Shown piece after piece: positions 1 to 64,000 of a stretch of DNA of 64,000 nt. The position numbers were made by a program, and so were the translations under genes. Below the pieces are notes generated by a model. It was not told the origin of the DNA. It was given only the letters and a program-made list of their open reading frames with translations, and ran no database searches. Where the stretch lies: NCBI GenBank assembly GCA_903820035.1, contig CAIJFT010000066.1:62001-126000 (forward strand). Direction: 5' to 3'. Position 1 is the stretch's first letter. The number at the start of each line of letters is the position of its first letter. This stretch comes from an uncultured Opitutia bacterium. GTDB lineage: Bacteria; Verrucomicrobiota; Verrucomicrobiia; Opitutales; Opitutaceae.

Positions 1-903
1 GAAGTCCAACTCGTCGCCCGCGAGCTGCTCGTGGACGAACCGGTCGTAGGGTTTGTCGGCGTTGAAACTCTTGATGACGTAGTCGCGGTACGGCCACGCC
101 TCGGGGCGGTAAGCGTCGGCCCGGTAGCCGTCGCTCTCGGCATAGCGCACGAGATCAAGCCAGTGTTGCGCCCAGCGTTCCCCGTAACGCGGACTGGCGA
201 GCAGCCCGTCGACGAGCCGCTCGAAAGCATCGGGCCGGCGGTCGTGGACGAACGCGTCGATCTGCGCGCGCGTCGGCGGCAGGCCGTGGACGTCGAAATA
301 GATCCGCCGGACAAATTCATGCCGGTCGGCCTCGGGCGACGGACTCAATTTCAGCTCCGCCTGCTTGGCGGCAACGAAGCGGTCGAGGTCGGTGCGGACC
401 CAGTGATTGCCCGGCAGTGCCGGCGGCGACACCTTTGCCACGGGTTGGTAAACCCAATAAGCGCGGTCCTCGGCGGTGAAGCCGAACGAGTCCCGCACCG
501 CCCGCTGCGGGCCGGTTTCGGCGGGCCAGGGCGCACCCAGCGCCACCCATTTCTCCAAGACGGCGACCTCGGCCGTGGTGAGCCGTTCCTTCGGAGGCAT
601 CTGGAGATTTTCGTCGGTGTAGCGCACCGCCTGGATCAGCACCGACTCGTCGGGCTTGCCCGCCACGAGGACGACGCCCGATTCCCCGCCCTTCAGCGCA
701 TCCGCGTGGCCGTCGAGCCGAAGCCCGCCCTTTTGCTTTTTCTCGCCGTGGCACTCGAAGCACTTGGCCGAGAGCAGCGGCCGGACTTCGTTCTCGAAAA
801 ATTGCCGGCGCGCACGTTGCAGGTCATCGGCGGTCACTTCGGCGGCACGCAACGCCCCCATGAAAAAGGCGGCGCTGCAGAGAATGAAACGGGGCAAGAT
901 CAT
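1..903 (-). CDS. PSD1-type planctomycete cytochrome / DUF1549 protein, N-terminal part
   Basis: Reading the minus strand from an ATG at 903 gives 301 codons that are open to the window edge, so the C-terminal part is missing. The product starts with a hydrophobic signal peptide (residues 1-20). A planctomycete-type cytochrome c domain follows, with the heme motif CFECH at residues 48-52. The last residues before the edge ([13 protein letters not shown], then [18 protein letters not shown]) are the hallmark of DUF1549, so the usual DUF1549-DUF1553 layout is expected beyond the edge. These large exported proteins are common in Planctomycetes and Verrucomicrobia, often beside carbohydrate genes; their reaction is not established. 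The gene lies 131 bp downstream of uxuB on the same strand and may be read through from that operon. The family call is firm; the role is unknown. Confidence 0.9.
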
Positions 904-981
904 CGCGGGTCGGGAAAGTGGGAAGTGCAGCGTATTTTTGAGTGTTGGCAACGGTGGCAATGGGGTCGTCGGAAGATCGGC

Positions 982-1006
982 GTAGCGCAGGCTTCCAGCC
1001 TGCTCA
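982..1006. repeat. intergenic palindromic repeat (GCTTCCAGCCTGC family), copy 1
   Basis: The core GCAGGCTTCCAGCCTGC folds back on itself (7-bp arms, 3-nt loop). The 25-base stretch matches the left arm of the inverted repeat at 13565-13620 with a single mismatch. It lies in the 131-bp gap between uxuB and the cytochrome gene. Confidence 0.7.
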
Positions 1007-1034
1007 CCCTGGGAAGGGGCGGCTTGAGGCGCGA

Positions 1035-1886
1035 TCAGATCCCCGTCGCCGCCTGAAAACCGCCGTCCACGGGCAGCGTGACGCCGGTGACGAACCCGGC
1101 CTTTTCGTCGTCCAAGAGCCAGTTGACGGCCCCGAGCAGTTCCTGCGCCTCGCCAAAGCGCTTCAACGGCGTGTGGGCCATCACGTTCTGGCCGCGCGCA
1201 CTGAGTCCGCCATCGGGCGTCAGCAGGATCTTGCGGCTGCGCTCGTTCACGAAAAAGCCGGGCGCGATGCCATTCACCCGGATATTCGCGGGCGCCAGGT
1301 AGACCGCGAGCCACTGCGTGAAGTTGACGACGCCGGCCTTCGCCAGCGCGTAGGCGGGCACGCGCGAAAGCGGCCGATAACTGTTCATCGAGGCGAAATT
1401 CAAAATCGCGCCGCGCCCGAGCGCCGCCATCTCCCGGCCGAAGACCTGACAGGGAATCACGGTGCCGAGGGTGTTGGCGCGAACCACGTCGTCGAAATTG
1501 GCCAGATTGAGGTCGAAGAAGCCGCGCTGCCCCGCCGGTTTCTCGGCCGCCAACTCCGTCGGAGAAAATTCCGTGAGCGTCGTCACCGCATCGGGCTGAT
1601 TGCCGCCGGCACCGTTGATCAGGAAGTGGCACACCCCCAATTCCCGCGTCACCGTGGCGCGAGCGCCCTCGACGGAGGCGGCGTCGGTCACGTCGCACGC
1701 CACGGGCAGCGCGGTTCCGCCGGCGGCGCGGATCGCCGCGGCGACCGCCTCGAGGGAGGCCACCGTACGCCCGAGCAGGGCCACACGGGCACCCTGGCGG
1801 GCGAGATCTTTGGCGACGGCGGAGCAGAGCGTGCCGCCGGCGCCGGTAACGACAGCCGTTTTAGCGGAAAAGAAGTTGGAGCACAT
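1035..1886 (-). CDS. uxuB: SDR-family D-mannonate oxidoreductase (fructuronate reductase)
   Basis: This 283-residue short-chain dehydrogenase is predicted to reduce D-fructuronate to D-mannonate with NAD(P)H in the cytoplasm, the step after UxaC. The Rossmann glycine motif TGAGGTLC is at residues 14-21. The catalytic Ser166, Tyr179 and Lys183 (YALAK) are present. The insert with GAGGNQPDA and the tail GFFVNERSR...[10 protein letters not shown] are typical of the SDR-type mannonate oxidoreductases (B. subtilis YjmF type), not of the E. coli UxuB polyol-dehydrogenase family. I chose the ATG at 1886, 7 bp after the uxaC stop; an in-frame start at 1910 would overlap uxaC and add residues not usual in the family. 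It is the last gene of the hexuronate operon. An SDR of different sugar specificity is possible, but the context argues against it. Confidence 0.9.
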
Positions 1887-1893
1887 GGAAGAG

Positions 1894-3291
1894 TTAGAGC
1901 GCGAGCGCACGATGCGCGTTGTCGTGGCAGACGGCGCGAACCAGCGCCGCGAGCTCCGCCGGATCCGCGGGCAGCGCGCCGCTTTCCGACTCCGCCCCGA
2001 CCCAGTCGCAGCAGACGCGGCGGAAATACTCGTGCCGCACCATCGACAACAGGCTGCGCGAGTCGGTCGTCATGCCGATGAAAACGGAAAGCACGCCGTA
2101 GTTCGCAATCGCTTCAAGCTGCGCGCGCATGCCCGCGGCGTGGTCGTTGAACCACCAGGCCGGCCCGAGCTGCACGTGGCCCGGCCCGCCTTCCCGGACA
2201 AAGGATCCGGAAAGCACCGCGAGCGGGGCAAAGTCCACCGGATTCAGCGGGTAGAGAATGGTCCGCGGTAACGCACCCGCACCTTCGAGATCATCAAGCC
2301 AGCCGACCAGGCTCGGGATGTCACACGCCGCCCCGATGCCCGCATAGCCGCCGGCCGGGCCCGCGACCCGGCGCAGCCGCGAACTGGTTCGCCGCTGCGC
2401 GCCCAGATGGACCTGCATGATCCAACCGCGCCGCGCATACTCCACCCCGAGGAAGCGCAGAAGGCCGCAGCGTAAACGGATAACCTCCCCGGCGGTTAGC
2501 GTCTCGCCGGCCAACCGGCGCGCAAACAGCGTCGCGGCCTCCGCATCGGACACCGTGACATAACGAAACGCATCCAGCCCGTGATCGGAGAGTCGGCAAC
2601 CGGCGGCCGCAAACACGTCCAGCCGACGGGCCACCGCCGCTCGAAACGCGTCATAGTCCGCGATGACGCTATTGGTCGCCCGACCGAGGGCCCCGACCCA
2701 CTCCGCAAAATCCGCCGCTTCCACCGCGACCACGTCGTCGGCGCGCAGCGACGGCCGCACGCGCAAACCGCCGCCGGCGACCGCGAGGGCGTCGTGCGCC
2801 GAAAGGTCGTCGAGGAGGCGGTCGGACGTGCACGCGCAGGCCACGTTGCGTTGCGCGAGCAGCCCGCGGGCGGAAAAGCCCGGTGCCGCCAGCCGCGCGT
2901 TGGCCGCCGTCCAGATGCGCTCCGCGGAGCCGGCCGTGAGTGGCTCATCGATCGCGAAATAACGTTTGAGCTCGAGCGCGGTCCAGTGGTGCAGCGGGTT
3001 GCCAAGGGTCTGCGGGACGGTCGCGGCCCAGGCATCGAACTTTTCCCGCTCGAGGGCGTCGCCGGTAATCAGTCGCTCCGGCACACCGGCGATGCGCATC
3101 GCCCGGTGCTTGTAGGGATCGCCGGTCACCCACAGCTGAGCGAGGTTCCCGAAGCGCCGGTCCGCCGCGAGGTCACGCGGATCGAGGTGACAGTGGTAGT
3201 CGACGATCGGCAGCGGCGCGGCGATCTCGTGGTAGAGGCGCCGCGCGGTTTTCGAACCGAGGAGGAAGTCGTCGTGCAGGAAGGAACTCAC
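1894..3291 (-). CDS. uxaC: glucuronate (uronate) isomerase
   Basis: A 465-residue metal-dependent TIM-barrel isomerase of the amidohydrolase-like superfamily that converts D-glucuronate to D-fructuronate (and galacturonate to tagaturonate) in the cytoplasm. The length is normal for the family. The metal ligands are visible in VDYHCHLDP (H33, H35). The C-terminal stretch FIGMTTDSRSLLSMVRHEYF is the highly conserved UxaC signature. The gene starts 9 bp after the MFS transporter and ends 7 bp before uxuB, so it is co-transcribed with both. Identification is secure; which uronate is the main physiological substrate is inferred from the uxuA/uxuB partners, which point to glucuronate. Confidence 0.97.
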   Translation of the reverse strand: MSSFLHDDFLLGSKTARRLYHEIAAPLPIVDYHCHLDPRDLAADRRFGNLAQLWVTGDPYKHRAMRIAGVPERLITGDALEREKFDAWAATVPQTLGNPLHHWTALELKRYFAIDEPLTAGSAERIWTAANARLAAPGFSARGLLAQRNVACACTSDRLLDDLSAHDALAVAGGGLRVRPSLRADDVVAVEAADFAEWVGALGRATNSVIADYDAFRAAVARRLDVFAAAGCRLSDHGLDAFRYVTVSDAEAATLFARRLAGETLTAGEVIRLRCGLLRFLGVEYARRGWIMQVHLGAQRRTSSRLRRVAGPAGGYAGIGAACDIPSLVGWLDDLEGAGALPRTILYPLNPVDFAPLAVLSGSFVREGGPGHVQLGPAWWFNDHAAGMRAQLEAIANYGVLSVFIGMTTDSRSLLSMVRHEYFRRVCCDWVGAESESGALPADPAELAALVRAVCHDNAHRALAL

Positions 3292-3300
3292 AAGAAAAGG

Positions 3301-4575
3301 TTAGGCATCACGGATTCGCTCAACGCGTCCAATCCCGAACACGAGCGCCCCGCAGGCCGCGATGGGCAGGACACCCACGGCCCAAAAGACCGGCGCATAG
3401 CCGAGGCGGTCCACCACTTGGCCGACCAGATAGGTGAAGCCGGCGCCGCTGAGGCTCGCCGCCATCAGCGTTGCCCCCATGGCCGTGCCCATCGCCTCGG
3501 CCGGGAAGACATCGGCGTGGAGCGCAAGGATGTTAGCACTCCACACGCCGAAACCGAACGTCGCCACGCACACCCAGGCGATCGCGGCGGCAGAGTTCGG
3601 CGCGTTAACAACCTGGATACCGCTGAGCATCGCGAGGGCGCCCAACGCCATCATACTCTTGCGCGCAAACGTCGCGCTCCGCCCGCGGGCCAGCAGCGCG
3701 TCCGACGCCGCACCACCGAGCATCTTGCCGAGGTCGACCGTCAGGTATGGAATCCAGCCGTAGAAGCCGATCTCCTGGAGGGAAAACCCGCGGCCTTTGC
3801 CGAGATAGTCCGGGAGCCAGAAAACATAAAACCACCACACCGGCGTCGCGAGCAGGCGCGTCGCCATCAGGCCCCACAATTGCCGTTCGCCGGCAATGCG
3901 CCGCAACGCCGCGCCGAATACCGGCGGCTTAGGGGGCGTGGCGCCGACTTCGGCGATGACGGTCGCGCGATCCTCCGGACTGAGCCACGGGTGCGTCTGC
4001 GGCGCGTGGTAGATCCACAACCAACCGACGAGCCACAGGAAGCCCAGCACCCCGGTCACCACAAACGAGGCGCGCCAACCGAATTGCAGCGCGAGCAGCG
4101 CAACCAGCGGCGGCGCGATCACCGCCCCGACCGCCGACCCGCCGTCAAACAACGCCATCGCAAATGCCCGCCGCTTCTGCGGAAACCAACCCGCCACCGC
4201 CTTGGTGCCCGCGGGCCAGTTGCCCGCCTCCGTCACGCCAAGCAGTCCGCGCGCGGCGATGAGGCTGAGCGGTCCGGTAACCAACGCGTGGAGGATCGCC
4301 GCGATCGACCAGCCGACGATCGACACCGAAAAGCCGATCCGCGTGCCGACCTTGTCGATCCACATCCCGATCGGGATCTGGGCGAACGTATAGGCGAGCA
4401 GGAAGACGGTCGTGATCGTCCCGTAGTCCTGGCTCGAGAGCTTGAGTTGCTCGCGCAGCGTGGGCACGAGGACTGACAGCGCCTGCCGGTCGATGTAGTT
4501 GATGACCGTGGAAAAGAACAGCAGCCCGAGGATGAGCCAGCGCAGACGGGGGAGACTGAGGCGTGGGGCGGTCAC
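3301..4575 (-). CDS. MFS transporter, ACS family, probable hexuronate permease (ExuT-like)
   Basis: A 424-residue inner-membrane protein with about twelve predicted hydrophobic segments. The N-terminal NYIDRQALSVLVPTLREQL and the loop motif GMWIDKVGTRIGF are typical of the anion:cation symporter family, which contains the hexuronate carriers ExuT and UxuT. The start is the GTG at 4575, 14 bp after the stop of the glycoside hydrolase gene. The reading frame stays open upstream to 4833, but that stretch overlaps the hydrolase gene and encodes an arginine-rich, non-membrane sequence, so I excluded it. Position directly before uxaC supports import of uronate or short oligouronides released by the neighbouring hydrolase. 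Substrate is inferred. Confidence 0.88.
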   Translation of the reverse strand: MTAPRLSLPRLRWLILGLLFFSTVINYIDRQALSVLVPTLREQLKLSSQDYGTITTVFLLAYTFAQIPIGMWIDKVGTRIGFSVSIVGWSIAAILHALVTGPLSLIAARGLLGVTEAGNWPAGTKAVAGWFPQKRRAFAMALFDGGSAVGAVIAPPLVALLALQFGWRASFVVTGVLGFLWLVGWLWIYHAPQTHPWLSPEDRATVIAEVGATPPKPPVFGAALRRIAGERQLWGLMATRLLATPVWWFYVFWLPDYLGKGRGFSLQEIGFYGWIPYLTVDLGKMLGGAASDALLARGRSATFARKSMMALGALAMLSGIQVVNAPNSAAAIAWVCVATFGFGVWSANILALHADVFPAEAMGTAMGATLMAASLSGAGFTYLVGQVVDRLGYAPVFWAVGVLPIAACGALVFGIGRVERIRDA

Positions 4576-4589
4576 AACGTGAGCCGGGT

Positions 4590-6074
4590 TCAGCGCGCGC
4601 CGCCGCCGGTCGCGACAACGGCCCGTTCGGTGATCAGCAGCGGCGAATCGTAGACTGGCACGGCGCGAAAGACGGCGCCCTTCCCGTCCTGCGACCAATG
4701 GTCGCGTGGCACCGTGTAGGTGACGCCCGTGCGAACGTCCACCAACACCGGATCCTTGAATTTCCCGGCCGGCAAGGTGAGGTCGATCCGCGTCACGCCG
4801 TTGGCCTCGGCCGGCGGCGCATCGTTGAACCAATAGGCGACCACCTGCGCACCGTCGGATTCCCGCCGGTAGCCCGTCAGCGCCAGCGCGCGGAGCGAAG
4901 TCGACGACGAGGGAAACGTCTCAATCCGTTGCACCGAGCCGTCAAAGAGCGTGAAGACCGTCTGCGCCGCGGTGTAGGACGGTTTCGCATACGCCACCGT
5001 CTGGTCGGGTTTCGTCGCCAGCAGTCCCTTGTAGTTCATCCGCAGCACCCCTTCCGGCCCGCCCTGGTTGCTCGCCTGCGTGTAGTGCATGTCCGAGAGC
5101 GTGAAGAGATTCATCGGCACGTCCTTCGCCCGGTGCGCGAGCAGCCGGCGCACATCCCACTTCGCCTGCATGGTCTCGGTGAACGCGATCTTCTGCAGGG
5201 CGAAGTTCTCCTGGTACTTGGAGGTCGCCCCGGTCTCGCCCTGGCGCAGCTCGTAGGTCCGGCCGTACTTCGCGATGACGGCGCGCAACCGGTCGACCGG
5301 CGTGGTGTCGTCCGGATTCCGCGGGTAACCGTGGAAGGTGATCGCATCGATCAGGTCGAGCCGGCCCTTGGCCTTGAGCCCCGCGAGGAATTTGTCCGCG
5401 TAGTCCACGTTGCCCGCAAGGGCGAGGGCCCAGATTTTTCCCTGCGGTTGGACTTCGCGCACCATCGTCGCGGTACGGATAAAAAGGTCGACGTACGCGT
5501 CCGCGGTTGCGGTGCCGGCATGGTTGATGTCGGGCTCGTTCCAGATCTCCCACTCGCTCACGCGGTCCTTGTAGCGCACGACGAGGGCCCGGCACCACTT
5601 GTCCCACGCGGCGAGGGCCTCGGGCGACGCCGGAAAGCCGCCCCCCAGCCCGGTGTCGCCGCCGCCGGGATAGATCGTGTTGCCGTAGTTGAACTCCAAC
5701 CACGGACGCACGCCCTGCGCGACGGCGTCGTTGACGATCGCATCGAGCCACGCCCACGAGTACACGCCCTTCACCTTCTCGCACTTCGCCCACCCGGCCT
5801 GGAGGCGGACGCCCTTGGCTCCGAGCGGCCCGAGGTAGGACTTGAAGTTTTCGTAGACGGTGAAGTCGCGGTCGATGGTTTCGGCCCCGATGGACCACGG
5901 CGAGGACACTATGTCCTTCGCGTGCCGCGGCGTGACGCGGCCCAGCACCGGAAAGGCGATGCCAATGGTCGGCGTAATTTCCTGCGCGGCGGCGGGGGCG
6001 GCCAGCAGGACGGCAACGAGGCGGGCGATGGCGGTGGCATTCATGGTAAAGAGCGAACCGGCGACAAAACTCAT
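4590..6074 (-). CDS. secreted clan-A glycoside hydrolase (GH39/GH5-like TIM barrel)
   Basis: A 494-residue exported protein: hydrophobic signal sequence to about residue 31, then a (beta/alpha)8 glycosidase domain and a C-terminal beta-rich part. The probable acid/base is Glu180 in EWEIWNEPD, the classic clan-A motif. The nucleophile candidate is Glu280 in RQGETGA. Family assignment within clan A is uncertain; it resembles GH39 xylosidase-type and GH5-like putative cellulases. The ATG at 6074 overlaps the stop of the upstream gene by four bases (ATGA), which suggests translational coupling. A second ATG at 6044 gives a cleaner signal peptide and is a real alternative. Its place between the TonB receptor and the uronate permease suggests that it trims uronide-containing oligosaccharides in the periplasm. 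Confidence 0.8.
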   Translation of the reverse strand: MSFVAGSLFTMNATAIARLVAVLLAAPAAAQEITPTIGIAFPVLGRVTPRHAKDIVSSPWSIGAETIDRDFTVYENFKSYLGPLGAKGVRLQAGWAKCEKVKGVYSWAWLDAIVNDAVAQGVRPWLEFNYGNTIYPGGGDTGLGGGFPASPEALAAWDKWCRALVVRYKDRVSEWEIWNEPDINHAGTATADAYVDLFIRTATMVREVQPQGKIWALALAGNVDYADKFLAGLKAKGRLDLIDAITFHGYPRNPDDTTPVDRLRAVIAKYGRTYELRQGETGATSKYQENFALQKIAFTETMQAKWDVRRLLAHRAKDVPMNLFTLSDMHYTQASNQGGPEGVLRMNYKGLLATKPDQTVAYAKPSYTAAQTVFTLFDGSVQRIETFPSSSTSLRALALTGYRRESDGAQVVAYWFNDAPPAEANGVTRIDLTLPAGKFKDPVLVDVRTGVTYTVPRDHWSQDGKGAVFRAVPVYDSPLLITERAVVATGGGAR

Positions 6075-7300
6075 GTCTTGAGGCCGCGGAGATCAACCTC
6101 GCGGCGGCGGTTTTCCCGGAGCAGTTCCCGCATGGTCAGTCGGGTGCCCCGCTCGGCGGCCTCCATGCCCAACAGGCACGTCAACACTCCATCCACCGAA
6201 CGCTCGAGGGTCTCGTTCCTCCAGTCTTCCGCCGTAATCGCCCGATGGAAACGTGCGATGTTCCGCTGCGCTCCCGCCTGATAAAGGCCGGTGACCTCGC
6301 CGCCACCGAAGTGCTGCGCGCCGCCTTTCAGGAAGGACTTGCCCCAGTAATTCACGAGCGCGTTGGCCTCGGTGCCGTAGGCGGCGACGCTGAGTTCGCC
6401 GGCCGCATTGTTTTTCAAGTTCTGCCCGTAGTGGTTGTGGATGACACCGCTCTCATACTCGTACACCAGCGAACAGACGTCGCGGGCGTCACCGTGCGGA
6501 TCGGGCCGCGCGAGGGCCGAGCGACCGGAAGCGGCGACGGGGCGTTCCCCGGTGAGCCAGAGCGCCGCGTCGATGGCATGGATGTCAAAGTTGCCGAGCG
6601 AGTCGCAGCCCAGCGCCACATCCGAAACCCAAATCAGTTCGCGCAGCCGGCTCTCGATCGTGTCGGTCTTGGGCGGGTCCTTAAGTCCGCCGGCGATGCC
6701 GCTCGACCGGAGATGAACCAACTTCCCGAGACCGCCGGCGTGAATCCGACGCACCACGTCGAGGTTCACCGGATCCGTGGGCATCTGGTAATCGATCAGG
6801 AAAGCCTGCTTTCTCTCCCGCGCATCCTGGCCGGCCGCCAGCACCCGCAACGCGCCGGGCACGTCGACCGCCACCGGCTTCGCCATGTACACGTGCTTGC
6901 CCGCCGCGACGGCCGCGGCGGCCTGCTCCGGGAGAAAGTAACACGGAGTCTCGAGCGCCACCGCGTCCACCCCGCTCTCGAGGAGTTTTTTATAGCCGGA
7001 CAAGGTGGCGAAACGCCGGGACGGATCCACCCCGAGTTCGGCGCCGCACTGTTCCGCCACCGCGGGAAAATAGTCGGCGACGGCCCACATTTCATAGCCG
7101 CCGTGGGCCTGAAACAATTTGGCGATCCACGCGCCCCGTCCGCCATTGCCGACGACGCCGAGCTTGAGCTTGCGGGTCGGCAGGTCCGCCGGCGCGGCGA
7201 AAGCCGCCCCGCCCAACCCGGCGGTGAGGGCGACGGCACCCGTGCCCAGAAAATCACGACGGGAAATTCGACGATCGTCTGACGGCGGGCCGGAGTTCAT
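6071..7300 (-). CDS. Tat-exported Gfo/Idh/MocA family oxidoreductase
   Basis: A 409-residue NAD(P)-dependent sugar oxidoreductase-like protein. The N-terminus (residues 10-25) carries a twin-arginine motif, RISRRDFLGTG, followed by an alanine-rich hydrophobic stretch, so a folded cofactor-bound export is likely. The Rossmann motif LGVVGNGGRGAW follows. The usual EKP motif of the family appears as AKP (HVYMAKPVAV), keeping the lysine. The ATG at 7300 was chosen because it places the Tat motif correctly; the open frame upstream to 7399 is arginine/serine-rich and overlaps the receptor gene. It starts 28 bp after the receptor stop and overlaps the next gene by 4 bp. It may act on a keto- or uronic sugar; a redox-neutral glycosidase (GH109-like) is also possible. 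Confidence 0.87.
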   Translation of the reverse strand: MNSGPPSDDRRISRRDFLGTGAVALTAGLGGAAFAAPADLPTRKLKLGVVGNGGRGAWIAKLFQAHGGYEMWAVADYFPAVAEQCGAELGVDPSRRFATLSGYKKLLESGVDAVALETPCYFLPEQAAAAVAAGKHVYMAKPVAVDVPGALRVLAAGQDARERKQAFLIDYQMPTDPVNLDVVRRIHAGGLGKLVHLRSSGIAGGLKDPPKTDTIESRLRELIWVSDVALGCDSLGNFDIHAIDAALWLTGERPVAASGRSALARPDPHGDARDVCSLVYEYESGVIHNHYGQNLKNNAAGELSVAAYGTEANALVNYWGKSFLKGGAQHFGGGEVTGLYQAGAQRNIARFHRAITAEDWRNETLERSVDGVLTCLLGMEAAERGTRLTMRELLRENRRREVDLRGLKT

Positions 7301-7328
7301 GGGCACGGTCGCAATATTCCGGTTTCGA

Positions 7329-10300
7329 TCAGAACGAGAACTTCGTCGTGAAGGTGAACTTGCGGCTCTCGGCGATGGAATAGACCGCCGCCTTGCCATC
7401 GGGATTGATCGCGACAGGCACGAGTTCGTTGTGCGTGAAGAGATTTCGCACGTTGAGCTGGAGCTTCAGCCCGTACTTCCCGCCGACGATCTTTCGCTGA
7501 TAGGAAACCCAGCCGTCGTAGCGCATTTCGGTCGGCCCGTAGAACGGATGGCGCACATCGGAGACGCGCACGTCGCTTAACAGGGCCGGCGCTCCTGCCG
7601 GCACCGGCGTGAGGTCCGACCGGAGCGAAACCACCGGGAAACCGATCGCGGCTTTGTCGAGCCAGCGCAGGCCGGTGCCGACGCCGAAGCCCTTCAACCG
7701 GTCGCCCTGGAAATCGTAATTGGCCACCAGGTTGGCGCGCCACTTCCGGAGTTCCTGCACCGCGGCACCGTCGGCCGAGGCGGCGGTGTTAAACCGGTTG
7801 AGCGCGAGCGACTGGAAGTTGTTGGCGAGGATATTGACGTCGGTCCGGCTGCCGATGGCCGGGATCGCGCCCACGTTGAGCGGAATCTGGTAAGCCCACT
7901 CGTTCTTCCACTCGGTCGCGATCGGCTTGCCGGTCGCGGTGGGCGTATCGAACAACAGTTTGCGGACCGCCGCGCCGGTGTTGCTGCGGACGGACTCCTG
8001 CTCGGACACATTGAAGATCAACGAGAGGCCGCGCGTCGGCCGGAACATCAGTTCGACCTCCTTGCCCTTGGTCACCGCGTCGCTCGTGTCGCGCACGCCG
8101 GGATCGGTCGTGAACAGACTGCCGTTTTGAATCCGCGACTTGAACGTATCGAGCAGCGCCTGCGGCGGAGCGACAAAGCCGACCGGCAGGCCGCCGCCGC
8201 CGTCCGGAATCTGTCCGGTCCGCACCATCGTGACCGCCTGACCGTAGATGCTCATGATTGCGGCCGGGATGCCGCCGACCGTGCCGTTGAAGCTGCCGGT
8301 CTGCGTTGTCTCAAAGAAATTCAGGCGCGCGGTGACCCGGCCGTTGAACGCTTCGACGTAGAGCCCCTTCTCCTTGGTGATACCGCGGGGCGGGCCGAAC
8401 TCCTTGCTGAAGGCATCGACGGTCTTCGTCGTCGGGGGGCTGAAATTCTCCGAGGAACCGTAATAGACATTGAGGGCGGAGACTACCGGAACGCGCTTCA
8501 GGATCTGCTCCGGCGCCTTGGCGACGGCGCTCCAGGCGAACACCTGCTTGCGAAACGCCTGCGGCACCACCGAAGGATTACTGAGCTTGAAGGCCGGCGA
8601 GTCCACCACGCGGTAACCTTCGCCGGACGGTTCAAACGGTGCGTTGATGCTGGCGATCGAGGACTTCTCCTTGCGCCAGCCGAAGGTGGTCACCACGCGA
8701 TCCCAGAGCCAGTTGCTCTGCATCGCGAACGCCTGCGAATCGAGCGTGCGCTCGTTGATGCTGGCGCTGCCCGCGGTGTGCGTGACCTCCCGATCTTCCC
8801 GGAGGACGGTGAGCGGAACCGTGGTGGTATTGTAGACGGCCTGTTGGGCGACGGCGACGCTCGGGGCCTGCACGCGGGCGACCACCACGCCTTTGCCGTT
8901 AATCTCGTTCTGCATGTTCATCAGGTTCTGCTGCAGGCCCTGCAGATTCGCCCCGCTCGGCGAGGTCGCGTTGAGCAGGGACGGCCCGATGTAGACCCAG
9001 GTGACGATCTGTTTGCTCTGCGCCGCCGTGCGCGCCTGGTTGTTGCCGTTGGTCCAGTTGTCCGGGGTGTAGAACATCGAGCCGCCGCTGTGCGACTCGG
9101 TGGTGAACACTTCCTTCTGCCCGAGCAGCGACCACACGTGCTTGCCGAGAATCCCGCCGATCCGGTTGTTCAACTTCTCCTGCAGATTCAGTTCATAAAA
9201 GAACTTGGCCCGCATCGTGTTCACCTTTTGCCGGTTGAAGCTCGCCGCGCCCGCCGTCGAAATGAACGGCCGGCCAAAATTGGGATTCGCTTCGCCCGTC
9301 CACATCTTCGTGTTCGGATCGATGGAAATGTAAGGTGCCGCCTGATTCATCAGCGACTGGTAGCCTTCGGCCCAGCGCTGCTGATTGAAGGAAGCTTCGA
9401 AGCCCGCTTTGCGGTTGAAGAGCAATTGCTGGAGCGAGGCGTCGAAGTTACGGAAGTTCGCCTTCCCCTCGGAATTGGGCCCGGCGAGGAGGTTGTTGAA
9501 GTAGTCGAAGACGGTCGGATCGGTGAGGTTCTCCGAGGTGTAGAAGGCCTGGTCCGCCAGATTGTAGTCGGCGCGCACGCGGCTCATTTCCCGGGTGTAG
9601 GCGCCGACGGCGGTGCCGGTCAGGCCCGACGAGGGATAGTAGACATTGTTCGAAACCAGGGGACGCCCGAGCAGAACCTGGCCGCCCGCCGTCGTCGGAA
9701 TGTTATCGCGCGGCGCGGTCGCGGTGGGGCTTTGGAAGAAGAAGGTCGGCGAGCGGTTGACGTTCTCCGGCACGCCCAGCGTGGCGTTGCGCAACGCGGC
9801 GGTGAAGGTGTTGAAGGGACCGACGGTCGGATCGTAGCCCACCTTGCCCCGCGCGCCCAGGGCCTTGATGTCGGCCGGCAACGTGGCGTCGAACCACGAC
9901 GAAATGCGGTCCGACGGCGTCAGCGTACGCGGCCGGTTCGAGGTGATGACGCCCATCTCGAAACTCGAGCGGATCGTGGTTGAACTGAAGATACCGCGGT
10001 TGCGCAGGGGCTTGATGTCCCAACCGGCCGCCACATAGCGCCGGTCGCTGTCGCTGTAGGTGAACTTCTGCTGGAACTTGTCCTCGCTCCGCACCGCCGA
10101 GGCCCGGATCGCGAGCTCACCCTTGCGGAGCACCAGGTTCGCGTTGAGGGCGGCCCGCGTGCTACCGTAGCTACCGGCCGACAGATCCAAGCTGCCAAAT
10201 TGCCGGCGGAGATCGGCGGAGGTCGTCGACGTATTCACGATGCCGGCCGGACTACCGACGCCGAACAGGAGGGCGTTGGCGCCTCGGTTCACTTCCACGC

Positions 10301-10796
10301 GGTCGGTGTTGTAGCCGTCCATCGGAATGATTGACCGGTAGAAGTTGATGGCTTGCGTCGCCTCGGCCAGGCCGCGCACGCGGGTGCCGACCGGACCGTT
10401 GCCGAGATCAGGCTCGGTGGTCACGCCACCGAGCGACGGCGTGGCGCCCGAGAGGTTCCCGCCGAAGCCGGTCACCTCCATGTTGGCTTGATACACCAGC
10501 ACGTCGCGCAGGTTGAACGACGCGGTATCCTCCAAGAAGCGCGAGGTGATGACCGAGACGGAGGCGCCCAGATCGGTCAGCTTGGACTTCAAACCCGTAC
10601 CCGAAAGCGACTCGCTCGCTTCGTAGCCGACGTCGGCCGCGGTCTGAACCGTGAAGGGCGAAAGCACGAGAATCTCCTCTTCCTTCGACTTCGCCGCCGG
10701 GGTCTGGGCGAAAAGCGCACCGGCGCCGGTATGGAGAAGGGCAACGAGCACCAAGAGCCGGCCGGGCGTCTGGCGTGGGGTAACGACGGATTTCAT
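7329..10796 (-). CDS. TonB-dependent outer-membrane receptor (hexuronate locus)
   Basis: A 1155-residue outer-membrane receptor expected to import a substrate across the outer membrane using TonB energy. A signal peptide occupies residues 1-30. A TonB-box-like stretch (EEEILVLSPFTVQT) comes next, then a plug domain with DLGASVSVITSRFLED and NRGANALLFGVGSPAGIVN, then a long beta-barrel ending in the terminal aromatic residue (FTFTTKFSF). It has neither an STN domain nor a carboxypeptidase-like N-terminal domain. It is the first gene of the minus-strand hexuronate operon and faces the IclR gene across a 206-bp divergent promoter region. The substrate is inferred to be an oligouronide or a glucuronate-decorated oligosaccharide. 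Confidence 0.93.
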   Translation of the reverse strand: MKSVVTPRQTPGRLLVLVALLHTGAGALFAQTPAAKSKEEEILVLSPFTVQTAADVGYEASESLSGTGLKSKLTDLGASVSVITSRFLEDTASFNLRDVLVYQANMEVTGFGGNLSGATPSLGGVTTEPDLGNGPVGTRVRGLAEATQAINFYRSIIPMDGYNTDRVEVNRGANALLFGVGSPAGIVNTSTTSADLRRQFGSLDLSAGSYGSTRAALNANLVLRKGELAIRASAVRSEDKFQQKFTYSDSDRRYVAAGWDIKPLRNRGIFSSTTIRSSFEMGVITSNRPRTLTPSDRISSWFDATLPADIKALGARGKVGYDPTVGPFNTFTAALRNATLGVPENVNRSPTFFFQSPTATAPRDNIPTTAGGQVLLGRPLVSNNVYYPSSGLTGTAVGAYTREMSRVRADYNLADQAFYTSENLTDPTVFDYFNNLLAGPNSEGKANFRNFDASLQQLLFNRKAGFEASFNQQRWAEGYQSLMNQAAPYISIDPNTKMWTGEANPNFGRPFISTAGAASFNRQKVNTMRAKFFYELNLQEKLNNRIGGILGKHVWSLLGQKEVFTTESHSGGSMFYTPDNWTNGNNQARTAAQSKQIVTWVYIGPSLLNATSPSGANLQGLQQNLMNMQNEINGKGVVVARVQAPSVAVAQQAVYNTTTVPLTVLREDREVTHTAGSASINERTLDSQAFAMQSNWLWDRVVTTFGWRKEKSSIASINAPFEPSGEGYRVVDSPAFKLSNPSVVPQAFRKQVFAWSAVAKAPEQILKRVPVVSALNVYYGSSENFSPPTTKTVDAFSKEFGPPRGITKEKGLYVEAFNGRVTARLNFFETTQTGSFNGTVGGIPAAIMSIYGQAVTMVRTGQIPDGGGGLPVGFVAPPQALLDTFKSRIQNGSLFTTDPGVRDTSDAVTKGKEVELMFRPTRGLSLIFNVSEQESVRSNTGAAVRKLLFDTPTATGKPIATEWKNEWAYQIPLNVGAIPAIGSRTDVNILANNFQSLALNRFNTAASADGAAVQELRKWRANLVANYDFQGDRLKGFGVGTGLRWLDKAAIGFPVVSLRSDLTPVPAGAPALLSDVRVSDVRHPFYGPTEMRYDGWVSYQRKIVGGKYGLKLQLNVRNLFTHNELVPVAINPDGKAAVYSIAESRKFTFTTKFSF

Positions 10797-10934
10797 GGGA
10801 TAGGTTGGACTGGGAAAAACGGGGTGTGGTGGCCGGACGCGGGAACCGCAGGGGGCGGAGCAGCGGAGGACCGCGGGCGGTGATCAGGGGTGAAGCACCT
10901 AAAGTCGGACCGGCGGCGCGACCGGTCAAATCCC

Positions 10935-10958
10935 CTAATTGGCATTTTTGTCCATTAG
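10935..10958. promoter_or_regulatory. imperfect palindrome, candidate IclR-family operator
   Basis: Two 10-base arms, CTAATTGGCA (10935-10944) and TGTCCATTAG (10949-10958), are separated by TTTT and pair at 8 of 10 positions. The element lies in the AT-richest part of the divergent gap between the TonB receptor (start 10796) and the IclR gene (start 11003). It could therefore control both operons. A TTGGCA hexamer inside it could serve as a -35 element for the plus-strand operon, though I see no convincing -10 box. Binding by the adjacent regulator is inferred. Confidence 0.5.
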
Positions 10959-11002
10959 AGAATACGGCATTGCGCCGGATGATACGCCGGCGTGAGGTAG
11001 CC

Positions 11003-11803
11003 GTGACACCCCGCCCCGTCCCTTCGATGGCCACCTACACGATTCCGGTCCTGCAGAAATCAATCGCGGTGCTGCGGCTCATCGCCGAGGGCCGCGGCAA
11101 CACGACGATGAAGGCGCTGGAACAGACGCTCGGGGTGCCCCACTCGACGATGTACCGCCTCCTGCAAACCCTCGCGCAGGAGGACTGGGTGCGGCAGGTG
11201 GAGGGCGGGCAATACGAACTCTCCTTCGGCCTACTGCCCCTGCTGCAGCCGCTCGTCCGGCACGAACTGCTGATCGAAACGGTGCGCGATCCGATGTTGG
11301 CGCTGAGCCGGGAAACAGGGCTCACCGCCAAGCTCTCCGTCCGGCAGGGCAACTACGACATCACGATCTTCCGCGCCGAGTCGCCGCGCTCCGCGTCGGT
11401 GCACGTGAAAATGGGCGGCGCGTTTCACCTCGTGATCGGCGCCTCGGGCGCGGTGCTGCTCAGCGCGCTGAAAGCCGACACGCGCCAACGCATCATCGAC
11501 GGGGCGCCGCCGGAATGCTGGAAGTTCCAGACCCGCGTTAACGTCGCGCGCCGGATCCGCCAGGTCGGCCGCACGGGCATCTGCGCCGACGCCGGCAGCT
11601 ACCGTCCGACCATCTTTGCCGTCTCCGCCCCGCTCCACGACCGGAGCGGCACGGTGATTGCCGCCCTCACCGCGATCGGATTCCGCGAAGACTTCGCCGG
11701 AGAACAACTGAAGGCCCACCAGCGCCTCATCGTCAAAACCGCGGCCCGCTGCAGCACGTTGTTGCAAGGCGCCATGCCCGAAGCGGCGGAAGCCGTCCGC
11801 TGA
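11003..11803 (+). CDS. IclR-family transcriptional regulator of hexuronate genes
   Basis: A 266-residue regulator: an N-terminal winged helix-turn-helix (VLQKSIAVLRLIAEGRG...TLGVPHSTMYRLLQTL) and a C-terminal effector-binding domain of the IclR type (about residues 90-258). I chose the GTG at 11003 because a Shine-Dalgarno-like GAGG (10994-10997) lies 5 bases upstream. The ATG at 11027 (MATYTIPV) has no such site but gives a typical IclR N-terminus and is a close alternative. It precedes uxuA by 6 bp and diverges from the TonB-receptor operon, which is the usual arrangement for a local KdgR/UxuR-like sensor of a uronate intermediate. The effector is not known. Confidence 0.9.
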   Translation: MTPRPVPSMATYTIPVLQKSIAVLRLIAEGRGNTTMKALEQTLGVPHSTMYRLLQTLAQEDWVRQVEGGQYELSFGLLPLLQPLVRHELLIETVRDPMLALSRETGLTAKLSVRQGNYDITIFRAESPRSASVHVKMGGAFHLVIGASGAVLLSALKADTRQRIIDGAPPECWKFQTRVNVARRIRQVGRTGICADAGSYRPTIFAVSAPLHDRSGTVIAALTAIGFREDFAGEQLKAHQRLIVKTAARCSTLLQGAMPEAAEAVR

Positions 11804-11809
11804 CCACCC

Positions 11810-12778
11810 ATGATTCTGGCCGACTTTCTCCCGCCCAAACGGGACCGCTCCTGGGACTACGCACGGCAGGTCGGCGTGACCCACGCGATCGCGCGGTGTC
11901 ATCCGCGGGACACCGGCCTGAATCCGCCGTGGGACCGCGACGCGCTCCACACCGTCCAGCAGAACTTCGCCGACGCCGGCCTGACGCTCATCGGTTTGGA
12001 AGGCGACGAATTCGACATGCGTCGGATCAAGCTCGGCCTCGAAGGTCGCGACGAGGATCTCGAACGCTATCGCCGGATGTTGGCGAACATGGGCGAACTC
12101 GGGATCGGACTGCTCTGCTACAATTTCATGGCGACGATCGGCTGGTGCCGCACGCACACGCACGTGCCGACGCGCGGCGGGGCGCTCACCAATCGTTTCC
12201 AGCTCGGTGCCCTCGATCCGGTACCGGTCGCACCGGAAGACCGCGTGAGCGCGGAAAAACTCTGGGCCAACTATGAGTACTTCCTTCGCGCTGTGCTGCC
12301 GACCGCCGAAAAGGCCGGAGTAAAACTGGGCCTGCATCCGGACGATCCCCCGCTCTCACCGCTGCGCGGCGTCGGTCGGATTTTCTCTTCGGCGGACGGT
12401 TTTGCGCGCGCGATGGCCCTGAGTGATTCGCCGTCGCACCGGATTACGTTTTGTCAGGCCAACTTCCGGGCGATGGGCTGCGATCTCCCGGCCACGGCGA
12501 AGCGCTTCGCCGAACGGATGGCGTTTGTCCACTTCCGCGACATCGATGGCACGGCCGAAGATTTCACCGAGACGTTCCATGACGCCGGTCCGACCGACAT
12601 GCCCGCGATGCTGCGCCTGTATGCGGAGCTCGGATTCCGCGGACCGATCCGCGTCGACCACGTGCCCTCGCTCGCCGGCGAGGAAGACCTGCCGCACGGG
12701 TACGCCTACCTCGGCCGCCTTTTCGCCCTCGGTTACATGAAGGGCATCCTCGACACCGCGCACATTCCTTACTCGTAG
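11810..12778 (+). CDS. uxuA: mannonate dehydratase
   Basis: A 322-residue TIM-barrel enzyme of the UxuA family that dehydrates D-mannonate to 2-keto-3-deoxy-D-gluconate (KDG), the step after UxuB. Diagnostic stretches include RCHPRDTGLNPPWD near the start, CYNFMATIGWCRT, GLHPDDPPLSPLRGVGRIF, FCQANF and FVHFRDIDG, which supply conserved His, Cys and Asp side chains of the metal site. The C-terminus (VDHVPSLAGE...GYAYLGRLFALGYMKGIL) is also typical. It follows the IclR gene by 6 bp and is followed 15 bp later by the RraA-like gene. It is on the opposite strand from uxuB and uxaC, but together they form one complete glucuronate-to-KDG route. KDG kinase and KDPG aldolase are not in the window. 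Confidence 0.95.
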   Translation: MILADFLPPKRDRSWDYARQVGVTHAIARCHPRDTGLNPPWDRDALHTVQQNFADAGLTLIGLEGDEFDMRRIKLGLEGRDEDLERYRRMLANMGELGIGLLCYNFMATIGWCRTHTHVPTRGGALTNRFQLGALDPVPVAPEDRVSAEKLWANYEYFLRAVLPTAEKAGVKLGLHPDDPPLSPLRGVGRIFSSADGFARAMALSDSPSHRITFCQANFRAMGCDLPATAKRFAERMAFVHFRDIDGTAEDFTETFHDAGPTDMPAMLRLYAELGFRGPIRVDHVPSLAGEEDLPHGYAYLGRLFALGYMKGILDTAHIPYS

Positions 12779-12793
12779 AACCACTCCTCCGCC

Positions 12794-13549
12794 ATGACTC
12801 CCGCCGACAAACCCGAAGGCCTCCTGCAAAAGGAAGCCAAGATGATGAAACTCGAGAAGCTGATCGCCGCCCGCGAGACGATCTCGACCAAGGAGTTTCC
12901 CATTCCGGTCAAAGAACTGCTCGCCCGCTACGAGCAACTCTACACCGGCGCGATCAGCGACGTGCTGCGTGAGCACGCCCTCCTCGACCAGGGCATCGGC
13001 CAACTCATCCCGCTGCGGCCGGAGCGCACGGTGGCCGGCATCGCCTTCACCGTGAAGAGCGCGCCCAACGTGAAGATCACGGGCGAGATGACCTTCCGCA
13101 CCAAGATGCTCGATGAGATGCAAGCGGACGCCTTCGTCGTTTGGGACACGAGCAACGACGAAAAAGCCACGCTGTGGGGTGGCGTCATGACCGCGACCGC
13201 GGTCGGCAAAGGCCTCAAGGCGGCGCTCATCGACGGTGGCATCCGCGACACGCACCAGATCCTCGAGAAGGATTTCCCGGTCTTCTACAAATACCGCATT
13301 CCAAACGGCAGCCTCGGCCGCTGCCTCATCACGCACTATCAAACGCCCATCATGATCCGTGGCGTCGTGATCAAGCCGGGCGACGTCATACTAGGCGACA
13401 TCGACGGCGTAGTCGTCGTCCCGCGCGACCTCGCCTACGAGGTGCTGCTTCGCGCCGAGGAGATCCGCGCCAACGAAAAGAAAATCTTCGGCTGGGTCGC
13501 CGAGGGACAATCCATCCACCAGATCACGGCGAAGGGCGGGTATTTCTGA
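12794..13549 (+). CDS. RraA-family protein (possible keto-acid aldolase)
   Basis: A 251-residue protein of the RraA / HMG-CHA aldolase superfamily. The pyruvate- and metal-binding signature is visible as LIDGGIRDTHQ with Arg151-Asp152, preceded by ATLWGGVMTATAVGKG. The older label dimethylmenaquinone methyltransferase-like is a misnomer for this fold. The protein has an N-terminal extension of about 30 residues compared with the short E. coli RraA RNase E inhibitor. It is the last gene of the IclR-uxuA operon. Because it sits where KDG is produced, an aldolase or decarboxylase acting on a 2-keto acid is plausible. This is inference, since family members have varied activities. Confidence 0.85.
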   Translation: MTPADKPEGLLQKEAKMMKLEKLIAARETISTKEFPIPVKELLARYEQLYTGAISDVLREHALLDQGIGQLIPLRPERTVAGIAFTVKSAPNVKITGEMTFRTKMLDEMQADAFVVWDTSNDEKATLWGGVMTATAVGKGLKAALIDGGIRDTHQILEKDFPVFYKYRIPNGSLGRCLITHYQTPIMIRGVVIKPGDVILGDIDGVVVVPRDLAYEVLLRAEEIRANEKKIFGWVAEGQSIHQITAKGGYF

Positions 13550-13564
13550 AGTAGCCGGAAAGTA

Positions 13565-13620
13565 GCGCGGGCTTCCAGCCTGCTCAGGTAACCGAGGCCA
13601 GGCAGGCTGGAAGCCCGCGC
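13565..13620. repeat. 19-bp perfect inverted repeat at a convergent junction
   Basis: The arms at 13565-13583 (GCGCGGGCTTCCAGCCTGC) and 13602-13620 are exact reverse complements with an 18-base loop. The element lies between the convergent stops of the RraA-like gene (13549) and the dimethylformamidase-like gene (13632). It could therefore stop transcription from both sides, although there is no T tract. The left arm repeats the element at 982-1006. Confidence 0.75.
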
Positions 13621-13631
13621 CACGCCCTCCC

Positions 13632-15089
13632 TCAGCGCCCGAGCCGCTCGAGGATGTTTTTCGTGATCTGGATCACCGCTTGGTCGCCGCCCTTGAGGCC
13701 GTGCGCCCAGTCGGTGCTACCGCACGTGAACACCGTGCCGCCGCGCGTGTAGACGCCCATCACGGCGTTGCCGGTCCGACCGTTATCCCAGCGGTCGTAC
13801 CACTCGCAGTCATCGGCCGCCCAGCGCGCCGGCGCCGTGCCGAGCACGACAAACGTCTCCGGCGTGCCGTCACGGTGAGTCGGACTCGGCAGGCCGTCTT
13901 TCCACACCAACTCGCACCCGTCGCACTCGTAGCCGACGATCGTGTCCTTGCCGCCGAACGCCTCGCCCTGCTTGAGCCCGGTTCCCGTGTAGAGCCAGTG
14001 GTCGGGCCGGTGCACCGTGAAGGCGCCACTGCCGTCCATGAACTGACCGTGGCTCTTGTGATATCCGCCCCACAGGAAACCGACGCCCGTCAGCGAATTC
14101 TCCGGCCGCCCGATCAGGTGGTGACTCCAGAGCGAGGCCAACGTCGCCTGGCTGCCCCGCGCGGCATAGATCGGATCCTGGTGGAAGTTTTGCTTCCAAC
14201 AGGTCAGCGCCTGGCCGTCGTCTTCGCTGCGCACCTGCCAGCAGCAGGTGTTGCCGCTGAAGAACGCCACGTTGCCGCCGGCGCCGATGAATTTCTCCAA
14301 ATTGTCGCGCATCGGCTTCGACCAGTACTCGTCGTGGCCGACGCTCAACACGAGCCGGTAGGCCGACAGCAGCTCGGGCCGCGTCTCGAGGTCGCCGTTC
14401 ACCGCGTAGTCGAGCGCGATGCCCTGACGCTCCGCCCACTCGACGAAGGGGAGTTCCCAGCGCTCGAACAACGTGGACGGCGGACGCTGGAACGAAACGC
14501 GGTGACCCTGGTTGCCACCCTGACCGTGATAGGCGTAGAGGCTGAAGCCGCCCCAGTTGTTGTACGCGTTGTAGGTGTTGGTCGACAACTGCAGCAGGAT
14601 CTTCGCGTCCTTGCCCGGTTGCGCCGGCCGCACCACGAAGTAACAACTGCCCTCGGCCGTGCGGCGGTTGCGCTGGGTGAACTTGCCGCCGCGGTCCGCC
14701 GCGCGGAGCGTGACCTGATAGTATCCGGTTTTCCACTGCGCGGGAATCTTCGTCGTCAGCGCCGCCGGCCACTGGCAGCCGTGCGACGAGGCGTTCTCCG
14801 GCACCGGGAGCTCCTTGCCGGCAACCGACTTGGACGTCCACACGATCTCGCGCTTCGCCCCGACGCGCGCGATCTCGACCTCGAAGGTCGCCGCGCTGGT
14901 CGAGACGTGCAACGTGAGGTCGTCGCCCGGCGCGTAGCTGATCCGGCCGGCGTAGCCCTCGACGAAAAGCGGGCGCGCCTCAACAGGGACGACCGCCGGG
15001 GCGGTGGCCGCTGCAGCGGAAACGGCGCCGAGGACAACGAGGGCCGCGAGCCACGCGACCAGCCGGAAGGGTAAACGGACGGGGTACAT
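13632..15089 (-). CDS. secreted N,N-dimethylformamidase-beta-like protein
   Basis: A 485-residue exported protein with a signal peptide (residues 1-27, PFRLVAWLAALVVLGAVSAAAA). Its large C-terminal part resembles the beta-subunit domain of N,N-dimethylformamidase. Recognisable stretches are STNTYNAYNNWGGFSLYAY, LSVGHDEYWSKPMRDNLEKF and AFFSGNTCCWQVR. Proteins of this family are often secreted in Verrucomicrobia and are not shown to act on dimethylformamide. The N-terminal 150 residues look like a beta-sandwich. The ATG at 15089 places the signal peptide at the N-terminus; the frame stays open to 15368 but that part overlaps the Gfo/Idh gene. It lies downstream of the Gfo/Idh and lyase-like genes on the same strand, 175 bp apart. 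Function is unknown; an amidase or carbohydrate-related role is possible. Confidence 0.82.
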   Translation of the reverse strand: MYPVRLPFRLVAWLAALVVLGAVSAAAATAPAVVPVEARPLFVEGYAGRISYAPGDDLTLHVSTSAATFEVEIARVGAKREIVWTSKSVAGKELPVPENASSHGCQWPAALTTKIPAQWKTGYYQVTLRAADRGGKFTQRNRRTAEGSCYFVVRPAQPGKDAKILLQLSTNTYNAYNNWGGFSLYAYHGQGGNQGHRVSFQRPPSTLFERWELPFVEWAERQGIALDYAVNGDLETRPELLSAYRLVLSVGHDEYWSKPMRDNLEKFIGAGGNVAFFSGNTCCWQVRSEDDGQALTCWKQNFHQDPIYAARGSQATLASLWSHHLIGRPENSLTGVGFLWGGYHKSHGQFMDGSGAFTVHRPDHWLYTGTGLKQGEAFGGKDTIVGYECDGCELVWKDGLPSPTHRDGTPETFVVLGTAPARWAADDCEWYDRWDNGRTGNAVMGVYTRGGTVFTCGSTDWAHGLKGGDQAVIQITKNILERLGR

Positions 15090-15182
15090 GAGGAACGTTG
15101 TCACGCAAGGGGCGGCCGCTGACAAGCCCCGCGGGAGCACACTCAGGTGCGGAGGCGACCACGACGGGCCGCCCGGCTTGAG

Positions 15183-15253
15183 GTAGGCCCGCCCGGCGGG
15201 CGGGCGCTGCGGGCCGCGTTCGCGACGATCGCCCGGCCAGCGGCCGGGCCTAC
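15183..15253. repeat. GTAGGCCCG-ended intergenic palindromic element, copy A
   Basis: The 71-bp element begins GTAGGCCCG (15183-15191) and ends CGGGCCTAC (15245-15253). It contains two internal palindromes, CCCGCCCGGCGGGCGGG and GCCCGGCCAGCGGCCGGGC. It fills most of the 175-bp gap between two minus-strand genes. Its left end matches the complement of the element at 22034-22113 in about 23 of 25 bases. Confidence 0.75.
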
Positions 15254-15264
15254 ACCCCGCACCC

Positions 15265-16557
15265 TCACCCGACGAACGGATGCCGGTAGGGCGCACGGTA
15301 ATCGCGTTGCAGCAGCTTTGCCGCCTCGGCGTTGCCAACCACCTGCTCGGCCTTCGCATCCCACGCAAGACGTGCCCCGGACTCGTAGGCCATCATCGCC
15401 AGCTTGACGGTCGTGGTCGAAAGGTGCGCCTCGGCCACCGAACAACTCGCCGGCTGCCGGGTGCGCACACTCTCCAGAAACGACGCCATGTGCAGCGGGC
15501 CCAAATCGGCCTTTACCTCGGTGATCTTTCGCTCCGGGCCCCGCGCCGCCGGAATGAACACCCAACGGGTGTCCGTGACGAATACGGTGCCCTTTTCGCC
15601 GTAGAGGAAGATGCCGTTGTTGGTTTCCGGCGCGTACTCCGCGGCGCCCCAGAGGCGATGCCGCCACGTTACCGGACAGCGCTCGAATTCAAAGGTCGCC
15701 TGCAACGTATCGGGTGTGGTGATGCGGCCTGGCAGCTGATAGATGCCGCCCGTGGCGGTCACCGCCCGCGGGGCGCCCAAGCCGAGCATGAAACGCGTGG
15801 CGTCGATCAAGTGGATGCCCCAATCGTAGAGATGGCCCTGCCCGCTGGTCTTTTCCAGGCGCCAGCTCTTGTGGCCGACCTGCGGACTGTACGGGATCTT
15901 CGGACCGGGCCCGCTCCAAAGTTCCCAGTCGAGACTCGCCGGCGGCGGGGTCGGCACGGGGCTGAGCAAGCCCGCGGTGAAATTGATCTGCGCTTCAACC
16001 TGCACGACCCGGCCGAGGTGTCCGTCGTCGATGAACTGCCGCACCTGCTGGTAAGCGGGACTCTGGCGGCGCTGAAACCCGACCTGCACGATGCGCCCGC
16101 TCTTCGCCACCGCGTCGACCATCGCCCGACCCTCGCGGATATCGTAGAACAACGGCTTCTCGCAGTAGACGTCCTTGCCCGCCTGCACCGCCGCGATGAG
16201 TTGCAGCGCGTGCCAGTGCGGCGGGGTGCCGATAATCACCGCTTCGACCTCCGGCATCGCGAGCAAGTCCGCGTAGAGCGTGCAGGTCTTCGGCTTTGAG
16301 CCCTGCAACTGCTCCACTTCAACGGCGCTCTTCGCCAGGTGGTCGCTGTCGATGTCGCACAACGCCACCACGTCGACCCCGCCCGCCTTAAACGCGGCTT
16401 TGACGTCCACCATCCCGTACCAACCGCAGCCGATCAGGCCGAGCTTGAGCGTGCGGCCCGCGGCCGCGCCATCGGCGGCACGCACCCGGGACTGGAAAAG
16501 GGCCACGGCACCGAGGGCGGCGGTGCCGAGAAACTGCCGGCGGTTAAGAGGAGTCAT
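15265..16557 (-). CDS. Tat-exported Gfo/Idh/MocA family oxidoreductase (second)
   Basis: A 430-residue NAD(P)-dependent oxidoreductase-like protein. The N-terminus MTPLNRRQFLGTAALGAVAL is a twin-arginine signal. The Rossmann motif LGLIGCGWYGMVD follows. The conserved family motif is intact as DVYCEKPLFYD with the EKP lysine. The C-terminal alpha/beta dimerisation domain contains a conserved WDLWSGP-like stretch (DWELWSGPGPKIPY) and LYDWGIHLID with the family His. I chose the ATG at 16557 because it starts the Tat signal; the longer frame overlaps the neighbouring lyase gene. It lies 68 bp downstream of the heparinase-like gene, so the two are probably co-transcribed. The substrate is unknown; an exported sugar or uronic-acid dehydrogenase or a redox-coupled glycosidase is plausible. 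Confidence 0.88.
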   Translation of the reverse strand: MTPLNRRQFLGTAALGAVALFQSRVRAADGAAAGRTLKLGLIGCGWYGMVDVKAAFKAGGVDVVALCDIDSDHLAKSAVEVEQLQGSKPKTCTLYADLLAMPEVEAVIIGTPPHWHALQLIAAVQAGKDVYCEKPLFYDIREGRAMVDAVAKSGRIVQVGFQRRQSPAYQQVRQFIDDGHLGRVVQVEAQINFTAGLLSPVPTPPPASLDWELWSGPGPKIPYSPQVGHKSWRLEKTSGQGHLYDWGIHLIDATRFMLGLGAPRAVTATGGIYQLPGRITTPDTLQATFEFERCPVTWRHRLWGAAEYAPETNNGIFLYGEKGTVFVTDTRWVFIPAARGPERKITEVKADLGPLHMASFLESVRTRQPASCSVAEAHLSTTTVKLAMMAYESGARLAWDAKAEQVVGNAEAAKLLQRDYRAPYRHPFVG

Positions 16558-16625
16558 CGGGCGAGTCTCCACAACCCACGGAGGACGAAAAGCGGAAAAC
16601 GCCCGCGGTCCGGCGCAGAACGCCG

Positions 16626-18971
16626 TCAGGGCGCGACCACTACCTCGACGGCTGTGGCCTGGCCCGGATTCGGGAAGCGCAGGCGGTGCTGACGGCCGGC
16701 GATCTCGATCTCGACCGTGACCCCGTCCGCGCCATCGCGGCGCTGCGCGGTCCACGCGACCGGCGCGCCAGTACGTCCGGGCACGAGCACGGTCACCATG
16801 CCGAGTTCCTGGCGGCGTTCCGTCGTGGCCGCCCCGACGTGCCAGTGATTCGGAAACTCGCGCGTCGGGGCCGGCTTGAAGCCGTCGGTCTGCGTGAACG
16901 TCAATGCGACCGGCGAAAGGTACCGCACGTCGAGCTGCGCCTTGGGCTGGTTGACCTGCAGGCGCGCCGCCGCCGGATCGATCGAGAACGCCTTGAGCGC
17001 GTGTTGCATGAACTGAAACGTCGCGGGCTGCGGCGCCACGAGTTCATCGTAGAGTACCACGAAGGGCGTCGCGCCCTTCACGAGCACGGCGTGCCGCCAG
17101 GCCTTCTGCAACCGGCCGCCGTAGGCCGCGGTACCGTCGCCCGCGACGTAGTCGTAGGTTGGCGTGAAACGTTCGCGCACTATGGCACCGGTGGCCGCGA
17201 CCGAGTGCGGCAGCTGGCCCTCGCCGTTCACCAGCACGGCGTTTTGCGCGCGGGTGCTGTGGACCCATTGGTAGTGAAACTTGCTCCCGTGGAGGTCGCG
17301 GTAGCCGTTGGCGACCAGCAGGGCCTCACCGTAGGCGTTCAGTTGAAAGGAATTTTGCGGATTGTGCCCGTGGCTCTGCGAGCCGAACGGACTCGCCTTG
17401 AACAGCAGGTGCACGTCGTCGCGGCTGTCGAGCAGCGTGGTGTGCAGACTCGCGACGCCGATGCCGTGAAACACCTTGGAAGACGGCAGATCGGTCGGCG
17501 GCTTCGCGGCGGGCAGCGCGGGCAGATTCGCGCGGTAAAGGAAACCGAGGAAGCCGGCGTTCAACGGCATCTCCTTCGCCTGGGTCCACCAGCGCCAGTA
17601 ACCCGCATGACCGCCGTCGCCGCTGCCGCTGCGGGCGCGCACATGATATTCCATAAACGACGGGGCGCTCACCGGCCGCGAGGAGAGGTCGCCGAAGCCC
17701 GCATTGGGGGAATTGGGCGGCGCGACGTAGAGCGGATAATCGCCGACCTGCGCGAAGAACGGTTTCTTCAGGCCGTCGATGCCGAGGGCGGACTTGGCGA
17801 CCTGCAGCCACCACACGGTCTTGTTTTGATAACCGCTCCAGTAGCTCACGCCCTCGTGCCAGCCGCCATCATCGTCGGACCACACCGGGTAGCAGGAATA
17901 GAATTTATTCACCGCGTAATCCAGCCACTGCGGCGCCTCGGGAATCTCATCGAGGAACGCGATGCCGGCCTCGGCGAGCTTGTGCCACACGCGGTTGCCG
18001 TGGCTGTTGAAGGGTTTCTGCAGGTGCCCCACCCCGCGCTGCACCTCGCCGCTGTTCCAGGCCTCGAGCACGCGTTCGCGGAACGCCGTCTGGATCTTCG
18101 TCCGCTCGGCCGGCGTGAACCGATCCCAGGCCCAATCGTACGCGCGCGCCGGCCGGTAGAGCATGGGTTTGCCCGCCTCGCAGTTGAGGGTGAAGTTCGT
18201 GTTGCCCTTCGGATCCCAGCCCGCGAGGTGCAGCACCCAGCGGCGCGCGGCCTCCCCGTAGACTTTGTCGCCGGTGATCAAATACACGAACGCGATCGTC
18301 TCGGCCTCGGTGCAGGCCCGCTCGGTCTGTTCGCGGTTCGGCCACCAGTACTTCACCAACTCGGCATTATCCTTCTCGCGGGCGGAGCCCTTGTGCTCCG
18401 GCTCGGGCGTCGGTCCGGCCTTGATGTAAGCATCCGCCGACTTGCGCAGGACCGCAAATGCCGCGGCCTCCGAGCCGCGCGCCAGTTCACGCAGGCGCGG
18501 CAGATCCTCCGGCCGCAGAAAGAGGCGCGGATGGGTCGCCGGCACGCGCGCACGTTGCTCCGCCACGGTCGGCATCGGGAGCGTCGCGACGTCGGCCGGC
18601 ACGACCACGCGCCGGGCCACGCTCCACGCGGAGACTTCGCCCTTGGCGTTGGCCATCCGGTAGCGCCAGAAATACGTGCCAGGCGTCAGCGCCGCGCGGT
18701 GCGTGTACGTGGGCCAAACCACCCCCTCGACGCGGGTGGTGCGGCCCGCGGGAAAGCCCTTTTCCAGCGACCACTCGACGCCGTACGTGGCCGCTCCCGC
18801 CGGCGCGACCCAGGTAAACGACGGCGGATTCAACGCCACCGCGGCGCCGTCCGCCGGACGATAGCCCCACTCGTCCGGTTTCGCCGGCCGTTGGTCGAGC
18901 GGCAGGGCCGCCAGCGCAGGCAGCGTAAGGAACAGGGCCAACCAACCGGCGAGACGGCGCGGGGATGTCAT
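16626..18971 (-). CDS. secreted DUF4962 / heparinase-II/III-like polysaccharide lyase
   Basis: A 781-residue exported protein. A signal peptide (residues 1-21) is followed by a DUF4962-type beta-sandwich (NPPSFTWVAP, then YFWRYRMANAKGEVSAWS), a largely alpha-helical toroid (residues about 150-480; HLQKPFNSHGNRVWHKL) and a heparinase-II/III-like beta domain with FGSQSHGHNPQNSFQLNAYG and VANGYRDLHGSKFHYQW. The Asn/His/Tyr residues in these motifs are those used by alginate- and heparin-type lyases for proton abstraction. Lyases of this kind cleave uronate-containing glycans by beta-elimination. That would feed the uronate pathway 5 kb away. The start at 18971 puts the signal peptide first; the upstream in-frame extension to 19163 looks non-coding. 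Polysaccharide substrate not determinable. Confidence 0.85.
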   Translation of the reverse strand: MTSPRRLAGWLALFLTLPALAALPLDQRPAKPDEWGYRPADGAAVALNPPSFTWVAPAGAATYGVEWSLEKGFPAGRTTRVEGVVWPTYTHRAALTPGTYFWRYRMANAKGEVSAWSVARRVVVPADVATLPMPTVAEQRARVPATHPRLFLRPEDLPRLRELARGSEAAAFAVLRKSADAYIKAGPTPEPEHKGSAREKDNAELVKYWWPNREQTERACTEAETIAFVYLITGDKVYGEAARRWVLHLAGWDPKGNTNFTLNCEAGKPMLYRPARAYDWAWDRFTPAERTKIQTAFRERVLEAWNSGEVQRGVGHLQKPFNSHGNRVWHKLAEAGIAFLDEIPEAPQWLDYAVNKFYSCYPVWSDDDGGWHEGVSYWSGYQNKTVWWLQVAKSALGIDGLKKPFFAQVGDYPLYVAPPNSPNAGFGDLSSRPVSAPSFMEYHVRARSGSGDGGHAGYWRWWTQAKEMPLNAGFLGFLYRANLPALPAAKPPTDLPSSKVFHGIGVASLHTTLLDSRDDVHLLFKASPFGSQSHGHNPQNSFQLNAYGEALLVANGYRDLHGSKFHYQWVHSTRAQNAVLVNGEGQLPHSVAATGAIVRERFTPTYDYVAGDGTAAYGGRLQKAWRHAVLVKGATPFVVLYDELVAPQPATFQFMQHALKAFSIDPAAARLQVNQPKAQLDVRYLSPVALTFTQTDGFKPAPTREFPNHWHVGAATTERRQELGMVTVLVPGRTGAPVAWTAQRRDGADGVTVEIEIAGRQHRLRFPNPGQATAVEVVVAP

Positions 18972-19298
18972 GGTGATATCCGCTTTAGACGCCCGGAGGA
19001 GAGCGGCGTTTCGTCGGGAAACCCGTTTCACGCGAGCCCGCGAACCACACCTGTCGCCTTCGCGCCTCGCGGCTTCGCGGGAAACGGGTTGGCCTCGGGA
19101 CCAACGCAAACGGTGAGTTTCGCCGTGGCGCGGAGGCCCCCACCGTCTCCCCGCACGCCACACCCTCCGGTTCGCCGTTTGCTCCGCATCGCGGATGAAT
19201 TTTCCTTCCGCCTCACCCCGACCGCGCTAATCATCGCCTCCGAGCCGGTATTTCCCAGGGCGCGCATCCAGCGGGTCCGCACCACCGTCTTTGTCACC
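18972..19298. other. divergent intergenic region, 327 bp
   Basis: The region separates the heparinase-like gene (minus) from the DUF6797 cytochrome gene (plus) and must hold promoters for both. I see no clear -35/-10 pair, palindrome or small gene. Open frames crossing it on both strands are GC-driven extensions of the flanking genes. A GGGAAACGGGTT-like sequence occurs twice in inverted orientation near 19016-19030 and 19078-19091. Confidence 0.5.
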
Positions 19299-21998
19299 AT
19301 GCCCACGCGTCTCTTCCGCCGCCAGACCTCTTTCCTCCTCGCCGCACTCCTGAGCGCCGTCCTGCCCTTCGGCGCGGCCGGTGCCGAGGCCAGGAAGAAG
19401 AAGCAACCCCCGGCGACCAAGGCCGCCGATCCGACCCTCGCGCCCTGGGTCGAGGCGGACTTCCCCTTCTTCTCGTCGGTCGTCGATGCCCGCAAGGCCG
19501 GCCGCGGCTTACCCGCGGATAACCTCACACCCCGCGGCATCGTGCTCAACCTCGGCCGCGATTGCTGGGCCTGCTTCGATCCCGACCTGCTGCGGGTCGC
19601 CGCCGTCTGGCGCGGCCCCGGGCTGTCCGACAAGGCGCTCGCCGCCGGTTCCTATCACGACGCCAGCCGCAAAACCCCCGGCGGCCAAACCCCCGCCCCC
19701 GAGCCCCTCGGCGCCGTCTGGCTCGCCAACGGCATTTACCCGGGCTGGCAGGGCGCCGGCCCCCTCAACCTGAGCGACCCGCGCGAGCCCGCGCCCAGTC
19801 CAGAGGAAATCGGCCGCGGCCCGATCGACGAAAAACTCGGCCGCATGGGGGCCGTACGCCTCGCCGGTAACGCCGCGGTATTGGAGTACACCGTCGCGGG
19901 CACTCGCGTCCGTGAGTGGTGGTCCGCAAGTGAGGCCGCCGGCCAGGCTCTGATTACCCGCAACGTCGAAGTCGGAGCGGCCACGCAACCCCTCACCTTG
20001 CTCGTTGGCCAAGCCGTCGCCACCACCACGCTCGCCCTGGGCGTCCCGGCGGGCGCCCGCGCCCAGGTCGAACTGACGCGGGAGAATGCCGTTTCGGTGG
20101 TCAGCATCCGGGCGCGACAGGACGTCGTCACCTTCAGCGTCATCCACACCCTCGGGGGCGCCGTGCCCGCGGCCGCCTTGACCGCACTGCCGGTCGCCCC
20201 CTCCGCCCTGCCCGCCGCACGCTGGACCAAGGAAATCACGACGCAGATCAAGCGCTCGACCGCGACCGAAGCCTACGTCGTCGACCACATCCCGCTGCCG
20301 GAAAACAACCCGTGGCGGCGCCGCGTGCGCGGCAGCGACATCCAGTTTCTCCCCGACGGCACCGGCGTCTTTATCACGCTCGACGGTGACGTCTGGCTCG
20401 TGCGCGGCCTGGCCGAAGCGTCCGGCCTCGTACGCTGGCAGCGCTTTGCCTCCGGACTGCACGAACCGATGACCACGGCCATCCGCGACGGGCAGATCTA
20501 TGCGTTCGACAAGAACGGCATCTGGCGGCTCCGCGACACCGACGGCAACGGCGAGGCCGACGTGCACGAGTTGTTCTCCAACGCCTTTGCCCAGACGGCC
20601 GACATGCGCGAGTTCCCCTCGACCATCCGGCTCGCACCCGGCGGCGAATTCGTGATCGCGAAGGGTGGCCAGCAGGCGACCTACGAGGGCAAGCACAACG
20701 GCAGCGTGCTCCGGATCTCGGCCGACGGCCGCACGGCCACCGTCCTCGGCTACGGTTTTCGCCAGCCCAATCTCGGCGTCAACGTCCGCACCGGACTCGT
20801 CACCGCCAGCGATCAGCAGGGTCAGTACATCCCCTCGACGCCGCTGCACATCGTGCGCGACCGCCAGTTCTACGGCTTCCTCGCGCCGTTTGCGCCGAAG
20901 GAAAAGTATCCCGCGCCTCCGGCCGAGCCGCTCACGTGGATCCCGCACCCGATCAATTCGTCGGCCCTGTCCCAGGCCTGGCTGTTCGACGCCAAGCTCG
21001 GGCCGCTCAACGACAACCTCATCCACATCGGCTTCAACAAACCCGAAATCTTCCGCGTGCTGCTGAACGAGCGCGGGCGCCGCCTTCAGGCGTCCGTGGT
21101 GAGCGTGACCCGAGCGTTTGAATTCCCGCCCTTGAACGGCTCGGTGAATCCGCGCGACGGCCAGCTCTATGTCGCCGGCTTCCAGGTCCTCGGTTGGGGC
21201 AACGTGATCGACACCGGCGCCGGCTTCGGCCGCGTGCGCTATACGGGCGCTCCCGTGACGCTGCCCCGCGAGGTCACGCCGACCGACCAAGGTGTGCTGC
21301 TGCGTTTCGACGTCGCGCTCGACCCGAAGCTCGCGACCGATCCCGCGAGTTACTCGCTGCAGACCTGGGCCTATCAACGCACCTACAAGTATGGCTCGCC
21401 CCAATACAAGGCCGACGGCACGCCCGGCCAGGACTCACTCACCGCGAGTCACGCCTACCTCTCCGCCGACGGCAAAAGCGTCTTCGTCGCCGTGCCCGGG
21501 ATGAAACCGGCGATGCAGCTGCGCGTGGGCTGGTCGATCGCGACGGCGGCGGGCCGGCCGTTCGCCGAAAATGCCTATACGACGCCTTACGAATTGGCGA
21601 AGTTTGACCCGAAGGCCGAGGGCTTCGGCGACATCCGCATCGACCTCACGCCGCGCCTGGTCGCGGCGCAGGTCACCGGTCCCGCAAGCCTCGAGGAAGG
21701 CCGGCGACTGTCGCAGCTGTACGCCTGCATCGCTTGCCACGCCGCGGAGGAAACCGCGGTGGCCAAGAGCGGTCCGCCTTGGAAGGGCCTGTTCGGCACG
21801 CAGCACGCGGTGTTTGTCGGTGGCAAGCCGACGAAAGTCTTGGCGGACGAGAAATACCTGCGCGAATCGATCCTCGAACCCTCGGCAAAAATCTCCGCCG
21901 GATTTGAAAAAGGTGAATACGCGATGCCCAGCTTTGCCGGCATCCTCAACGACTCGCAAATCGAGTCGCTGATTCTGTATATCAAGAGCCTGAAGTAG
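19299..21998 (+). CDS. secreted DUF6797 propeller protein with C-terminal cytochrome c
   Basis: An 899-residue exported protein. A signal peptide (residues 1-30, ending near GAAGAEA) is followed by an N-terminal DUF6797-type domain (GIVLNLGRDCWACFDPDLLRV) and a beta-propeller resembling soluble sugar dehydrogenases (GTGVFITLDGDVWLVRG, FDKNGIWRLRDTDGNGEADV, APGGEFVIAKGGQQ). The C-terminus is a cytochrome c domain with heme motif CIACH at residues 810-814 and the distal methionine probably in EYAMPSFAGIL. The ATG at 19299 begins the signal peptide; the same frame is open for 2.6 kb upstream but that stretch is antisense to the lyase gene. It is followed 194 bp later by another cytochrome-propeller gene. 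A periplasmic oxidase or dehydrogenase is likely; substrate unknown. Confidence 0.85.
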   Translation: MPTRLFRRQTSFLLAALLSAVLPFGAAGAEARKKKQPPATKAADPTLAPWVEADFPFFSSVVDARKAGRGLPADNLTPRGIVLNLGRDCWACFDPDLLRVAAVWRGPGLSDKALAAGSYHDASRKTPGGQTPAPEPLGAVWLANGIYPGWQGAGPLNLSDPREPAPSPEEIGRGPIDEKLGRMGAVRLAGNAAVLEYTVAGTRVREWWSASEAAGQALITRNVEVGAATQPLTLLVGQAVATTTLALGVPAGARAQVELTRENAVSVVSIRARQDVVTFSVIHTLGGAVPAAALTALPVAPSALPAARWTKEITTQIKRSTATEAYVVDHIPLPENNPWRRRVRGSDIQFLPDGTGVFITLDGDVWLVRGLAEASGLVRWQRFASGLHEPMTTAIRDGQIYAFDKNGIWRLRDTDGNGEADVHELFSNAFAQTADMREFPSTIRLAPGGEFVIAKGGQQATYEGKHNGSVLRISADGRTATVLGYGFRQPNLGVNVRTGLVTASDQQGQYIPSTPLHIVRDRQFYGFLAPFAPKEKYPAPPAEPLTWIPHPINSSALSQAWLFDAKLGPLNDNLIHIGFNKPEIFRVLLNERGRRLQASVVSVTRAFEFPPLNGSVNPRDGQLYVAGFQVLGWGNVIDTGAGFGRVRYTGAPVTLPREVTPTDQGVLLRFDVALDPKLATDPASYSLQTWAYQRTYKYGSPQYKADGTPGQDSLTASHAYLSADGKSVFVAVPGMKPAMQLRVGWSIATAAGRPFAENAYTTPYELAKFDPKAEGFGDIRIDLTPRLVAAQVTGPASLEEGRRLSQLYACIACHAAEETAVAKSGPPWKGLFGTQHAVFVGGKPTKVLADEKYLRESILEPSAKISAGFEKGEYAMPSFAGILNDSQIESLILYIKSLK

Positions 21999-22033
21999 GA
22001 GGCCCTCCATCGGGCGATGGGGGACAGAGAAGG

Positions 22034-22113
22034 CGCGGTAGGCCCGACCGCCGGCCGCGCGATCGGCCCGGAAACGCATACGAATCGCCCGCCCACCGGG
22101 CGGGCCTACCGCG
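22034..22113. repeat. GTAGGCCCG-ended intergenic palindromic element, copy B
   Basis: A perfect 13-base terminal inverted repeat is formed by CGCGGTAGGCCCG (22034-22046) and CGGGCCTACCGCG (22101-22113). The inside includes ATACGAATCGCCCGCCC, shared with the copy at 38748-38821. It lies in the 194-bp gap between the two cytochrome-propeller genes, just after the first stop, where it could also act as a transcript-stabilising or terminating hairpin. Confidence 0.78.
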
Positions 22114-22192
22114 GACGACGTCCGCGAGCGGCAATCCCCGGCCTTTTGCTTTGACCCGCACTCCGCCGCGGTGGTCCATTCGCGCTCCCCAC

Positions 22193-25078
22193 ATGCCCCG
22201 CCTCCCGACGCTTGCTTTGCTCGTGTTGGCCGCCGCCCTGCGCGCGCCCGCCGCCGAGTCCGTTTCCCGCGCGCCTTGGATATCCTCGCACGTCGACGGC
22301 ACCCCCGAACCGCCGCGGCCGTTCACCTCGGAGCAGATCCTCCCGCAGCTCGCCTTTTCGCAGGCCATCGAACTCGCCACGGTACCCGGCACCGACCGGA
22401 TGATCATGGTTGAGCGGCGCGGGCGCATCTCATCGTTCGCCCTCGGCGGCAATCCCGCCACCGCCGACCTCATCCTCGATCTCCTGCCGTTGCAGCCGAA
22501 GCTCGACCACGCGTTCGGCGTCGCCTTGCACCCGCGATTCCGCGAAACGCGCGAGATCTTCGTCGTCTACGCCCTCACCGAGGGCACGCCCAACGGCACC
22601 CACGTCTCGCGTTTCAAACTCACCTCCCTCGACCCGCTGCGCGCCGATCCGGCCAGCGAAGAGGTCGTGATCGCGTGGCTCTCCGGCGGCCACAACGGCA
22701 CCAATCTGCGCTTCGGCCCCGACGGCTACCTGTATGTCTCGACCGGAGACGCCGGCCCCGCCGCCCCGCCCGACCAGCTGAACACCGGACAGGATACCAG
22801 CGACCTGCTGTCGTCGATCCTGCGCCTCGATGTCGACCACCGCGACGCCGGGAAGAACTACCGCGTGCCGCCCGACAACCCGTGGGTCGGCGCCGACCCC
22901 GCCAAGATCCGGCCCGAGCTCTGGGCCTACGGCCTGCGCAACCCGTGGAAGATGAGCTTCGATCCCGCCAACGGCAACCTGTGGTGCGGCGACATCGGTT
23001 GGGAACTGTGGGAGATGATTTTCCTCATCAAGCGCGGCGGCAACTACGGCTGGAGCGCGTTCGAAGCCAGCCAGCCGATCAAGCCGCACCTCGCGAATCC
23101 ACTGAGCCCGATCACCAAACCCGTCGTCGCCCACCCCCACGCCGAGGCCGCGTCGATCACCGCGGGCTTCGCCTACCACGGGAAACAGTTTCCCGAGCTC
23201 GCCGGCGCCTTCATCTACGGCGATTGGGTCACGGGCAAAATCTGGGCACTCTGGCACGACGGGACCGCCGTCACGCGCCACGAGGAAATCGCCGACACCC
23301 CGCACAATATCATCACCTTCGGCCTCGATGACGCCGGCGAGCTCTACTACGCGCACTACGCCGACCAGACGACCTTGCACCGGCTCATCCGCAACCCGCA
23401 CGCCGCAGCCGGCGGCACGTTTCCGCGGACGCTCACCGCCACCGGGCTCTTCGCCGACGTGGCCAAGCAACAGCCCGCGCCGGGCGTTGTGCCGTTCCGG
23501 ATCACCAGCCCCAAGTGGGACGACGGCCTGACGGCCTCCCGCTTCATCGGCCTGCGCGACGCCACCGCGCTAAAGACAACCGTCAAGGTCCGCCGCGACG
23601 AGAAGTCCAACGAGATCAAGGCCGACTACGCCACGACCTGGCCGGCGGGTGCGGTGCTCGCCCGCACACTCACCCTCGGCGACCTTGCGCCGACGCCCGC
23701 GGAGCGGGCGAAGCCCGTCGAAACCCAGGTCCTCCACTACGACGGTCAGGCGTGGAACGCCTACTCGTACCGCTGGAACGCGGACGGCACCGACGCCGAC
23801 CTCGTCCCCGCCGGAGGGGCCGAGATTACCTTGCGCGTCGCCGCCGATCCCCACGCCGCGGGCTCGCGCACGCGCGACTTGACCTGGCGGTTCTCCAGCC
23901 GCGCCGAGTGCCTGCGCTGCCACAGCACGTGGCACAACGGCGCCCTCGCCTTCACTCCGGCGCAGTTGCGCGGCGCCGGCGCAAAGCAAATGCAGACGCT
24001 GATCGACGGCGGCTGGATCAACGCGAACTTCTTCGAACAGACGCGCCTCGGCGGCGAATCCTCGGTCGGCGCCAACGCCTCCGCCCGCGCCTGGCTCCAG
24101 GTGAACTGCGCGCCCTGCCACACGGCCCACGCCGGCGGCGCGGTCGCGGTGTTTCTCAACCAGGACCTGCTCACCGGCCAGATGAACGTCGTCGATGTCG
24201 CCCCCGCGCAGGGCGGACTCGGCCTGAAGCAGCCGAAGCTCGTCGCGCCCGGCGATCCATGGAACTCCGTTCTCGCCGTCCGTCTCGCCAAACTCGGCAG
24301 CGGCCACATGCCGCTGATCGGCTCGCGCGAAATCGACGTCGCCGGCCTCAAGGTCATCGAGGATTGGATCGCCCGCCTGCCGTCGGATGCCACGGCTCCG
24401 AAGCCCTGGGCCGCCGCCACCTGGAACGAGGCCGCCATTGCAAGCGCGCTCGCCACCGTCGACGGCGCGATGCGCCTGCGCCGCGCGATCGACGACGGCC
24501 GGCTCGACTCCGACCTCCGCACCGCGGCCTTCAAAGCCGCGTGGGCCTCACCCGAGTCGACCGTGCGCGACCTGTTCGAGCGCTTCAAACCCGACGACCT
24601 GCGCGAGCGCACCCTCGGCGCGAACATCGACGCCGCCGCGTTGCTGCGTCTGCCCGGAGATCCGAACCGCGGCGCCAAGCTCGTCTTGCCCGAGGGTAAA
24701 CTCGGCGCCTGCCAGGCGTGTCACTCCATCCAAGGCCAGGGCCGCACCTTCGGGCCCGACCTTTCCCGCGTTGGTGCGCAGCAGACGGCCGCCCAAATTC
24801 TCGAGAGCCTGCTCACGCCCTCGAAGGTCATCGCCCCGCTCTATCGCACCACCGTCGTGGAGATGAAGGACGGCTCCAGCCACGCCGGTTTTGTGCGGGC
24901 GCGCGGCGCCACTGAGCTCGTGCTCTCCGTGCCGCCGGGCCAGTCGGTGAAGCTCAAGCTCACCGACATCAAGACAGAGCAAACGCTGACGACCTCGCTC
25001 ATGCCCGAGGGCCAATTGCAGGGCCTCACCGCCCAGGAGGCCGCCGACCTCGTCGCGTACCTCGCGAGTCTGAAGTAG
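22193..25078 (+). CDS. secreted PQQ-type sugar dehydrogenase with three cytochrome c motifs
   Basis: A 961-residue exported multidomain protein. A signal peptide covers residues 1-20. A six-bladed glucose/sorbosone-dehydrogenase propeller follows (residues about 45-400; HNGTNLRFGPDGYLYVSTGDAG, LWAYGLRNPWKMSFD, GDIGWELWEMI). Next is an HNE_0200-type region with two heme motifs, CLRCH (573-577) and CAPCH (639-643). The Pirellula/Verrucomicrobium-type heme-binding domain ends the protein, with CQACH (840-844), FGPDLSRVG and the terminal ADLVAYLASLK. The ATG at 22193 starts the signal peptide; an upstream TTG at 22151 is less likely. The order suggests electron transfer from a PQQ or similar cofactor site through three hemes. 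Sugar or alcohol oxidation in the periplasm is inferred. Confidence 0.9.
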   Translation: MPRLPTLALLVLAAALRAPAAESVSRAPWISSHVDGTPEPPRPFTSEQILPQLAFSQAIELATVPGTDRMIMVERRGRISSFALGGNPATADLILDLLPLQPKLDHAFGVALHPRFRETREIFVVYALTEGTPNGTHVSRFKLTSLDPLRADPASEEVVIAWLSGGHNGTNLRFGPDGYLYVSTGDAGPAAPPDQLNTGQDTSDLLSSILRLDVDHRDAGKNYRVPPDNPWVGADPAKIRPELWAYGLRNPWKMSFDPANGNLWCGDIGWELWEMIFLIKRGGNYGWSAFEASQPIKPHLANPLSPITKPVVAHPHAEAASITAGFAYHGKQFPELAGAFIYGDWVTGKIWALWHDGTAVTRHEEIADTPHNIITFGLDDAGELYYAHYADQTTLHRLIRNPHAAAGGTFPRTLTATGLFADVAKQQPAPGVVPFRITSPKWDDGLTASRFIGLRDATALKTTVKVRRDEKSNEIKADYATTWPAGAVLARTLTLGDLAPTPAERAKPVETQVLHYDGQAWNAYSYRWNADGTDADLVPAGGAEITLRVAADPHAAGSRTRDLTWRFSSRAECLRCHSTWHNGALAFTPAQLRGAGAKQMQTLIDGGWINANFFEQTRLGGESSVGANASARAWLQVNCAPCHTAHAGGAVAVFLNQDLLTGQMNVVDVAPAQGGLGLKQPKLVAPGDPWNSVLAVRLAKLGSGHMPLIGSREIDVAGLKVIEDWIARLPSDATAPKPWAAATWNEAAIASALATVDGAMRLRRAIDDGRLDSDLRTAAFKAAWASPESTVRDLFERFKPDDLRERTLGANIDAAALLRLPGDPNRGAKLVLPEGKLGACQACHSIQGQGRTFGPDLSRVGAQQTAAQILESLLTPSKVIAPLYRTTVVEMKDGSSHAGFVRARGATELVLSVPPGQSVKLKLTDIKTEQTLTTSLMPEGQLQGLTAQEAADLVAYLASLK

Positions 25079-25094
25079 GGCCCAAATCACTTGC

Positions 25095-25160
25095 ACAGGA
25101 AGAGCGGGAAGGACGGAGAGGATTAAGACCGGATCTTCCCGCCCTCCCCGTTCTTCCTGT
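25095..25160. repeat. long imperfect inverted repeat at a convergent junction
   Basis: The purine-rich left arm (from 25095, ACAGGAAGAGCGGGAAGG) and pyrimidine-rich right arm (ending at 25160 with TTCTTCCTGT) pair over about 24 bases with a few mismatches. It fills the 115-bp gap between the convergent stops of the dehydrogenase (25078) and nuclease (25194) genes. A bidirectional terminator role is plausible. The left arm resembles 34406-34430. Confidence 0.65.
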
Positions 25161-25193
25161 TAAACAGTTTGGATTCGTCGCATTCGACGTTCG

Positions 25194-26171
25194 TTACCAG
25201 ACGCGGTTCGCCTTCGCGCTTTCGACCTGACGCTCCGCGGCATCGTCGAGTTCGGTGAGGAAGTCCAAGCCCGTGCGGCGCTGAATTTCCTCGATGGTCG
25301 TGAGGTAGCGCGACGGATCGGCGTCGGCGGGCGCATCGTGCGGCACGAGGAGCGCCAGCGTCCGCAACTTGCCCTCGGCCTCGTCGATCACAATCTCGAA
25401 AAACGCCTCCGCCACCGGGACGCGGCCGCGGAGCTTCGTCGGGTGCTCGCCGAAGACCGGCCCGACGATCACCCAGACCTCGCCGTACCGCGCCGGGTAA
25501 CTGGTCGCAATCTTGTGCTCAAGCTCGCGCCATAACCCGGCGTTGAGCGCGTGCCGCTGCGGCGTGACGTTCGACATGAGAAACGTCTCCCGCTGCGCCA
25601 CCGTTCCGTACCGCGTGGCGATGGCGTAATTCGGCGCAAGGTGCCCGCGGTCATACCCGCTGTCCGCATACACCTCCGGGCCCACCCGCGCCGTCGTCCG
25701 GCGGTCGACCTCGAATTTTTCCGGCCGCGCCCTCGGCACCGGAATCTGCGCGAGGTCCTGCATGCGGTACGCCGCCCACAGCGGCGTTTCAAGGACATCG
25801 CTGTAGCCGACGACGTAACCGTGGTTCGTCAAGAGCCGCACCGAACCGACGTTTGCCGGCCGCCCCACCGCCCGCGGTGGCCCGCCGTAGATGATCGTCT
25901 TGTCCCCCGCCGCCACGCGGCCGGTGGCGGAGTCGGCGTAATAGAGTTGCCAGAGGTCCCACGCGACGTCGAAAGCCGTGACGTGTTTCCCGTGCGTGAG
26001 CAGGTTGTCGACGAGCCGGCGCACCTCCACCTGCCGGCTCTCGGGCTGAAACCCGTACCAACCGCCGAGCAACCCCGCCACCGCGAGGTTCAGCGCGAGG
26101 ATCAGCTGCGCCGCCCCGCGGGGCAACGGCAGCCTACGTCCCGTGGTCCGACTCGGTCGCGGCCAACTCAT
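25194..26171 (-). CDS. membrane-anchored/exported DNA/RNA non-specific endonuclease
   Basis: A 325-residue member of the Endonuclease_NS (Serratia nuclease, beta-beta-alpha-metal) family. The catalytic motif YDRGHLAPN is at residues 173-181, with His177 as the general base. The metal-binding asparagine helix is seen as MSNVTPQRHALNAGLWRELE (residues 199-218). A single hydrophobic segment at residues 20-40 (AAQLILALNLAVAGLLGGWYG) is an uncleaved anchor or signal peptide, so the enzyme acts outside the cytoplasm. It probably digests extracellular or periplasmic nucleic acids for phosphate and nucleotides. It lies 10 bp downstream of the alpha/beta hydrolase gene and is probably co-transcribed with it. 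All key residues are present, so activity is expected. Confidence 0.92.
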   Translation of the reverse strand: MSWPRPSRTTGRRLPLPRGAAQLILALNLAVAGLLGGWYGFQPESRQVEVRRLVDNLLTHGKHVTAFDVAWDLWQLYYADSATGRVAAGDKTIIYGGPPRAVGRPANVGSVRLLTNHGYVVGYSDVLETPLWAAYRMQDLAQIPVPRARPEKFEVDRRTTARVGPEVYADSGYDRGHLAPNYAIATRYGTVAQRETFLMSNVTPQRHALNAGLWRELEHKIATSYPARYGEVWVIVGPVFGEHPTKLRGRVPVAEAFFEIVIDEAEGKLRTLALLVPHDAPADADPSRYLTTIEEIQRRTGLDFLTELDDAAERQVESAKANRVW

Positions 26172-26181
26172 GCGCCGGAAC

Positions 26182-27237
26182 TCACTTCAGGTTCTTCCCG
26201 CAGTCCGGGTCGAGCGGCACCGGCGCGCCGGTGACCTCGATCGGTTGGGTGAACAGGTAGCGCCACACCGCTTCGTGAAGGAAATTACCCTTGGCATCCT
26301 TGCCCGCGGCCCCGCCCGGCACGACCGAACTATGCGCGCGTTTGGCGTCGCCCTTCACGTCGAACCGCGTCGTGAGCCGGCGGGTGTTGCCGAACGGAGC
26401 CTGATTGGAATCGACGTCCACGATCGGTCCGAATTGGTGCAAGCCGAGCATCTGCCACGAGCGGCAGTAGTGGTCGCCGGTCCAGCCGCCGTCGAGCACG
26501 TGGCTGAAGCCGAAGAAGCGATTCGCCGGCGTGGCCGACGGAAAACCCTGCCAGCTCTCGAGCTGGTCACGCGGCCCGCAGAACATCACGACGCGGTCGA
26601 CCTTCTGGTGGACGGCAAAACGCGCCGCGGTCGTCGCACCGTGGGAACTGCCGGTCATGATCACCTTGTCCCAGCGCAGGCCGCGGCCATCAGCGGTGAG
26701 AAACTGTTCCCACTTCCCCTGCGGGTGCTCCTTCGCCAGCCAGCGCACAAACTGCAGCGACCGCTCCATCATGCCGTCGGGCTGCAGAATCGCGGCCAAG
26801 GGCGAGGTGTCCTCCCCCGTCGCCGCCTCGAGCCGCATTTTACCGAGGCTCGTGCCGTCGTCGCGCGCCTTGGTCGGAATGATCGAGAACCATTTATTCG
26901 CGTAGTGCACCTGGATTGCGTGCAAGCCGTAGTCGCCGAGCCGCTCGAAGAGCGGCGCGCCGTAACCCATGAGATAAATCACCAGCCGACCGCGCGGCGC
27001 GACGCGCGTGTCGACCGTCGCGTGCTGCAGGTCCTGCACCTTGCCGGCCTTGTCCTTGAAGACGAAGTCGATGGCCGGGTACTCGCGGGCCCGCGGGTCG
27101 ATTTCACTGGCCCGCTTGGTAAGGTGGTAGCGTTGCGGCGATTGGTCCGCGTACGGGGGCGCCACGTCGGCGGCGGCGAACCCGACGGAACCGGCAACGG
27201 CAACGAACAGCAGGGCAATCCAAGGGCGGGGTAACAT
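26182..27237 (-). CDS. secreted alpha/beta hydrolase (BPSS1187-like)
   Basis: A 351-residue exported protein. A signal peptide (MLPRPWIALLFVAVAGSVGFAA, split before DVAPPY) is followed by an alpha/beta-hydrolase-like domain. The nucleophile elbow is VIMTGSSHGATTAARFA, where the serine of GSSHG is the probable nucleophile. A late His in AHSSVVPGG is a candidate third member of the triad. It resembles the BPSS1187 family of uncharacterised hydrolases; I am moderately confident of that. The ATG at 27237 gives the better signal peptide; an ATG at 27249 adds four residues. It precedes the endonuclease by 10 bp. No substrate can be assigned. Confidence 0.75.
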   Translation of the reverse strand: MLPRPWIALLFVAVAGSVGFAAADVAPPYADQSPQRYHLTKRASEIDPRAREYPAIDFVFKDKAGKVQDLQHATVDTRVAPRGRLVIYLMGYGAPLFERLGDYGLHAIQVHYANKWFSIIPTKARDDGTSLGKMRLEAATGEDTSPLAAILQPDGMMERSLQFVRWLAKEHPQGKWEQFLTADGRGLRWDKVIMTGSSHGATTAARFAVHQKVDRVVMFCGPRDQLESWQGFPSATPANRFFGFSHVLDGGWTGDHYCRSWQMLGLHQFGPIVDVDSNQAPFGNTRRLTTRFDVKGDAKRAHSSVVPGGAAGKDAKGNFLHEAVWRYLFTQPIEVTGAPVPLDPDCGKNLK

Positions 27238-27324
27238 GCCAAGGACCAAGACGCATCCGGGCGCGGCAGAAAAGCGGAATGTGGGCGGGGATTGAAGGAG
27301 GCGCGCTTTCCCACGCGCCCGATC

Positions 27325-27344
27325 CGGCGGTTCGGAAACCGCCG
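27325..27344. repeat. intergenic hairpin (GGCGGTT/AACCGCC type)
   Basis: CGGCGGTT (27325-27332) and AACCGCCG (27337-27344) form a perfect 8-bp stem with a CGGA loop. It lies in the gap after the 27359-28270 gene on the minus strand and before the hydrolase gene. There is no T tract, so it is more likely a dispersed repeat or attenuating hairpin than a strong terminator. Confidence 0.5.
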
Positions 27345-27358
27345 CTCCACCGCGCGTC

Positions 27359-28270
27359 CTACTTCTTCTTCGCCTTGGTCGCCGGCGCCTTCTTGTCGCC
27401 TTTGCCGGGCTCGGGCATCTCGACGACCGTCACCTTGATGTTGTCCATGTAATCCACGACCGTCGGCTCGCCGATCTTAACCTCGCCCTTGAATTTCTCC
27501 GTGGCCTTGATCGACACCGGCTTCACCGTCTCCCGGCCGATATGCGGCCCGGCGAGGGTCAACATCGCCGGCAGCGTCTCGCGCATCATCAGACCGATCG
27601 AGGGACAACTGATCTTCGTCGTCCACAGCAGCACCTTTTCCTTCCGCGCCGCCGCGTTGAAATCATACGCCGAAATCGCCGCCACGTAAAGGTCCTCGGT
27701 CGCCAGCGAATAGATCAACTCCTGGTCCGCGTCGCGGAACAGTACGCCCTGCATCATGGTGTCATCGCGAAAAGCGCTCGGGTCCTTCGAGATCAATCCG
27801 AGCTTGTACGCCCCCATGAAGCGCATCAGCTGCCGCTGGTTGACCTGCCGGCCGTCGCTGTCGTCGGGGTTACCCGAGTAGATACGATCGGTGTTCATGG
27901 TGCCCCACGCCCACAGCAGGAGGAGGGTCGGCGGATTCTTGTCGGTCGCCGGCAGATAACCCTGCTTCGCCAGCACCTTCGCCATCGATTTAAAAACCTC
28001 ATCCTTCGGCGGCGCCTTTTCGCCGGCGATGATGCCGCCGAAGTCCCGGTAGCCCGCACTCACCGCCATGTAATAGGCGGGATTCGCCGGCGTTACCGCG
28101 CGCCGCAGCGCGCCGACCGGCGTCATGTCGGTCACCGCGATGACCTGCACATCGTGCTTCGGCAGCAGCCAATCGAGGATGCCGGCGGACGCCGGCGCCG
28201 CGACCAACCCGGCGATGAGCAAACCGCCGAGCACGCGGCGCGGCAAACGGTAAAGGCTAAAGGTTTTCAC
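27359..28270 (-). CDS. secreted hypothetical protein, lysine-rich tail
   Basis: A 303-residue protein that I do not recognise. It has a clear signal peptide (basic start, then GGLLIAGLVAAPASAG at residues 15-30). The mature part is mixed alpha/beta with GYRDFGGIIAGEKAPPKDEV, a LLLLWAWGTMNTDRIYSG stretch and KISCPSIGLMMRETLPAML. The last 17 residues are mostly lysine, alanine and proline (KGDKKAPATKAKKK), a likely disordered or nucleic-acid/wall-binding tail. The codon composition matches the neighbours. It is on the same strand as the downstream hydrolase/nuclease pair but separated by 121 bp with a hairpin. Probably a lineage-restricted periplasmic or surface protein. Confidence 0.75.
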   Translation of the reverse strand: MKTFSLYRLPRRVLGGLLIAGLVAAPASAGILDWLLPKHDVQVIAVTDMTPVGALRRAVTPANPAYYMAVSAGYRDFGGIIAGEKAPPKDEVFKSMAKVLAKQGYLPATDKNPPTLLLLWAWGTMNTDRIYSGNPDDSDGRQVNQRQLMRFMGAYKLGLISKDPSAFRDDTMMQGVLFRDADQELIYSLATEDLYVAAISAYDFNAAARKEKVLLWTTKISCPSIGLMMRETLPAMLTLAGPHIGRETVKPVSIKATEKFKGEVKIGEPTVVDYMDNIKVTVVEMPEPGKGDKKAPATKAKKK

Positions 28271-28384
28271 ACGGAGGAGAGGGTTGGCACCAGGGCTTCA
28301 CTTTCAAGACGCCGACGAGCATGGCCGGGTGTCCGCGAAAAGTGCAGACAAATGACGGCGCAGGCATTCCGACGGCGCAGGTCA

Positions 28385-28442
28385 GCTCGCTGGCGAGCGC
28401 TCCGGTTACAAAACGGACCTGGGCGCGCGCCAGCGCGCTGGC
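28385..28442 (-). terminator. tandem hairpins downstream of a TonB-receptor gene
   Basis: Two short perfect palindromes, GCTCGC-TG-GCGAGC (28385-28398) and GCCAGC-GC-GCTGGC (28429-28442), lie within 80 bp after the receptor stop at 28463. Neither has a T tract. They could end or protect the receptor transcript, or be copies of a dispersed repeat. The rest of the 192-bp gap holds nothing else I can name. Confidence 0.4.
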
Positions 28443-28462
28443 CGACGCGAGCGCCCTCGGCC

Positions 28463-31400
28463 TTAGAAATTACCCTTCACGCCGAGCTGGAAGTTTACCC
28501 CGTATTCGCCCTCGGCGGCGAACTTCACGTAACGCGGACCGCCGGCGGCGTAGGCGAAATTCTGGTCGCGGTTGTTAAAGACATTCCGCGCCGTCGCGTA
28601 GAACGCGTAGTTCTTGCTGAGGCGGTAGTCCATCGACAGGTCGAGGCGCAGCCGCTCGGCCTGGTAGTTCCAGCCCGCGGCACCGATATTGCCGGCGGCC
28701 ACGGTGCCGACGCGCTTCTTCCCGACCAGCGTCCACTTTGCGACCATCGACAGCGGCCGCCGGTTGTAGGTGAAACCCCAGTTGATCATCTTCGGCGTGA
28801 AGCCGCGGAAGTCGGCCTCGGCCGGGCTCTTGTTCGTGACCAGCGTGGTGTTGGCCATGACGCGGAAGTAACGCGCAAAGTCGTATTTCACGAAGGTGTT
28901 CAGGGGCGCGTTCACGTCGAATTCCCAGCCGTTGATGTGCGTGATGCCAGGGACATTTACGGTGGCGTTGACCTGATAGCCGACGAACTCGTCACTCAGG
29001 TTCAGGCCGGAGAGGAACTCCGACGTCGCCAGGAAATTCTGCGTGAGGAAGGAATTCGTAATCTCCTTCCGATAAAAGCCGGCCGACATGTTCGCGCCAT
29101 TCGGGGCGTAGTATTCGAGGCGCACGTCGCCGCTGTTGGCCGTCCAGGGCTTCAGGCCGGGATTCTTCGTGGTGATCGTGCCGAGCGCCGCACCGGTGGC
29201 GGTGCTGCTCGGATCAAAGTCGACCTGATTGACCGTCGTCGGCCCGAGGATGTTCGCGAAGTCGGGCCGTCCGATCGCCTGCGCGAGACCGAGGCGGGCC
29301 AGAACGTTGGGCGTGACATTATACGTCGCGTTGAGGCTGGGGTAATAGCCGCCGTACGCCTTCTTAAACCGGGCGCCAAGCTGCCGGTAAACGAGCGTGT
29401 CCTCGGCGATACCGTCGGCCTGCACCGTGGCGGAGTTCGGGTAGATCAGAATCGGGCGGCGGCTCGCATCCAGCAGCACGTTGCCGGCGGCATCCTGCCG
29501 GTATTTGGCGTTGTTGTCCTGCAACACGGCGCGGCCGTCGTCAGTCGTCCGCTCGTAGCGGACACCGGTCACGATGCGCAGCCGGTTAGCGAAGAGCGAA
29601 ATATCGCCCATCAGGAACAACGCATCGAGCCGCTCGGTGATCTGGTCGGGCGCGGTCAGCCCGGCGCGAAGGTCGGTGCGGCGATTGGTCGAGACGTCAA
29701 AGTAGCCGGGATTCTGCTCGTAGAGCTGCCACGCGCGGCGGCTGCTGATGAACTGCGCCTGCTGCAGGTTGCGCGGCATGGGGAACGACAGCATGGCCTG
29801 GTTCAGCAGGCTGAAGGGCAGCGCCGGCAAGGCCTCGTCAGCGGTGCCGGCCCGGCCGTCGGCGCCGACAAAAATCGGCGTGGACTGGGCGTTGCGGCGG
29901 GCGCGGTAGCTCTCATTCGTCGAGCCGCCGATCTTCACGGAGAAGTTGGCCTGGTCGCTGTAGAACTTCCGCTTCGCGTCGAGGCGCGCGTTCTTGGCGG
30001 TGCTGTCGTTGTCCCGCGTCGTCGAGGCGCCGTTGATGAAGAAATTATAGCTGTTCACGTTGAACGGATCGATGACCTGACCAGCGGCGTTGCGCACGGT
30101 CACCTTGCCGGGGAGATAGTCGTCGAAGCCGTCGAAATCGATCTGCGCCGATTGAATGCGACCGCCGGGCGCCTCGAACTGGCGGTGCGAATTCGCGCGG
30201 TAAGTCTGATCCGAGAAATTGTAACCCGCGGCGCCGGTGAAATCCCACAGTGCGCCGATGTGGCGGTAGTTGAGCCGGAAGACATTGTTCCGCACCCGAA
30301 CGTAGCGGGCCGTGTTGTTCACGTTCACCGCCCCCGAACCGGCGCGACCGTGGGTGAAGTCGCTGCCCCAGGAGAGCGGATTGGTGCCGGCGTTGAGAAT
30401 GAAGTTGTGCTGCTCGTAGTCCTGCACGAGCCAGTTGCCGGAGTACGAGAACGAGAGCGTGTCGACCGCCGAGACCTTCCAGTCGAGGCGCGTGCCGATG
30501 GCGTAGCGGTGCTCGTAGACCGGAAAGACGTTGTACTGGAAGGTTGTGAGGTACGGGTTGTCGACGGTGGCCTTGAAGGGATTCGCCGCGGTCGTCGTGG
30601 TGTTGAAGGTGCGGTTGACGCGCCGCGCGGAGCCGAACTGGTCGTTCTTGGTCGCGTTGATCGAGAAGCCGAAGGTCTTCGACAACGGCACGGTGTAGGC
30701 GAAGTCGAAGTCGGGCTGGTAGTGATACGTCTGCCGCTGGTCGTCGCCGTCGCCGCCGCCGGACTGCCGGCGGACGTTAAACTCGCGGGAGTTCTGGTTC
30801 ATGTACGCCTTGAACCGCAATTCGGGGCGGCTGGCCTCAAATGCGGTGCGGCTGACCATATTGATGCCGCCGGCGAGGCTGGCGGGCATGTCGGGCGTCG
30901 GCACCTTGTAGATCTCGACGCGCTGGGCGTTGCTGAGGGAAAAGGCCTGCAGGAGGGTGTTGCGCGTCGGGCCGGCGGAACCGGCGGCGTTCACGTCGTC
31001 GCCGTCGAGCGCGATGTTGGTGTAGTTGGACGGCAAGCCGCGCAGGCCGATCTGCACCGAGTTCATCTGGTCGGTGCCGACATCGACGCCGGGGAGGAAC
31101 TTCACGAATTCGCCGAGGTTGTTTTGAATCACATCCCCGAGGGCGTCGGTCGAGAGCACCGTCTTGATGCTGGGCGAAAACCGCTGCTCGTTGGTCGCGA
31201 TGGACGCCGCGCTGGTATCACGCGCCGAGTCCACGATGAATTGATCGAGCTTCACGACGCCGTCCGCCGCAGCGGTCGTGCGCCCCGCCGCCACCGGCAC
31301 GAGGGAAAAATCGCGTCGGGCCGTTGCGCCGGCGGCGACCTTGACCGCGGCGCTGGCCGGGGTGAGTCCGGTGTAGAAGACGGTCAGTGTCACCTCTCCC

Positions 31401-31642
31401 CCGCCCAGACCGGTAAGGCGGAATTCGCCGAACGCGTCGGTGAAGGCCTCGCGGTTGGTCCCCGCAACGGTGATCCGGGCGTTCTCCAGCGCGGAGCCGG
31501 AGGCGCTGTTTTGCACGCGGCCGCTGATCGACGCGTTGCCGGCGGTTTGCGCCACGAGCGGAAACGCGGCGCAAAAAGCACACGCGAGGAAGGAGAAAAT
31601 CAGACGCAGAACGCGGCGGGCCAAGGCAGGGTTGGAGTTCAT
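28463..31642 (-). CDS. TonB-dependent receptor with carboxypeptidase-regulatory-like N-domain
   Basis: A 1059-residue outer-membrane receptor. A signal peptide (residues 1-31) precedes a carboxypeptidase-D-regulatory-like beta-sandwich (residues 36-115; ASISGRVQNSASGSALENA, TDAFGEFRLTGL). A plug domain with FVKFLPGVDVG and IGLRGLPSNYTNIALDGDD follows, then a beta-barrel ending in aromatic GVNFQLGVKGNF. It resembles the TIGR01782 type and is a paralogue of the receptor at 56896. The ATG at 31642 starts the signal peptide; the open frame upstream to 32002 is antisense-like sequence overlapping the phosphodiesterase gene. It is 131 bp downstream of a glycerophosphodiesterase gene, hinting at a lipid-head-group or organophosphate substrate. 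Confidence 0.92.
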   Translation of the reverse strand: MNSNPALARRVLRLIFSFLACAFCAAFPLVAQTAGNASISGRVQNSASGSALENARITVAGTNREAFTDAFGEFRLTGLGGGEVTLTVFYTGLTPASAAVKVAAGATARRDFSLVPVAAGRTTAAADGVVKLDQFIVDSARDTSAASIATNEQRFSPSIKTVLSTDALGDVIQNNLGEFVKFLPGVDVGTDQMNSVQIGLRGLPSNYTNIALDGDDVNAAGSAGPTRNTLLQAFSLSNAQRVEIYKVPTPDMPASLAGGINMVSRTAFEASRPELRFKAYMNQNSREFNVRRQSGGGDGDDQRQTYHYQPDFDFAYTVPLSKTFGFSINATKNDQFGSARRVNRTFNTTTTAANPFKATVDNPYLTTFQYNVFPVYEHRYAIGTRLDWKVSAVDTLSFSYSGNWLVQDYEQHNFILNAGTNPLSWGSDFTHGRAGSGAVNVNNTARYVRVRNNVFRLNYRHIGALWDFTGAAGYNFSDQTYRANSHRQFEAPGGRIQSAQIDFDGFDDYLPGKVTVRNAAGQVIDPFNVNSYNFFINGASTTRDNDSTAKNARLDAKRKFYSDQANFSVKIGGSTNESYRARRNAQSTPIFVGADGRAGTADEALPALPFSLLNQAMLSFPMPRNLQQAQFISSRRAWQLYEQNPGYFDVSTNRRTDLRAGLTAPDQITERLDALFLMGDISLFANRLRIVTGVRYERTTDDGRAVLQDNNAKYRQDAAGNVLLDASRRPILIYPNSATVQADGIAEDTLVYRQLGARFKKAYGGYYPSLNATYNVTPNVLARLGLAQAIGRPDFANILGPTTVNQVDFDPSSTATGAALGTITTKNPGLKPWTANSGDVRLEYYAPNGANMSAGFYRKEITNSFLTQNFLATSEFLSGLNLSDEFVGYQVNATVNVPGITHINGWEFDVNAPLNTFVKYDFARYFRVMANTTLVTNKSPAEADFRGFTPKMINWGFTYNRRPLSMVAKWTLVGKKRVGTVAAGNIGAAGWNYQAERLRLDLSMDYRLSKNYAFYATARNVFNNRDQNFAYAAGGPRYVKFAAEGEYGVNFQLGVKGNF

Positions 31643-31773
31643 GGAGGCGATGACGAAATGCCGAAGGAAACAGAGATCGGGCCCGCCGCCATCGTATTCG
31701 GAACGCGGCGCGGCGCGCGGGCGCGACGGCCCACGACCCGATCCGCGCAGGTGCGGGCGGCCCAAAAGTGAAA

Positions 31774-32796
31774 TCAGCGCGCGCCGTTCGCCTTCAGCCA
31801 GGCGACGGTGACGTCGGTGAAATCCGTGAATATGCCGTCGACGCCCGCGGTGCGGAAGGCCGCGACGTGCAACGCTTCGAACGACGGGCAATTTTTCGGC
31901 AGTTCGTCGCGGCGCAAGGTGTACGGGTGCACGGCGAGTTTGGCGGCGTGCGCGAGTGCCACAAGTTCGGTGACCTTCGGCGCGGCGCCAGCCGCGGGCC
32001 ACGTCACGATGCGCCCGAGCGGAGGCCCGATGCCATCGGCGACGGCGGCCAGTTCCTTGAGGCCAGCGGGTGAAGACAGGTACGTGAAGTCGCTGCCGTC
32101 CTCCTCCTTGGCCTTCGTGCTGTAGAGTTGGATCAGGCGCCCTTTCCAGCCGAGCTCGTTCCGCAGCCGCTTGACCTCGGAATATTCAAAGCACTGCAGG
32201 AAGCAGGCGTCGGCTTTGGTCGCGTAGCCGTAACGCGCGAGGACCGGCAGCACGATCTTGCTGATGTCGTGACCCTGCTCGCGGTGCCACTTCGGCTGCT
32301 TGATCTCCGGATAAATCCCCGCCACGCGGCCGGTGCTCCGGTTGAGGCCCTGAATGAACTGCAGTTCCTCCTCGAGCGTCGAAACGGCAAACGTCGACGG
32401 TGCGTTCGTCGAGTCGTAGCGCAGGGCGTACACCGGCAGCCCGGTCTTGGCGTTGAAGCGCTCGCGGACGCGCAGCTGTTTCAATTCGGCGAGGCTGAGG
32501 TCGAGGGCGTAAAAACGCCCGTCGGCGCGCTTGCGGTCCGGGAAGCGCACGGCGACATCGCTCACGGTGTCGAGGTAGATGTCATGCAGCACGACCGGCA
32601 CATCGTCCCTGGTGAGCACGATATCCTGCTCCAGATAATCCGCCCCGAGGGCATGCGCGTAGGCCTTGGCCGGCAGCGTGTGCTCCGGCACATAGCCGCT
32701 GGCGCCGCGGTGGGCGATGACCAGCGGGCCGGCGGCAGAGGCGGTGTGCGCGACGAGACCGAGCCAAAACGCAGCGAGGAGGACGGATGTTTTCAT
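31774..32796 (-). CDS. glpQ: secreted glycerophosphodiester phosphodiesterase
   Basis: A 340-residue periplasmic enzyme of the GDPD family that hydrolyses glycerophosphodiesters (deacylated phospholipids) to glycerol 3-phosphate and an alcohol. A signal peptide covers residues 1-21. The catalytic/metal motif IAHRGASGYVPEHT gives His29, Arg30 and Glu38; EQD (56-58) and VVLHD with His71 complete the site. The length and the inserts are like the long periplasmic GlpQ, not the shorter cytosolic UgpQ. A MFS carrier of the GlpT type lies 191 bp upstream, followed by a second phosphodiesterase. Together they form a logical hydrolyse-and-import set for glycerophosphodiesters. Confidence 0.93.
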   Translation of the reverse strand: MKTSVLLAAFWLGLVAHTASAAGPLVIAHRGASGYVPEHTLPAKAYAHALGADYLEQDIVLTRDDVPVVLHDIYLDTVSDVAVRFPDRKRADGRFYALDLSLAELKQLRVRERFNAKTGLPVYALRYDSTNAPSTFAVSTLEEELQFIQGLNRSTGRVAGIYPEIKQPKWHREQGHDISKIVLPVLARYGYATKADACFLQCFEYSEVKRLRNELGWKGRLIQLYSTKAKEEDGSDFTYLSSPAGLKELAAVADGIGPPLGRIVTWPAAGAAPKVTELVALAHAAKLAVHPYTLRRDELPKNCPSFEALHVAAFRTAGVDGIFTDFTDVTVAWLKANGAR

Positions 32797-32987
32797 GCGA
32801 GGTGAAACTACAAAGGGGAGCCGATCAGCCAGAAACCCGGAGAAGCGAAACCGCTAATCTTCGCTTATCTCCGCTCATACGCTACCCCGTATTCAGCCGC
32901 CTTAAGCCACGATCCGGGACTCGGGGTGAACGGGTTTTTCATCTTGGATCGAGATGCAGTCCTTGGATCCGCGCCGATTAGCGACGA

Positions 32988-34355
32988 TTAGCGGTTAAGA
33001 CCGCCGGCTCCCTTCGCCCCCTCGCTGCTCGTCGCGCGGTGGCCGAGGGTCAGGGCGCTGAACACCATCGTGAGCACACAGCACACGATCATCGTGGAAA
33101 AAACGCCGGTCCAGCCGAAGTGAACCTCGATCCACCCCACCCCGGCGCCCGACGGGGCGGAGCCGAGGAAGTAGCCGAAGAGGCCGGTGAAGCCGGCGGC
33201 CGTGCCCGCGGCTTTCTTCGGGACGAGATCGAGCGCGTGCAGGCCGATCATCATGATCGGGCCGTAAATGAAGAACCCGATTGCGATGAGCGACGCGATG
33301 TCGATCCAGAGCGGGCCCTTGCCGTTGAGACCGTAGACCACAAGGCCGCCGAGCGTGAGGCCCATGAACAAAATCGTCGCGGGGGCGCGCCGGGCCTTGA
33401 ACACCTTGTCCGAAAGCCAGCCGCATAAAATCGTGCCCGGGATGCCGGCGAGTTCGAACGCGGTCCACGCGAGCCCCGATTCCTTGAAGTTGAATCCCTT
33501 CGCCGTCTGCAGGTAAGTCGGGATCCAGTTGGAAACGCCGTAGCGCACGAAGTAGACGAACGCGTTGGCGATCGCGATCGCCCAGAGGTATCGGTTATTC
33601 AGCACGTACGTGAGGAAGATCTCCTTGAACGTAAACGTGCGCTCGTGTTCGGCCGAATAATTCGGCGGGTAGTCGTTCTTGAACCGCTCGATCGGCGGGA
33701 GTCCGCAGCTCTGCGGCGTGTCGCGGACCAGCAGCAGCACGACGCCGGCGACGGCGGCGGCGATGACCGCGTTGAAATAGAACGTGGCCCGCCAGTCACC
33801 GAAATACCCCACCGCCCACGTCGCAAAAACCGCGATCAGCGCGCCGCCGACGTTGTGCGCAACATTCCACGAGGAGACGGTGCGCCCGCGCTCCTTCGTG
33901 CTCCACCAATGGACCATCGTCTTGCCGCAGGGCGGCCAGCCCATGCCGTTGCACCAGCCGTTCAGCGTCTGCAGCGCCACGATCACGAAGAGCGAACTGT
34001 AGACGCCCGGGATCGTGCCGAACGCGAACGTCACCGCGCTCGTAAGCAGCAACCCGAGGGCCATGAACCAGCGCGGATTGCTCCGGTCGGACACGGAGCC
34101 CATGAAAAACTTCGAGAAGCCGTAGGCCGTGAGCAGGCCCGTCATCGCCCAGCCCAGCTGCACCTTCGAATACTCCGGGTGCGCCTTGAGAATCGCCGGC
34201 ATCGCCAGCGCGAAATTATTCCGGACCAGGTAAAACGCCGCGTAACCAAGGAAGATGCCCGTAAACACCTGCCAGCGCAGCTGACGGTAGACGGAATCGA
34301 CGCGGTCCGGCGGCAACGGCGGCGCCGCCGGGGCGGGCTTAAGCAGGGAGATCAT
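32988..34355 (-). CDS. MFS glycerol-3-phosphate/organophosphate transporter (GlpT-like)
   Basis: A 455-residue inner-membrane carrier with about twelve hydrophobic segments. The N-terminus contains YAAFYLVRNNFALAMP with the Arg of the phosphate-binding site. The signature of the organophosphate:Pi antiporters is seen in NGMGWPPCGKTMVHWW. The late loop GWLSDKVFKARRAPA is also typical. I chose the ATG at 34355; the open frame starts 12 residues earlier without a better start. It is flanked on both sides by glycerophosphodiesterase genes on the same strand, which supports glycerol 3-phosphate import in exchange for phosphate. A hexose-phosphate sensor/transport role (UhpC type) is less likely here. 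Confidence 0.88.
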   Translation of the reverse strand: MISLLKPAPAAPPLPPDRVDSVYRQLRWQVFTGIFLGYAAFYLVRNNFALAMPAILKAHPEYSKVQLGWAMTGLLTAYGFSKFFMGSVSDRSNPRWFMALGLLLTSAVTFAFGTIPGVYSSLFVIVALQTLNGWCNGMGWPPCGKTMVHWWSTKERGRTVSSWNVAHNVGGALIAVFATWAVGYFGDWRATFYFNAVIAAAVAGVVLLLVRDTPQSCGLPPIERFKNDYPPNYSAEHERTFTFKEIFLTYVLNNRYLWAIAIANAFVYFVRYGVSNWIPTYLQTAKGFNFKESGLAWTAFELAGIPGTILCGWLSDKVFKARRAPATILFMGLTLGGLVVYGLNGKGPLWIDIASLIAIGFFIYGPIMMIGLHALDLVPKKAAGTAAGFTGLFGYFLGSAPSGAGVGWIEVHFGWTGVFSTMIVCCVLTMVFSALTLGHRATSSEGAKGAGGLNR

Positions 34356-34405
34356 GGGAGTGAGACGGCAAACCGGCCGGGCTGTCGGCAACGCAAACGC
34401 TTGAA

Positions 34406-34430
34406 CCAGGAGAACGGGAAGATCGGAGAG
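34406..34430. repeat. purine-rich intergenic repeat
   Basis: The 25 bases here (core AGAACGGGAAGATCGGAGAG) match the left arm of the inverted repeat at 25095-25160 at about 22 of 25 positions. The segment is in the 103-bp gap between the phosphodiesterase and the GlpT-like gene. The pairing right arm is not obvious here, so this may be a half copy. Confidence 0.45.
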
Positions 34431-34458
34431 CCGGAGACATCCGCACGAATTCGATTCG

Positions 34459-35280
34459 TCACAACTTCAGCTGCTCCCGCAGCCAGCCGGAGCGGTTGGT
34501 CGTGATGCTGATCGCACCCAGTTCGATCCAGTGCTTCGCCACCGCGGGATCGTCGACCGTCCACACGTGCAACTCGAGCCCGGCGTCCTGGATCTGCTTC
34601 GTCTCCGCCGCGGTCAACGGCCACGTGCTTTGCAGGTCGAGTCCGGTCAAACCGGCCGTCTTCGCCTGGGCAATGACCTCGTCGAGCGTGGGCTGCGGCT
34701 TCCCCTCGGTCTTCTTGCCATCGGCTTTTTTGTAGCCGACCAGGTACTGCGTTTTGTACGCCGGCAGCCGCTTCCGCACCTCCTGCAGCGACGCGTAGAC
34801 GAAGCTGATGAACGTGATGTTTTTCTCCGACCCACCCGCGCGCTGCAACGTGCGCTCGAGCTCGGGCAAAATCTCCGGCCCAACCTTGATCTCGACGAAC
34901 ATCCGCTTGCCCGCGGGGATGAGCGCAATCTGTTCGTCCAGCGTCGGCAGCTTTTCGCCCGCGAATTGCTCCCCCTTCCACTTGCCGGCGTCGAGCGTCC
35001 GCAGCTCCGCGAAGGTCATGGCCGTGATCGTCCCCGGGTGCCCGGTCGTGCGCTGGGTCGTCTTGTCGTGGCAGACGATGATCTTTCCGTCCTTGGTGAG
35101 GTGGATGTCATTCTCGACGACATCCGCCCCGTCCCGCCACGCGAGTTTCTCCGAGGCGAGGGTATTCTCCGGCGCGTCGAACGACGCGCCGCGGTGGGCG
35201 ACGATCTCGACGGCGGAGGCGGCGGAGGACATGAGGCAGAGCGCGGCGAGGGCGCGCAGGGAAATCGGGCGGGAGGGCAT
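34459..35280 (-). CDS. secreted glycerophosphodiester phosphodiesterase (second, shorter)
   Basis: A 273-residue GDPD enzyme with a signal peptide (residues 1-23). The active-site motif IVAHRGASFDAPENT supplies His29, Arg30 and Glu38; VENDIHLTKDGK (Glu56, Asp58) and IIVCHD (His71) complete it. The spacing is identical to that in the longer paralogue at 31774, but this one has the compact C-terminal half (FVEIKVGPEI, LDLQSTWPLT, HVWTVDD) typical of UgpQ-like enzymes. A cytosolic type with an export signal is a little unusual. The ATG at 35280 starts the signal peptide; the upstream extension to 35373 is repeat-derived. It probably works with the GlpT-like carrier 103 bp downstream. Confidence 0.92.
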   Translation of the reverse strand: MPSRPISLRALAALCLMSSAASAVEIVAHRGASFDAPENTLASEKLAWRDGADVVENDIHLTKDGKIIVCHDKTTQRTTGHPGTITAMTFAELRTLDAGKWKGEQFAGEKLPTLDEQIALIPAGKRMFVEIKVGPEILPELERTLQRAGGSEKNITFISFVYASLQEVRKRLPAYKTQYLVGYKKADGKKTEGKPQPTLDEVIAQAKTAGLTGLDLQSTWPLTAAETKQIQDAGLELHVWTVDDPAVAKHWIELGAISITTNRSGWLREQLKL

Positions 35281-35395
35281 GGGGAAAGCAACCTTGAGAG
35301 ATGAGAGTTGAGGGCTGAGAGTTCGGAAAGCGCGTAAAATGCCGGCGGGCCTAGGATCGAGACCCTCAACCACCCACTACCGGCGCCGCGCCGGC

Positions 35396-38300
35396 CTAGA
35401 ATTTCTTCGCAAACTCCATCGTGAACTGACGGCCGCGGGGGTTGGCCGAGCCGGACACGTACCCGTACTGCTCGTCGGCGAGGCGCGGGATCGTATCGAG
35501 GACGTTGTTGATACCGCCGCGCACGCTCACGCCGTTCAGCCACGACTTCTCCCGGCGCTCGAAGCGGTAGGACATCCAGACGTTGTGGTTGTACGACGGG
35601 CTGACGCGGAACAGGTAGCGGGTGACGCCGTTGTCGTTGAAGATTTTGATGTAGCTCGGGTAGCCGAGCGCCCTGGTGATCGGCTCCGTCGTCGCCGCCG
35701 AGGTGTCCACAAACGAGCCGAAGTAGCTGCCGAACCAGCCCGCGGAGAGCGGGCCCTGGCGCCACGCAACCGACGCATTGGCACGCCAGCTGACGCGGCC
35801 GTTGCGGTCCAGTTCATCGACCAGCGGGGAAAGTTCATCCGCCTTCGAGCGGCGTAGCACGTAGTGCGTGGCCTCGGTGTTGAAAGTGAAAGTGCCGAGG
35901 CGGGTCTTCGGTCCGCGCCATTGGACGCCGATCTCATAGCCCTGGATGTCGCGCCCGCTCAGGTTGAGGTAGTCGTCGATCACACTGATGAACTCGCCCA
36001 CCGGGGCGCGGCGCGCGGCATTCGTCGTCTGCTTCGCGTTGAACGCGGCAAAGGCCGCCTTGTCCGCCTCGGTGACCGGGCGGCGCACGATCTTACTCGA
36101 GCCCTTGTACGCAGCGCTGCCGGAGCCGAGGTCGATTTTGTCGATCGGCGTGCCCTTCGCGAGTTCGGCCTGGGTGGCGAGATCGAGCATGATTTCGTCG
36201 AGGTCGATTGCGGGACCGGCGCCGAAGTTCTCGATCACCTTGTTCTGGTTGATGCGGAAGTAGTCAAACGTCACGGACAGCCCGCGGACGCTCGGCACTT
36301 CGAGGACGAGGCCGCCGGACCAGGTTTTGGCCTGCTCGGGCTGGAGGCTCTGGTTACCCTGGCGGTACGACGTGCGCTGCGCGGTGCCGTCGGACACCAA
36401 GTTCGTCACCTCATGGCGGTACGGATCGTCGGCGCTGATCTGGCGACGGAGCGGCGTGATGTTGGTCTGCACCAGATTCGGCGCGCGAAAGGACTCCGCG
36501 ACCGAGCTGCGGAGTTTCAGGCCCTGGAACGGTTTCCAAACCAAGCTGGCCTTCGGCTTCGTTGTCTGGCCGAAGATCGAGAAGTGCTCGTAGCGACCCG
36601 CGAGCGTGAGCTCGAGCGCGTTGAGCAGCGGTGCGCGGTTTTCGCGCGTCACGAACGGCAGGGCGACTTCGAGGTAGCCCGCGAAGATCGTCTGGTGCGC
36701 GGTGATCGGCACATTCGAACTGAGCGCGAGAAAGTCGTTGTCGCCTTCCCGCAGCAGCGGGAACTGGCTCGCCGAGCCCGGGGGATTCAGGCCGACGTAA
36801 GGCGCGCGCTGGTCGGCGTAACTCTCGTAGCGCACCTCGGTGCCCGAGGCGACGCCGATGCGGCCGCCCTGGAAGAGCCGGCCGAGCTGGCCGTTGATCT
36901 TGGCGTCAGCCAGGTAGAAGCCGGTGCGACCGAAGCGGTCCTCGTCGCCGTAAATCGGATCGATGACCGACGTCGGGTTCGTGAACAGCTGGTCGACCAC
37001 GATCTGGTTATTGACGATCTTGAAGGTGACGGGGAACGGGTTGAGCGCCGTCGCGTCGGTGCGGTTCAGCGCGGCGCGCAGCTTCGACTCGCGCACCTGG
37101 AAGTGCTCGTACTCGTGGGTTTGCGCTTGGGACGCGACGATCGCGGATTCCCATTCCCAGTTCTGACCGAGTTTGCCGCGCAGGCCGCCGAGCACGCGCC
37201 AGGCGTAACTCCAGACCTCGGTCACGCGCGGGTTGAAACCGCCGCCGGTGTTTTGGCCGGGCGAGACGCCGGTCCAGATCGAGACATCGGCCGGCGCGCC
37301 CGTGAGGCGCGGCGTGCCGTCGGCGTTGGGCGCGCCCGTCGGCGAATAGAAACGCACGCCGAACGGGTTGTAGGGATTCGTCGCCGGCAGGTAGATACCC
37401 TGGTCATCGGTGTTCTTCGCGTTCACCGGCTCGCGACCGGTACGGCTGTAGGCGCGGTAAAAGAGCAGGTCACCAAAGAAGGCGAGACGGTCGCTGATCG
37501 GGCGGTCGATGAAGGTCGCGAATTGCACGCGATCGGTGGACGGCACGAGCACCTTCCATTTGTTCCAGTTGGAAAAAGCCGCGACTTCGGCGTTGTCGAT
37601 ATTGGTGCTCGGCGCGGTCTGCTTGAACATCACGCCATTGGCACTCGGCCAGAGGTAGAACATGCCGTCGGTCGCCATCGTCGCAACACCCGCCGGCGGC
37701 GTGGTGCTGGTGGTGATACCGGTGTTGCCCGTCGGGCGCGAACCGATGAAGGTAAGGAAGTCGGGTTGAATCGTACCGCGCTGCCACTGACCCCACTGGT
37801 TCACGGCGTTGGCGTTGCGAAAATCGTTGTCGCGCGAGAAGACGCCGCCGGTGGCGGGGTCGACGACCGGAATGCCGTTCCACGGGGCGGGCAGCGTGCG
37901 GTTCACGCGCAGGTCGGAGTTGTTGGCGTACCAGCGGTCGTGGGCCGCGAGGGCGTCGCGGTGAAAATAATCCAAAGAGACGGAGACGTGAGCCTTGTTC
38001 ACCGTGAAGCCGTCGTAGAGCGTGGCGTTGAACTCGTTGGCGCCGCCGTGCTGGGTCATCGAACCCTTCAGGGTAAGGCCGCGCCCCAGAAAGCTGCGGT
38101 TAACGCGGTTGTTGATCACGCCGGCGGCGGCATCAGAGCCGTACACGGCCGAGGCGCCGTCGCGGAGGATCTCCACGCGATCGAGGAGCGCGCGGGGGAT
38201 GGTGTTGATATTGACGGCGAGCGAGGGCACGCCGTTTTCGGCCATCGAGACCGGGTGCGGGGCCATGCGGCGGCCGTTGAGCAGCGTCAGCGTGCTGCCG

Positions 38301-38641
38301 GAGCCGATACCGCGCAGGTCCACCGAGGCCACGTCGCCCCGGGCGAGTTGCGGTCCGTTGTTGAGCTCGGTGATCGCGGAAATGTCGGCCGCGCCGAGCG
38401 TCTCAAACAACTCCGCCATCGTGGCCGCGCCGCGGGCGTCGAGATCAGCCGCCTCGATCACCGTGACCGGCAGGGCGGTTTCGGCGTCGACGCGCTTGAT
38501 ATTGGAACCGGTGACCACGAAGGCCTCCAACTTTACGGCCCCATCCGTTTTGGCCGCGGGCCCCACCGGGGCGAGTTGCGCGTGGGCGCTGAGTCCCGCC
38601 GCCAAACAGAGGGCGACAACAACAATACGAGTGGGGGTCAT
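35396..38641 (-). CDS. TonB-dependent outer-membrane receptor (phosphodiester locus)
   Basis: A 1081-residue receptor. The signal peptide (residues 1-22) is followed by a TonB-box-like VKLEAFVVTGSNIKRVD, a plug domain (residues about 45-175; LPVTVIEAADLDARGAATMA, DVASVDLRGIGSGSTLTLLN, VEILRDGASAVYGSDAAAGV) and a large barrel ending in GRQFTMEFAKKF. It has no STN or carboxypeptidase-like domain. It is the same subfamily as the receptor at 41948. It is 115 bp upstream of the shorter glycerophosphodiesterase. A rho-independent terminator lies upstream of it (38825-38854), so it begins its own transcription unit. The substrate is inferred to be an organophosphate. Confidence 0.93.
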   Translation of the reverse strand: MTPTRIVVVALCLAAGLSAHAQLAPVGPAAKTDGAVKLEAFVVTGSNIKRVDAETALPVTVIEAADLDARGAATMAELFETLGAADISAITELNNGPQLARGDVASVDLRGIGSGSTLTLLNGRRMAPHPVSMAENGVPSLAVNINTIPRALLDRVEILRDGASAVYGSDAAAGVINNRVNRSFLGRGLTLKGSMTQHGGANEFNATLYDGFTVNKAHVSVSLDYFHRDALAAHDRWYANNSDLRVNRTLPAPWNGIPVVDPATGGVFSRDNDFRNANAVNQWGQWQRGTIQPDFLTFIGSRPTGNTGITTSTTPPAGVATMATDGMFYLWPSANGVMFKQTAPSTNIDNAEVAAFSNWNKWKVLVPSTDRVQFATFIDRPISDRLAFFGDLLFYRAYSRTGREPVNAKNTDDQGIYLPATNPYNPFGVRFYSPTGAPNADGTPRLTGAPADVSIWTGVSPGQNTGGGFNPRVTEVWSYAWRVLGGLRGKLGQNWEWESAIVASQAQTHEYEHFQVRESKLRAALNRTDATALNPFPVTFKIVNNQIVVDQLFTNPTSVIDPIYGDEDRFGRTGFYLADAKINGQLGRLFQGGRIGVASGTEVRYESYADQRAPYVGLNPPGSASQFPLLREGDNDFLALSSNVPITAHQTIFAGYLEVALPFVTRENRAPLLNALELTLAGRYEHFSIFGQTTKPKASLVWKPFQGLKLRSSVAESFRAPNLVQTNITPLRRQISADDPYRHEVTNLVSDGTAQRTSYRQGNQSLQPEQAKTWSGGLVLEVPSVRGLSVTFDYFRINQNKVIENFGAGPAIDLDEIMLDLATQAELAKGTPIDKIDLGSGSAAYKGSSKIVRRPVTEADKAAFAAFNAKQTTNAARRAPVGEFISVIDDYLNLSGRDIQGYEIGVQWRGPKTRLGTFTFNTEATHYVLRRSKADELSPLVDELDRNGRVSWRANASVAWRQGPLSAGWFGSYFGSFVDTSAATTEPITRALGYPSYIKIFNDNGVTRYLFRVSPSYNHNVWMSYRFERREKSWLNGVSVRGGINNVLDTIPRLADEQYGYVSGSANPRGRQFTMEFAKKF

Positions 38642-38747
38642 AGATTTCGCATTTCCGGCCCGCCCCCCACCCGCCGCGAGGCAAATATTTATGCGTCACC
38701 CCCGCCGCGCCCGAGCGGGTGCGCCGCTGACACGTAAATGTCACCTC

Positions 38748-38821
38748 GTCTGGGACGGGCCGGTGGCCGGGCGGGCGGTGGAGTTGTGCGTACGAATCGC
38801 CCGCCGGCCGGTCGGGACTAC
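38748..38821. repeat. GTAGGCCCG-type intergenic element, copy C (diverged, inverted)
   Basis: On the minus strand this 74-bp segment starts GTAGTCCCGACCGGCC and continues GGCGGGCGATTCGTACGC. It shares the ACGAATCGCCCGCC core with copy B at 22034-22113. Its terminal repeats are less perfect than in the other copies. It is located between the TonB receptor and the upstream MFS gene, overlapping the end of the T tract of the terminator region. Confidence 0.6.
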
Positions 38822-38824
38822 ATC

Positions 38825-38854
38825 GAAAAATCAACGGGCGGGGAACCCCGCCCC
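38825..38854 (-). terminator. rho-independent terminator after the MFS gene
   Basis: Read on the minus strand, immediately after the TGA at 38856-38858 there is a GC-rich stem GGGCGGGG / CCCCGCCC (38836-38843 with 38846-38853) around a two-base turn. It is followed by TTGATTTTTCG. The strong stem plus T tract is the classical intrinsic terminator, the clearest in the window. It should end the receptor-phytase-NADAR-MFS transcript. Confidence 0.8.
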
Positions 38855-38855
38855 G

Positions 38856-40178
38856 TCACGCCGGCCGCCGGCTCCAGGTGGTAAGCAACAACAGCGCCCC
38901 GATCACCGCGGCGATCCCGTAGAACCACAGCACGCCGTCCCAACCATAATGGTCCGCGAGCCAGCCCGTCCCCACCCCACATACCGTGGCGCCCAGGTAG
39001 CCGAGCAGTCCCGTCAGGCCGACCGCGCTCGACGACGCGGCCTTGGTCGCAAAGTCCGCCGCGGCCACCGCAATCAGCATCTGCGGTCCGTAGACGAAGA
39101 ATCCGATCGCGATAAAAACGAGGCTCATCGTCAGCACCTGGCCACGCGGCACGACGAAGAGCGCCGCGACGCACGCGATCACAAACAACATGAACGCCAC
39201 CGCGACCGGCCCGCGGCGGCCCTTGAACACCTTGTCCGAGAGCCAGCCCGCCGCGTAGGCGCCGAAGACGCCGGCAATCTCGAAGCCCGAAAGCGAAAAT
39301 CCCGCCTCCTTGAGGTTGAAGCCCTTCGCTTCCTGCAGGTACTTCGGCGCCCAGTCGAGGATGCCGATGCGCACAATGTAGACGAAGAAGTTCGCGACGC
39401 TGACGATCCACACCCACGGGTTCGTGAGGATATACTGACGGAACACGCTCCAAAACGGCGCCGCCGCATCCGCCACCGAGCCGGCCGGCGCCCCGTCGCG
39501 ATAAACTTCGACCGGCGGCAAACCCATCGACTCCGGCGAATCGGTCAGCCGGTTTAACAACCAAAAAGCCCCCACGATGCACACCAGCGCCGGCACCCAA
39601 AACGCCGCGCGCCATCCGTAATGAGACACCAGCCACCCGGCCCAAATCGCGATCACGGCTCCGCCAATCTGGTGGGACGCGTTCCAGATGCCCCAAGCCC
39701 GGCCGATCTCGCGCGGGCTATACCAACTGGTGAGTAAACGCACGCAGGGCGGCACGCCGGCCCCTTGGAAGAGGTTGTTCAAGGCCCAGCACGCGATGAA
39801 GAACCCGAGCCCCGAGCCAAACCCGAATACCAGGTTCACGCACGCCGAGAACAACAAGCCGAGCGCGAGGAGATAACGCGGATTCGCCCGGTCGCCGACG
39901 ACGCCGCTGAAGAACTTGGAGAACGCGTACACAATCGTCGCGACGCTGAGCACGAGCCCCCATTGCGTATTGCTGAAATGAAACTCGTCGGTGATCGCCT
40001 TCGCGGCCATCGAGAGGTTTTTGCGGACGAAGTAGAATAAAGCGTACCCCGTCGTCATCGCGTACATCACCCGCACCCGCCAATGCCGGTAAAGCCGGTC
40101 GATCTCCGCGGAATCCGACAGCGGCGGCGCCGGCGGTTGGGCGCGGAGAGCGGCGCCGAGACGGGACGCGAGACTCAT
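38856..40178 (-). CDS. MFS organophosphate transporter (GlpT/UhpC-like)
   Basis: A 440-residue inner-membrane carrier with about twelve hydrophobic segments. Family signatures are YALFYFVRKNLSMAAKA at the first membrane segment, GDRANPRYLLALGL, FQGAGVPPCVRLLTSWYSP and GWLSDKVFKGRRGP. It is a diverged paralogue of the carrier at 32988. The ATG at 40178 lies 10 bp after the stop of the NADAR gene, and the gene ends just before an intrinsic terminator. It is therefore the last gene of a unit that starts with the STN receptor. The substrate is probably a phosphorylated sugar or glycerol 3-phosphate released by the phosphate-related enzymes encoded upstream; this is inference. Confidence 0.88.
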   Translation of the reverse strand: MSLASRLGAALRAQPPAPPLSDSAEIDRLYRHWRVRVMYAMTTGYALFYFVRKNLSMAAKAITDEFHFSNTQWGLVLSVATIVYAFSKFFSGVVGDRANPRYLLALGLLFSACVNLVFGFGSGLGFFIACWALNNLFQGAGVPPCVRLLTSWYSPREIGRAWGIWNASHQIGGAVIAIWAGWLVSHYGWRAAFWVPALVCIVGAFWLLNRLTDSPESMGLPPVEVYRDGAPAGSVADAAAPFWSVFRQYILTNPWVWIVSVANFFVYIVRIGILDWAPKYLQEAKGFNLKEAGFSLSGFEIAGVFGAYAAGWLSDKVFKGRRGPVAVAFMLFVIACVAALFVVPRGQVLTMSLVFIAIGFFVYGPQMLIAVAAADFATKAASSSAVGLTGLLGYLGATVCGVGTGWLADHYGWDGVLWFYGIAAVIGALLLLTTWSRRPA

Positions 40179-40188
40179 CGGCGGAGGC

Positions 40189-40773
40189 TCACCGCTTCGC
40201 CGCCGACTTTTCCGCGGCGAGCCGCGCCCGCGTGTCCATCAGCACGCGGCCAAGCAGATTCTGCCCCTTGCCCTTGAAGACGCCCCAGATCTCGTCGCCC
40301 CACCAGTTCGTTTCCTCGAGCACCTTGTCCCCGGTCGCGAGCAGCTTGGTCGCCAGTTCCGGGTTCTGCGAAAACTTCGCCCAGATCACCTCGCGCATCG
40401 TCCGCTCCTTCCGCGTCTCCCACGCCGCCGTGTCGTACGATTTCGTCCGCGACAGCTTTTTCGCCGGATCGGGATCGAGCGTCGTGAACCCATCGCGCTC
40501 CGCGGCGGGATACTTGCCCGACTGGTACGCCGCCTCCGTCGAACGGTACACGCGTCCCTCCCACTCCACGCGGCAGGGCAAGAAATTGCTCAGCCAGCGG
40601 TACTCGCCGACGAAGCCGCCGATCTTCTTCGCATCGTGGACGACGCCCTCAAACGGTTCGTCCCAGTTCGGCTTCTTGACCGCGGGCGCGGCGGCGGGTG
40701 ATTCGGCGGCAAACAGCGGCGCACCGAGCAGGGCGGCCGAAAGAAGCAGGCCAGACAGGCGGAGGATTTTCAT
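40189..40773 (-). CDS. NADAR-domain protein with an export signal
   Basis: A 194-residue protein of the NADAR (YbiA/RibX) family, whose members are N-glycosidases acting on ribosylated or ADP-ribosylated bases. The family motifs are intact: GEYRWLSNF (residues 56-64), RVYRSTEAAYQSGKY with Glu80, FSQNPELATKLLATGDKVL, TNWWGDEIWG (156-164) and GKGQNLLGRVLM with Asn172. Unusually, it begins with a typical cleavable signal peptide (MKILRLSGLLLSAALLGAPLFAAE), so the product should be periplasmic, whereas known members are cytosolic. Its start overlaps the stop of the phytase-like gene by 4 bp and its stop is 10 bp before the MFS gene, so it is firmly part of that operon. It may release bases or ribose phosphates from nucleotides for uptake. 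Confidence 0.88.
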   Translation of the reverse strand: MKILRLSGLLLSAALLGAPLFAAESPAAAPAVKKPNWDEPFEGVVHDAKKIGGFVGEYRWLSNFLPCRVEWEGRVYRSTEAAYQSGKYPAAERDGFTTLDPDPAKKLSRTKSYDTAAWETRKERTMREVIWAKFSQNPELATKLLATGDKVLEETNWWGDEIWGVFKGKGQNLLGRVLMDTRARLAAEKSAAKR

Positions 40774-41927
40774 GGGGAAAGCGGGAACACCTCGAAAACC
40801 CAGAATTGGGTTTCCTGAGCCAAGGAGAAATTGTCGTCGGACACCACCACGAGGGTGGCGTGACCGTTGGGCAGGCGTCGGCCCCAGGCCAAACCCTCGA
40901 GGTTATCGACGGACCGGCCGGCCGGCGCAGTGAACTCGAACACCAGACGCTTCGTCGCCGGCCGAACGTGCGCCGCCACCAAGGATGGAACGGCGCCGAC
41001 GTCCGTCGCCGCGGTGAAGTCCGCGGCGTACAGCCGCACGGCATAATGCCACGCGCCCGCCCCGTCCTGCGCGCCGGAACGCTCCAACACGAGCAAACCG
41101 CCATCGGGCTGGGCCAGAATCTCTGCCACGCCGTTATCCGCGAGCCGGTCCTTCGCCGGCGGCAAACGCCATGGATCGAGCGGGTAAGCGTACTGCGCCT
41201 GCCGCCTGCCCCGCCGGTCGATGCGCGTGAACCGCGTCAGCGCGCCGGCCCGCGCCGAGGCCAACGGCCCGTCGCCAAAGCCCGGCGCCTCCAACGCGAG
41301 CCAGACGCCGTCGCCGTCCGCGGTGAACGCGATCCCCTCCATCGCCAGATTCGGCCGCACGCCCGGCCGACCGTCGGGCGCGAACGCATGGCCGGGCGGC
41401 AACGGCACCGTCGAAAAAAACGTCCCGTCGCGGCTCGCGCGGCGCACGAACGGATTCAGCCCGAGGGCGCGGTCGCCCTCGCTGGCGTACCAGATCGAAC
41501 CGTCGTGCGGGTCCAGCCGTACCGCCTCGATATCCGGCACGTCGCCGCGTCGGTCCGCGAGAAAGTGCGGCTTGTCCGGATACGCGGATCCGTCCGGTTG
41601 CCTCAGCACGGTCACGCCTTCGATCGCAACGGCCCGCAAGGCCGTCGCGTCGTAATCAAGGCGGACGCTGAAGATGCGCGCCGGACCAAATTCCGCCTTA
41701 TCGTCACTCGCCGCCAGCCAGCGGTCGGCCGCCACGTCGTAATCAAGCGCGGACAGGCCACCGACCACCGCCCCATGCGCCACCGACCTCGCCGGCAGCG
41801 CCCGGAAGCCGATGAGCCGCGCGGCGCCGACGTTGGCCGCGACGTCTGCGCCCCAAGCGACGAACGCCGCCACGCCCCACCCTGCCACCGCCCATAGGCG
41901 AAGACGGCGGAGCAAAGGTCTGGGCAT
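40770..41927 (-). CDS. secreted phytase-like esterase (PF13449-type propeller)
   Basis: A 385-residue protein with an N-terminal hydrophobic signal (residues 9-26, RLWAVAGWGVAAFVAWGA). The rest is a beta-propeller of the esterase-like-activity-of-phytase type. Recognisable blades include VVGGLSALDYDVAADRW, DIEAVRLDPHDGSIWYASEG, NLAMEGIAFTADGDGVWLA, ADNGVAEILAQPDGGLLVLE and NLEGLAWGRRLPNGHATLVV. Such proteins are predicted phosphoester hydrolases acting outside the cytoplasm. It starts 20 bp after the STN receptor gene and overlaps the NADAR gene by 4 bp. It likely liberates phosphate or a phosphorylated product that the following MFS carrier imports. The family is firm; activity is not proven for this fold. 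Confidence 0.85.
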   Translation of the reverse strand: MPRPLLRRLRLWAVAGWGVAAFVAWGADVAANVGAARLIGFRALPARSVAHGAVVGGLSALDYDVAADRWLAASDDKAEFGPARIFSVRLDYDATALRAVAIEGVTVLRQPDGSAYPDKPHFLADRRGDVPDIEAVRLDPHDGSIWYASEGDRALGLNPFVRRASRDGTFFSTVPLPPGHAFAPDGRPGVRPNLAMEGIAFTADGDGVWLALEAPGFGDGPLASARAGALTRFTRIDRRGRRQAQYAYPLDPWRLPPAKDRLADNGVAEILAQPDGGLLVLERSGAQDGAGAWHYAVRLYAADFTAATDVGAVPSLVAAHVRPATKRLVFEFTAPAGRSVDNLEGLAWGRRLPNGHATLVVVSDDNFSLAQETQFWVFEVFPLSP

Positions 41928-41947
41928 GCGTGCGCAACCGGCTCAGC

Positions 41948-44900
41948 TCAGAAATCCTTCTTCACCTTCAGATAGATGAAGCGACCCAGCGACCACGGCG
42001 CGTACGTCGCGATGTCGAAGCCATAACTCGGGATCGCCTTACCGTTCGCCGGCGGCTCGGAGCCGAGGAGGTTATTGCAGCCGAGGGTCACGCGGGTGCC
42101 CCAGGGCGCGTCGACCGAAGCGGTGCCGTTGAACAAAAACTGCGTATTTTCGTCCCAAGCCGGCGCGAACTGGTCCATCCGGTAGTGGCCCTTGAACTGC
42201 GTGCCGAGAGTTGCACCGACCTTACCCTTCTTCCAGCCGACCTGGCCGGAGCCGGCGAGCCGCGGGTTGTTGTAGCGGCCGGCCGTATTCACGTCACCGA
42301 GACCGCTGCCGGCATTGAGGGCAAAGGTGTCGGTGTAGGTCACCTGCCCGCTGAACATGAAGTCGCCGAGCCGCGTGCCGCGGAGCCGGTAGTCGGCGCC
42401 GAGGTCCAAGCCCTTCCACTGGTAGCCGGCGGCGTTGATCGTCTTGGCGTCGAAGTACTGAATCAGCCCGGCGGCGTTGCGCACGACGCGCTGCGGGAAG
42501 AAATTGAAGAAGGTGGTCGGCGTCGTGAACGACGTGATGACGTTCCGCAGCCCGATGTCGAAGTAGTCGGCGGTAAAGCTGAGCCCGCGGACCCACTTGC
42601 CGAGGTCGAGCACCACGCCGCCATACCACACGCGGCCTTTCTCCGGCTCGAGGTCGCGGTTGCCGGCGGCGACGAACGGATAGGGGTTGAGTCCGGCCGC
42701 CGGATTGCGCGGATCCGCCACGGCCGCGGTGAAGGTCGTGATGGAAGGCTGGTAAAGTTGGCCGATGTCGGGCGCCTTGAACGACGTCGAGTACGAGCCG
42801 CGCAGCTTGAGCCAGTCCACGGGTTGCGAAACGACGGCATACTTCGGATTCAAAGTGGAGCCGAAGGTGTCGTAACGGTCGTGGCGGCCGGCGACCTGTA
42901 GCGTGAGGTACTTCGGCAGCACCGGCACGGCAAGTTCGGCGTAGGCCGAAGCTACGATCCGGCGACCCGAGTACGGCAGATCACCGATGGTGACGAGGTA
43001 GCCGACGGGGTCCGAGTGGTTATCGAGGTTGTCCTTGCGGTGCTCAAATCCGACCGCCAGCGAGACGTCGCCGGCGGAACGCTGGTTGCCGAACGCGGGC
43101 ATCGCGAAGAGCGGGCCGCTCGCGGCCACATCGTAGCCGACCGTGGTGCTCTTGGAATTGGCGGTGGAGGAGACGAAGAGGCTGTTGACCAGCGCCTGGT
43201 TGGCCGAGGGCCCGAAAGGGTTGAAGAACTGCCCGTTGAAGCCGGCGAGCGTGCCGTTGAGCGCGGCCTGCATGTCGGAAGTGCGGATCTGGTTGCCCGC
43301 GACCTGGTCAAAGAGACTCGTGCCGTAGATGAAGCCGGCGGACCAGTTCCAGTCGCCCGGCAGTTTGCCGTCGAGCCCGAGGAGGGTCGTCGTGCCCGTC
43401 GTCTCGACGTCGAAGAGCCGGGTCGGGCCAAAATTTCCGCGGCCGCGGAAATTATTCAGCGCGACGCCGAACGGATTGTACGGGTTGTTGGTCGGGATGG
43501 TCAGGAACGAGCCGTCGGCGTTGGTGATCGACTGGCTGTTGATCGAGATCGGCGTGTAGACGATGCCGGTGAGATTCTTGTTCGCGAGGAATTGCACCGA
43601 CGCGCGGACGTTGTCGCTCAGATTGCGCTTGGCGCTGAGCATGGCGGACAGGTTCTCCTGGTCGGGCGTCAGCTGCGTGGTCGGCGCGAAGTCGTAGCGG
43701 TTGGCGTTAGTCGCGGCGTTCTGGTTGGCGCCGGCGTAGGAGAAGTTCGACACCCGCGGGCCGGCGGTCGGCTGGCCGCCGGTGACGACGTAAAAGCCGG
43801 CGCCGTTGGTGAAGCCCGCGGCGGTCGCCTGCGCAGCGGTCAGCGTGAGGTTGAACGGAAAATTACTCGGGCTGTTGTTGTTCTGCCCCTTCACCGTTCC
43901 GAAGGCGGCGAGGTAATCGGTGGTCTTCGAGCGGTCGTAGTCGCCGGCGAAATTGGCGTTCTGCTTAAACCAATTGATGTTCACCAGAAACGAACCCTTC
44001 GCCGAGGTGTCGCCGGTGAGCAGGCTGAGACTGCGCGTGCCGGTGTCGTGACCGAAGGTGTTGCCGTACATCGCGGAGGTGGAGAAGCCGCTGTAGTTGG
44101 CGCGGAGCTTGATGTTCATCACACCGGCGATGGCGTCGGTGCCGTAAATCGCCGATGCGCCGTCCTTGAGGTACTCGATCGACGCAATTGCCTCGGTCGG
44201 GATGCTATTCAGGTCGAAGACCGAGCCGCCGCGGTTGTCCGGCAGGCCGTAGCTGGAGGGCCGCTTGCCGTCGAGCAGGACGAGAAAGCGTCCGGCGCCG
44301 AGGCCGCGCGGGTTGAGTGTCACCGCACCGCGCGCAAACGGCACGCTGCTCACGGGATTCGCCGCCGGCACGCCGATCGAGTTGGTCGTGCCGCTGTTGA
44401 ACGAAAGGCTTTGCAGGAAGTCACCGGTGGTCTGAAAACCGCGCGCGTCGATCTCCTCCTTCGCGTACGCCGCGATCGGCTGTGGGCCCTCACCTTCGAG
44501 CCGGCGGATGTGCGAGCCGGTCACCTGATACGCCTTCATCCGCACAGTGCCTTCCTCGACGGCGGACGGGGCGGGAAGCGCGACCGGTTTGACGGCTTCA
44601 GCCCGGGTGGCAGCGGGGGTGACGGGCGCTGCGGGTGGCGCCGGCGCCTTGGCCGGGATCGCCGCCACGGCGACGATCCACTTGCCGCTCGCGCTCCGCG
44701 AGGCCGCAAGACCGGTGTCAGCAAGCAGGCGGATCATGGCCTCGGCCGGCTCGTGCGTGCCGGTGAGGGCGTTCGTGCGCACACTGTTTACTTGATCGAA
44801 GGCGAAGAGCACCTCTGCGCCGGCCTGTTTCGAAAACGCCAGCAACGCGGCTCCGGCCGGTTGGGCGGGCAGGTCGAATTTAACCGGAGCAGCGGACGCG

Positions 44901-44971
44901 AGGACCGCGGCCAGACCGAGCAGACCGGCGATCAGCCGGCGTGAAAACGAAGAGCCAGAGGAAGTGCGCAT
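41948..44971 (-). CDS. TonB-dependent transducer receptor with STN signalling domain
   Basis: A 1007-residue receptor of the FecA-like transducer class. The signal peptide ends near residue 28. An STN domain spans residues 29-100 (PVKFDLPAQPAGAALLAFSK, GTHEPAEAMIRLLADTGL), followed by a proline/alanine-rich linker. The plug domain begins at about 143 (AYQVTGSHIRR; LEYLKDGASAIYGTDAIAGV-type stretch) and the barrel ends in FIYLKVKKDF. The STN domain signals occupancy to a FecR-type anti-sigma factor, and exactly such a gene lies 68 bp upstream, followed by an ECF sigma gene. Downstream are the phytase-like, NADAR and MFS genes. This is the only one of the five receptors in the window with an STN domain. 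Confidence 0.94.
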   Translation of the reverse strand: MRTSSGSSFSRRLIAGLLGLAAVLASAAPVKFDLPAQPAGAALLAFSKQAGAEVLFAFDQVNSVRTNALTGTHEPAEAMIRLLADTGLAASRSASGKWIVAVAAIPAKAPAPPAAPVTPAATRAEAVKPVALPAPSAVEEGTVRMKAYQVTGSHIRRLEGEGPQPIAAYAKEEIDARGFQTTGDFLQSLSFNSGTTNSIGVPAANPVSSVPFARGAVTLNPRGLGAGRFLVLLDGKRPSSYGLPDNRGGSVFDLNSIPTEAIASIEYLKDGASAIYGTDAIAGVMNIKLRANYSGFSTSAMYGNTFGHDTGTRSLSLLTGDTSAKGSFLVNINWFKQNANFAGDYDRSKTTDYLAAFGTVKGQNNNSPSNFPFNLTLTAAQATAAGFTNGAGFYVVTGGQPTAGPRVSNFSYAGANQNAATNANRYDFAPTTQLTPDQENLSAMLSAKRNLSDNVRASVQFLANKNLTGIVYTPISINSQSITNADGSFLTIPTNNPYNPFGVALNNFRGRGNFGPTRLFDVETTGTTTLLGLDGKLPGDWNWSAGFIYGTSLFDQVAGNQIRTSDMQAALNGTLAGFNGQFFNPFGPSANQALVNSLFVSSTANSKSTTVGYDVAASGPLFAMPAFGNQRSAGDVSLAVGFEHRKDNLDNHSDPVGYLVTIGDLPYSGRRIVASAYAELAVPVLPKYLTLQVAGRHDRYDTFGSTLNPKYAVVSQPVDWLKLRGSYSTSFKAPDIGQLYQPSITTFTAAVADPRNPAAGLNPYPFVAAGNRDLEPEKGRVWYGGVVLDLGKWVRGLSFTADYFDIGLRNVITSFTTPTTFFNFFPQRVVRNAAGLIQYFDAKTINAAGYQWKGLDLGADYRLRGTRLGDFMFSGQVTYTDTFALNAGSGLGDVNTAGRYNNPRLAGSGQVGWKKGKVGATLGTQFKGHYRMDQFAPAWDENTQFLFNGTASVDAPWGTRVTLGCNNLLGSEPPANGKAIPSYGFDIATYAPWSLGRFIYLKVKKDF

Positions 44972-45039
44972 GGGAATGGAACGCGGGTTGAGACACCCGA
45001 GCGCGTCAAATCCACCATCCGCGCGAATTCTTTTTTCCG

Positions 45040-46029
45040 TCAGCGGCGGCCGACACGGGCGCCGCCGTCAGCCAGACGCTCGACCCGCACCGCGGGCAAC
45101 GCGCGTTCGAGGTCCTTGAGAAATCCGTCGAGGTCGTCGAGGCCGAAGCGGCCGCCGAGCCGTTCGGCCGCGATCTCGGGCGCAACGGAAATCGTCCGGC
45201 CGTGAAACGCCGCGAAACGTTGCAAAGCCTCCCCGAGCGGTACCGCGTCGAACACCACCCAGCCGTCGCGCCACGCCGCGGCCTCGGCGGCAACCTCGGG
45301 CCGGACCCGGCGCAATGCCACCCGGCCCGTGGCCAAAGCCACCTGATCGCCGACGCCGAGGTGCAACGGTTCCGACGTCGCGGTGCCGGCGCCGGGCTGC
45401 ACTTCAACGGTGCCCTCGATCACCGACACTTCCAGCCGGCCCGAGGCGTCGGTACGGACATTAAAGACCGTGCCGGTTACGCGCACCCGGCCACCGGGTG
45501 TCTCCACGATGAAGGGACGTTCCGGATTCTTCGCCACGTTGAAAAACACCTCGCCGCGCTCAAGGTGCACGAGCCGGCGATGTTCGTCGCTGAAATCCAC
45601 CTTAAGGCTTGTCTGCGCGTTGAGGTCCGCGCGGGTACCATCCGCCAGGGCAATTGACTGCCGGTGCGACGGCGGCGTGGAGATCGCGCGCTGCTCCGTC
45701 ACCGGAGCCCCGAGCCACAGCCCGAGGCCGATCGCGGCAGCGGCCGCCAGACCCGCCGCGGGCGCCCAGCGCCGCCAAACTGGACGCGCAACCGCGGCGG
45801 TTTCGCGACCGACGTCAAAGGCCCCGTCCGCCACCAGCGCCGGTAGCTCGCGCTCCAGGTCCGCGCTGAACTGGCAGAACTGTGAAAGCTCGGCGCGGCG
45901 GGCCGGATCCTCCGCGAGCCAGGCATCCAGCGCGCGTTGTTCCGCCGCGGACAACGGCTCGCCCTCAAGCCGCACGGCCCAGCGGGCGGCGGCGGCTTCG
46001 TTCAAGGCAGTCGTTTTACGGGCGCTCAT
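45040..46029 (-). CDS. FecR-family anti-sigma/signal-transduction protein
   Basis: A 329-residue single-pass inner-membrane regulator. The cytoplasmic N-terminal domain (AARWAVRLEGEPLSAAEQRA, FxxWLAEDPARRAEL-like) contacts the sigma factor. One membrane segment lies at about 93-110 (APAAGLAAAAAIGLGLWLG). The periplasmic FecR domain contains the typical SIALADGTRADLNAQTSLKV, LERGEVFFNVAKNPERPFIV and VRVTGTVFNVR. The C-terminus (AVPLGEALQRFAAFHGRTI) is the STN-like region that meets the receptor. The ATG at 46029 overlaps the stop of the sigma gene by 4 bp (ATGA). The frame continues upstream only as an overlap with the sigma gene. It should hold the sigma factor inactive, or activate it, in response to the STN receptor 68 bp downstream. 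Confidence 0.94.
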   Translation of the reverse strand: MSARKTTALNEAAAARWAVRLEGEPLSAAEQRALDAWLAEDPARRAELSQFCQFSADLERELPALVADGAFDVGRETAAVARPVWRRWAPAAGLAAAAAIGLGLWLGAPVTEQRAISTPPSHRQSIALADGTRADLNAQTSLKVDFSDEHRRLVHLERGEVFFNVAKNPERPFIVETPGGRVRVTGTVFNVRTDASGRLEVSVIEGTVEVQPGAGTATSEPLHLGVGDQVALATGRVALRRVRPEVAAEAAAWRDGWVVFDAVPLGEALQRFAAFHGRTISVAPEIAAERLGGRFGLDDLDGFLKDLERALPAVRVERLADGGARVGRR

Positions 46030-46604
46030 GACTGCGTGCCGGTGACCGGCAAATAGGTTTCCGAGGGCTCGGTCCCCGTCGCTTCCTCCGGCGGGGCCGC
46101 GAGGGCGGCGCGCAACAGGCGCAACGCGCGCACATGCTGCTTTTCCACCGTGCTGCACGAAACGCCGAGCCGTCGCGCGATTTCCTTGTGAGGGAGCAGT
46201 TCCACTTTGCGCAGCAAAAGGACCGCCCGACACCCCGGCGGCAGCTGGGCGATCGCCCGCTCGAGTTGGGCGAACTCCTGCCGCGCCATGACGATCTGCC
46301 GCACACCCGGCGCCGGCGACATCGCGCCATCGAGCACCTCGTGACTCGCCGTCTGCGTGCGTGCGAGGTCCCGGTGGCGGATCCGATTGATGGCGAGTCG
46401 CCGCGCGGTCGTGTAGAGAAATGCCTGCGGCGCCTCGACCTGGCCCTTCTTGACCGCCGGGTAGACGCGCGCGTACGCATCGTGCGCGAGGTCCTGCGCG
46501 TCCGCGCTGCTTCCGATCAGCCGCGCCAGATAACGCCGCAGCGGCGCCACCGTCTGACGGTAGAAGCCGGCAAAATCATTCGTGTCGGTCGGGAGCTCAG
46601 CCAT
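46026..46604 (-). CDS. ECF RNA polymerase sigma factor (FecI-like)
   Basis: A 192-residue extracytoplasmic-function sigma factor. Region 2 is seen in FAGFYRQTVAPLRRYLARLI and DAQDLAHDAYARVYPAVKK, and region 2.4 in AFLYTTARRLAINRIR. Region 4 is AIAQLPPGCRAVLLLRKVEL and HKEIARRLGVSCSTVEKQHV, a helix-turn-helix for the -35 element. I chose the ATG at 46604, which has GGGG about ten bases upstream; an ATG at 46622 is possible. It is the first gene of a sigma-FecR-receptor set and probably drives the receptor-phytase-NADAR-MFS genes. Confidence 0.94.
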   Translation of the reverse strand: MAELPTDTNDFAGFYRQTVAPLRRYLARLIGSSADAQDLAHDAYARVYPAVKKGQVEAPQAFLYTTARRLAINRIRHRDLARTQTASHEVLDGAMSPAPGVRQIVMARQEFAQLERAIAQLPPGCRAVLLLRKVELLPHKEIARRLGVSCSTVEKQHVRALRLLRAALAAPPEEATGTEPSETYLPVTGTQS

Positions 46605-46901
46605 ACGATGCCCCTTCCCCATGTCGTCGGCCGCGCTCCGGGGCAAACGCGGAATGGCGCCGCCTTCGCGAGCCTCCCCACTCCCGGCTGGTCTGGACCT
46701 GATCACGCATCGAACCCATGCGGGGAGTCAGACACGTGACGCGGCGAAAACCACCCCTGGGCCTCGAACTTCTATTTAATGGCCGGCCGGCAACGCCGGA
46801 CCAACGGGCGGTCCTGCACCGGAACGCCACGAGGCGGCGAGCCACCTTAAACTCCCGCTTGCCCGCGTCGCGGCGCCCCTTCACCGTCCGCGCCAAAGTT
46901 C
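46605..46901. other. divergent intergenic region, 297 bp
   Basis: This gap lies between the sigma factor gene (minus) and the E1 dehydrogenase gene (plus). It holds the only AT-rich tract nearby (TTCTATTTAATGG around 46770-46782), which could be part of a promoter. I see no palindrome, RNA gene or convincing small ORF. The open frames within it are arginine-rich and non-coding in character. Confidence 0.45.
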
Positions 46902-48938
46902 ATGGCCTTCCCTTCCCTTCCTGCGATTCTGGCGACGCGCGAGCTACGCGCGGCCGACCTCGAGCAGTCCCCGGCTGAAGCCCTGCTGCGCCTCCACGCG
47001 TGGATGCAGCTCGCCCGGATCACCGACAACCGCATCCTCGACCTCTTCCGGCAGGGCCTCATCCGCGGCACCGTCGCCGGCGGCCAGGGCAACGAGAGCC
47101 TCATCGTTCCCCTCGCGCTGCTCGCCGACAAGGCCGTCGACGTCATCTCGTTTTCGCACCGCGATCTCGGCGGCCACCTGATCTGGAGCGGCCACCTCTG
47201 CGACCACCTGAACCAGTATTTCGCCAACGCCGACAGCCCGACCAAGGCCCGCGAGGGCAACGTGCACCACGGCGACCCGCACCACCGCTCCTACCCGATG
47301 ATCAGCCACCTCGGGGCGATGCTCTCGACGGTCGCGGGCGGCGCCGATTCACAGCGCAAGCTCGGGCGCCCCGCCGTCGGTTTCGCCTTCTTCGGCGACG
47401 GCGGCTCCAGCACCGGTGACGTCCACGAGGCGATGAACCTCGCGTCCCTGCTCTCGCTCCCGGTCGTGTTCGTCATCGAGAACAACCGCTACGCGTACTC
47501 CACCCCGGTCGCCGAGCAGTTCGCCGGCAACACCGAGCTCTGGAAACGCGCCGCCGGCTACGGCATCGAGGGATTCGCCCTGGACTGCACCGGCGACACC
47601 GGCGACGTCGCGCGCACCCTCGCCGCCGCGATCGAAAAGGTCCGGACCACCTCGCGCCCGGTCCTGATCGAGGCCCAGGTGCTCCGGCTCCGCGGCCACG
47701 CCGCCTACGACACCTGCGATTACATGAAGCCCGGCGAGAGCGAAGGCTTCTTCGACCGCGATCCGTTGCCGAAATTCCGCGCGAAGGTCGTCGCGGCCGT
47801 CGGCGTGGAGCGGGTCGACGCGGTCGAGGCCGAGCTGAGCGCGTTTCTCGAGGCGTGCATCAAGATTTCCCTCGCCCGCCCGCGGCCGACGCCGGCCGGC
47901 ATGGTCGAGGACGTGTTCGCCCCGGTCGCCGCGCCGATCGCGTGGAAGCCCGAGCCCGCCCAGCCCGCTTCGCTCAACCTGGCCCAGGCGATCAACCTCG
48001 GCCTGCGCAAAATTCTCCGTGAACGCCCCGAGTCGCTGCTGATGGGCCAGGACATCGCGACCTACGGCGGCGCATTCAAGGTCACCGACAACCTGCTGAA
48101 AGAGTTCGGCCGCCCCCGCGTCCTCAATACGCCGCTCGCCGAAAGCGCCTGCACCGGCTACGCCATCGGCCTCGCGTTGAACGGCCACCGCCCGATCGAA
48201 GAATTTCAGTTTGCGGACTTCAGCACCGACGCGACGACGCAGATCACCCTCAACGCCGCGACGATGCACTTCCGCAGCGGCGCGGCCTGCCCGCTCGTAT
48301 TTCGCCTCCCCTGCGGCGGCGGCCTGACCTTCGGCTCGTTCCACTCGCAGGAACTCGAGGCCTTCTTCCTTTCGATGCCGGGCCTGAAGGGTCTCTACCC
48401 GAGCACGCCGCAGGACGCGTTCAACGCGCTGCTCGCCGCCTACGAGGACAACAACCCCGTGCTGCTGTTTGAGCACAAGGGCCTTTACCGCAAGGGCCGC
48501 GCGCCCGTCGTTTGGGACCCGAACTACCGCTCCGTGTGGGAACCGCGCCACGTGCGCCAGGGCGACTTTGCCACGCTCGTGACCTACGGGGAAATGGTCC
48601 ACCTCGCCGAGGAGGCCGCCGACTACCTGGCCGGCGACTACGAAGTCTCGCTCGACCTCTTCGACCTCCGCGCACTGTCGCCGTTAAAACTCGATGCCAT
48701 CCACGCGTCGTTGCAACGCACCGGCCGGCTCATCGTGGTGCATGAAGGGAGGCGTACCCACGGTTTCGGCGCCGAACTCATCTCGCGCCTGACCGAGGAA
48801 ACCTTTGCCGCCCTCAAGGCCGCCCCGCTGCGCATCGCGTCGCTCGACCTGCCCGTGCCTTTCGCGCCGGAACTCGAACGCGAGTACCGACCGACCAAGG
48901 ACAAGATCATCGAGCGCATCACCGCGTGGATGGGCTGA
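46902..48938 (+). CDS. 2-oxoacid dehydrogenase E1, fused alpha and beta subunits
   Basis: A 678-residue thiamine-diphosphate enzyme in which the E1 alpha (residues about 25-340) and E1 beta (about 350-678) chains are joined. The ThDP-Mg motif is GDGGSSTGDVHEAMN at 165-179, ending with NN at 194-195 (VIENNRYAYSTPV). The beta half shows LLMGQDIATYGGAFKVTD, TPLAESACTGYAIGLAL and LFDLRALSPLKLDAI. It would decarboxylate pyruvate or a branched-chain 2-oxo acid and transfer the acyl group to a lipoyl E2. No E2 or E3 gene is in the window, so the exact 2-oxo acid cannot be fixed. Fused E1 proteins are known in several phyla. It is followed 131 bp later by kdsC and is probably transcribed separately. 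Confidence 0.9.
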   Translation: MAFPSLPAILATRELRAADLEQSPAEALLRLHAWMQLARITDNRILDLFRQGLIRGTVAGGQGNESLIVPLALLADKAVDVISFSHRDLGGHLIWSGHLCDHLNQYFANADSPTKAREGNVHHGDPHHRSYPMISHLGAMLSTVAGGADSQRKLGRPAVGFAFFGDGGSSTGDVHEAMNLASLLSLPVVFVIENNRYAYSTPVAEQFAGNTELWKRAAGYGIEGFALDCTGDTGDVARTLAAAIEKVRTTSRPVLIEAQVLRLRGHAAYDTCDYMKPGESEGFFDRDPLPKFRAKVVAAVGVERVDAVEAELSAFLEACIKISLARPRPTPAGMVEDVFAPVAAPIAWKPEPAQPASLNLAQAINLGLRKILRERPESLLMGQDIATYGGAFKVTDNLLKEFGRPRVLNTPLAESACTGYAIGLALNGHRPIEEFQFADFSTDATTQITLNAATMHFRSGAACPLVFRLPCGGGLTFGSFHSQELEAFFLSMPGLKGLYPSTPQDAFNALLAAYEDNNPVLLFEHKGLYRKGRAPVVWDPNYRSVWEPRHVRQGDFATLVTYGEMVHLAEEAADYLAGDYEVSLDLFDLRALSPLKLDAIHASLQRTGRLIVVHEGRRTHGFGAELISRLTEETFAALKAAPLRIASLDLPVPFAPELEREYRPTKDKIIERITAWMG

Positions 48939-49069
48939 GGGCCGCGCGAGCGCAGCGACCACGTGGTCCTCAGGCGCGACCACGTTGTCGGCTTCGGCTC
49001 AAACGCAGTTACCGCCATACTCCATCCGCTCTAAATCCGAGACCGGCCGTTAATCTCATCACCGATCCG

Positions 49070-49624
49070 ATGCCCCGCCCGAAAAAATTCCCGCGCACCC
49101 GATCGGCCTCCGCCCGACCCAGATCCGCTCTCCGCCATCCGCGTTCCGCACTCAAAGCGGTTCGCCTCTTCGCGATGGATGTCGACGGCGTCCTCACCGA
49201 CGGCACGGTGCTGATTTCCTCGGACGGCACGGAGGCAAAGGCCTTTTCGATTCTTGACGGCGCCGGTTTGCGTCGACTCGCCGACGCCGGCATCATCACC
49301 GCCTGGATCAGTGGCCGCGCGTCCACCGCCACCACCGTGCGCGCCAACGAACTGAAAATACCCCACGTCATCCAGGGCCGAAACGACAAGCTTGCCGCCC
49401 TGCAGGAACTCGCGACCCAGCTCGGCCTGACGGCGGCGGAGTGCGCCTATATGGGCGACGACCTCATCGACGCGGCCGCCATCGCGTGGGCCGGCTTCGG
49501 CGCGGCCCCGGCCGAAGCCATGCCCGAGGCGTTGGCGGCCGCCCGCCATGTCACCCGGCGTCCGGCCGGGCGCGGCGCCGTCCGGGAAGTCTGCGAACTA
49601 ATTCTCGCGGCCCGGGTCGCATAA
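49070..49624 (+). CDS. kdsC: 3-deoxy-D-manno-octulosonate 8-phosphate phosphatase
   Basis: A 184-residue HAD-superfamily phosphatase that removes phosphate from Kdo-8-P in the making of lipopolysaccharide core. The nucleophile motif LFAMDVDGVLTDG has Asp37 and Asp39. ITAWISGRAS supplies the second motif. The third is GRNDKLAALQ, and CAYMGDDLIDAAAIAWAGFG the fourth. About 29 residues before the HAD core are basic and contain PRSALRHPRSAL, a small internal duplication; KdsC proteins usually lack this. I chose the ATG at 49070. It precedes lptC by 12 bp. Neighbours lptC-lptA-lptB confirm the assignment over other C0-type HAD phosphatases. Confidence 0.93.
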   Translation: MPRPKKFPRTRSASARPRSALRHPRSALKAVRLFAMDVDGVLTDGTVLISSDGTEAKAFSILDGAGLRRLADAGIITAWISGRASTATTVRANELKIPHVIQGRNDKLAALQELATQLGLTAAECAYMGDDLIDAAAIAWAGFGAAPAEAMPEALAAARHVTRRPAGRGAVREVCELILAARVA

Positions 49625-49636
49625 CGTCCACTCCCC

Positions 49637-50086
49637 GTGATCCGCCCGCTGCTTCTCCTCTTGGCCGCCATCGCCGGCCCGCCCGCCCGCGAAACCACAC
49701 CCGGCCCCGCGCCGACCGGCGGGACGACCGCGCCGGCGGTAAACTGGGTGCTGCCGATTTTCACGGATAAGGATGGATTCCGCTCGATGACGCTGCGCGG
49801 CTCGGAGGTTCGGCCGCAGGGCCCACGCGTGGCGGTGACGGATCTCAGTATCACCATTTTCTCCGGCGACGCCGCTGCGCAGATCGAGAGCATGCTGCTC
49901 AGCCCCGCCGCCGTCTTCGTCCCGAAGGAGAACCGCGCCGGCGGCGAAAAGTCCGTGCGCCTGATCCGCGACGACCTGGAGGTCAACGGGGTGGGCTGGA
50001 CCTACGACCACCAGGCCAAAAAAGTTTCGCTCCAGCACAACGTGCGCGTCACCTTCCGCGCCCAACTGCCCGACATCCTGAAATGA
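49637..50086 (+). CDS. lptC: LPS export protein LptC-like
   Basis: A 149-residue LptC-like protein (DUF1239/LptC type) that would form part of the periplasmic bridge for lipopolysaccharide transport. It starts at GTG 49637, 12 bp after kdsC. The N-terminus is a short hydrophobic segment (IRPLLLLLAAIAGPPA), shorter than a normal membrane anchor, so it may be a cleaved signal peptide. The rest is beta-rich (WVLPIFTDKDGFRSMTLRGS, DDLEVNGVGWTYDH, SLQHNVRVTFRAQLP) as expected for the beta-jellyroll. Its stop overlaps the lptA start by 4 bases. Sequence similarity alone is weak; the call relies on gene order. Confidence 0.8.
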   Translation: MIRPLLLLLAAIAGPPARETTPGPAPTGGTTAPAVNWVLPIFTDKDGFRSMTLRGSEVRPQGPRVAVTDLSITIFSGDAAAQIESMLLSPAAVFVPKENRAGGEKSVRLIRDDLEVNGVGWTYDHQAKKVSLQHNVRVTFRAQLPDILK

Positions 50087-50748
50087 CCCTGCGCCCCGTC
50101 CACGCCTGCCTCGCCGTCCTCGCCCTGCTGCCCCTCGTGCGCGCCGCGGACCAGTCCGCGACCGCCGGCCCGAAGGCCCCGCTCGTGCCGACGGAGATCG
50201 AGAGCGGCGCCGCCGAGATGATCAGTTCGGAAAAGGAAACGACGTTCACCTTCAGCAAGGGCGTCACCGTCACCGCCACCAACCTCAAGCTCACCTGCGA
50301 CGACCTCGTCGCCATCGCCCTGCGCAGCGGCGACCCGAAGGCCACCATCGGCAAGCAGGAGCAGTTCAAATCCCTCGTCGCCACCGGCCACGTCCGCATC
50401 GTGCAGAACGACCGCGAAGCTACCTGCGAACGGGCGGAAATTTTTCCCGGCGACAACAAGGTCGTCCTGACGGGCAACCCGAAGGTCCGCAGCCTCGACG
50501 GCCAATATCAGGCTTCCGGTTACGCGATGGAACTGCTCCGCGGCGAGCGGCGAGCCCGCATCATCGCCGGCCCGAACGAGCGCCCGCGCATCACGCTGCC
50601 GGAGTTGAAGGACCTCGGCTACGACAAGGAGAAACCCAAGGTGGCGCCAAAGCCCGGGACCGCGCCTGAAGCCAAGACCGCTCCCGCCACGGCCGAAGGC
50701 GCTTCAACTCCCGTCATCACCGTGCCGCTACCGGCCGCGCCCAAATGA
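50083..50748 (+). CDS. lptA: LPS transport periplasmic protein LptA (OstA-like)
   Basis: A 221-residue exported protein with a signal peptide (residues 1-21). The OstA/LptA beta-jellyroll core covers about residues 35-165 (FTFSKGVTVTATNLKLTCDD, FKSLVATGHVRIVQNDREAT, AEIFPGDNKVVLTGNPKV), the repeat pattern of LptA. The last 50 residues are rich in proline, alanine, threonine and lysine, probably a flexible tail that is not found in E. coli LptA. It overlaps lptC and lptB by 4 bases at each end, so the three are translationally coupled. It forms the bridge that carries LPS from LptBFGC to LptD. Confidence 0.9.
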   Translation: MTLRPVHACLAVLALLPLVRAADQSATAGPKAPLVPTEIESGAAEMISSEKETTFTFSKGVTVTATNLKLTCDDLVAIALRSGDPKATIGKQEQFKSLVATGHVRIVQNDREATCERAEIFPGDNKVVLTGNPKVRSLDGQYQASGYAMELLRGERRARIIAGPNERPRITLPELKDLGYDKEKPKVAPKPGTAPEAKTAPATAEGASTPVITVPLPAAPK

Positions 50749-51488
50749 GCACCACGCCCGCGGCCGTCTCCCAGATCGAGACCAAACAGCTCGTCAAGAC
50801 CTACGGTCAACGCAACGTCGTCAACGGCGTCGATCTGCGCATCCGCGCCGGCGAAGTCGTCGGATTGCTCGGCCCCAACGGCGCGGGCAAGACCACGACG
50901 TTCTACATGATCGTCGGCCTCGTGCCCGCGACCGCCGGTCAGGTCATGCTCGACGGCGCCGACATCACCGGCCTGCGCATGCACCAGCGCGCGCGACGGG
51001 GCGTCGGCTACCTGCCGCAGGAAGCGTCGGTCTTCCGTAAACTCTCGGTCGAGGACAACATCCTCGCCATCGCCGAGTCGATCGGCGTGCCCCGCGGCGA
51101 ACGCCGGGCGCTCGTGCAAAAACAGCTCGAGGAATTGCACCTCGGCCATGTGGCCAAGCAAAAGGCGTTCACCCTGTCCGGCGGCGAACGGCGCCGGCTC
51201 GAGATCGCACGCGCCTTGGTGTCCAAGCCCAAGTTCCTGCTGATGGACGAGCCGTTCGCGGCCATCGATCCGATCTCGGTCTCCGAGGTGCAGAAAATCA
51301 TCCTGGAGCTGAAGTCGCAGGGCATCGGCGTGATCGTAACCGACCATAACGTTCGCGAAACCCTGCGCATCGTCGACCGCGCCTACCTCATCCACGAGGG
51401 TCGCGTGTTGTCGGAAGGCACCAGTGATTTTCTGATCCGCGACGAGCAGGCCCGGAAATTCTACCTCGGCGAGGGCTTCAACCTGTAG
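50745..51488 (+). CDS. lptB: LPS export ABC transporter ATP-binding protein
   Basis: A 247-residue ABC ATPase that powers LPS extraction from the inner membrane. Walker A is GPNGAGKTTT (43-52), the signature LSGGERRRLEIARAL, Walker B FLLMDEPFAAID, and the H-loop TDHNVRE. These are standard LptB sequences. The start overlaps the lptA stop by 4 bases. LptF and LptG are not in the window, as in many bacteria where they are elsewhere. Downstream there is a 172-bp gap with GC-rich hairpins, then hprK. Confidence 0.97.
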   Translation: MSTTPAAVSQIETKQLVKTYGQRNVVNGVDLRIRAGEVVGLLGPNGAGKTTTFYMIVGLVPATAGQVMLDGADITGLRMHQRARRGVGYLPQEASVFRKLSVEDNILAIAESIGVPRGERRALVQKQLEELHLGHVAKQKAFTLSGGERRRLEIARALVSKPKFLLMDEPFAAIDPISVSEVQKIILELKSQGIGVIVTDHNVRETLRIVDRAYLIHEGRVLSEGTSDFLIRDEQARKFYLGEGFNL

Positions 51489-51660
51489 CCCCGCCCCGTC
51501 CCCGCTTCCAGCGGCCGGGGCCGACGTTCCCCTCGGGTCGAATCGGAACACCGATCGAAACCAAACAGCCCGATGAACTATCGGGCCCACCGGCGGGTCG
51601 GCGAGCCCGCCGCCACTTTCTGCTCTACTCGCCCGCCGCGACCCGCTACTCGCTTCGTCC

Positions 51661-52656
51661 ATGCAGAAAGCCATCCAGGGCATCACCGTCGCGCATTTCT
51701 TCGAGACGTATCGCGAGAAGCTGAAATTGGAAATCGTGGTCGGTGAGCGCGGCCTCAACCGGCTCATCCACGAAGGCAGCATCAACCGCCCCGCCCTGGC
51801 GCTCACCGGATTTTTCAAGTACTTCGCGAACAAACGCATTCAGGTGCTCGGCGCCGCCGAGATGACCTACCTCAAGACGCTGCCGCAGCGGACCCAGTTC
51901 GAGACCTTCCAGCAGATGGTGAAGCGCGGCATCCCGTGCCTCGTGCTCACGCGCAACTACCACCCGACGCAAGCCATGCACGACGTCGCCACCGCGATGG
52001 GCCTGCCGATTTTGCGCACGCCCATGATCACGATGAACTGGATCAATCTCGCAACGCTCGCGATCGACAACGAGTTCGCCCCGCACGGCACCGAGCACGC
52101 CACCACCCTCGATATCAAAGGCGTCGGCGTGATGCTGCGCGGCGACTCCGGCGTCGGCAAAAGCGAATGCGCCCTCGCCCTCATCGAGCGCGGCCACTCG
52201 CTCGTCGCCGACGATCTCACGGTCATCCGGCTCCTCGACGAACGCGAACTGATGGCCTCGAGCCGGCCGCTCAACCGCGGCTACATGGAGTGCCGCGGCA
52301 TCGGCATCATCAACGTCGGCGAAATGTTCGGCGTGAAGTGCGTGCGCATGGAAAAGCGCATCGACATGGTCGTCTCCCTCAAGGAATGGACCCCCGAGGT
52401 CATTGAGGAGCGTACCGGCCTCGAGGAAAACTACTACGAGATCCTCGGCATGAAGGTGCCGCTCATCGAACTCTACGTCCGCCCCGGCCGGGACATCGCG
52501 CGCCTCGTCGAAGTCGCCGCACTCACCCAGGCCTTGAAGAAAATGGGCCACGACCCGGCCAAGACCTTTAACGATCGCCTGATCGCGTTCATGTCGGAAC
52601 AAGCCAAAACGCCCGCCCCGACCAAGATTAAACCGGTCGACCGCGACGCGACCTGA
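51661..52656 (+). CDS. hprK: HPr kinase/phosphorylase
   Basis: A 331-residue bifunctional kinase/phosphorylase for a serine of HPr, linking carbon supply to regulation. The N-terminal HprK domain (VAHFFETYREKLKLEIVVGE, RPALALTGFFKYFANKRIQV) precedes a C-terminal kinase domain with the Walker A GDSGVGKSECAL at 161-172. The family signature is MECRGIGIINVGEMFG and the stretch VVSLKEW follows. The length and motifs are standard. It lies downstream of lptB, the position held by rpoN/ptsN in proteobacteria. HPr itself is not in the window, so whether a sugar PTS exists here is unknown. Confidence 0.95.
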   Translation: MQKAIQGITVAHFFETYREKLKLEIVVGERGLNRLIHEGSINRPALALTGFFKYFANKRIQVLGAAEMTYLKTLPQRTQFETFQQMVKRGIPCLVLTRNYHPTQAMHDVATAMGLPILRTPMITMNWINLATLAIDNEFAPHGTEHATTLDIKGVGVMLRGDSGVGKSECALALIERGHSLVADDLTVIRLLDERELMASSRPLNRGYMECRGIGIINVGEMFGVKCVRMEKRIDMVVSLKEWTPEVIEERTGLEENYYEILGMKVPLIELYVRPGRDIARLVEVAALTQALKKMGHDPAKTFNDRLIAFMSEQAKTPAPTKIKPVDRDAT

Positions 52657-52787
52657 GTTTTGCCGTAAGCCCGCGCGCTCGTGCGCGCCGCCGGGCGTGC
52701 ACACCTGAGCCGAACTAACCTCGGCGCATCAGCTCCGTGCGGAAATAGTTTGGCGTCCCGCCCGCCCGGCCCCGAGATGGTCGGATC

Positions 52788-53537
52788 ATGTCCACCTCCG
52801 CCCCTCGCGCCGACGGCCGCCAACCTGCGCAACTGCGCCCGATCACCTTTGAGGCCGACATCGCGCCCTATGCGACCGGCTCGGTGCTGGTCTCCTTCGG
52901 CCTGACCCGCGTCATCTGCGCCGCGACGATCGAGCCCAACGTGCCGACCTGGATGAAACAGCAAAAGGTCCCGGGCGGCTGGCTCACCGCCGAGTACTCG
53001 ATGCTCCCCTACTCAACGCTCGACCGGAAGCAGCGCGACATTTCCCGCGGCAAGATCGACGGCCGCACCGTCGAAATCCAGCGGCTCATCGGCCGCTCGC
53101 TCCGGGCCGTGGTCGACCTGCAAAAGCTCGGCCAAAACACGCTTTGGGTCGACTGCGACGTTCTACAGGCCGACGGCGGCACCCGCACCGCCGCGATCAC
53201 CGGGGCCTACATCGCGGCCCGCCTCGCCGTGCAAAAACTCATCGACGCCCGCAAGATTCCGGAGAACCCGATGTCGGATTCCGTCGCCGCCGTCAGCGCG
53301 GGCGTTTTCGCCGGCCGCGAACTCCTCGACCTCGCGTACGTGGAAGACAAGGACGCCGAGGTGGACTTCAACATCGTGATGACCGGCCGCGGTCAGTTTG
53401 TCGAAGTGCAGGGCTCGGGCGAGGAAGCGACGTTTTCCCAGGAACAGTTGTCGGGCCTGCTCACCCTCGCCCAAAAGGGCCTGAAGGAAATCTCCGCCAT
53501 GCAGGCGGCATTCCTGATGAAAAAATTGCTGGGTTAA
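52788..53537 (+). CDS. rph: ribonuclease PH
   Basis: A 249-residue phosphorolytic 3'-5' exoribonuclease that trims tRNA 3' ends. Characteristic stretches are YATGSVLVSFGLTRVICAAT, GGWLTAEYSMLPYSTLDRKQ, GRTVEIQRLIGRSLRAVVDL, TLWVDCDVLQADGGTRTAAI and VQGSGEEATFSQEQL. The SR-containing loop (RKQRDISRGKIDGR) is present. The length is normal. It is 131 bp after hprK on the same strand and may be a separate unit. Confidence 0.96.
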   Translation: MSTSAPRADGRQPAQLRPITFEADIAPYATGSVLVSFGLTRVICAATIEPNVPTWMKQQKVPGGWLTAEYSMLPYSTLDRKQRDISRGKIDGRTVEIQRLIGRSLRAVVDLQKLGQNTLWVDCDVLQADGGTRTAAITGAYIAARLAVQKLIDARKIPENPMSDSVAAVSAGVFAGRELLDLAYVEDKDAEVDFNIVMTGRGQFVEVQGSGEEATFSQEQLSGLLTLAQKGLKEISAMQAAFLMKKLLG

Positions 53538-53908
53538 AACCGCGGCCTTAGTATAAACTCCCGTTCCTTAACGCATCGAGTCGCCACGCTCGCTTAATCA
53601 TATGGCCGCACTCGCCATCCTCGCTCTCAAGCAGCGACGGTTGAAGCTCCCGGAGGCGGATCGCCGCATGGTTTCGGCGTATCCGCTATGGCGAAGCACG
53701 AGTCGGCGGCCGGACGTCGGGGTCATACCGCTGAAAACCGAGCGTTGCGGGCTCGGAGGCCAAGGCCCCGGGGTCCGATGTCTTCATCGGGCCTCCAGAG
53801 GCGGCGGCTTTACCGTAACAGCCCGGCGGGGCCATCGGGCACCACCTTGGGAATTTCCGCTTAGTGCTCTGCCACCCATTCGCAACCGGAAGAGTCCCGC
53901 TTAGCCCC
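53538..53908. other. non-coding stretch, 371 bp, with repeat-like sequence
   Basis: The region between rph and the small membrane-protein gene has no convincing gene. Open frames of about 100 codons cross it on both strands, but their products are low-complexity and have no signal or domain. The sequence has GGCC-rich palindromic segments (near 53755-53800, GGCCCCGG and GGGCC) resembling other intergenic repeats. A T/A-rich stretch at 53545-53600 could contain a promoter. Confidence 0.45.
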
Positions 53909-54208
53909 ATGACACCCGGGAGACTATTACGCCATGCGGCGGTCAGCTTGATGGCGGCAGGCCCAGCCGGTGGATTCATCTTCGGGCTGCTCAACGCCGG
54001 CGATCCCGACCCCAATCCGGTCGGGCGATTCTTTTATGCGTGCATGATGGCAGTGCAGACGCCGCTGCACGCTGGTTTCCCGCCACGAGTCGAAGCGCAA
54101 GCAGACCACGCGTTCAAGGTCTGGCCGCACATCGCACTCTCCTATGTATTGATTCAGGGCTGGTTCGTTTTTCGTGAGGTGAAAAGGGACCGGAAACCAA
54201 AGGGCTAA
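53909..54208 (+). CDS. small putative membrane protein
   Basis: A 99-residue protein that I do not recognise. It has two hydrophobic segments, residues 8-29 (LRHAAVSLMAAGPAGGFIFG with following LLNAG) and about 66-84 (WPHIALSYVLIQGWFVF), and a basic C-terminus (REVKRDRKPKG). That pattern suggests a two-pass inner-membrane protein with a periplasmic loop. The ATG at 53909 was preferred to the upstream ATG at 53864 because the extra residues look non-coding. Composition is consistent with real coding, but a short ORF in GC-rich DNA may be chance. Confidence 0.5.
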   Translation: MTPGRLLRHAAVSLMAAGPAGGFIFGLLNAGDPDPNPVGRFFYACMMAVQTPLHAGFPPRVEAQADHAFKVWPHIALSYVLIQGWFVFREVKRDRKPKG

Positions 54209-54360
54209 AAGCCGAGCCACGCGCCGGAGCCGAAGGCGAAAACGTGGGCACGCCCGAGGATCCACCGGACGCGGCAGACCGCTCGAATACTCCACCCCTC
54301 CGGGCGGCCCTAAACCATTCCGGCACCATCGATCGCCGACTCCGGATGACTGATCGGCGT

Positions 54361-56745
54361 TTATCTGCTCCCCGGCTCCGGCCACGCCAGCTGCCGGTGC
54401 AAGAACGCAAACGACCCCACGCCGTGGATCGTGTGCGGGCCGCGGAAGTACTCGATGGCCGTGCGCTCCGCAATGCCGAGGCGCGAGTAGAGGCGGTTAA
54501 CCTTCGCGTATTCAAATCCGACCCACTCGTCGAGACCCACGCCGTCGTCGTGGCCGCGCTCCACCATGAAAGACCGCGGCGCGATCAACGCCGCCATCTC
54601 CGCATGACCGAAGGTCCGGCCCAGGTTAAACTCCGGCATCTCGTATTCTTTGGTGAACAGGTAGCTACCCGTCCACTCCGTCGTCACGAGCTTCCAGACC
54701 CATTCGTTGAAATTGCCGGAGCAAATCGTAACCGCGTACCGCTCGATCAGCGCCGGAACCCGCATGGCGGTCGAGCCGCCGTACGACAGCCCGTAGAAAC
54801 CGATCCGCGCCGGGTCCACCTGCGGCAGCGTCGTCAACCAATCCAGAATGCGCTCATGCTGCGCGGTGATGAACGCGAAGAGTGATTTTCCCAGCGGGTG
54901 CGCCTTGCGCTGCAGCTCGCGGAATTCGCCGCGATAGGGATTGTGCGGCACGAATACGATGAACCCGCGCTCCACCAAACGCGCCGCGTAGGCCTTGTAG
55001 GTGGCATACGGACGCCCCGCGTGATCCTCGTCGATCAGGTCGGCCGGCAGGCCCTCGAGGCCGTGCTGCGTCACCACCACCGGCCGCCGCTCGCCGGGCT
55101 TGAGATCCTTCGGCAGGAGCAAATAGCCCCACGCGAACACGTCGGGCATCACGTCGAGCACGACCTCGTGCGCCGTCCACGTCGGCCGGTCCAAAATCAG
55201 CCGCGCCCGCGGATTCAGCGGCCCTGTCCCCGGCGGGAGGTAACCGATCGTCTCGTCGCGAAACTGCGCACGGTACGGCTCCATCCCTTTGCGCCAGGCC
55301 TCGGGCGTCGTCGGCGGCACTTTTTTCCAGAGAAAGTCCTCCCGCACCCCATTCGCACCGGACACGAGCGACTGCGAAAAACGCTGCAGTTCCCGAACGG
55401 CCCGCTCCTGCCGCGCCGCCGGGTCAAAACCGGTCCGCCGCTCCACCGGCACCGCTCCGGCCGGCCGCACCGGTGGCGTCGTCGCGGTCACCGCCGCCAG
55501 AAACCGTTCGAGCGTGGTTTCGCTGAAAAAGGCCCCCTGCGGCCCCTCGCCCGCGGTGGCGGTGATCGACGAGCCATAAGGTCCGGCGAGCTGCTGCGCG
55601 CGGACCACCTCGGCGCGGACCGCCGCGGGCGCAGCGGTCGCGATTCGACCAGGCGCCGCTCCGGCGCGACCGGGCCGGGGTGCGGGCGGACCCGCCACCT
55701 CCGGCGCCGCGGCCGCCTCAACCACCAGTACGCGGGGCACGATCAGGCGCGCCACCTCGGCATCGCCAAACTCCGTGAGCAAACCAAAGACATTCCGGTA
55801 GATCGGCTCGCGGGCAATCGCCTCGCGCGGACCGAAGTAGCCGCTGACCGCCGTCGCCGCGATCCGCGGGTCGAGCGCAGCCGCATGCAACGCGAGTAAG
55901 CCTCCCTCACCCCAGCCGACGACGCCAATGGGCGCCGGCGTCGGTGCCGCCGCGAACCAATCCACCGCCGCCAAGACCTTCTGCACTTCGTAGCCGATGA
56001 TGTGCCGGCCAAGCGCAAACGACTGCCGGTAAATCCACTCGCGGTGTGGCTGATTGGTGAGCCGGTTCAGCGCGGGCTGGCCGGACAGAGTATCGCTGCG
56101 ATTGACCAGCACCGGCACCAGGACCAGACAGCCATTCTCCGCCAGCCGGCGGGCGTAGTGCCGCGGGCTGGACACGCCGGGAGCGACGCCCACGATCTGC
56201 TCGGGCGTCTGGTCGGCATCGGGCAACACCACCACGCGTGCCACCGGCTCGCCTTTCGGCCGGAGCAAAAGACCCTCGCCCCACACGCCGTCGAACACCG
56301 GCCACCGCACCGCATAAACGGTAAACCGGTCCGTCTCCGCCACCGTGGCGTCCGCCGCCCCCACCGACACATACTCCAGCTGCGGCGCCGCGACTCTGGC
56401 ATCCACCACCCCGAGCATGCGGGCCAGGCGCGCCCGGTTCGGCGCGACCGATTGCGCATAGGCGGCGCGGCTGGAAAAATCCGGTCGCCACTGCGACGCC
56501 CGCGCGGCGGCGGTCTCCGCGCCCAGACCCTCGAGCCGACGATCAATGCCGGCGATCATCTGCGCCGAAAGGTCGCCGGTCAGCGTCAGTGGCGCCGTGC
56601 CCGGCAACAAGCCGTCGGCCGCCCGCACGGCCAAAGACCAGGGTGTCAGGGCCAACGCGACAAGAAGCGCCGGCAGGGGAAAAGCGCGCAGGATCATGGG
56701 GAGAAAGTGCCGCCGCGACGCCGGCCCCGGGGTCGTGGTCGCCAT
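54361..56745 (-). CDS. Tat-exported tandem alpha/beta hydrolase with degenerate first domain
   Basis: A 794-residue exported protein with two alpha/beta-hydrolase (acetyl-xylan-esterase/dienelactone-hydrolase-like) domains. The start at 56745 gives a twin-arginine motif SRRHFL at residues 10-15 before a hydrophobic segment. The second domain (about 470-794) has an intact nucleophile elbow YGLSYGGSTA (Ser654), a likely acid in RGHDDG and a histidine in GPHTIHG (771/774). The first domain (about 100-400) has the elbow GWGEGG, with Glu280 where serine is expected, and a low-complexity proline/alanine stretch where the acid loop would be, so it is probably inactive. It is divergent from the TonB receptor at 56896. 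Esterase acting on a sugar ester or lipid is inferred; substrate unknown. Confidence 0.85.
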   Translation of the reverse strand: MATTTPGPASRRHFLPMILRAFPLPALLVALALTPWSLAVRAADGLLPGTAPLTLTGDLSAQMIAGIDRRLEGLGAETAAARASQWRPDFSSRAAYAQSVAPNRARLARMLGVVDARVAAPQLEYVSVGAADATVAETDRFTVYAVRWPVFDGVWGEGLLLRPKGEPVARVVVLPDADQTPEQIVGVAPGVSSPRHYARRLAENGCLVLVPVLVNRSDTLSGQPALNRLTNQPHREWIYRQSFALGRHIIGYEVQKVLAAVDWFAAAPTPAPIGVVGWGEGGLLALHAAALDPRIAATAVSGYFGPREAIAREPIYRNVFGLLTEFGDAEVARLIVPRVLVVEAAAAPEVAGPPAPRPGRAGAAPGRIATAAPAAVRAEVVRAQQLAGPYGSSITATAGEGPQGAFFSETTLERFLAAVTATTPPVRPAGAVPVERRTGFDPAARQERAVRELQRFSQSLVSGANGVREDFLWKKVPPTTPEAWRKGMEPYRAQFRDETIGYLPPGTGPLNPRARLILDRPTWTAHEVVLDVMPDVFAWGYLLLPKDLKPGERRPVVVTQHGLEGLPADLIDEDHAGRPYATYKAYAARLVERGFIVFVPHNPYRGEFRELQRKAHPLGKSLFAFITAQHERILDWLTTLPQVDPARIGFYGLSYGGSTAMRVPALIERYAVTICSGNFNEWVWKLVTTEWTGSYLFTKEYEMPEFNLGRTFGHAEMAALIAPRSFMVERGHDDGVGLDEWVGFEYAKVNRLYSRLGIAERTAIEYFRGPHTIHGVGSFAFLHRQLAWPEPGSR

Positions 56746-56895
56746 CGGTTGGAAGCGGACGGAGCGAAACGCGCCGGAGCGGCGGTGTCGAGCCGCGGAC
56801 CGGAACCAGGTGGATTATCATCGGGCGAATGTGTGGAGCACGGACTTGGTTTCCGCCCGACGACCGCCACGTTGGCCGCAACCCCTCGCTCCGCC

Positions 56896-59800
56896 ATGCC
56901 CGCCCCTACCTTCGTTTCGCGCGCCCTGCTGCCTTTGCTCCGCCCCATCCTCCTGCTCGTCGGTCTCGCCGGACTGCTCCGCGCGGAGACGCCGACCGGC
57001 ACCGTCGAGGGCCGGGTGTTCAACCCCGCCAAAGGCCAGTACGTCGAACGCGTGCGCCTCACCGTCACCGGCACCACGCTCGAGACCTTCACCGACGCCG
57101 ACGGCAACTACCGTCTCGCCGCCGTCCCGGCGGGCCCCGCCAAGGTGCAGGCGTTTTTCACCGGGCTCGCGCCGAGCACGACCACCGTCACCGTGCGGGC
57201 CAATCAGACCGTACAACACGACCTCACGATGGCGCCGTTCGGCGCTAGGACGGACGACAGCGCCGTCGTGAAGCTGGCCAAATTTGTCGTCTCCACGCAG
57301 GAGATGGACAGCGCCGCGCTGGCGATCAACGAGCAGCGGTTCGCCGCCGACATCAAGAACGTCGTTTCCGCGCAGGAGTTCGGCCAGGTGGCCGAGGGCA
57401 ACGTCGCCGAGATGCTGAAGTTCATGCCCGGCGTCACCATCGACTACGGCGGGGGCAACGCCCGCAACGTCATGATCAACGGCGTGCCGAGCGGCAACGT
57501 ACCCGTAACGGTCGGCGGCTTCGACCTCGCCAGCGCGGGCGTTGGCGGCACGGGCCGCGCCGTCGCGCTCGACATGGTGTCGATCAACAACGTCTCCCGC
57601 ATCGAGGTCGCGCACTCGCCCACGCCCGAGACGCAGGGCGCCGCGCTCGCCGGCACGGTGAACATGGTCCCGCGCAGCGCCTTCGAGCGGTCGACGGCGG
57701 AACTTCAGGGCAGTGTGTTTTTAATGAGCCGCGACAATGACCGCAGTTTCCGCAAAACCCCGGGTCCGACGCATGAGCCGCGCGCCAAAGTGCACCCCGG
57801 TTTCGACTTTTCCTATTCGGTACCGGTCAACAAGCGGCTCGGCTTCACCGTCTCCGCCAACAACTCCACGCAGTATTCGCCGCAGGATTTCATCCAGCTC
57901 ACCTGGCAGGGTGCCGGCGCCGCGACCAACGGGGCGGCGTTTCCGCACACCACGCCGGACAAGCCGTACCTGACGACCTTCGCGGTGCGCGACGACCTGA
58001 AGGAGACCGGCCGCACCTCGTTCGGCGCGAGCGTCGACTACCGGCTCGGATCCAACGACCGCCTCTCGCTCGCGTTCCAGACGACGTACAACTACGTCGA
58101 TTTCTTCGCCCGCACCCTGACGTTCTCCACCAACCGGGTCGCCGCCGGCGATTTCACGACGACCATGACCAAGGGCGCGGCCGGCGCGGGCCAGTTGCAG
58201 ATTCTCAACAACGCCATCAACCGCACGAACCGGACGTACATGCCGACATTCACCTGGCGCCACGCCGGCCCGGTCTGGCGCACCGAGGGTGGCGCCGGGC
58301 TTTCCCGCGCGAGCAACGGCGACCGCGACATCGACCTCGGATTCTTCAACAACATGACGGCCGTGCGCAGCAACGTGACGATCGCCTTCAACGACATTTG
58401 GTACCTCCGGCCCACGACCATCACGGTCGCGGACGGCACCACTGGCGCCGCCCTCGATCCCTACCGGCTCGACAACAAAGTGATCGCCAGCACGACCTCA
58501 AACCCGCGCGATTCCATTGACCGCCGCAAGACGGCATACGTCAACGCGGGCCGCGACTTCACCTGGAACGTGCCCGTTACACTCAAGGCCGGCCTCGACC
58601 TGCGGACCGCCGAACGCGACACGCGCGGGATGTCGACCACCTACAGTTACGTCGGACCCGACGGGCGCACGAGCACCAGCCCGCTGAACAGCGACGACCT
58701 CGCCGCCCCGTTCCTCGACGCCGGGTTTTCGCAGCGCATCCCGCCGTTCGGCTTTCCGCGCATCGACTGGGTGAGCAACACGAAGCTCTGGGATCGTTAC
58801 AAGGCGAACCCCGGCTACTTCACCATCGACCAAAACGGCCAGTACCGGTCCGTCGTGAACAACTCGAAGCGCGCGGAGGAGATCATCTCCTCCGCCTTCC
58901 TGCGCGGCGACGTGTCGTTTTTCGACCGCCGGCTCAAGCTCGTCGGCGGCGTCCGCGCCGAACAGACCAACATCTCGGCGGAGGGTCCGCGCACGGATCC
59001 GACGTTGAACTTCCGGCGCGACGCCAACGGCAAGCTCGCCCTCGGGCCGGACGGACGCCCGGTGAGCATCGGGACGGACGCCCTTGGCATCTCGCAGCGG
59101 ACGTTCCTCGATCGCGGCCTGCAGGCGAAGAAGGAGTACCTGCGCTGGTTCCCGAGTCTCAACGCCAGCTATGCGTTCAATGAAAATCTTATCGGCCGCG
59201 CCGCGTGGTATGAGTCGGTTGGCCGCCCGGATTTTAATCAGTACGCGGGCGGCGTCACGTTGCCCGACACCCAGAGTCCGCCGAGCGTAAACAACCGGAT
59301 CACGGTGAACAACGTGGGGGTGAAGGCGTGGTCCGCCCAGACGCAGAAGGTGCGGCTTGAGTATTATTTCGAGTCGGTCGGTCAGATTTCAATCGGCGGC
59401 TTCCGCCGCGAATTCACCAACTTCTTCGGCTCGACCGTGCTGCCCGCCTCGCCCTCCCTGCTCACGTTATACGACCTGGATCCGGCGACGTACGGCGGGT
59501 ACGACGTGTCGACGCAGTACAACCTGCCCGGCAAACTCAAGATGACGGGCCTTGAATTCGACTATCGGCAGGCGCTCACGTTTTTGCCGTCGTGGGCCCG
59601 CGGCATACAGGTGTTCGCGAACGCGAGCGCGTTGCGCGCCACCGGCGACGGGGCGGAGAACTTCGCCGGTTACATTCCGCGCAGCGGCAGCTGGGGCCTC
59701 AGCCTGAACCGGGAAAAATTCAACGTCCGCATGCACTGGAATTACCGCGGCCGCCAACGCCGCGGGCTGGTCGCGGCGGGCTCGTCCATCGAACCCGGCA

Positions 59801-60012
59801 CGTACAATTGGGGCTCCAAGCGCATGTATATTGATGTGCTCGGCGAATACTACCTCGCGAAGCGTTTCGCGCTCTTCGCCAACCTGCGCAACGTGAACGA
59901 CGCGACCGAAGACTTTGAGATCGCCGGTCCCAGCACGCCGGCCCACGCGCAGTTCCGCCAGCGCACCGATTTCGGCGCGCTCTGGACCGTCGGCCTAAAG
60001 GGAAAGTTCTAA
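56896..60012 (+). CDS. TonB-dependent receptor with carboxypeptidase-regulatory-like N-domain (second)
   Basis: A 1038-residue outer-membrane receptor. A signal peptide (residues 1-30) is followed by a carboxypeptidase-D-regulatory-like domain (34-115; TVEGRVFNPAKGQYVERV, TDADGNYRLAAVP). A plug domain has ADIKNVVSAQEFGQVAEGNV, EMLKFMPGVTIDY and IEVAHSPTPETQGAAL, then a barrel ends in GALWTVGLKGKF. It is a paralogue of the receptor at 28463 (same domain order, similar NEQRF and FLPGV/FMPGV motifs). The frame is open for 894 bp upstream but this is antisense to the hydrolase. It is divergent from the hydrolase and convergent with an AraC gene. Confidence 0.93.
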   Translation: MPAPTFVSRALLPLLRPILLLVGLAGLLRAETPTGTVEGRVFNPAKGQYVERVRLTVTGTTLETFTDADGNYRLAAVPAGPAKVQAFFTGLAPSTTTVTVRANQTVQHDLTMAPFGARTDDSAVVKLAKFVVSTQEMDSAALAINEQRFAADIKNVVSAQEFGQVAEGNVAEMLKFMPGVTIDYGGGNARNVMINGVPSGNVPVTVGGFDLASAGVGGTGRAVALDMVSINNVSRIEVAHSPTPETQGAALAGTVNMVPRSAFERSTAELQGSVFLMSRDNDRSFRKTPGPTHEPRAKVHPGFDFSYSVPVNKRLGFTVSANNSTQYSPQDFIQLTWQGAGAATNGAAFPHTTPDKPYLTTFAVRDDLKETGRTSFGASVDYRLGSNDRLSLAFQTTYNYVDFFARTLTFSTNRVAAGDFTTTMTKGAAGAGQLQILNNAINRTNRTYMPTFTWRHAGPVWRTEGGAGLSRASNGDRDIDLGFFNNMTAVRSNVTIAFNDIWYLRPTTITVADGTTGAALDPYRLDNKVIASTTSNPRDSIDRRKTAYVNAGRDFTWNVPVTLKAGLDLRTAERDTRGMSTTYSYVGPDGRTSTSPLNSDDLAAPFLDAGFSQRIPPFGFPRIDWVSNTKLWDRYKANPGYFTIDQNGQYRSVVNNSKRAEEIISSAFLRGDVSFFDRRLKLVGGVRAEQTNISAEGPRTDPTLNFRRDANGKLALGPDGRPVSIGTDALGISQRTFLDRGLQAKKEYLRWFPSLNASYAFNENLIGRAAWYESVGRPDFNQYAGGVTLPDTQSPPSVNNRITVNNVGVKAWSAQTQKVRLEYYFESVGQISIGGFRREFTNFFGSTVLPASPSLLTLYDLDPATYGGYDVSTQYNLPGKLKMTGLEFDYRQALTFLPSWARGIQVFANASALRATGDGAENFAGYIPRSGSWGLSLNREKFNVRMHWNYRGRQRRGLVAAGSSIEPGTYNWGSKRMYIDVLGEYYLAKRFALFANLRNVNDATEDFEIAGPSTPAHAQFRQRTDFGALWTVGLKGKF

Positions 60013-60022
60013 GCGGGACACG

Positions 60023-60149
60023 GGCCGTTGCGCGCTGGTGGCTGAGCGTTGAGAATAAAACCCAGGGGTTCCTCCGCGTTCGAGGGTCCGCGTAACCGGA
60101 GTCGCCTGGAGTTGGCGCCCCTCCCCTCAACGCTCCGCTGGCAACGGCC
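60023..60149. repeat. long-armed inverted repeat at a convergent junction
   Basis: GGCCGTTGC (60023-60031) and GAGCGTTGAG (60044-60053) are matched in reverse by CTCAACGCTC (60126-60135) and GCAACGGCC (60141-60149). This makes a two-part stem with a short bulge and a loop of about 72 bases. It fills most of the 174-bp gap between the convergent receptor and AraC genes. It could act as a bidirectional terminator or be a repeat element. Confidence 0.65.
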
Positions 60150-60186
60150 TGATCCCGGCTGAGCGGTCTGCCCCGCCTCCATCACG

Positions 60187-61041
60187 TCACCGGGCGGCGG
60201 GCTGACGCCGCTCGCGGTACTGCGTCGGCGTCATTCCGACGCACCGGACAAACGCCCGCGAAAACACCTCGGCGCTGTGGTAACCGACCTGGGGGGCGAG
60301 CGCTTCGAGTTTCGTTTCACTCGTCTCCAGCAACTCCTGCGCGCGTTGCATCCGCATGTAGGTGACATGCTCCATCGGCGTGCGTCCCAGCTCGCGCCGG
60401 CAGATGCGGCGCAGATGCTCGGCGCTCACCGCGCACGCGGCGGCCAGTGTCGACAGTTTCCAATCCTCGGTGAGGTCCAGGCCGACCTTGGCCCACAAAT
60501 CTCCGATCCGTGAACTCCCCCGCCAAGGCCGCGCAAGCCGTTGCGCCGATCCGTGGACGAGGCTCACCCAGTGGTGGACCAAGGCGGCATCCCGGCCGCC
60601 TAACCACTCCGCCCGCAGGCCGATCAGGGCGCGACCAAAGTCCTCGGCACCCTGCTGCAAACGCAGCGGCGAACCGGCGCCGACCAACGGCTGCGTCCAC
60701 GAAGGCTCCTCGTAGCGCAGCCACGCAAACGTCCAGCCGCTTCCGGGCACGGCATGAAATGCATTCAAAACCCGGGGCGGGGCCAGACAGAGCGAACCCG
60801 CGGTGACGCGCTGCCAACGACCCTCGAGCCAAATGCGGCCCTCCCCCTCCAGGCAGGCGAGAAAAAAGCTACCCGAGGGCGCGAGCCGCACCCGGCTGTA
60901 GGGCGCATGCACCGTGTCGATGCCGAGCCACGCGATACGGTGCGCCCCCAACTCCCCGCAGGCTCGCGCGTCGAGCGACCAGCGCCGCGTCCGCGGACCG
61001 TCGACTGTCGTTTCCCGCCACGCCTGGGGTACCGGAGGCAT
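60187..61041 (-). CDS. AraC-family transcriptional regulator
   Basis: A 284-residue regulator with an N-terminal cupin-like sensing domain (residues about 20-160; SFFLACLEGEGRIWLEGRWQ, AGSLCLAPPRVLNAFHAV) and a C-terminal double helix-turn-helix (LSTLAAACAVSAEHLRRICR; YMRMQRAQELLETSETKLE; GYHSAEVFSRAFVRCVGMTP). The start at 61041 gives MPPVPQAWRET; the open frame upstream to 61209 is non-native in character. It is divergent from the PEP-hydrolase-family gene (198 bp apart) and convergent with the TonB receptor. It likely controls one or both in response to a small sugar-like effector. Confidence 0.9.
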   Translation of the reverse strand: MPPVPQAWRETTVDGPRTRRWSLDARACGELGAHRIAWLGIDTVHAPYSRVRLAPSGSFFLACLEGEGRIWLEGRWQRVTAGSLCLAPPRVLNAFHAVPGSGWTFAWLRYEEPSWTQPLVGAGSPLRLQQGAEDFGRALIGLRAEWLGGRDAALVHHWVSLVHGSAQRLARPWRGSSRIGDLWAKVGLDLTEDWKLSTLAAACAVSAEHLRRICRRELGRTPMEHVTYMRMQRAQELLETSETKLEALAPQVGYHSAEVFSRAFVRCVGMTPTQYRERRQPAAR

Positions 61042-61238
61042 TGGGTCGGAAATTACCTGCCCGGACCGGGCCGGCGAGACCCGTTTCGCGCCGTTACCCC
61101 GCGCGCCAGGTGGATATTCGTCCGCTGAATGTGTGAGCCCGGGGCTTCCGCCCGAGCGCCGCGTCCTCATTCTCGACGTTGACGGGCGCTGCCCGCCGCC
61201 AAGGCTCACCTCGCTTCATCCCCCGCTCGATTTTCATC

Positions 61239-62108
61239 ATGCCCAATCCCTGGACTGGAAAAGGAAACCCTTACACGCGCGAGGAAGTGCGCGAACGCCT
61301 GCACGCGACGCTCCGCAAGGGCGACGCGATCATTGCCGCCGGTGCCGGCACGGGCATCAGCGCCAAGTTCATCGAGAAAGGCGGCGCCGATCTCATCATC
61401 ATCTATAACAGCGGACGCTTCCGGATGATGGGCCACGGTTCGACCGCGGGCATGATGGCCTACGGCGACGCCAACGCCATCGCCATGGAGATCGGCGAAT
61501 ACGAGGTGCTCCCCGTCGTCGAGGAAGTTCCGGTGATCTGCGGCGTCCACGCCACCGATCCGCGCCGGCGCATGTGGCACTGGCTGGGCCAGGTGAAGGA
61601 AATGGGCTTCTCCGGCGTGAATAATTTTCCCACGCACACCATCGTCGACGGCCACTTCCGCGGCGTGCTCGAGGAGACCGGGATGAGCGTGAAGAAGGAA
61701 TACGAGATGATCGCCCTCGCGCGCCGGATGGATCTCTTCTCCGTGGTTTACGTCGGCTCGCCCGAGGAGGCCGCTGAAATGGCCAAGGCCGGCGCCGACG
61801 CGATCATCGCGCACGTCGGCACCACGGTCGGCGGCAGCATCGGCGTGAAGAGCGCGGTCGTCAGTTGGGACCACACCCTCCAAGTCACGCGCGACATCAT
61901 CGCCGCCGCGACGCAGGTGAGGAAGGATATTTTCTTCCTCTGCCACGGCGGACCGATCAACACGCCCGAAGATGCCGACCGCGTCATCAAAAACACCGAC
62001 TGCGTCGGTTTTGTCGGCGCCAGCAGCCTCGAACGCATGGGCGTCGAGGAGTCGCTCACGAACCTCACCCGGAAGTTCAAAACGATCAAAGTGCCGGCCG
62101 GCAAATAA
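61239..62108 (+). CDS. phosphoenolpyruvate hydrolase-family TIM-barrel protein
   Basis: A 289-residue TIM-barrel protein of the PEP-hydrolase / TIM-barrel signal-transduction family (PF09370-type). Diagnostic stretches are IIAAGAGTGISAKFIEKGGA, IYNSGRFRMMGHGSTAGMMA, YGDANAIAMEIG and IIAHVGTTVGGSIG, plus FFLCHGGPINTPEDADRVI. Members are related to the isocitrate lyase/PEP mutase fold and their reaction is largely uncharacterised. Many genomes place this gene next to a Tm-1-like (UPF0261) gene; none is seen here. The ATG at 61239 starts the family-typical N-terminus. It precedes the cupin gene by 51 bp and is divergent from an AraC regulator. It may process a 2-keto acid or a phospho-sugar fragment. 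Confidence 0.88.
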   Translation: MPNPWTGKGNPYTREEVRERLHATLRKGDAIIAAGAGTGISAKFIEKGGADLIIIYNSGRFRMMGHGSTAGMMAYGDANAIAMEIGEYEVLPVVEEVPVICGVHATDPRRRMWHWLGQVKEMGFSGVNNFPTHTIVDGHFRGVLEETGMSVKKEYEMIALARRMDLFSVVYVGSPEEAAEMAKAGADAIIAHVGTTVGGSIGVKSAVVSWDHTLQVTRDIIAAATQVRKDIFFLCHGGPINTPEDADRVIKNTDCVGFVGASSLERMGVEESLTNLTRKFKTIKVPAGK

Positions 62109-62159
62109 CGCCGGCGCCGGGCTTTTGCGCCTCAACCCCTTACCCCGCGCAGCGCCACC

Positions 62160-62609
62160 ATGAACCCCGCCATCCGCCACTTCGTTCAGATTGCCGACGC
62201 CCTGCGCGAGCCCAACGCGTGGACCAACAACGAGTGGCTCTGCCGCCCCGACATTGTCGCGGCGGAGCAACTCCTGCTGGTCCGCGCCAACATGGATCCG
62301 ATGCACTGCCATCCTTTCCATTACCACCCCCACCGTGAGGAGATCATCTACGTGATCTATGGCCGGGCCGAGCAGTGGGTCGGGAACGAGCACCGCATTT
62401 TGCGCGCCGGCGAGATGGCGCACATCCCCGCGGGCACGATCCACGCCACGTACAACCCGCACGCCGAGCCCCTGGTGTTTCTCGCGATCCTCTCCCCCGC
62501 CAAGCTCCCGCCCGATCAGGCCGCCGCGCCCGATCCCTGCGATGTGTCCCAACAGGAGCCTTGGGCCTCGATTCGCCAAGGCCTGCGGGCATGCGCGACG
62601 AACGCCTGA
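62160..62609 (+). CDS. cupin-domain protein
   Basis: A 149-residue single-domain cupin. The metal motif is visible as HCHPFHYHPHREEIIYVIYG (two to three His and a Glu) with the second motif GEMAHIPAGTIHATYN. Such small cupins act as sugar isomerases, epimerases, dioxygenases or ligand binders. It lies 51 bp after the PEP-hydrolase-family gene and 157 bp before the ThuA/PQQ-type gene on the same strand, so it probably shares their pathway. No specific function can be assigned. Confidence 0.85.
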   Translation: MNPAIRHFVQIADALREPNAWTNNEWLCRPDIVAAEQLLLVRANMDPMHCHPFHYHPHREEIIYVIYGRAEQWVGNEHRILRAGEMAHIPAGTIHATYNPHAEPLVFLAILSPAKLPPDQAAAPDPCDVSQQEPWASIRQGLRACATNA

Positions 62610-62679
62610 TTTCGGTAATCGGTGAGCAGCAAACGGCGGCGCTCCGATTCCCCTCTCCCCGCCTTCCGATCTCTGACGT

Positions 62680-62760
62680 TTGATTTCTGACCTCCGACCT
62701 CTGAACCCCGATCAACGCCTCCTCCCCCTCCCCTTCACTCTCCCTTTCCCTTTCACGCAC
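62680..62760 (+). other. pyrimidine-rich leader tract
   Basis: The DNA just before the ThuA/PQQ-type gene is strongly pyrimidine-rich on the plus strand, with reiterated units such as TTTCTGACCTCCGACCTCTG and CTCCCTTTCCCTTTC. It ends 6 bp before the ATG. It is unlike the surrounding DNA and may be a repeat-derived spacer or an unstructured leader. Confidence 0.4.
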
Positions 62761-62766
62761 CTCACC

Positions 62767-64000
62767 ATGAACCGTCTCCTCACGTTCTTGCTCCTCTGCA
62801 CCGCCGTCCTGGCCGCCGCGGCCGACGCCCCGCTGCGCATTTATCTGCGCTCCGGCCCGAAATCGCACGGACCGGGCGCCCACGACTACCCCCGGTTCCT
62901 CACCGAGTGGGTGCCGCTGCTCAACGCCCGCGGCGCGCAGACCACCGGCGGCAACACCTTCCCGACGGCGGACCAGTTCGCCGCGATCGACGTGCTGATT
63001 CTCCACGCGCAGGAGGCCGGCAACATTCCCGACGCCACCGACCGCGCCAACCTTGAGGCGTTCCTCAAGCGCGGCGGCGGACTCGTCACGATCCACGCCG
63101 GCGCCGTCTCGCGCGACCCGGAGTGGTTCAAGTCCATCATCGGCGGCTCGTGGCGCAACGGCACCACCAAGTGGCTCGAGGCCCCGATGCACCTCTACTT
63201 CACCGATCGCGACCATCCGATCACGCGCGAGGTCTCCAACTGGAGCATGCACGACGAGATCTACTACGACATGGAGGTCCTCCCCGAGGTCCGCGTGCTC
63301 GCCACCGCCTACACCCCCAAGGCCATCGACACCGGTGGCAAGGGCAACCGGGAAGCCCAGGCCCGCGCGGCCGAGGCCGTCGCCCTGCGCAAGGGCGTGA
63401 ACATTTACGACATCCAGCCGCAGATGTGGACGTACGAGCGCACCATCGCCGGCGGCACCAAGGGCTACCGCAGCTTCGTCTCCATCCCGGGCCACCTGTA
63501 CGAAAACTTCAACCGCCCCAACTACCGCGCCATTCTGCTCCGCGGCATCGCCTGGGCCGGCCAGCGCGCCAACGTGAACGAGCTCTGCAAGGCCGACGAA
63601 CTGGGCGACACCCTGCGCTACCCCGAGGGCGGACCGACGCATCCCGCCAAGGCCGCGGCCAAGATCGAACTGCACCCCGACTTCAAAATCGCCCTCGTGG
63701 CATCCGAGCCGCTCATCAACAAGGTCATGAACCTCGATTGGGATGAAAAGGGCCGCCTCTGGGTCTGCGAAACGCCCGAGTACCCCAACGGCCGTCGCGC
63801 GCCCAATTCCGCCCCGTGGAAGGACAGTGGTTCACTCCGCGGCGCCCAGACCGAACGCACGCCCGAAGATCGCATTTCGATCCTGACCGACACCGACGGC
63901 GACGGCATCATGGACACCAAGAAGGTGTTTGCCGACAAACTCGAGTTGGTGACGAGCTTCGTGTTCTACAAAAACGGCGTCATCGCCGCGGCCGCACCCG
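62767..64000 (+). CDS. ThuA-domain / PQQ-type propeller protein, N-terminal part
   Basis: The gene runs off the right edge; 411 codons are visible. A signal peptide (residues 1-19) is followed by a ThuA-like domain (about 24-285; LRSGPKSHGPGAHDY, DVLILHAQEAGN, GGGLVTIHAGAVSRDPEWF, HDEIYYDMEVLPEVRVLATA, SIPGHLYENFNRPNYRAILL). After a linker the membrane-bound-dehydrogenase-type propeller begins at about 305 (DFKIALVASEPLINKVMNLD, GRLWVCETPEYPNG, DRISILTDTDGDGIMD). Such ThuA-propeller-cytochrome proteins are a PVC trademark and are thought to oxidise sugars. A C-terminal heme domain is likely beyond the edge. It follows the cupin gene and may belong to the same unit. Confidence 0.9.
   Translation, partial: MNRLLTFLLLCTAVLAAAADAPLRIYLRSGPKSHGPGAHDYPRFLTEWVPLLNARGAQTTGGNTFPTADQFAAIDVLILHAQEAGNIPDATDRANLEAFLKRGGGLVTIHAGAVSRDPEWFKSIIGGSWRNGTTKWLEAPMHLYFTDRDHPITREVSNWSMHDEIYYDMEVLPEVRVLATAYTPKAIDTGGKGNREAQARAAEAVALRKGVNIYDIQPQMWTYERTIAGGTKGYRSFVSIPGHLYENFNRPNYRAILLRGIAWAGQRANVNELCKADELGDTLRYPEGGPTHPAKAAAKIELHPDFKIALVASEPLINKVMNLDWDEKGRLWVCETPEYPNGRRAPNSAPWKDSGSLRGAQTERTPEDRISILTDTDGDGIMDTKKVFADKLELVTSFVFYKNGVIAAAAP

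What the first reader, a model, noticed from the sequence alone, without database searches (positions are those of the whole stretch)
40189..40773. Secreted NADAR-domain protein inside a phosphate-scavenging operon
Characterised NADAR proteins (YbiA/RibX) are cytosolic N-glycosidases. They act on a riboflavin intermediate and on ADP-ribosyl-guanine. Here the complete domain (WLSNF, Glu80, NWWGD, GKGxNxLG) sits behind a textbook signal peptide. Its gene overlaps a phytase-like esterase gene by 4 bp and ends 10 bp before an organophosphate MFS carrier. This suggests an undescribed extracytoplasmic role: splitting base from ribose in nucleotides, NAD or ADP-ribose so that ribose phosphate can be imported. 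The domain, signal and operon are seen; the role is inference.
Basis: partly seen in the sequence, partly recalled or inferred. Interest (0 to 1): 0.75.

Follow-up and report, generated by a model that had tools for sequence, protein, structure and literature searches.

The report
Exported NADAR enzyme in nucleotide-uptake operon
A bacterium appears to export an enzyme of a family known so far from inside cells, probably to strip the base from ribose-phosphate compounds captured outside so that the sugar phosphate can be used; the export and the gene partnership are well supported, the exact substrate is not yet known.

Summary
Window 40189-40773 (-) encodes a 194-aa NADAR protein (PF08719, 83.8 bits) behind a signal-peptide-like N-terminus, in the order ECF sigma, FecR, TonB-dependent receptor, phytase-like, NADAR, OPA-type MFS carrier. 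Eight of 252 family genomes hold this clade, each with NADAR between receptor and carrier. Catalytic residues and 9 of 11 ADP-ribose contacts are kept. Most likely it is an exported N-ribosyl hydrolase serving uptake of nucleotide- or ADP-ribose-type organophosphates; activity and substrate are inferred. Searches of open papers found no exported NADAR described. New variant of a known kind.

The parts
40189..40773 (-). NADAR protein, 194 aa, exported
   Evidence: PF08719 83.8 bits; catalytic residues E80, K87, E154; model matches YbiA Z 12.8 and ADP-ribose-bound NADAR 8bau Z 11.8
40708..40773 (-). signal-peptide-like N-terminus, residues 1-22
   Evidence: rule-based; cleavage site by eye; no SignalP
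40219..40605 (-). NADAR domain, residues 57-185
40770..41927 (-). phytase-like protein (PF13449), SP-like N-terminus, beta-propeller
   Evidence: 244.2 bits; model pLDDT 85, YjiK Z 21.0; fused to NADAR in G037
38856..40178 (-). MFS carrier of the organophosphate (UhpC/PgtP/GlpT) group
   Evidence: PF07690 185.6 bits; NCBIfam UhpC 390.8, PgtP subfamily 374.7, GlpT 337.8 bits, all below their cut-offs; R52 and R270 in the places of the GlpT phosphate-binding arginines as I recall them
41948..44971 (-). TonB-dependent receptor with an N-terminal STN-like stretch
   Evidence: PF00593, PF07715; STN by eye, FecA model touches residues 17-106 at 28.8 bits, far below cut-off
45040..46029 (-). FecR-type regulator
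   Evidence: PF04773 84.3 bits on the longer frame 45040-46233; start
46026..46604 (-). ECF sigma factor
   Evidence: PF08281, PF04542 on the longer frame 46026-46706; start

Best explanation
It is an N-ribosyl hydrolase that works outside the cytoplasm in an operon for taking up a nucleotide-type organophosphate. Proposed order: a TonB-dependent receptor, which may also signal through FecR and an ECF sigma factor, brings the compound into the periplasm (inferred). The phytase-like propeller, or in G243 a P1-nuclease/PLC-like protein, hydrolyses its phosphoester or pyrophosphate bond (inferred). The exported NADAR hydrolyses an N-ribosyl bond and frees a ribose-phosphate compound (active-site residues shown, activity inferred). 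The OPA-type carrier imports the sugar phosphate or mononucleotide (inferred). Where present, the operon copy of AMP nucleosidase (cytosolic) or LOG strips the base from AMP and gives ribose 5-phosphate (inferred from family). As substrate I put NAD or ADP-ribosyl compounds slightly ahead of plain nucleotides, because handling of AMP plus the kept pyrophosphate contacts fit the two halves of ADP-ribose.
For: NADAR domain with E80, K87, E154 invariant in the 8 rows of A1. SP-like N-terminus in 8 of 9 members, 0 of 10 tested controls. Phytase-NADAR fusion behind one SP-like N-terminus in G037. Receptor-(phytase)-NADAR-carrier in 8 of 8 clade genomes; sigma and FecR upstream in 6 of 6 whose contigs reach that far. 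Phytase orthologue in 8 of 252 genomes, 7 of them with NADAR. Second AMP nucleosidase copy in 4 of 8 operons, one clade at 94/95. Second LOG-family gene 10 bp after the carrier in G037. Different phosphodiesterase-like ORF in G243. In G006 a carrier orthologue lies between a TonB receptor and a PF01663 phosphodiesterase/nucleotide pyrophosphatase gene.
Against: No activity or substrate was measured. Export rests on a crude rule plus one fusion. Three of 8 operons (window, G211, G243) carry neither AMP nucleosidase nor LOG. The LOG protein misses the cut-off of the cytokinin-nucleotide phosphoribohydrolase model (151.4 against 300). The phytase-like fold also resembles non-phosphatases. The G243 ORF has no family match above cut-off. 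Ten of 17 genomes with the carrier lack NADAR and the phytase orthologue, so the carrier alone has other uses. D86 of the ADP-ribose site is Thr here, and in the YbiA alignment the catalytic Glu pairs with E153, not E154.
Confidence: 0.6

Rival explanations
1. Same pathway, but the substrate is ordinary nucleotides from RNA or DNA: the phosphodiesterase makes 5'-nucleotides, NADAR splits some of them in the periplasm, and AMP nucleosidase or LOG splits the rest.
For: Dedicated AMP nucleosidase and LOG copies; P1/PLC-like ORF in G243.
Against: In the passages read NADARs act on ADP-ribosylated guanine and on riboflavin intermediates, none on plain nucleotides; 9 of 11 ADP-ribose contacts are kept.
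Confidence: 0.35
2. The exported NADAR removes ADP-ribose that foreign ADP-ribosyltransferases put on nucleic acids or nucleotides outside the cell; the operon link is to scavenging the released ADP-ribose, or is secondary.
For: De-ADP-ribosylation of guanine is the activity shown for several NADARs (PMC11543638, PMC11833690, PMC11125620, passages).
Against: Constant company is a TonB receptor, a phosphoesterase-like protein and an organophosphate carrier, not a toxin; anti-phage NADAR model far below cut-off, 46.2 against 240.
Confidence: 0.07
3. The domain has taken on another N-glycoside phosphate, such as a riboflavin-type intermediate, the nucleotide loop of a cobamide, or a nucleotide-like antibiotic.
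For: The riboflavin N-glycosidase model is the best NCBIfam match, 62.3 bits against a cut-off of 73.7; TonB receptors import such large compounds (general knowledge).
Against: Below the model's cut-off in all three members scanned; does not account for AMP nucleosidase in 4 of 8 operons.
Confidence: 0.12
4. The start is called too far upstream and the protein is an ordinary cytosolic NADAR in a chance neighbourhood.
For: SignalP was not run; the rule is crude and G243 needs a TTG start.
Against: ATGA overlap with the upstream gene; SP-like start in 8 of 9 members; NADAR is C-terminal to an exported protein in G037; order kept in 8 of 8 genomes.
Confidence: 0.04

Closest known systems
E. coli YbiA / COG3236 N-glycosidase of riboflavin intermediates
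   Same: Domain, fold (2b3w Z 12.8, rmsd 3.1, 136 aligned) and a Glu in the last strand
   Different: Below the cut-off of the riboflavin model; exported; sits in an organophosphate operon. The cytosolic place of YbiA is recalled
P. nicotianae stand-alone NADAR (8bau, ADP-ribose bound)
   Same: Fold (Z 11.8, rmsd 3.8, 140 aligned); 9 of 11 named ADP-ribose contacts identical
   Different: D86 is Thr, R93 is Lys; exported bacterial protein with operon partners
DarT1-associated NADAR antitoxins (DarTG1)
   Same: Superfamily; E and K of the active site
   Different: They have Asp where this has Glu (PMC11543638, passages); no ADP-ribosyltransferase beside it among the scanned neighbours
Phosphate utilisation systems (PusCD loci) of Flavobacterium
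   Same: TonB-type receptor with periplasmic phosphodiesterases and inner-membrane organophosphate carriers (PMC8115612, passages)
   Different: SusCD type; no NADAR mentioned in the passages read; regulators differ
LOG and AMP nucleosidase nucleotide phosphoribohydrolases
   Same: Hydrolyse the N-ribosyl bond of nucleotides (PMC4979012, PMC6864091, passages); PMC6864091 calls its LOG a predicted exported protein
   Different: Unrelated families; here they are accessory genes of some operons, not the NADAR itself

Membership tests
NADAR superfamily (PF08719) | Match above the curated cut-off | tested here: met
   83.8 bits, cut-off 35.1
NADAR superfamily (PF08719) | Active-site Glu and Lys (E43, K50 of the P. 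nicotianae protein) | tested here: met
   E80 and K87, invariant in 8 rows of A1
NADAR superfamily (PF08719) | NADAR fold | tested here: met
   pLDDT 66 model; 2b3w Z 12.8, 8bau Z 11.8, 8bat Z 6.1 among 39 chains aligned
NADAR superfamily (PF08719) | N-glycosidase activity | not testable with these tools
   needs purified protein
YbiA family of NADARs | Glu in the last strand (E125), not Asp or His | tested here: met
   E154 by the 8bau alignment; the YbiA alignment pairs the neighbouring E153, so the register is uncertain by one, Glu either way
Riboflavin intermediate N-glycosidase (TIGR02464) | Equivalog-domain cut-off 73.7 | tested here: not met
   62.3 (window), 58.7 (G037), 68.7 (G243)
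DS32_2 anti-phage NADAR (NF053876) | Equivalog cut-off 240 | tested here: not met
   46.2 bits
DarTG1 antitoxin | Adjacent DarT ADP-ribosyltransferase | tested here: not met
   9 proteins of the region scanned against Pfam, none an ADP-ribosyltransferase
OPA organophosphate carrier (the MFS gene) | Named transporter equivalog or subfamily cut-off | tested here: not met
   PgtP subfamily 374.7 of 407.75; UhpC 390.8 of 564; GlpT 337.8 of 632.55; the best matches are of this group. It is likely to work like one; substrate unassigned
Cell-surface-signalling TonB operon (FecIRA type) | ECF sigma, FecR and receptor in one run | tested here: met
   signalling itself not testable
AMP nucleosidase (operon gene of G216) | NF005500 equivalog cut-off 264 | tested here: met
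   418.1 bits; the other three operon copies are 83-90% identical to it
LOG family (G037 operon gene) | TIGR00730 cut-off 96.35 and PGGxGTxxE | tested here: met
   181.0 bits; PGGVGTLDE in the translation
LOG family (G037 operon gene) | Cytokinin-nucleotide phosphoribohydrolase equivalog NF058542, cut-off 300 | tested here: not met
   151.4 bits
S1/P1 nuclease / Zn phospholipase C (G243 ORF) | Pfam cut-off 29.5 | tested here: not met
   13.9 bits, E 0.05; W1, H6, HxxxDxxxxxH, HxxxE pattern present (pattern recalled)

The most novel reading that the evidence does not exclude
A dedicated utilisation locus for extracellular NAD or ADP-ribose compounds: the intact compound enters by a TonB receptor, an exported NADAR and a periplasmic phosphoesterase take it apart, and ribose 5-phosphate and AMP are imported and used. 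That would be a catabolic, nutritional role for a superfamily described so far from riboflavin damage control and ADP-ribosylation conflicts.
Probability: 0.3. Interest if true: 0.85.

Novelty: new variant of a known kind. Interest (0 to 1): 0.7.

Why it matters
PMC11543638 (passage) says that the physiological targets of stand-alone NADARs remain unknown. A conserved operon with a natural fusion and extra N-ribosidase genes gives a directly testable route to one such target, and would show NADAR chemistry used outside the cytoplasm for nutrition. COG3236 itself is listed among cases where a gene fusion led to the function (PMC4921024, passage).

Tried and rejected
Riboflavin role: the equivalog score is below cut-off and none of the 9 scanned neighbours is a riboflavin gene. 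Toxin-antitoxin and anti-phage roles: see membership test. Mis-called start: rejected by the fusion and the SP-like N-termini of the clade. Carrier as marker of the operon: its orthologue is in 17 of 252 genomes at E <= 1e-120 (the one of G129 is cut by the contig end and not among them); the 10 genomes without NADAR or phytase orthologue were fetched. In most of these the carrier has no neighbour from the operon; a TonB receptor and a PF01663 gene flank it in G006, a histidine phosphatase gene lies beside it on the other strand in G094, and a phosphonate-binding protein gene follows it in G148.

Led nowhere: relatives of the G243 P1/PLC-like ORF, 0 of 223 order genomes, no solved relative (best E 0.7), sub-threshold matches only. 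Phytase-like protein: no solved relative by sequence at E <= 1; Foldseek's first 50 are chiefly propellers with TM 0.29-0.38 by query. Operon partners in the genomes of L026 and L027: none found, two empty answers without a positive control. Plasmids: 25 records, all under 60% identity, matches starting at residue 39 or later. Literature: 'NADAR domain' with 'signal peptide' gave 3 papers, none reporting an exported NADAR in the passages read; other searches. Only open-licence PMC papers are held.

Full report
Observation. The minus-strand frame 40773-40189 encodes 194 residues with a NADAR domain at 57-185 (83.8 bits, cut-off 35.1). The gene overlaps the upstream phytase-like gene by 4 bp and ends 10 bp before an MFS gene. 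One NADAR was found in the genome, which is 98% complete. Upstream on the same strand lie a TonB-dependent receptor, FecR and an ECF sigma factor, so the run is sigma, FecR, receptor, phytase-like, NADAR, MFS with gaps of -4, 68, 20, -4 and 10 bp (starts).

Export. SignalP was not at hand. A simple rule marked 8 of 9 clade members SP-like; L026 has the hydrophobic core but no K/R before it. Of 13 control NADARs listed, 10 were tested and none had a core from any start codon; three were skipped for want of coordinates. G243 needs a TTG start. Four of four phytase-like proteins put to the rule were SP-like; the carrier and the AMP nucleosidase of G216 were not. The strongest point is genome G037: phytase-like and NADAR domains lie in one uninterrupted frame behind one SP-like N-terminus, the junction is a short Pro/Ala-containing linker, and NADAR's own hydrophobic segment is gone. 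An error that merely joined two frames should have left that segment in place (inference).

Distribution. An alignment of 8 members (A1: window, six other family genomes and L026, without G243) searched against 252 genomes of the family gave 13 at E <= 1e-10: eight at 266 bits or more (window, G211, G216, G160, G129, G043, G037, G243) and five at 73.3 bits or less, taken as ordinary NADARs. Of 387 genomes across the phylum 6 matched, 2 of them in the clade. Matching records are titled Opitutaceae, Opitutus, Opitutae or Verrucomicrobia. A ninth member, L026, lies in a MAG labelled Deltaproteobacteria; no operon partner was found on its contig or in its genome.

Operon. Receptor, NADAR and carrier keep this order in 8 of 8 (carrier and receptor are cut by contig ends in G129); the phytase-like gene lies before NADAR in 7 of 8, one of them the fusion. 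Sigma and FecR lie upstream in 6 of 6 whose contigs reach that far. The phytase orthologue occurs in 8 of 252 genomes; the one without NADAR is G182, whose contig starts 1.0 kb before it, with no receptor, NADAR or carrier found in 12 kb. In G243 the phytase-like gene is missing, and an ORF with an SP-like start overlapping NADAR by 4 bp follows instead. It has no family above cut-off: Pfam S1-P1 nuclease at E 0.05 and an NCBIfam dipeptidase at E 0.044, but its mature form could begin W-G-x-x-x-H and carries HxxxDxxxxxH and HxxxE, the zinc-ligand pattern of P1 nuclease and B. cereus phospholipase C as I recall it.

Second N-ribosidases. G043, G129, G160 and G216 have an AMP nucleosidase gene between NADAR and carrier (418.1 bits against 264 for the G216 copy). 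Of 7 genomes searched all have a copy elsewhere and these four have two (G200 and G201 there are G216 and G211; G243 was not searched). The four operon copies form one group at 94/95 in an 11-sequence tree, just under the tool's own mark for firm support. In G037 the gene 10 bp after the carrier is LOG-family (TIGR00730 181.0 bits against 96.35; 151.4 against 300 for the phosphoribohydrolase equivalog), and the genome has a second LOG gene elsewhere. From ATG 9339 it would start with a hydrophobic segment (core mean 2.98), but with one K and one E before the core it would not pass my full rule. LOG enzymes hydrolyse AMP to adenine (PMC4979012, passages), and PMC6864091 studies a LOG that it calls a predicted exported protein and that cleaves AMP, GMP and CMP (passages). 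Unrelated families with this reaction in the same operon are the best clue to the chemistry. Three of eight operons, window, G211 and G243, carry neither.

Active site. PMC11543638 (passages) names P. nicotianae E43, K50 and E125. By the phmmer alignment these are E80, K87 and E154 here, invariant in the 8 rows of A1; of 11 named ADP-ribose contacts 9 are identical in the window protein, R93 is Lys and D86 is Thr; two of the nine vary in one row each. In the YbiA alignment the YbiA Glu pairs with E153 instead. G243 has NWWND for NWWGD. The model has pLDDT 66 from 8 rows; YbiA (Z 12.8, rmsd 3.1, 136 aligned) and ADP-ribose-bound NADAR (Z 11.8, rmsd 3.8, 140 aligned) come first of 39 chains aligned. 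Domain pN/pS is 0.16-0.32 over 15 pairs; the N-terminal part runs at 0.39-1.19, as expected of a segment kept for hydropathy rather than sequence (interpretation mine).

Partner fold. The phytase-like model (pLDDT 85) is a propeller: YjiK Z 21.0 (rmsd 2.5, 226 aligned), then phage tail proteins, NHL domains, sugar-acting enzymes, paraoxonase and DFPase at Z 13-17. This neither proves nor excludes phosphoester hydrolysis.

Carrier elsewhere. Orthologues of the carrier lie in 17 of 252 genomes, 10 without NADAR or phytase orthologue. In one, G006, it lies between a TonB receptor and a PF01663 phosphodiesterase/nucleotide pyrophosphatase gene (gaps 119 and 198 bp). This fits nucleotide-type substrates, but it is 1 of 10.

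Mechanism. Shown: domain, active-site residues, signal by rule and by fusion, conserved order, extra AMP nucleosidase and LOG copies. Inferred: receptor-mediated entry, phosphoester cleavage, N-ribosyl hydrolysis, import of ribose phosphate or AMP, and the substrate. I give 0.6 to the general model with ADP-ribose or NAD-type compounds slightly ahead, and 0.35 to plain nucleotides; these two overlap and differ only in substrate, so the odds need not sum to one.

Novelty. Passages read on NADARs speak of riboflavin damage control, swarming, trans-splicing, antitoxins and viral uses. Three papers hold both 'NADAR domain' and 'signal peptide'; the passages read report no exported NADAR. Subscription papers could not be searched. 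I file it as a new variant of a known kind: a NADAR of YbiA type in a new place and gene partnership.

Noticed in passing
window 31774-38641 (-): Beside the operon lies a second organophosphate block: TonB receptor, GDPD phosphodiesterase, GlpT-like carrier (581.0 bits, TIGR00712 cut-off 632.55) and, by eye, a second GDPD-like gene at 31774-32796.
   Followed up: partly
L028 and L029: The Saccharibacteria NADARs nearest to this clade (38-44% identical) lie, in 2 of the 3 loci, next to ruvA-like and near HIT- and ruvB-like genes (by eye), which suggests a cytosolic DNA-related role there.
   Followed up: no
L026:2305-3832: In the MAG labelled Deltaproteobacteria the clade member lies between two stretches encoding similar peptides, as if inserted beside a duplicated gene; it has no operon partners.
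   Followed up: partly
L018:9339-10016: LOG-family gene with a hydrophobic N-terminus, possibly an exported nucleotide phosphoribohydrolase.
   Followed up: partly
L082:5141-11238: G006: TonB receptor, carrier orthologue and PF01663 phosphodiesterase/nucleotide pyrophosphatase in a row, without NADAR.
   Followed up: partly
L054:8184-9098: A DUF6282 gene (204.4 bits) follows the carrier in G243 on the same strand.
   Followed up: no
L013:4321-5490: A 389-aa adenylate kinase with two kinase-like parts lies convergent to the carrier in G043.
   Followed up: no
L101: A Nocardia plasmid carries two NADAR-family genes about 2.3 kb apart.
   Followed up: no
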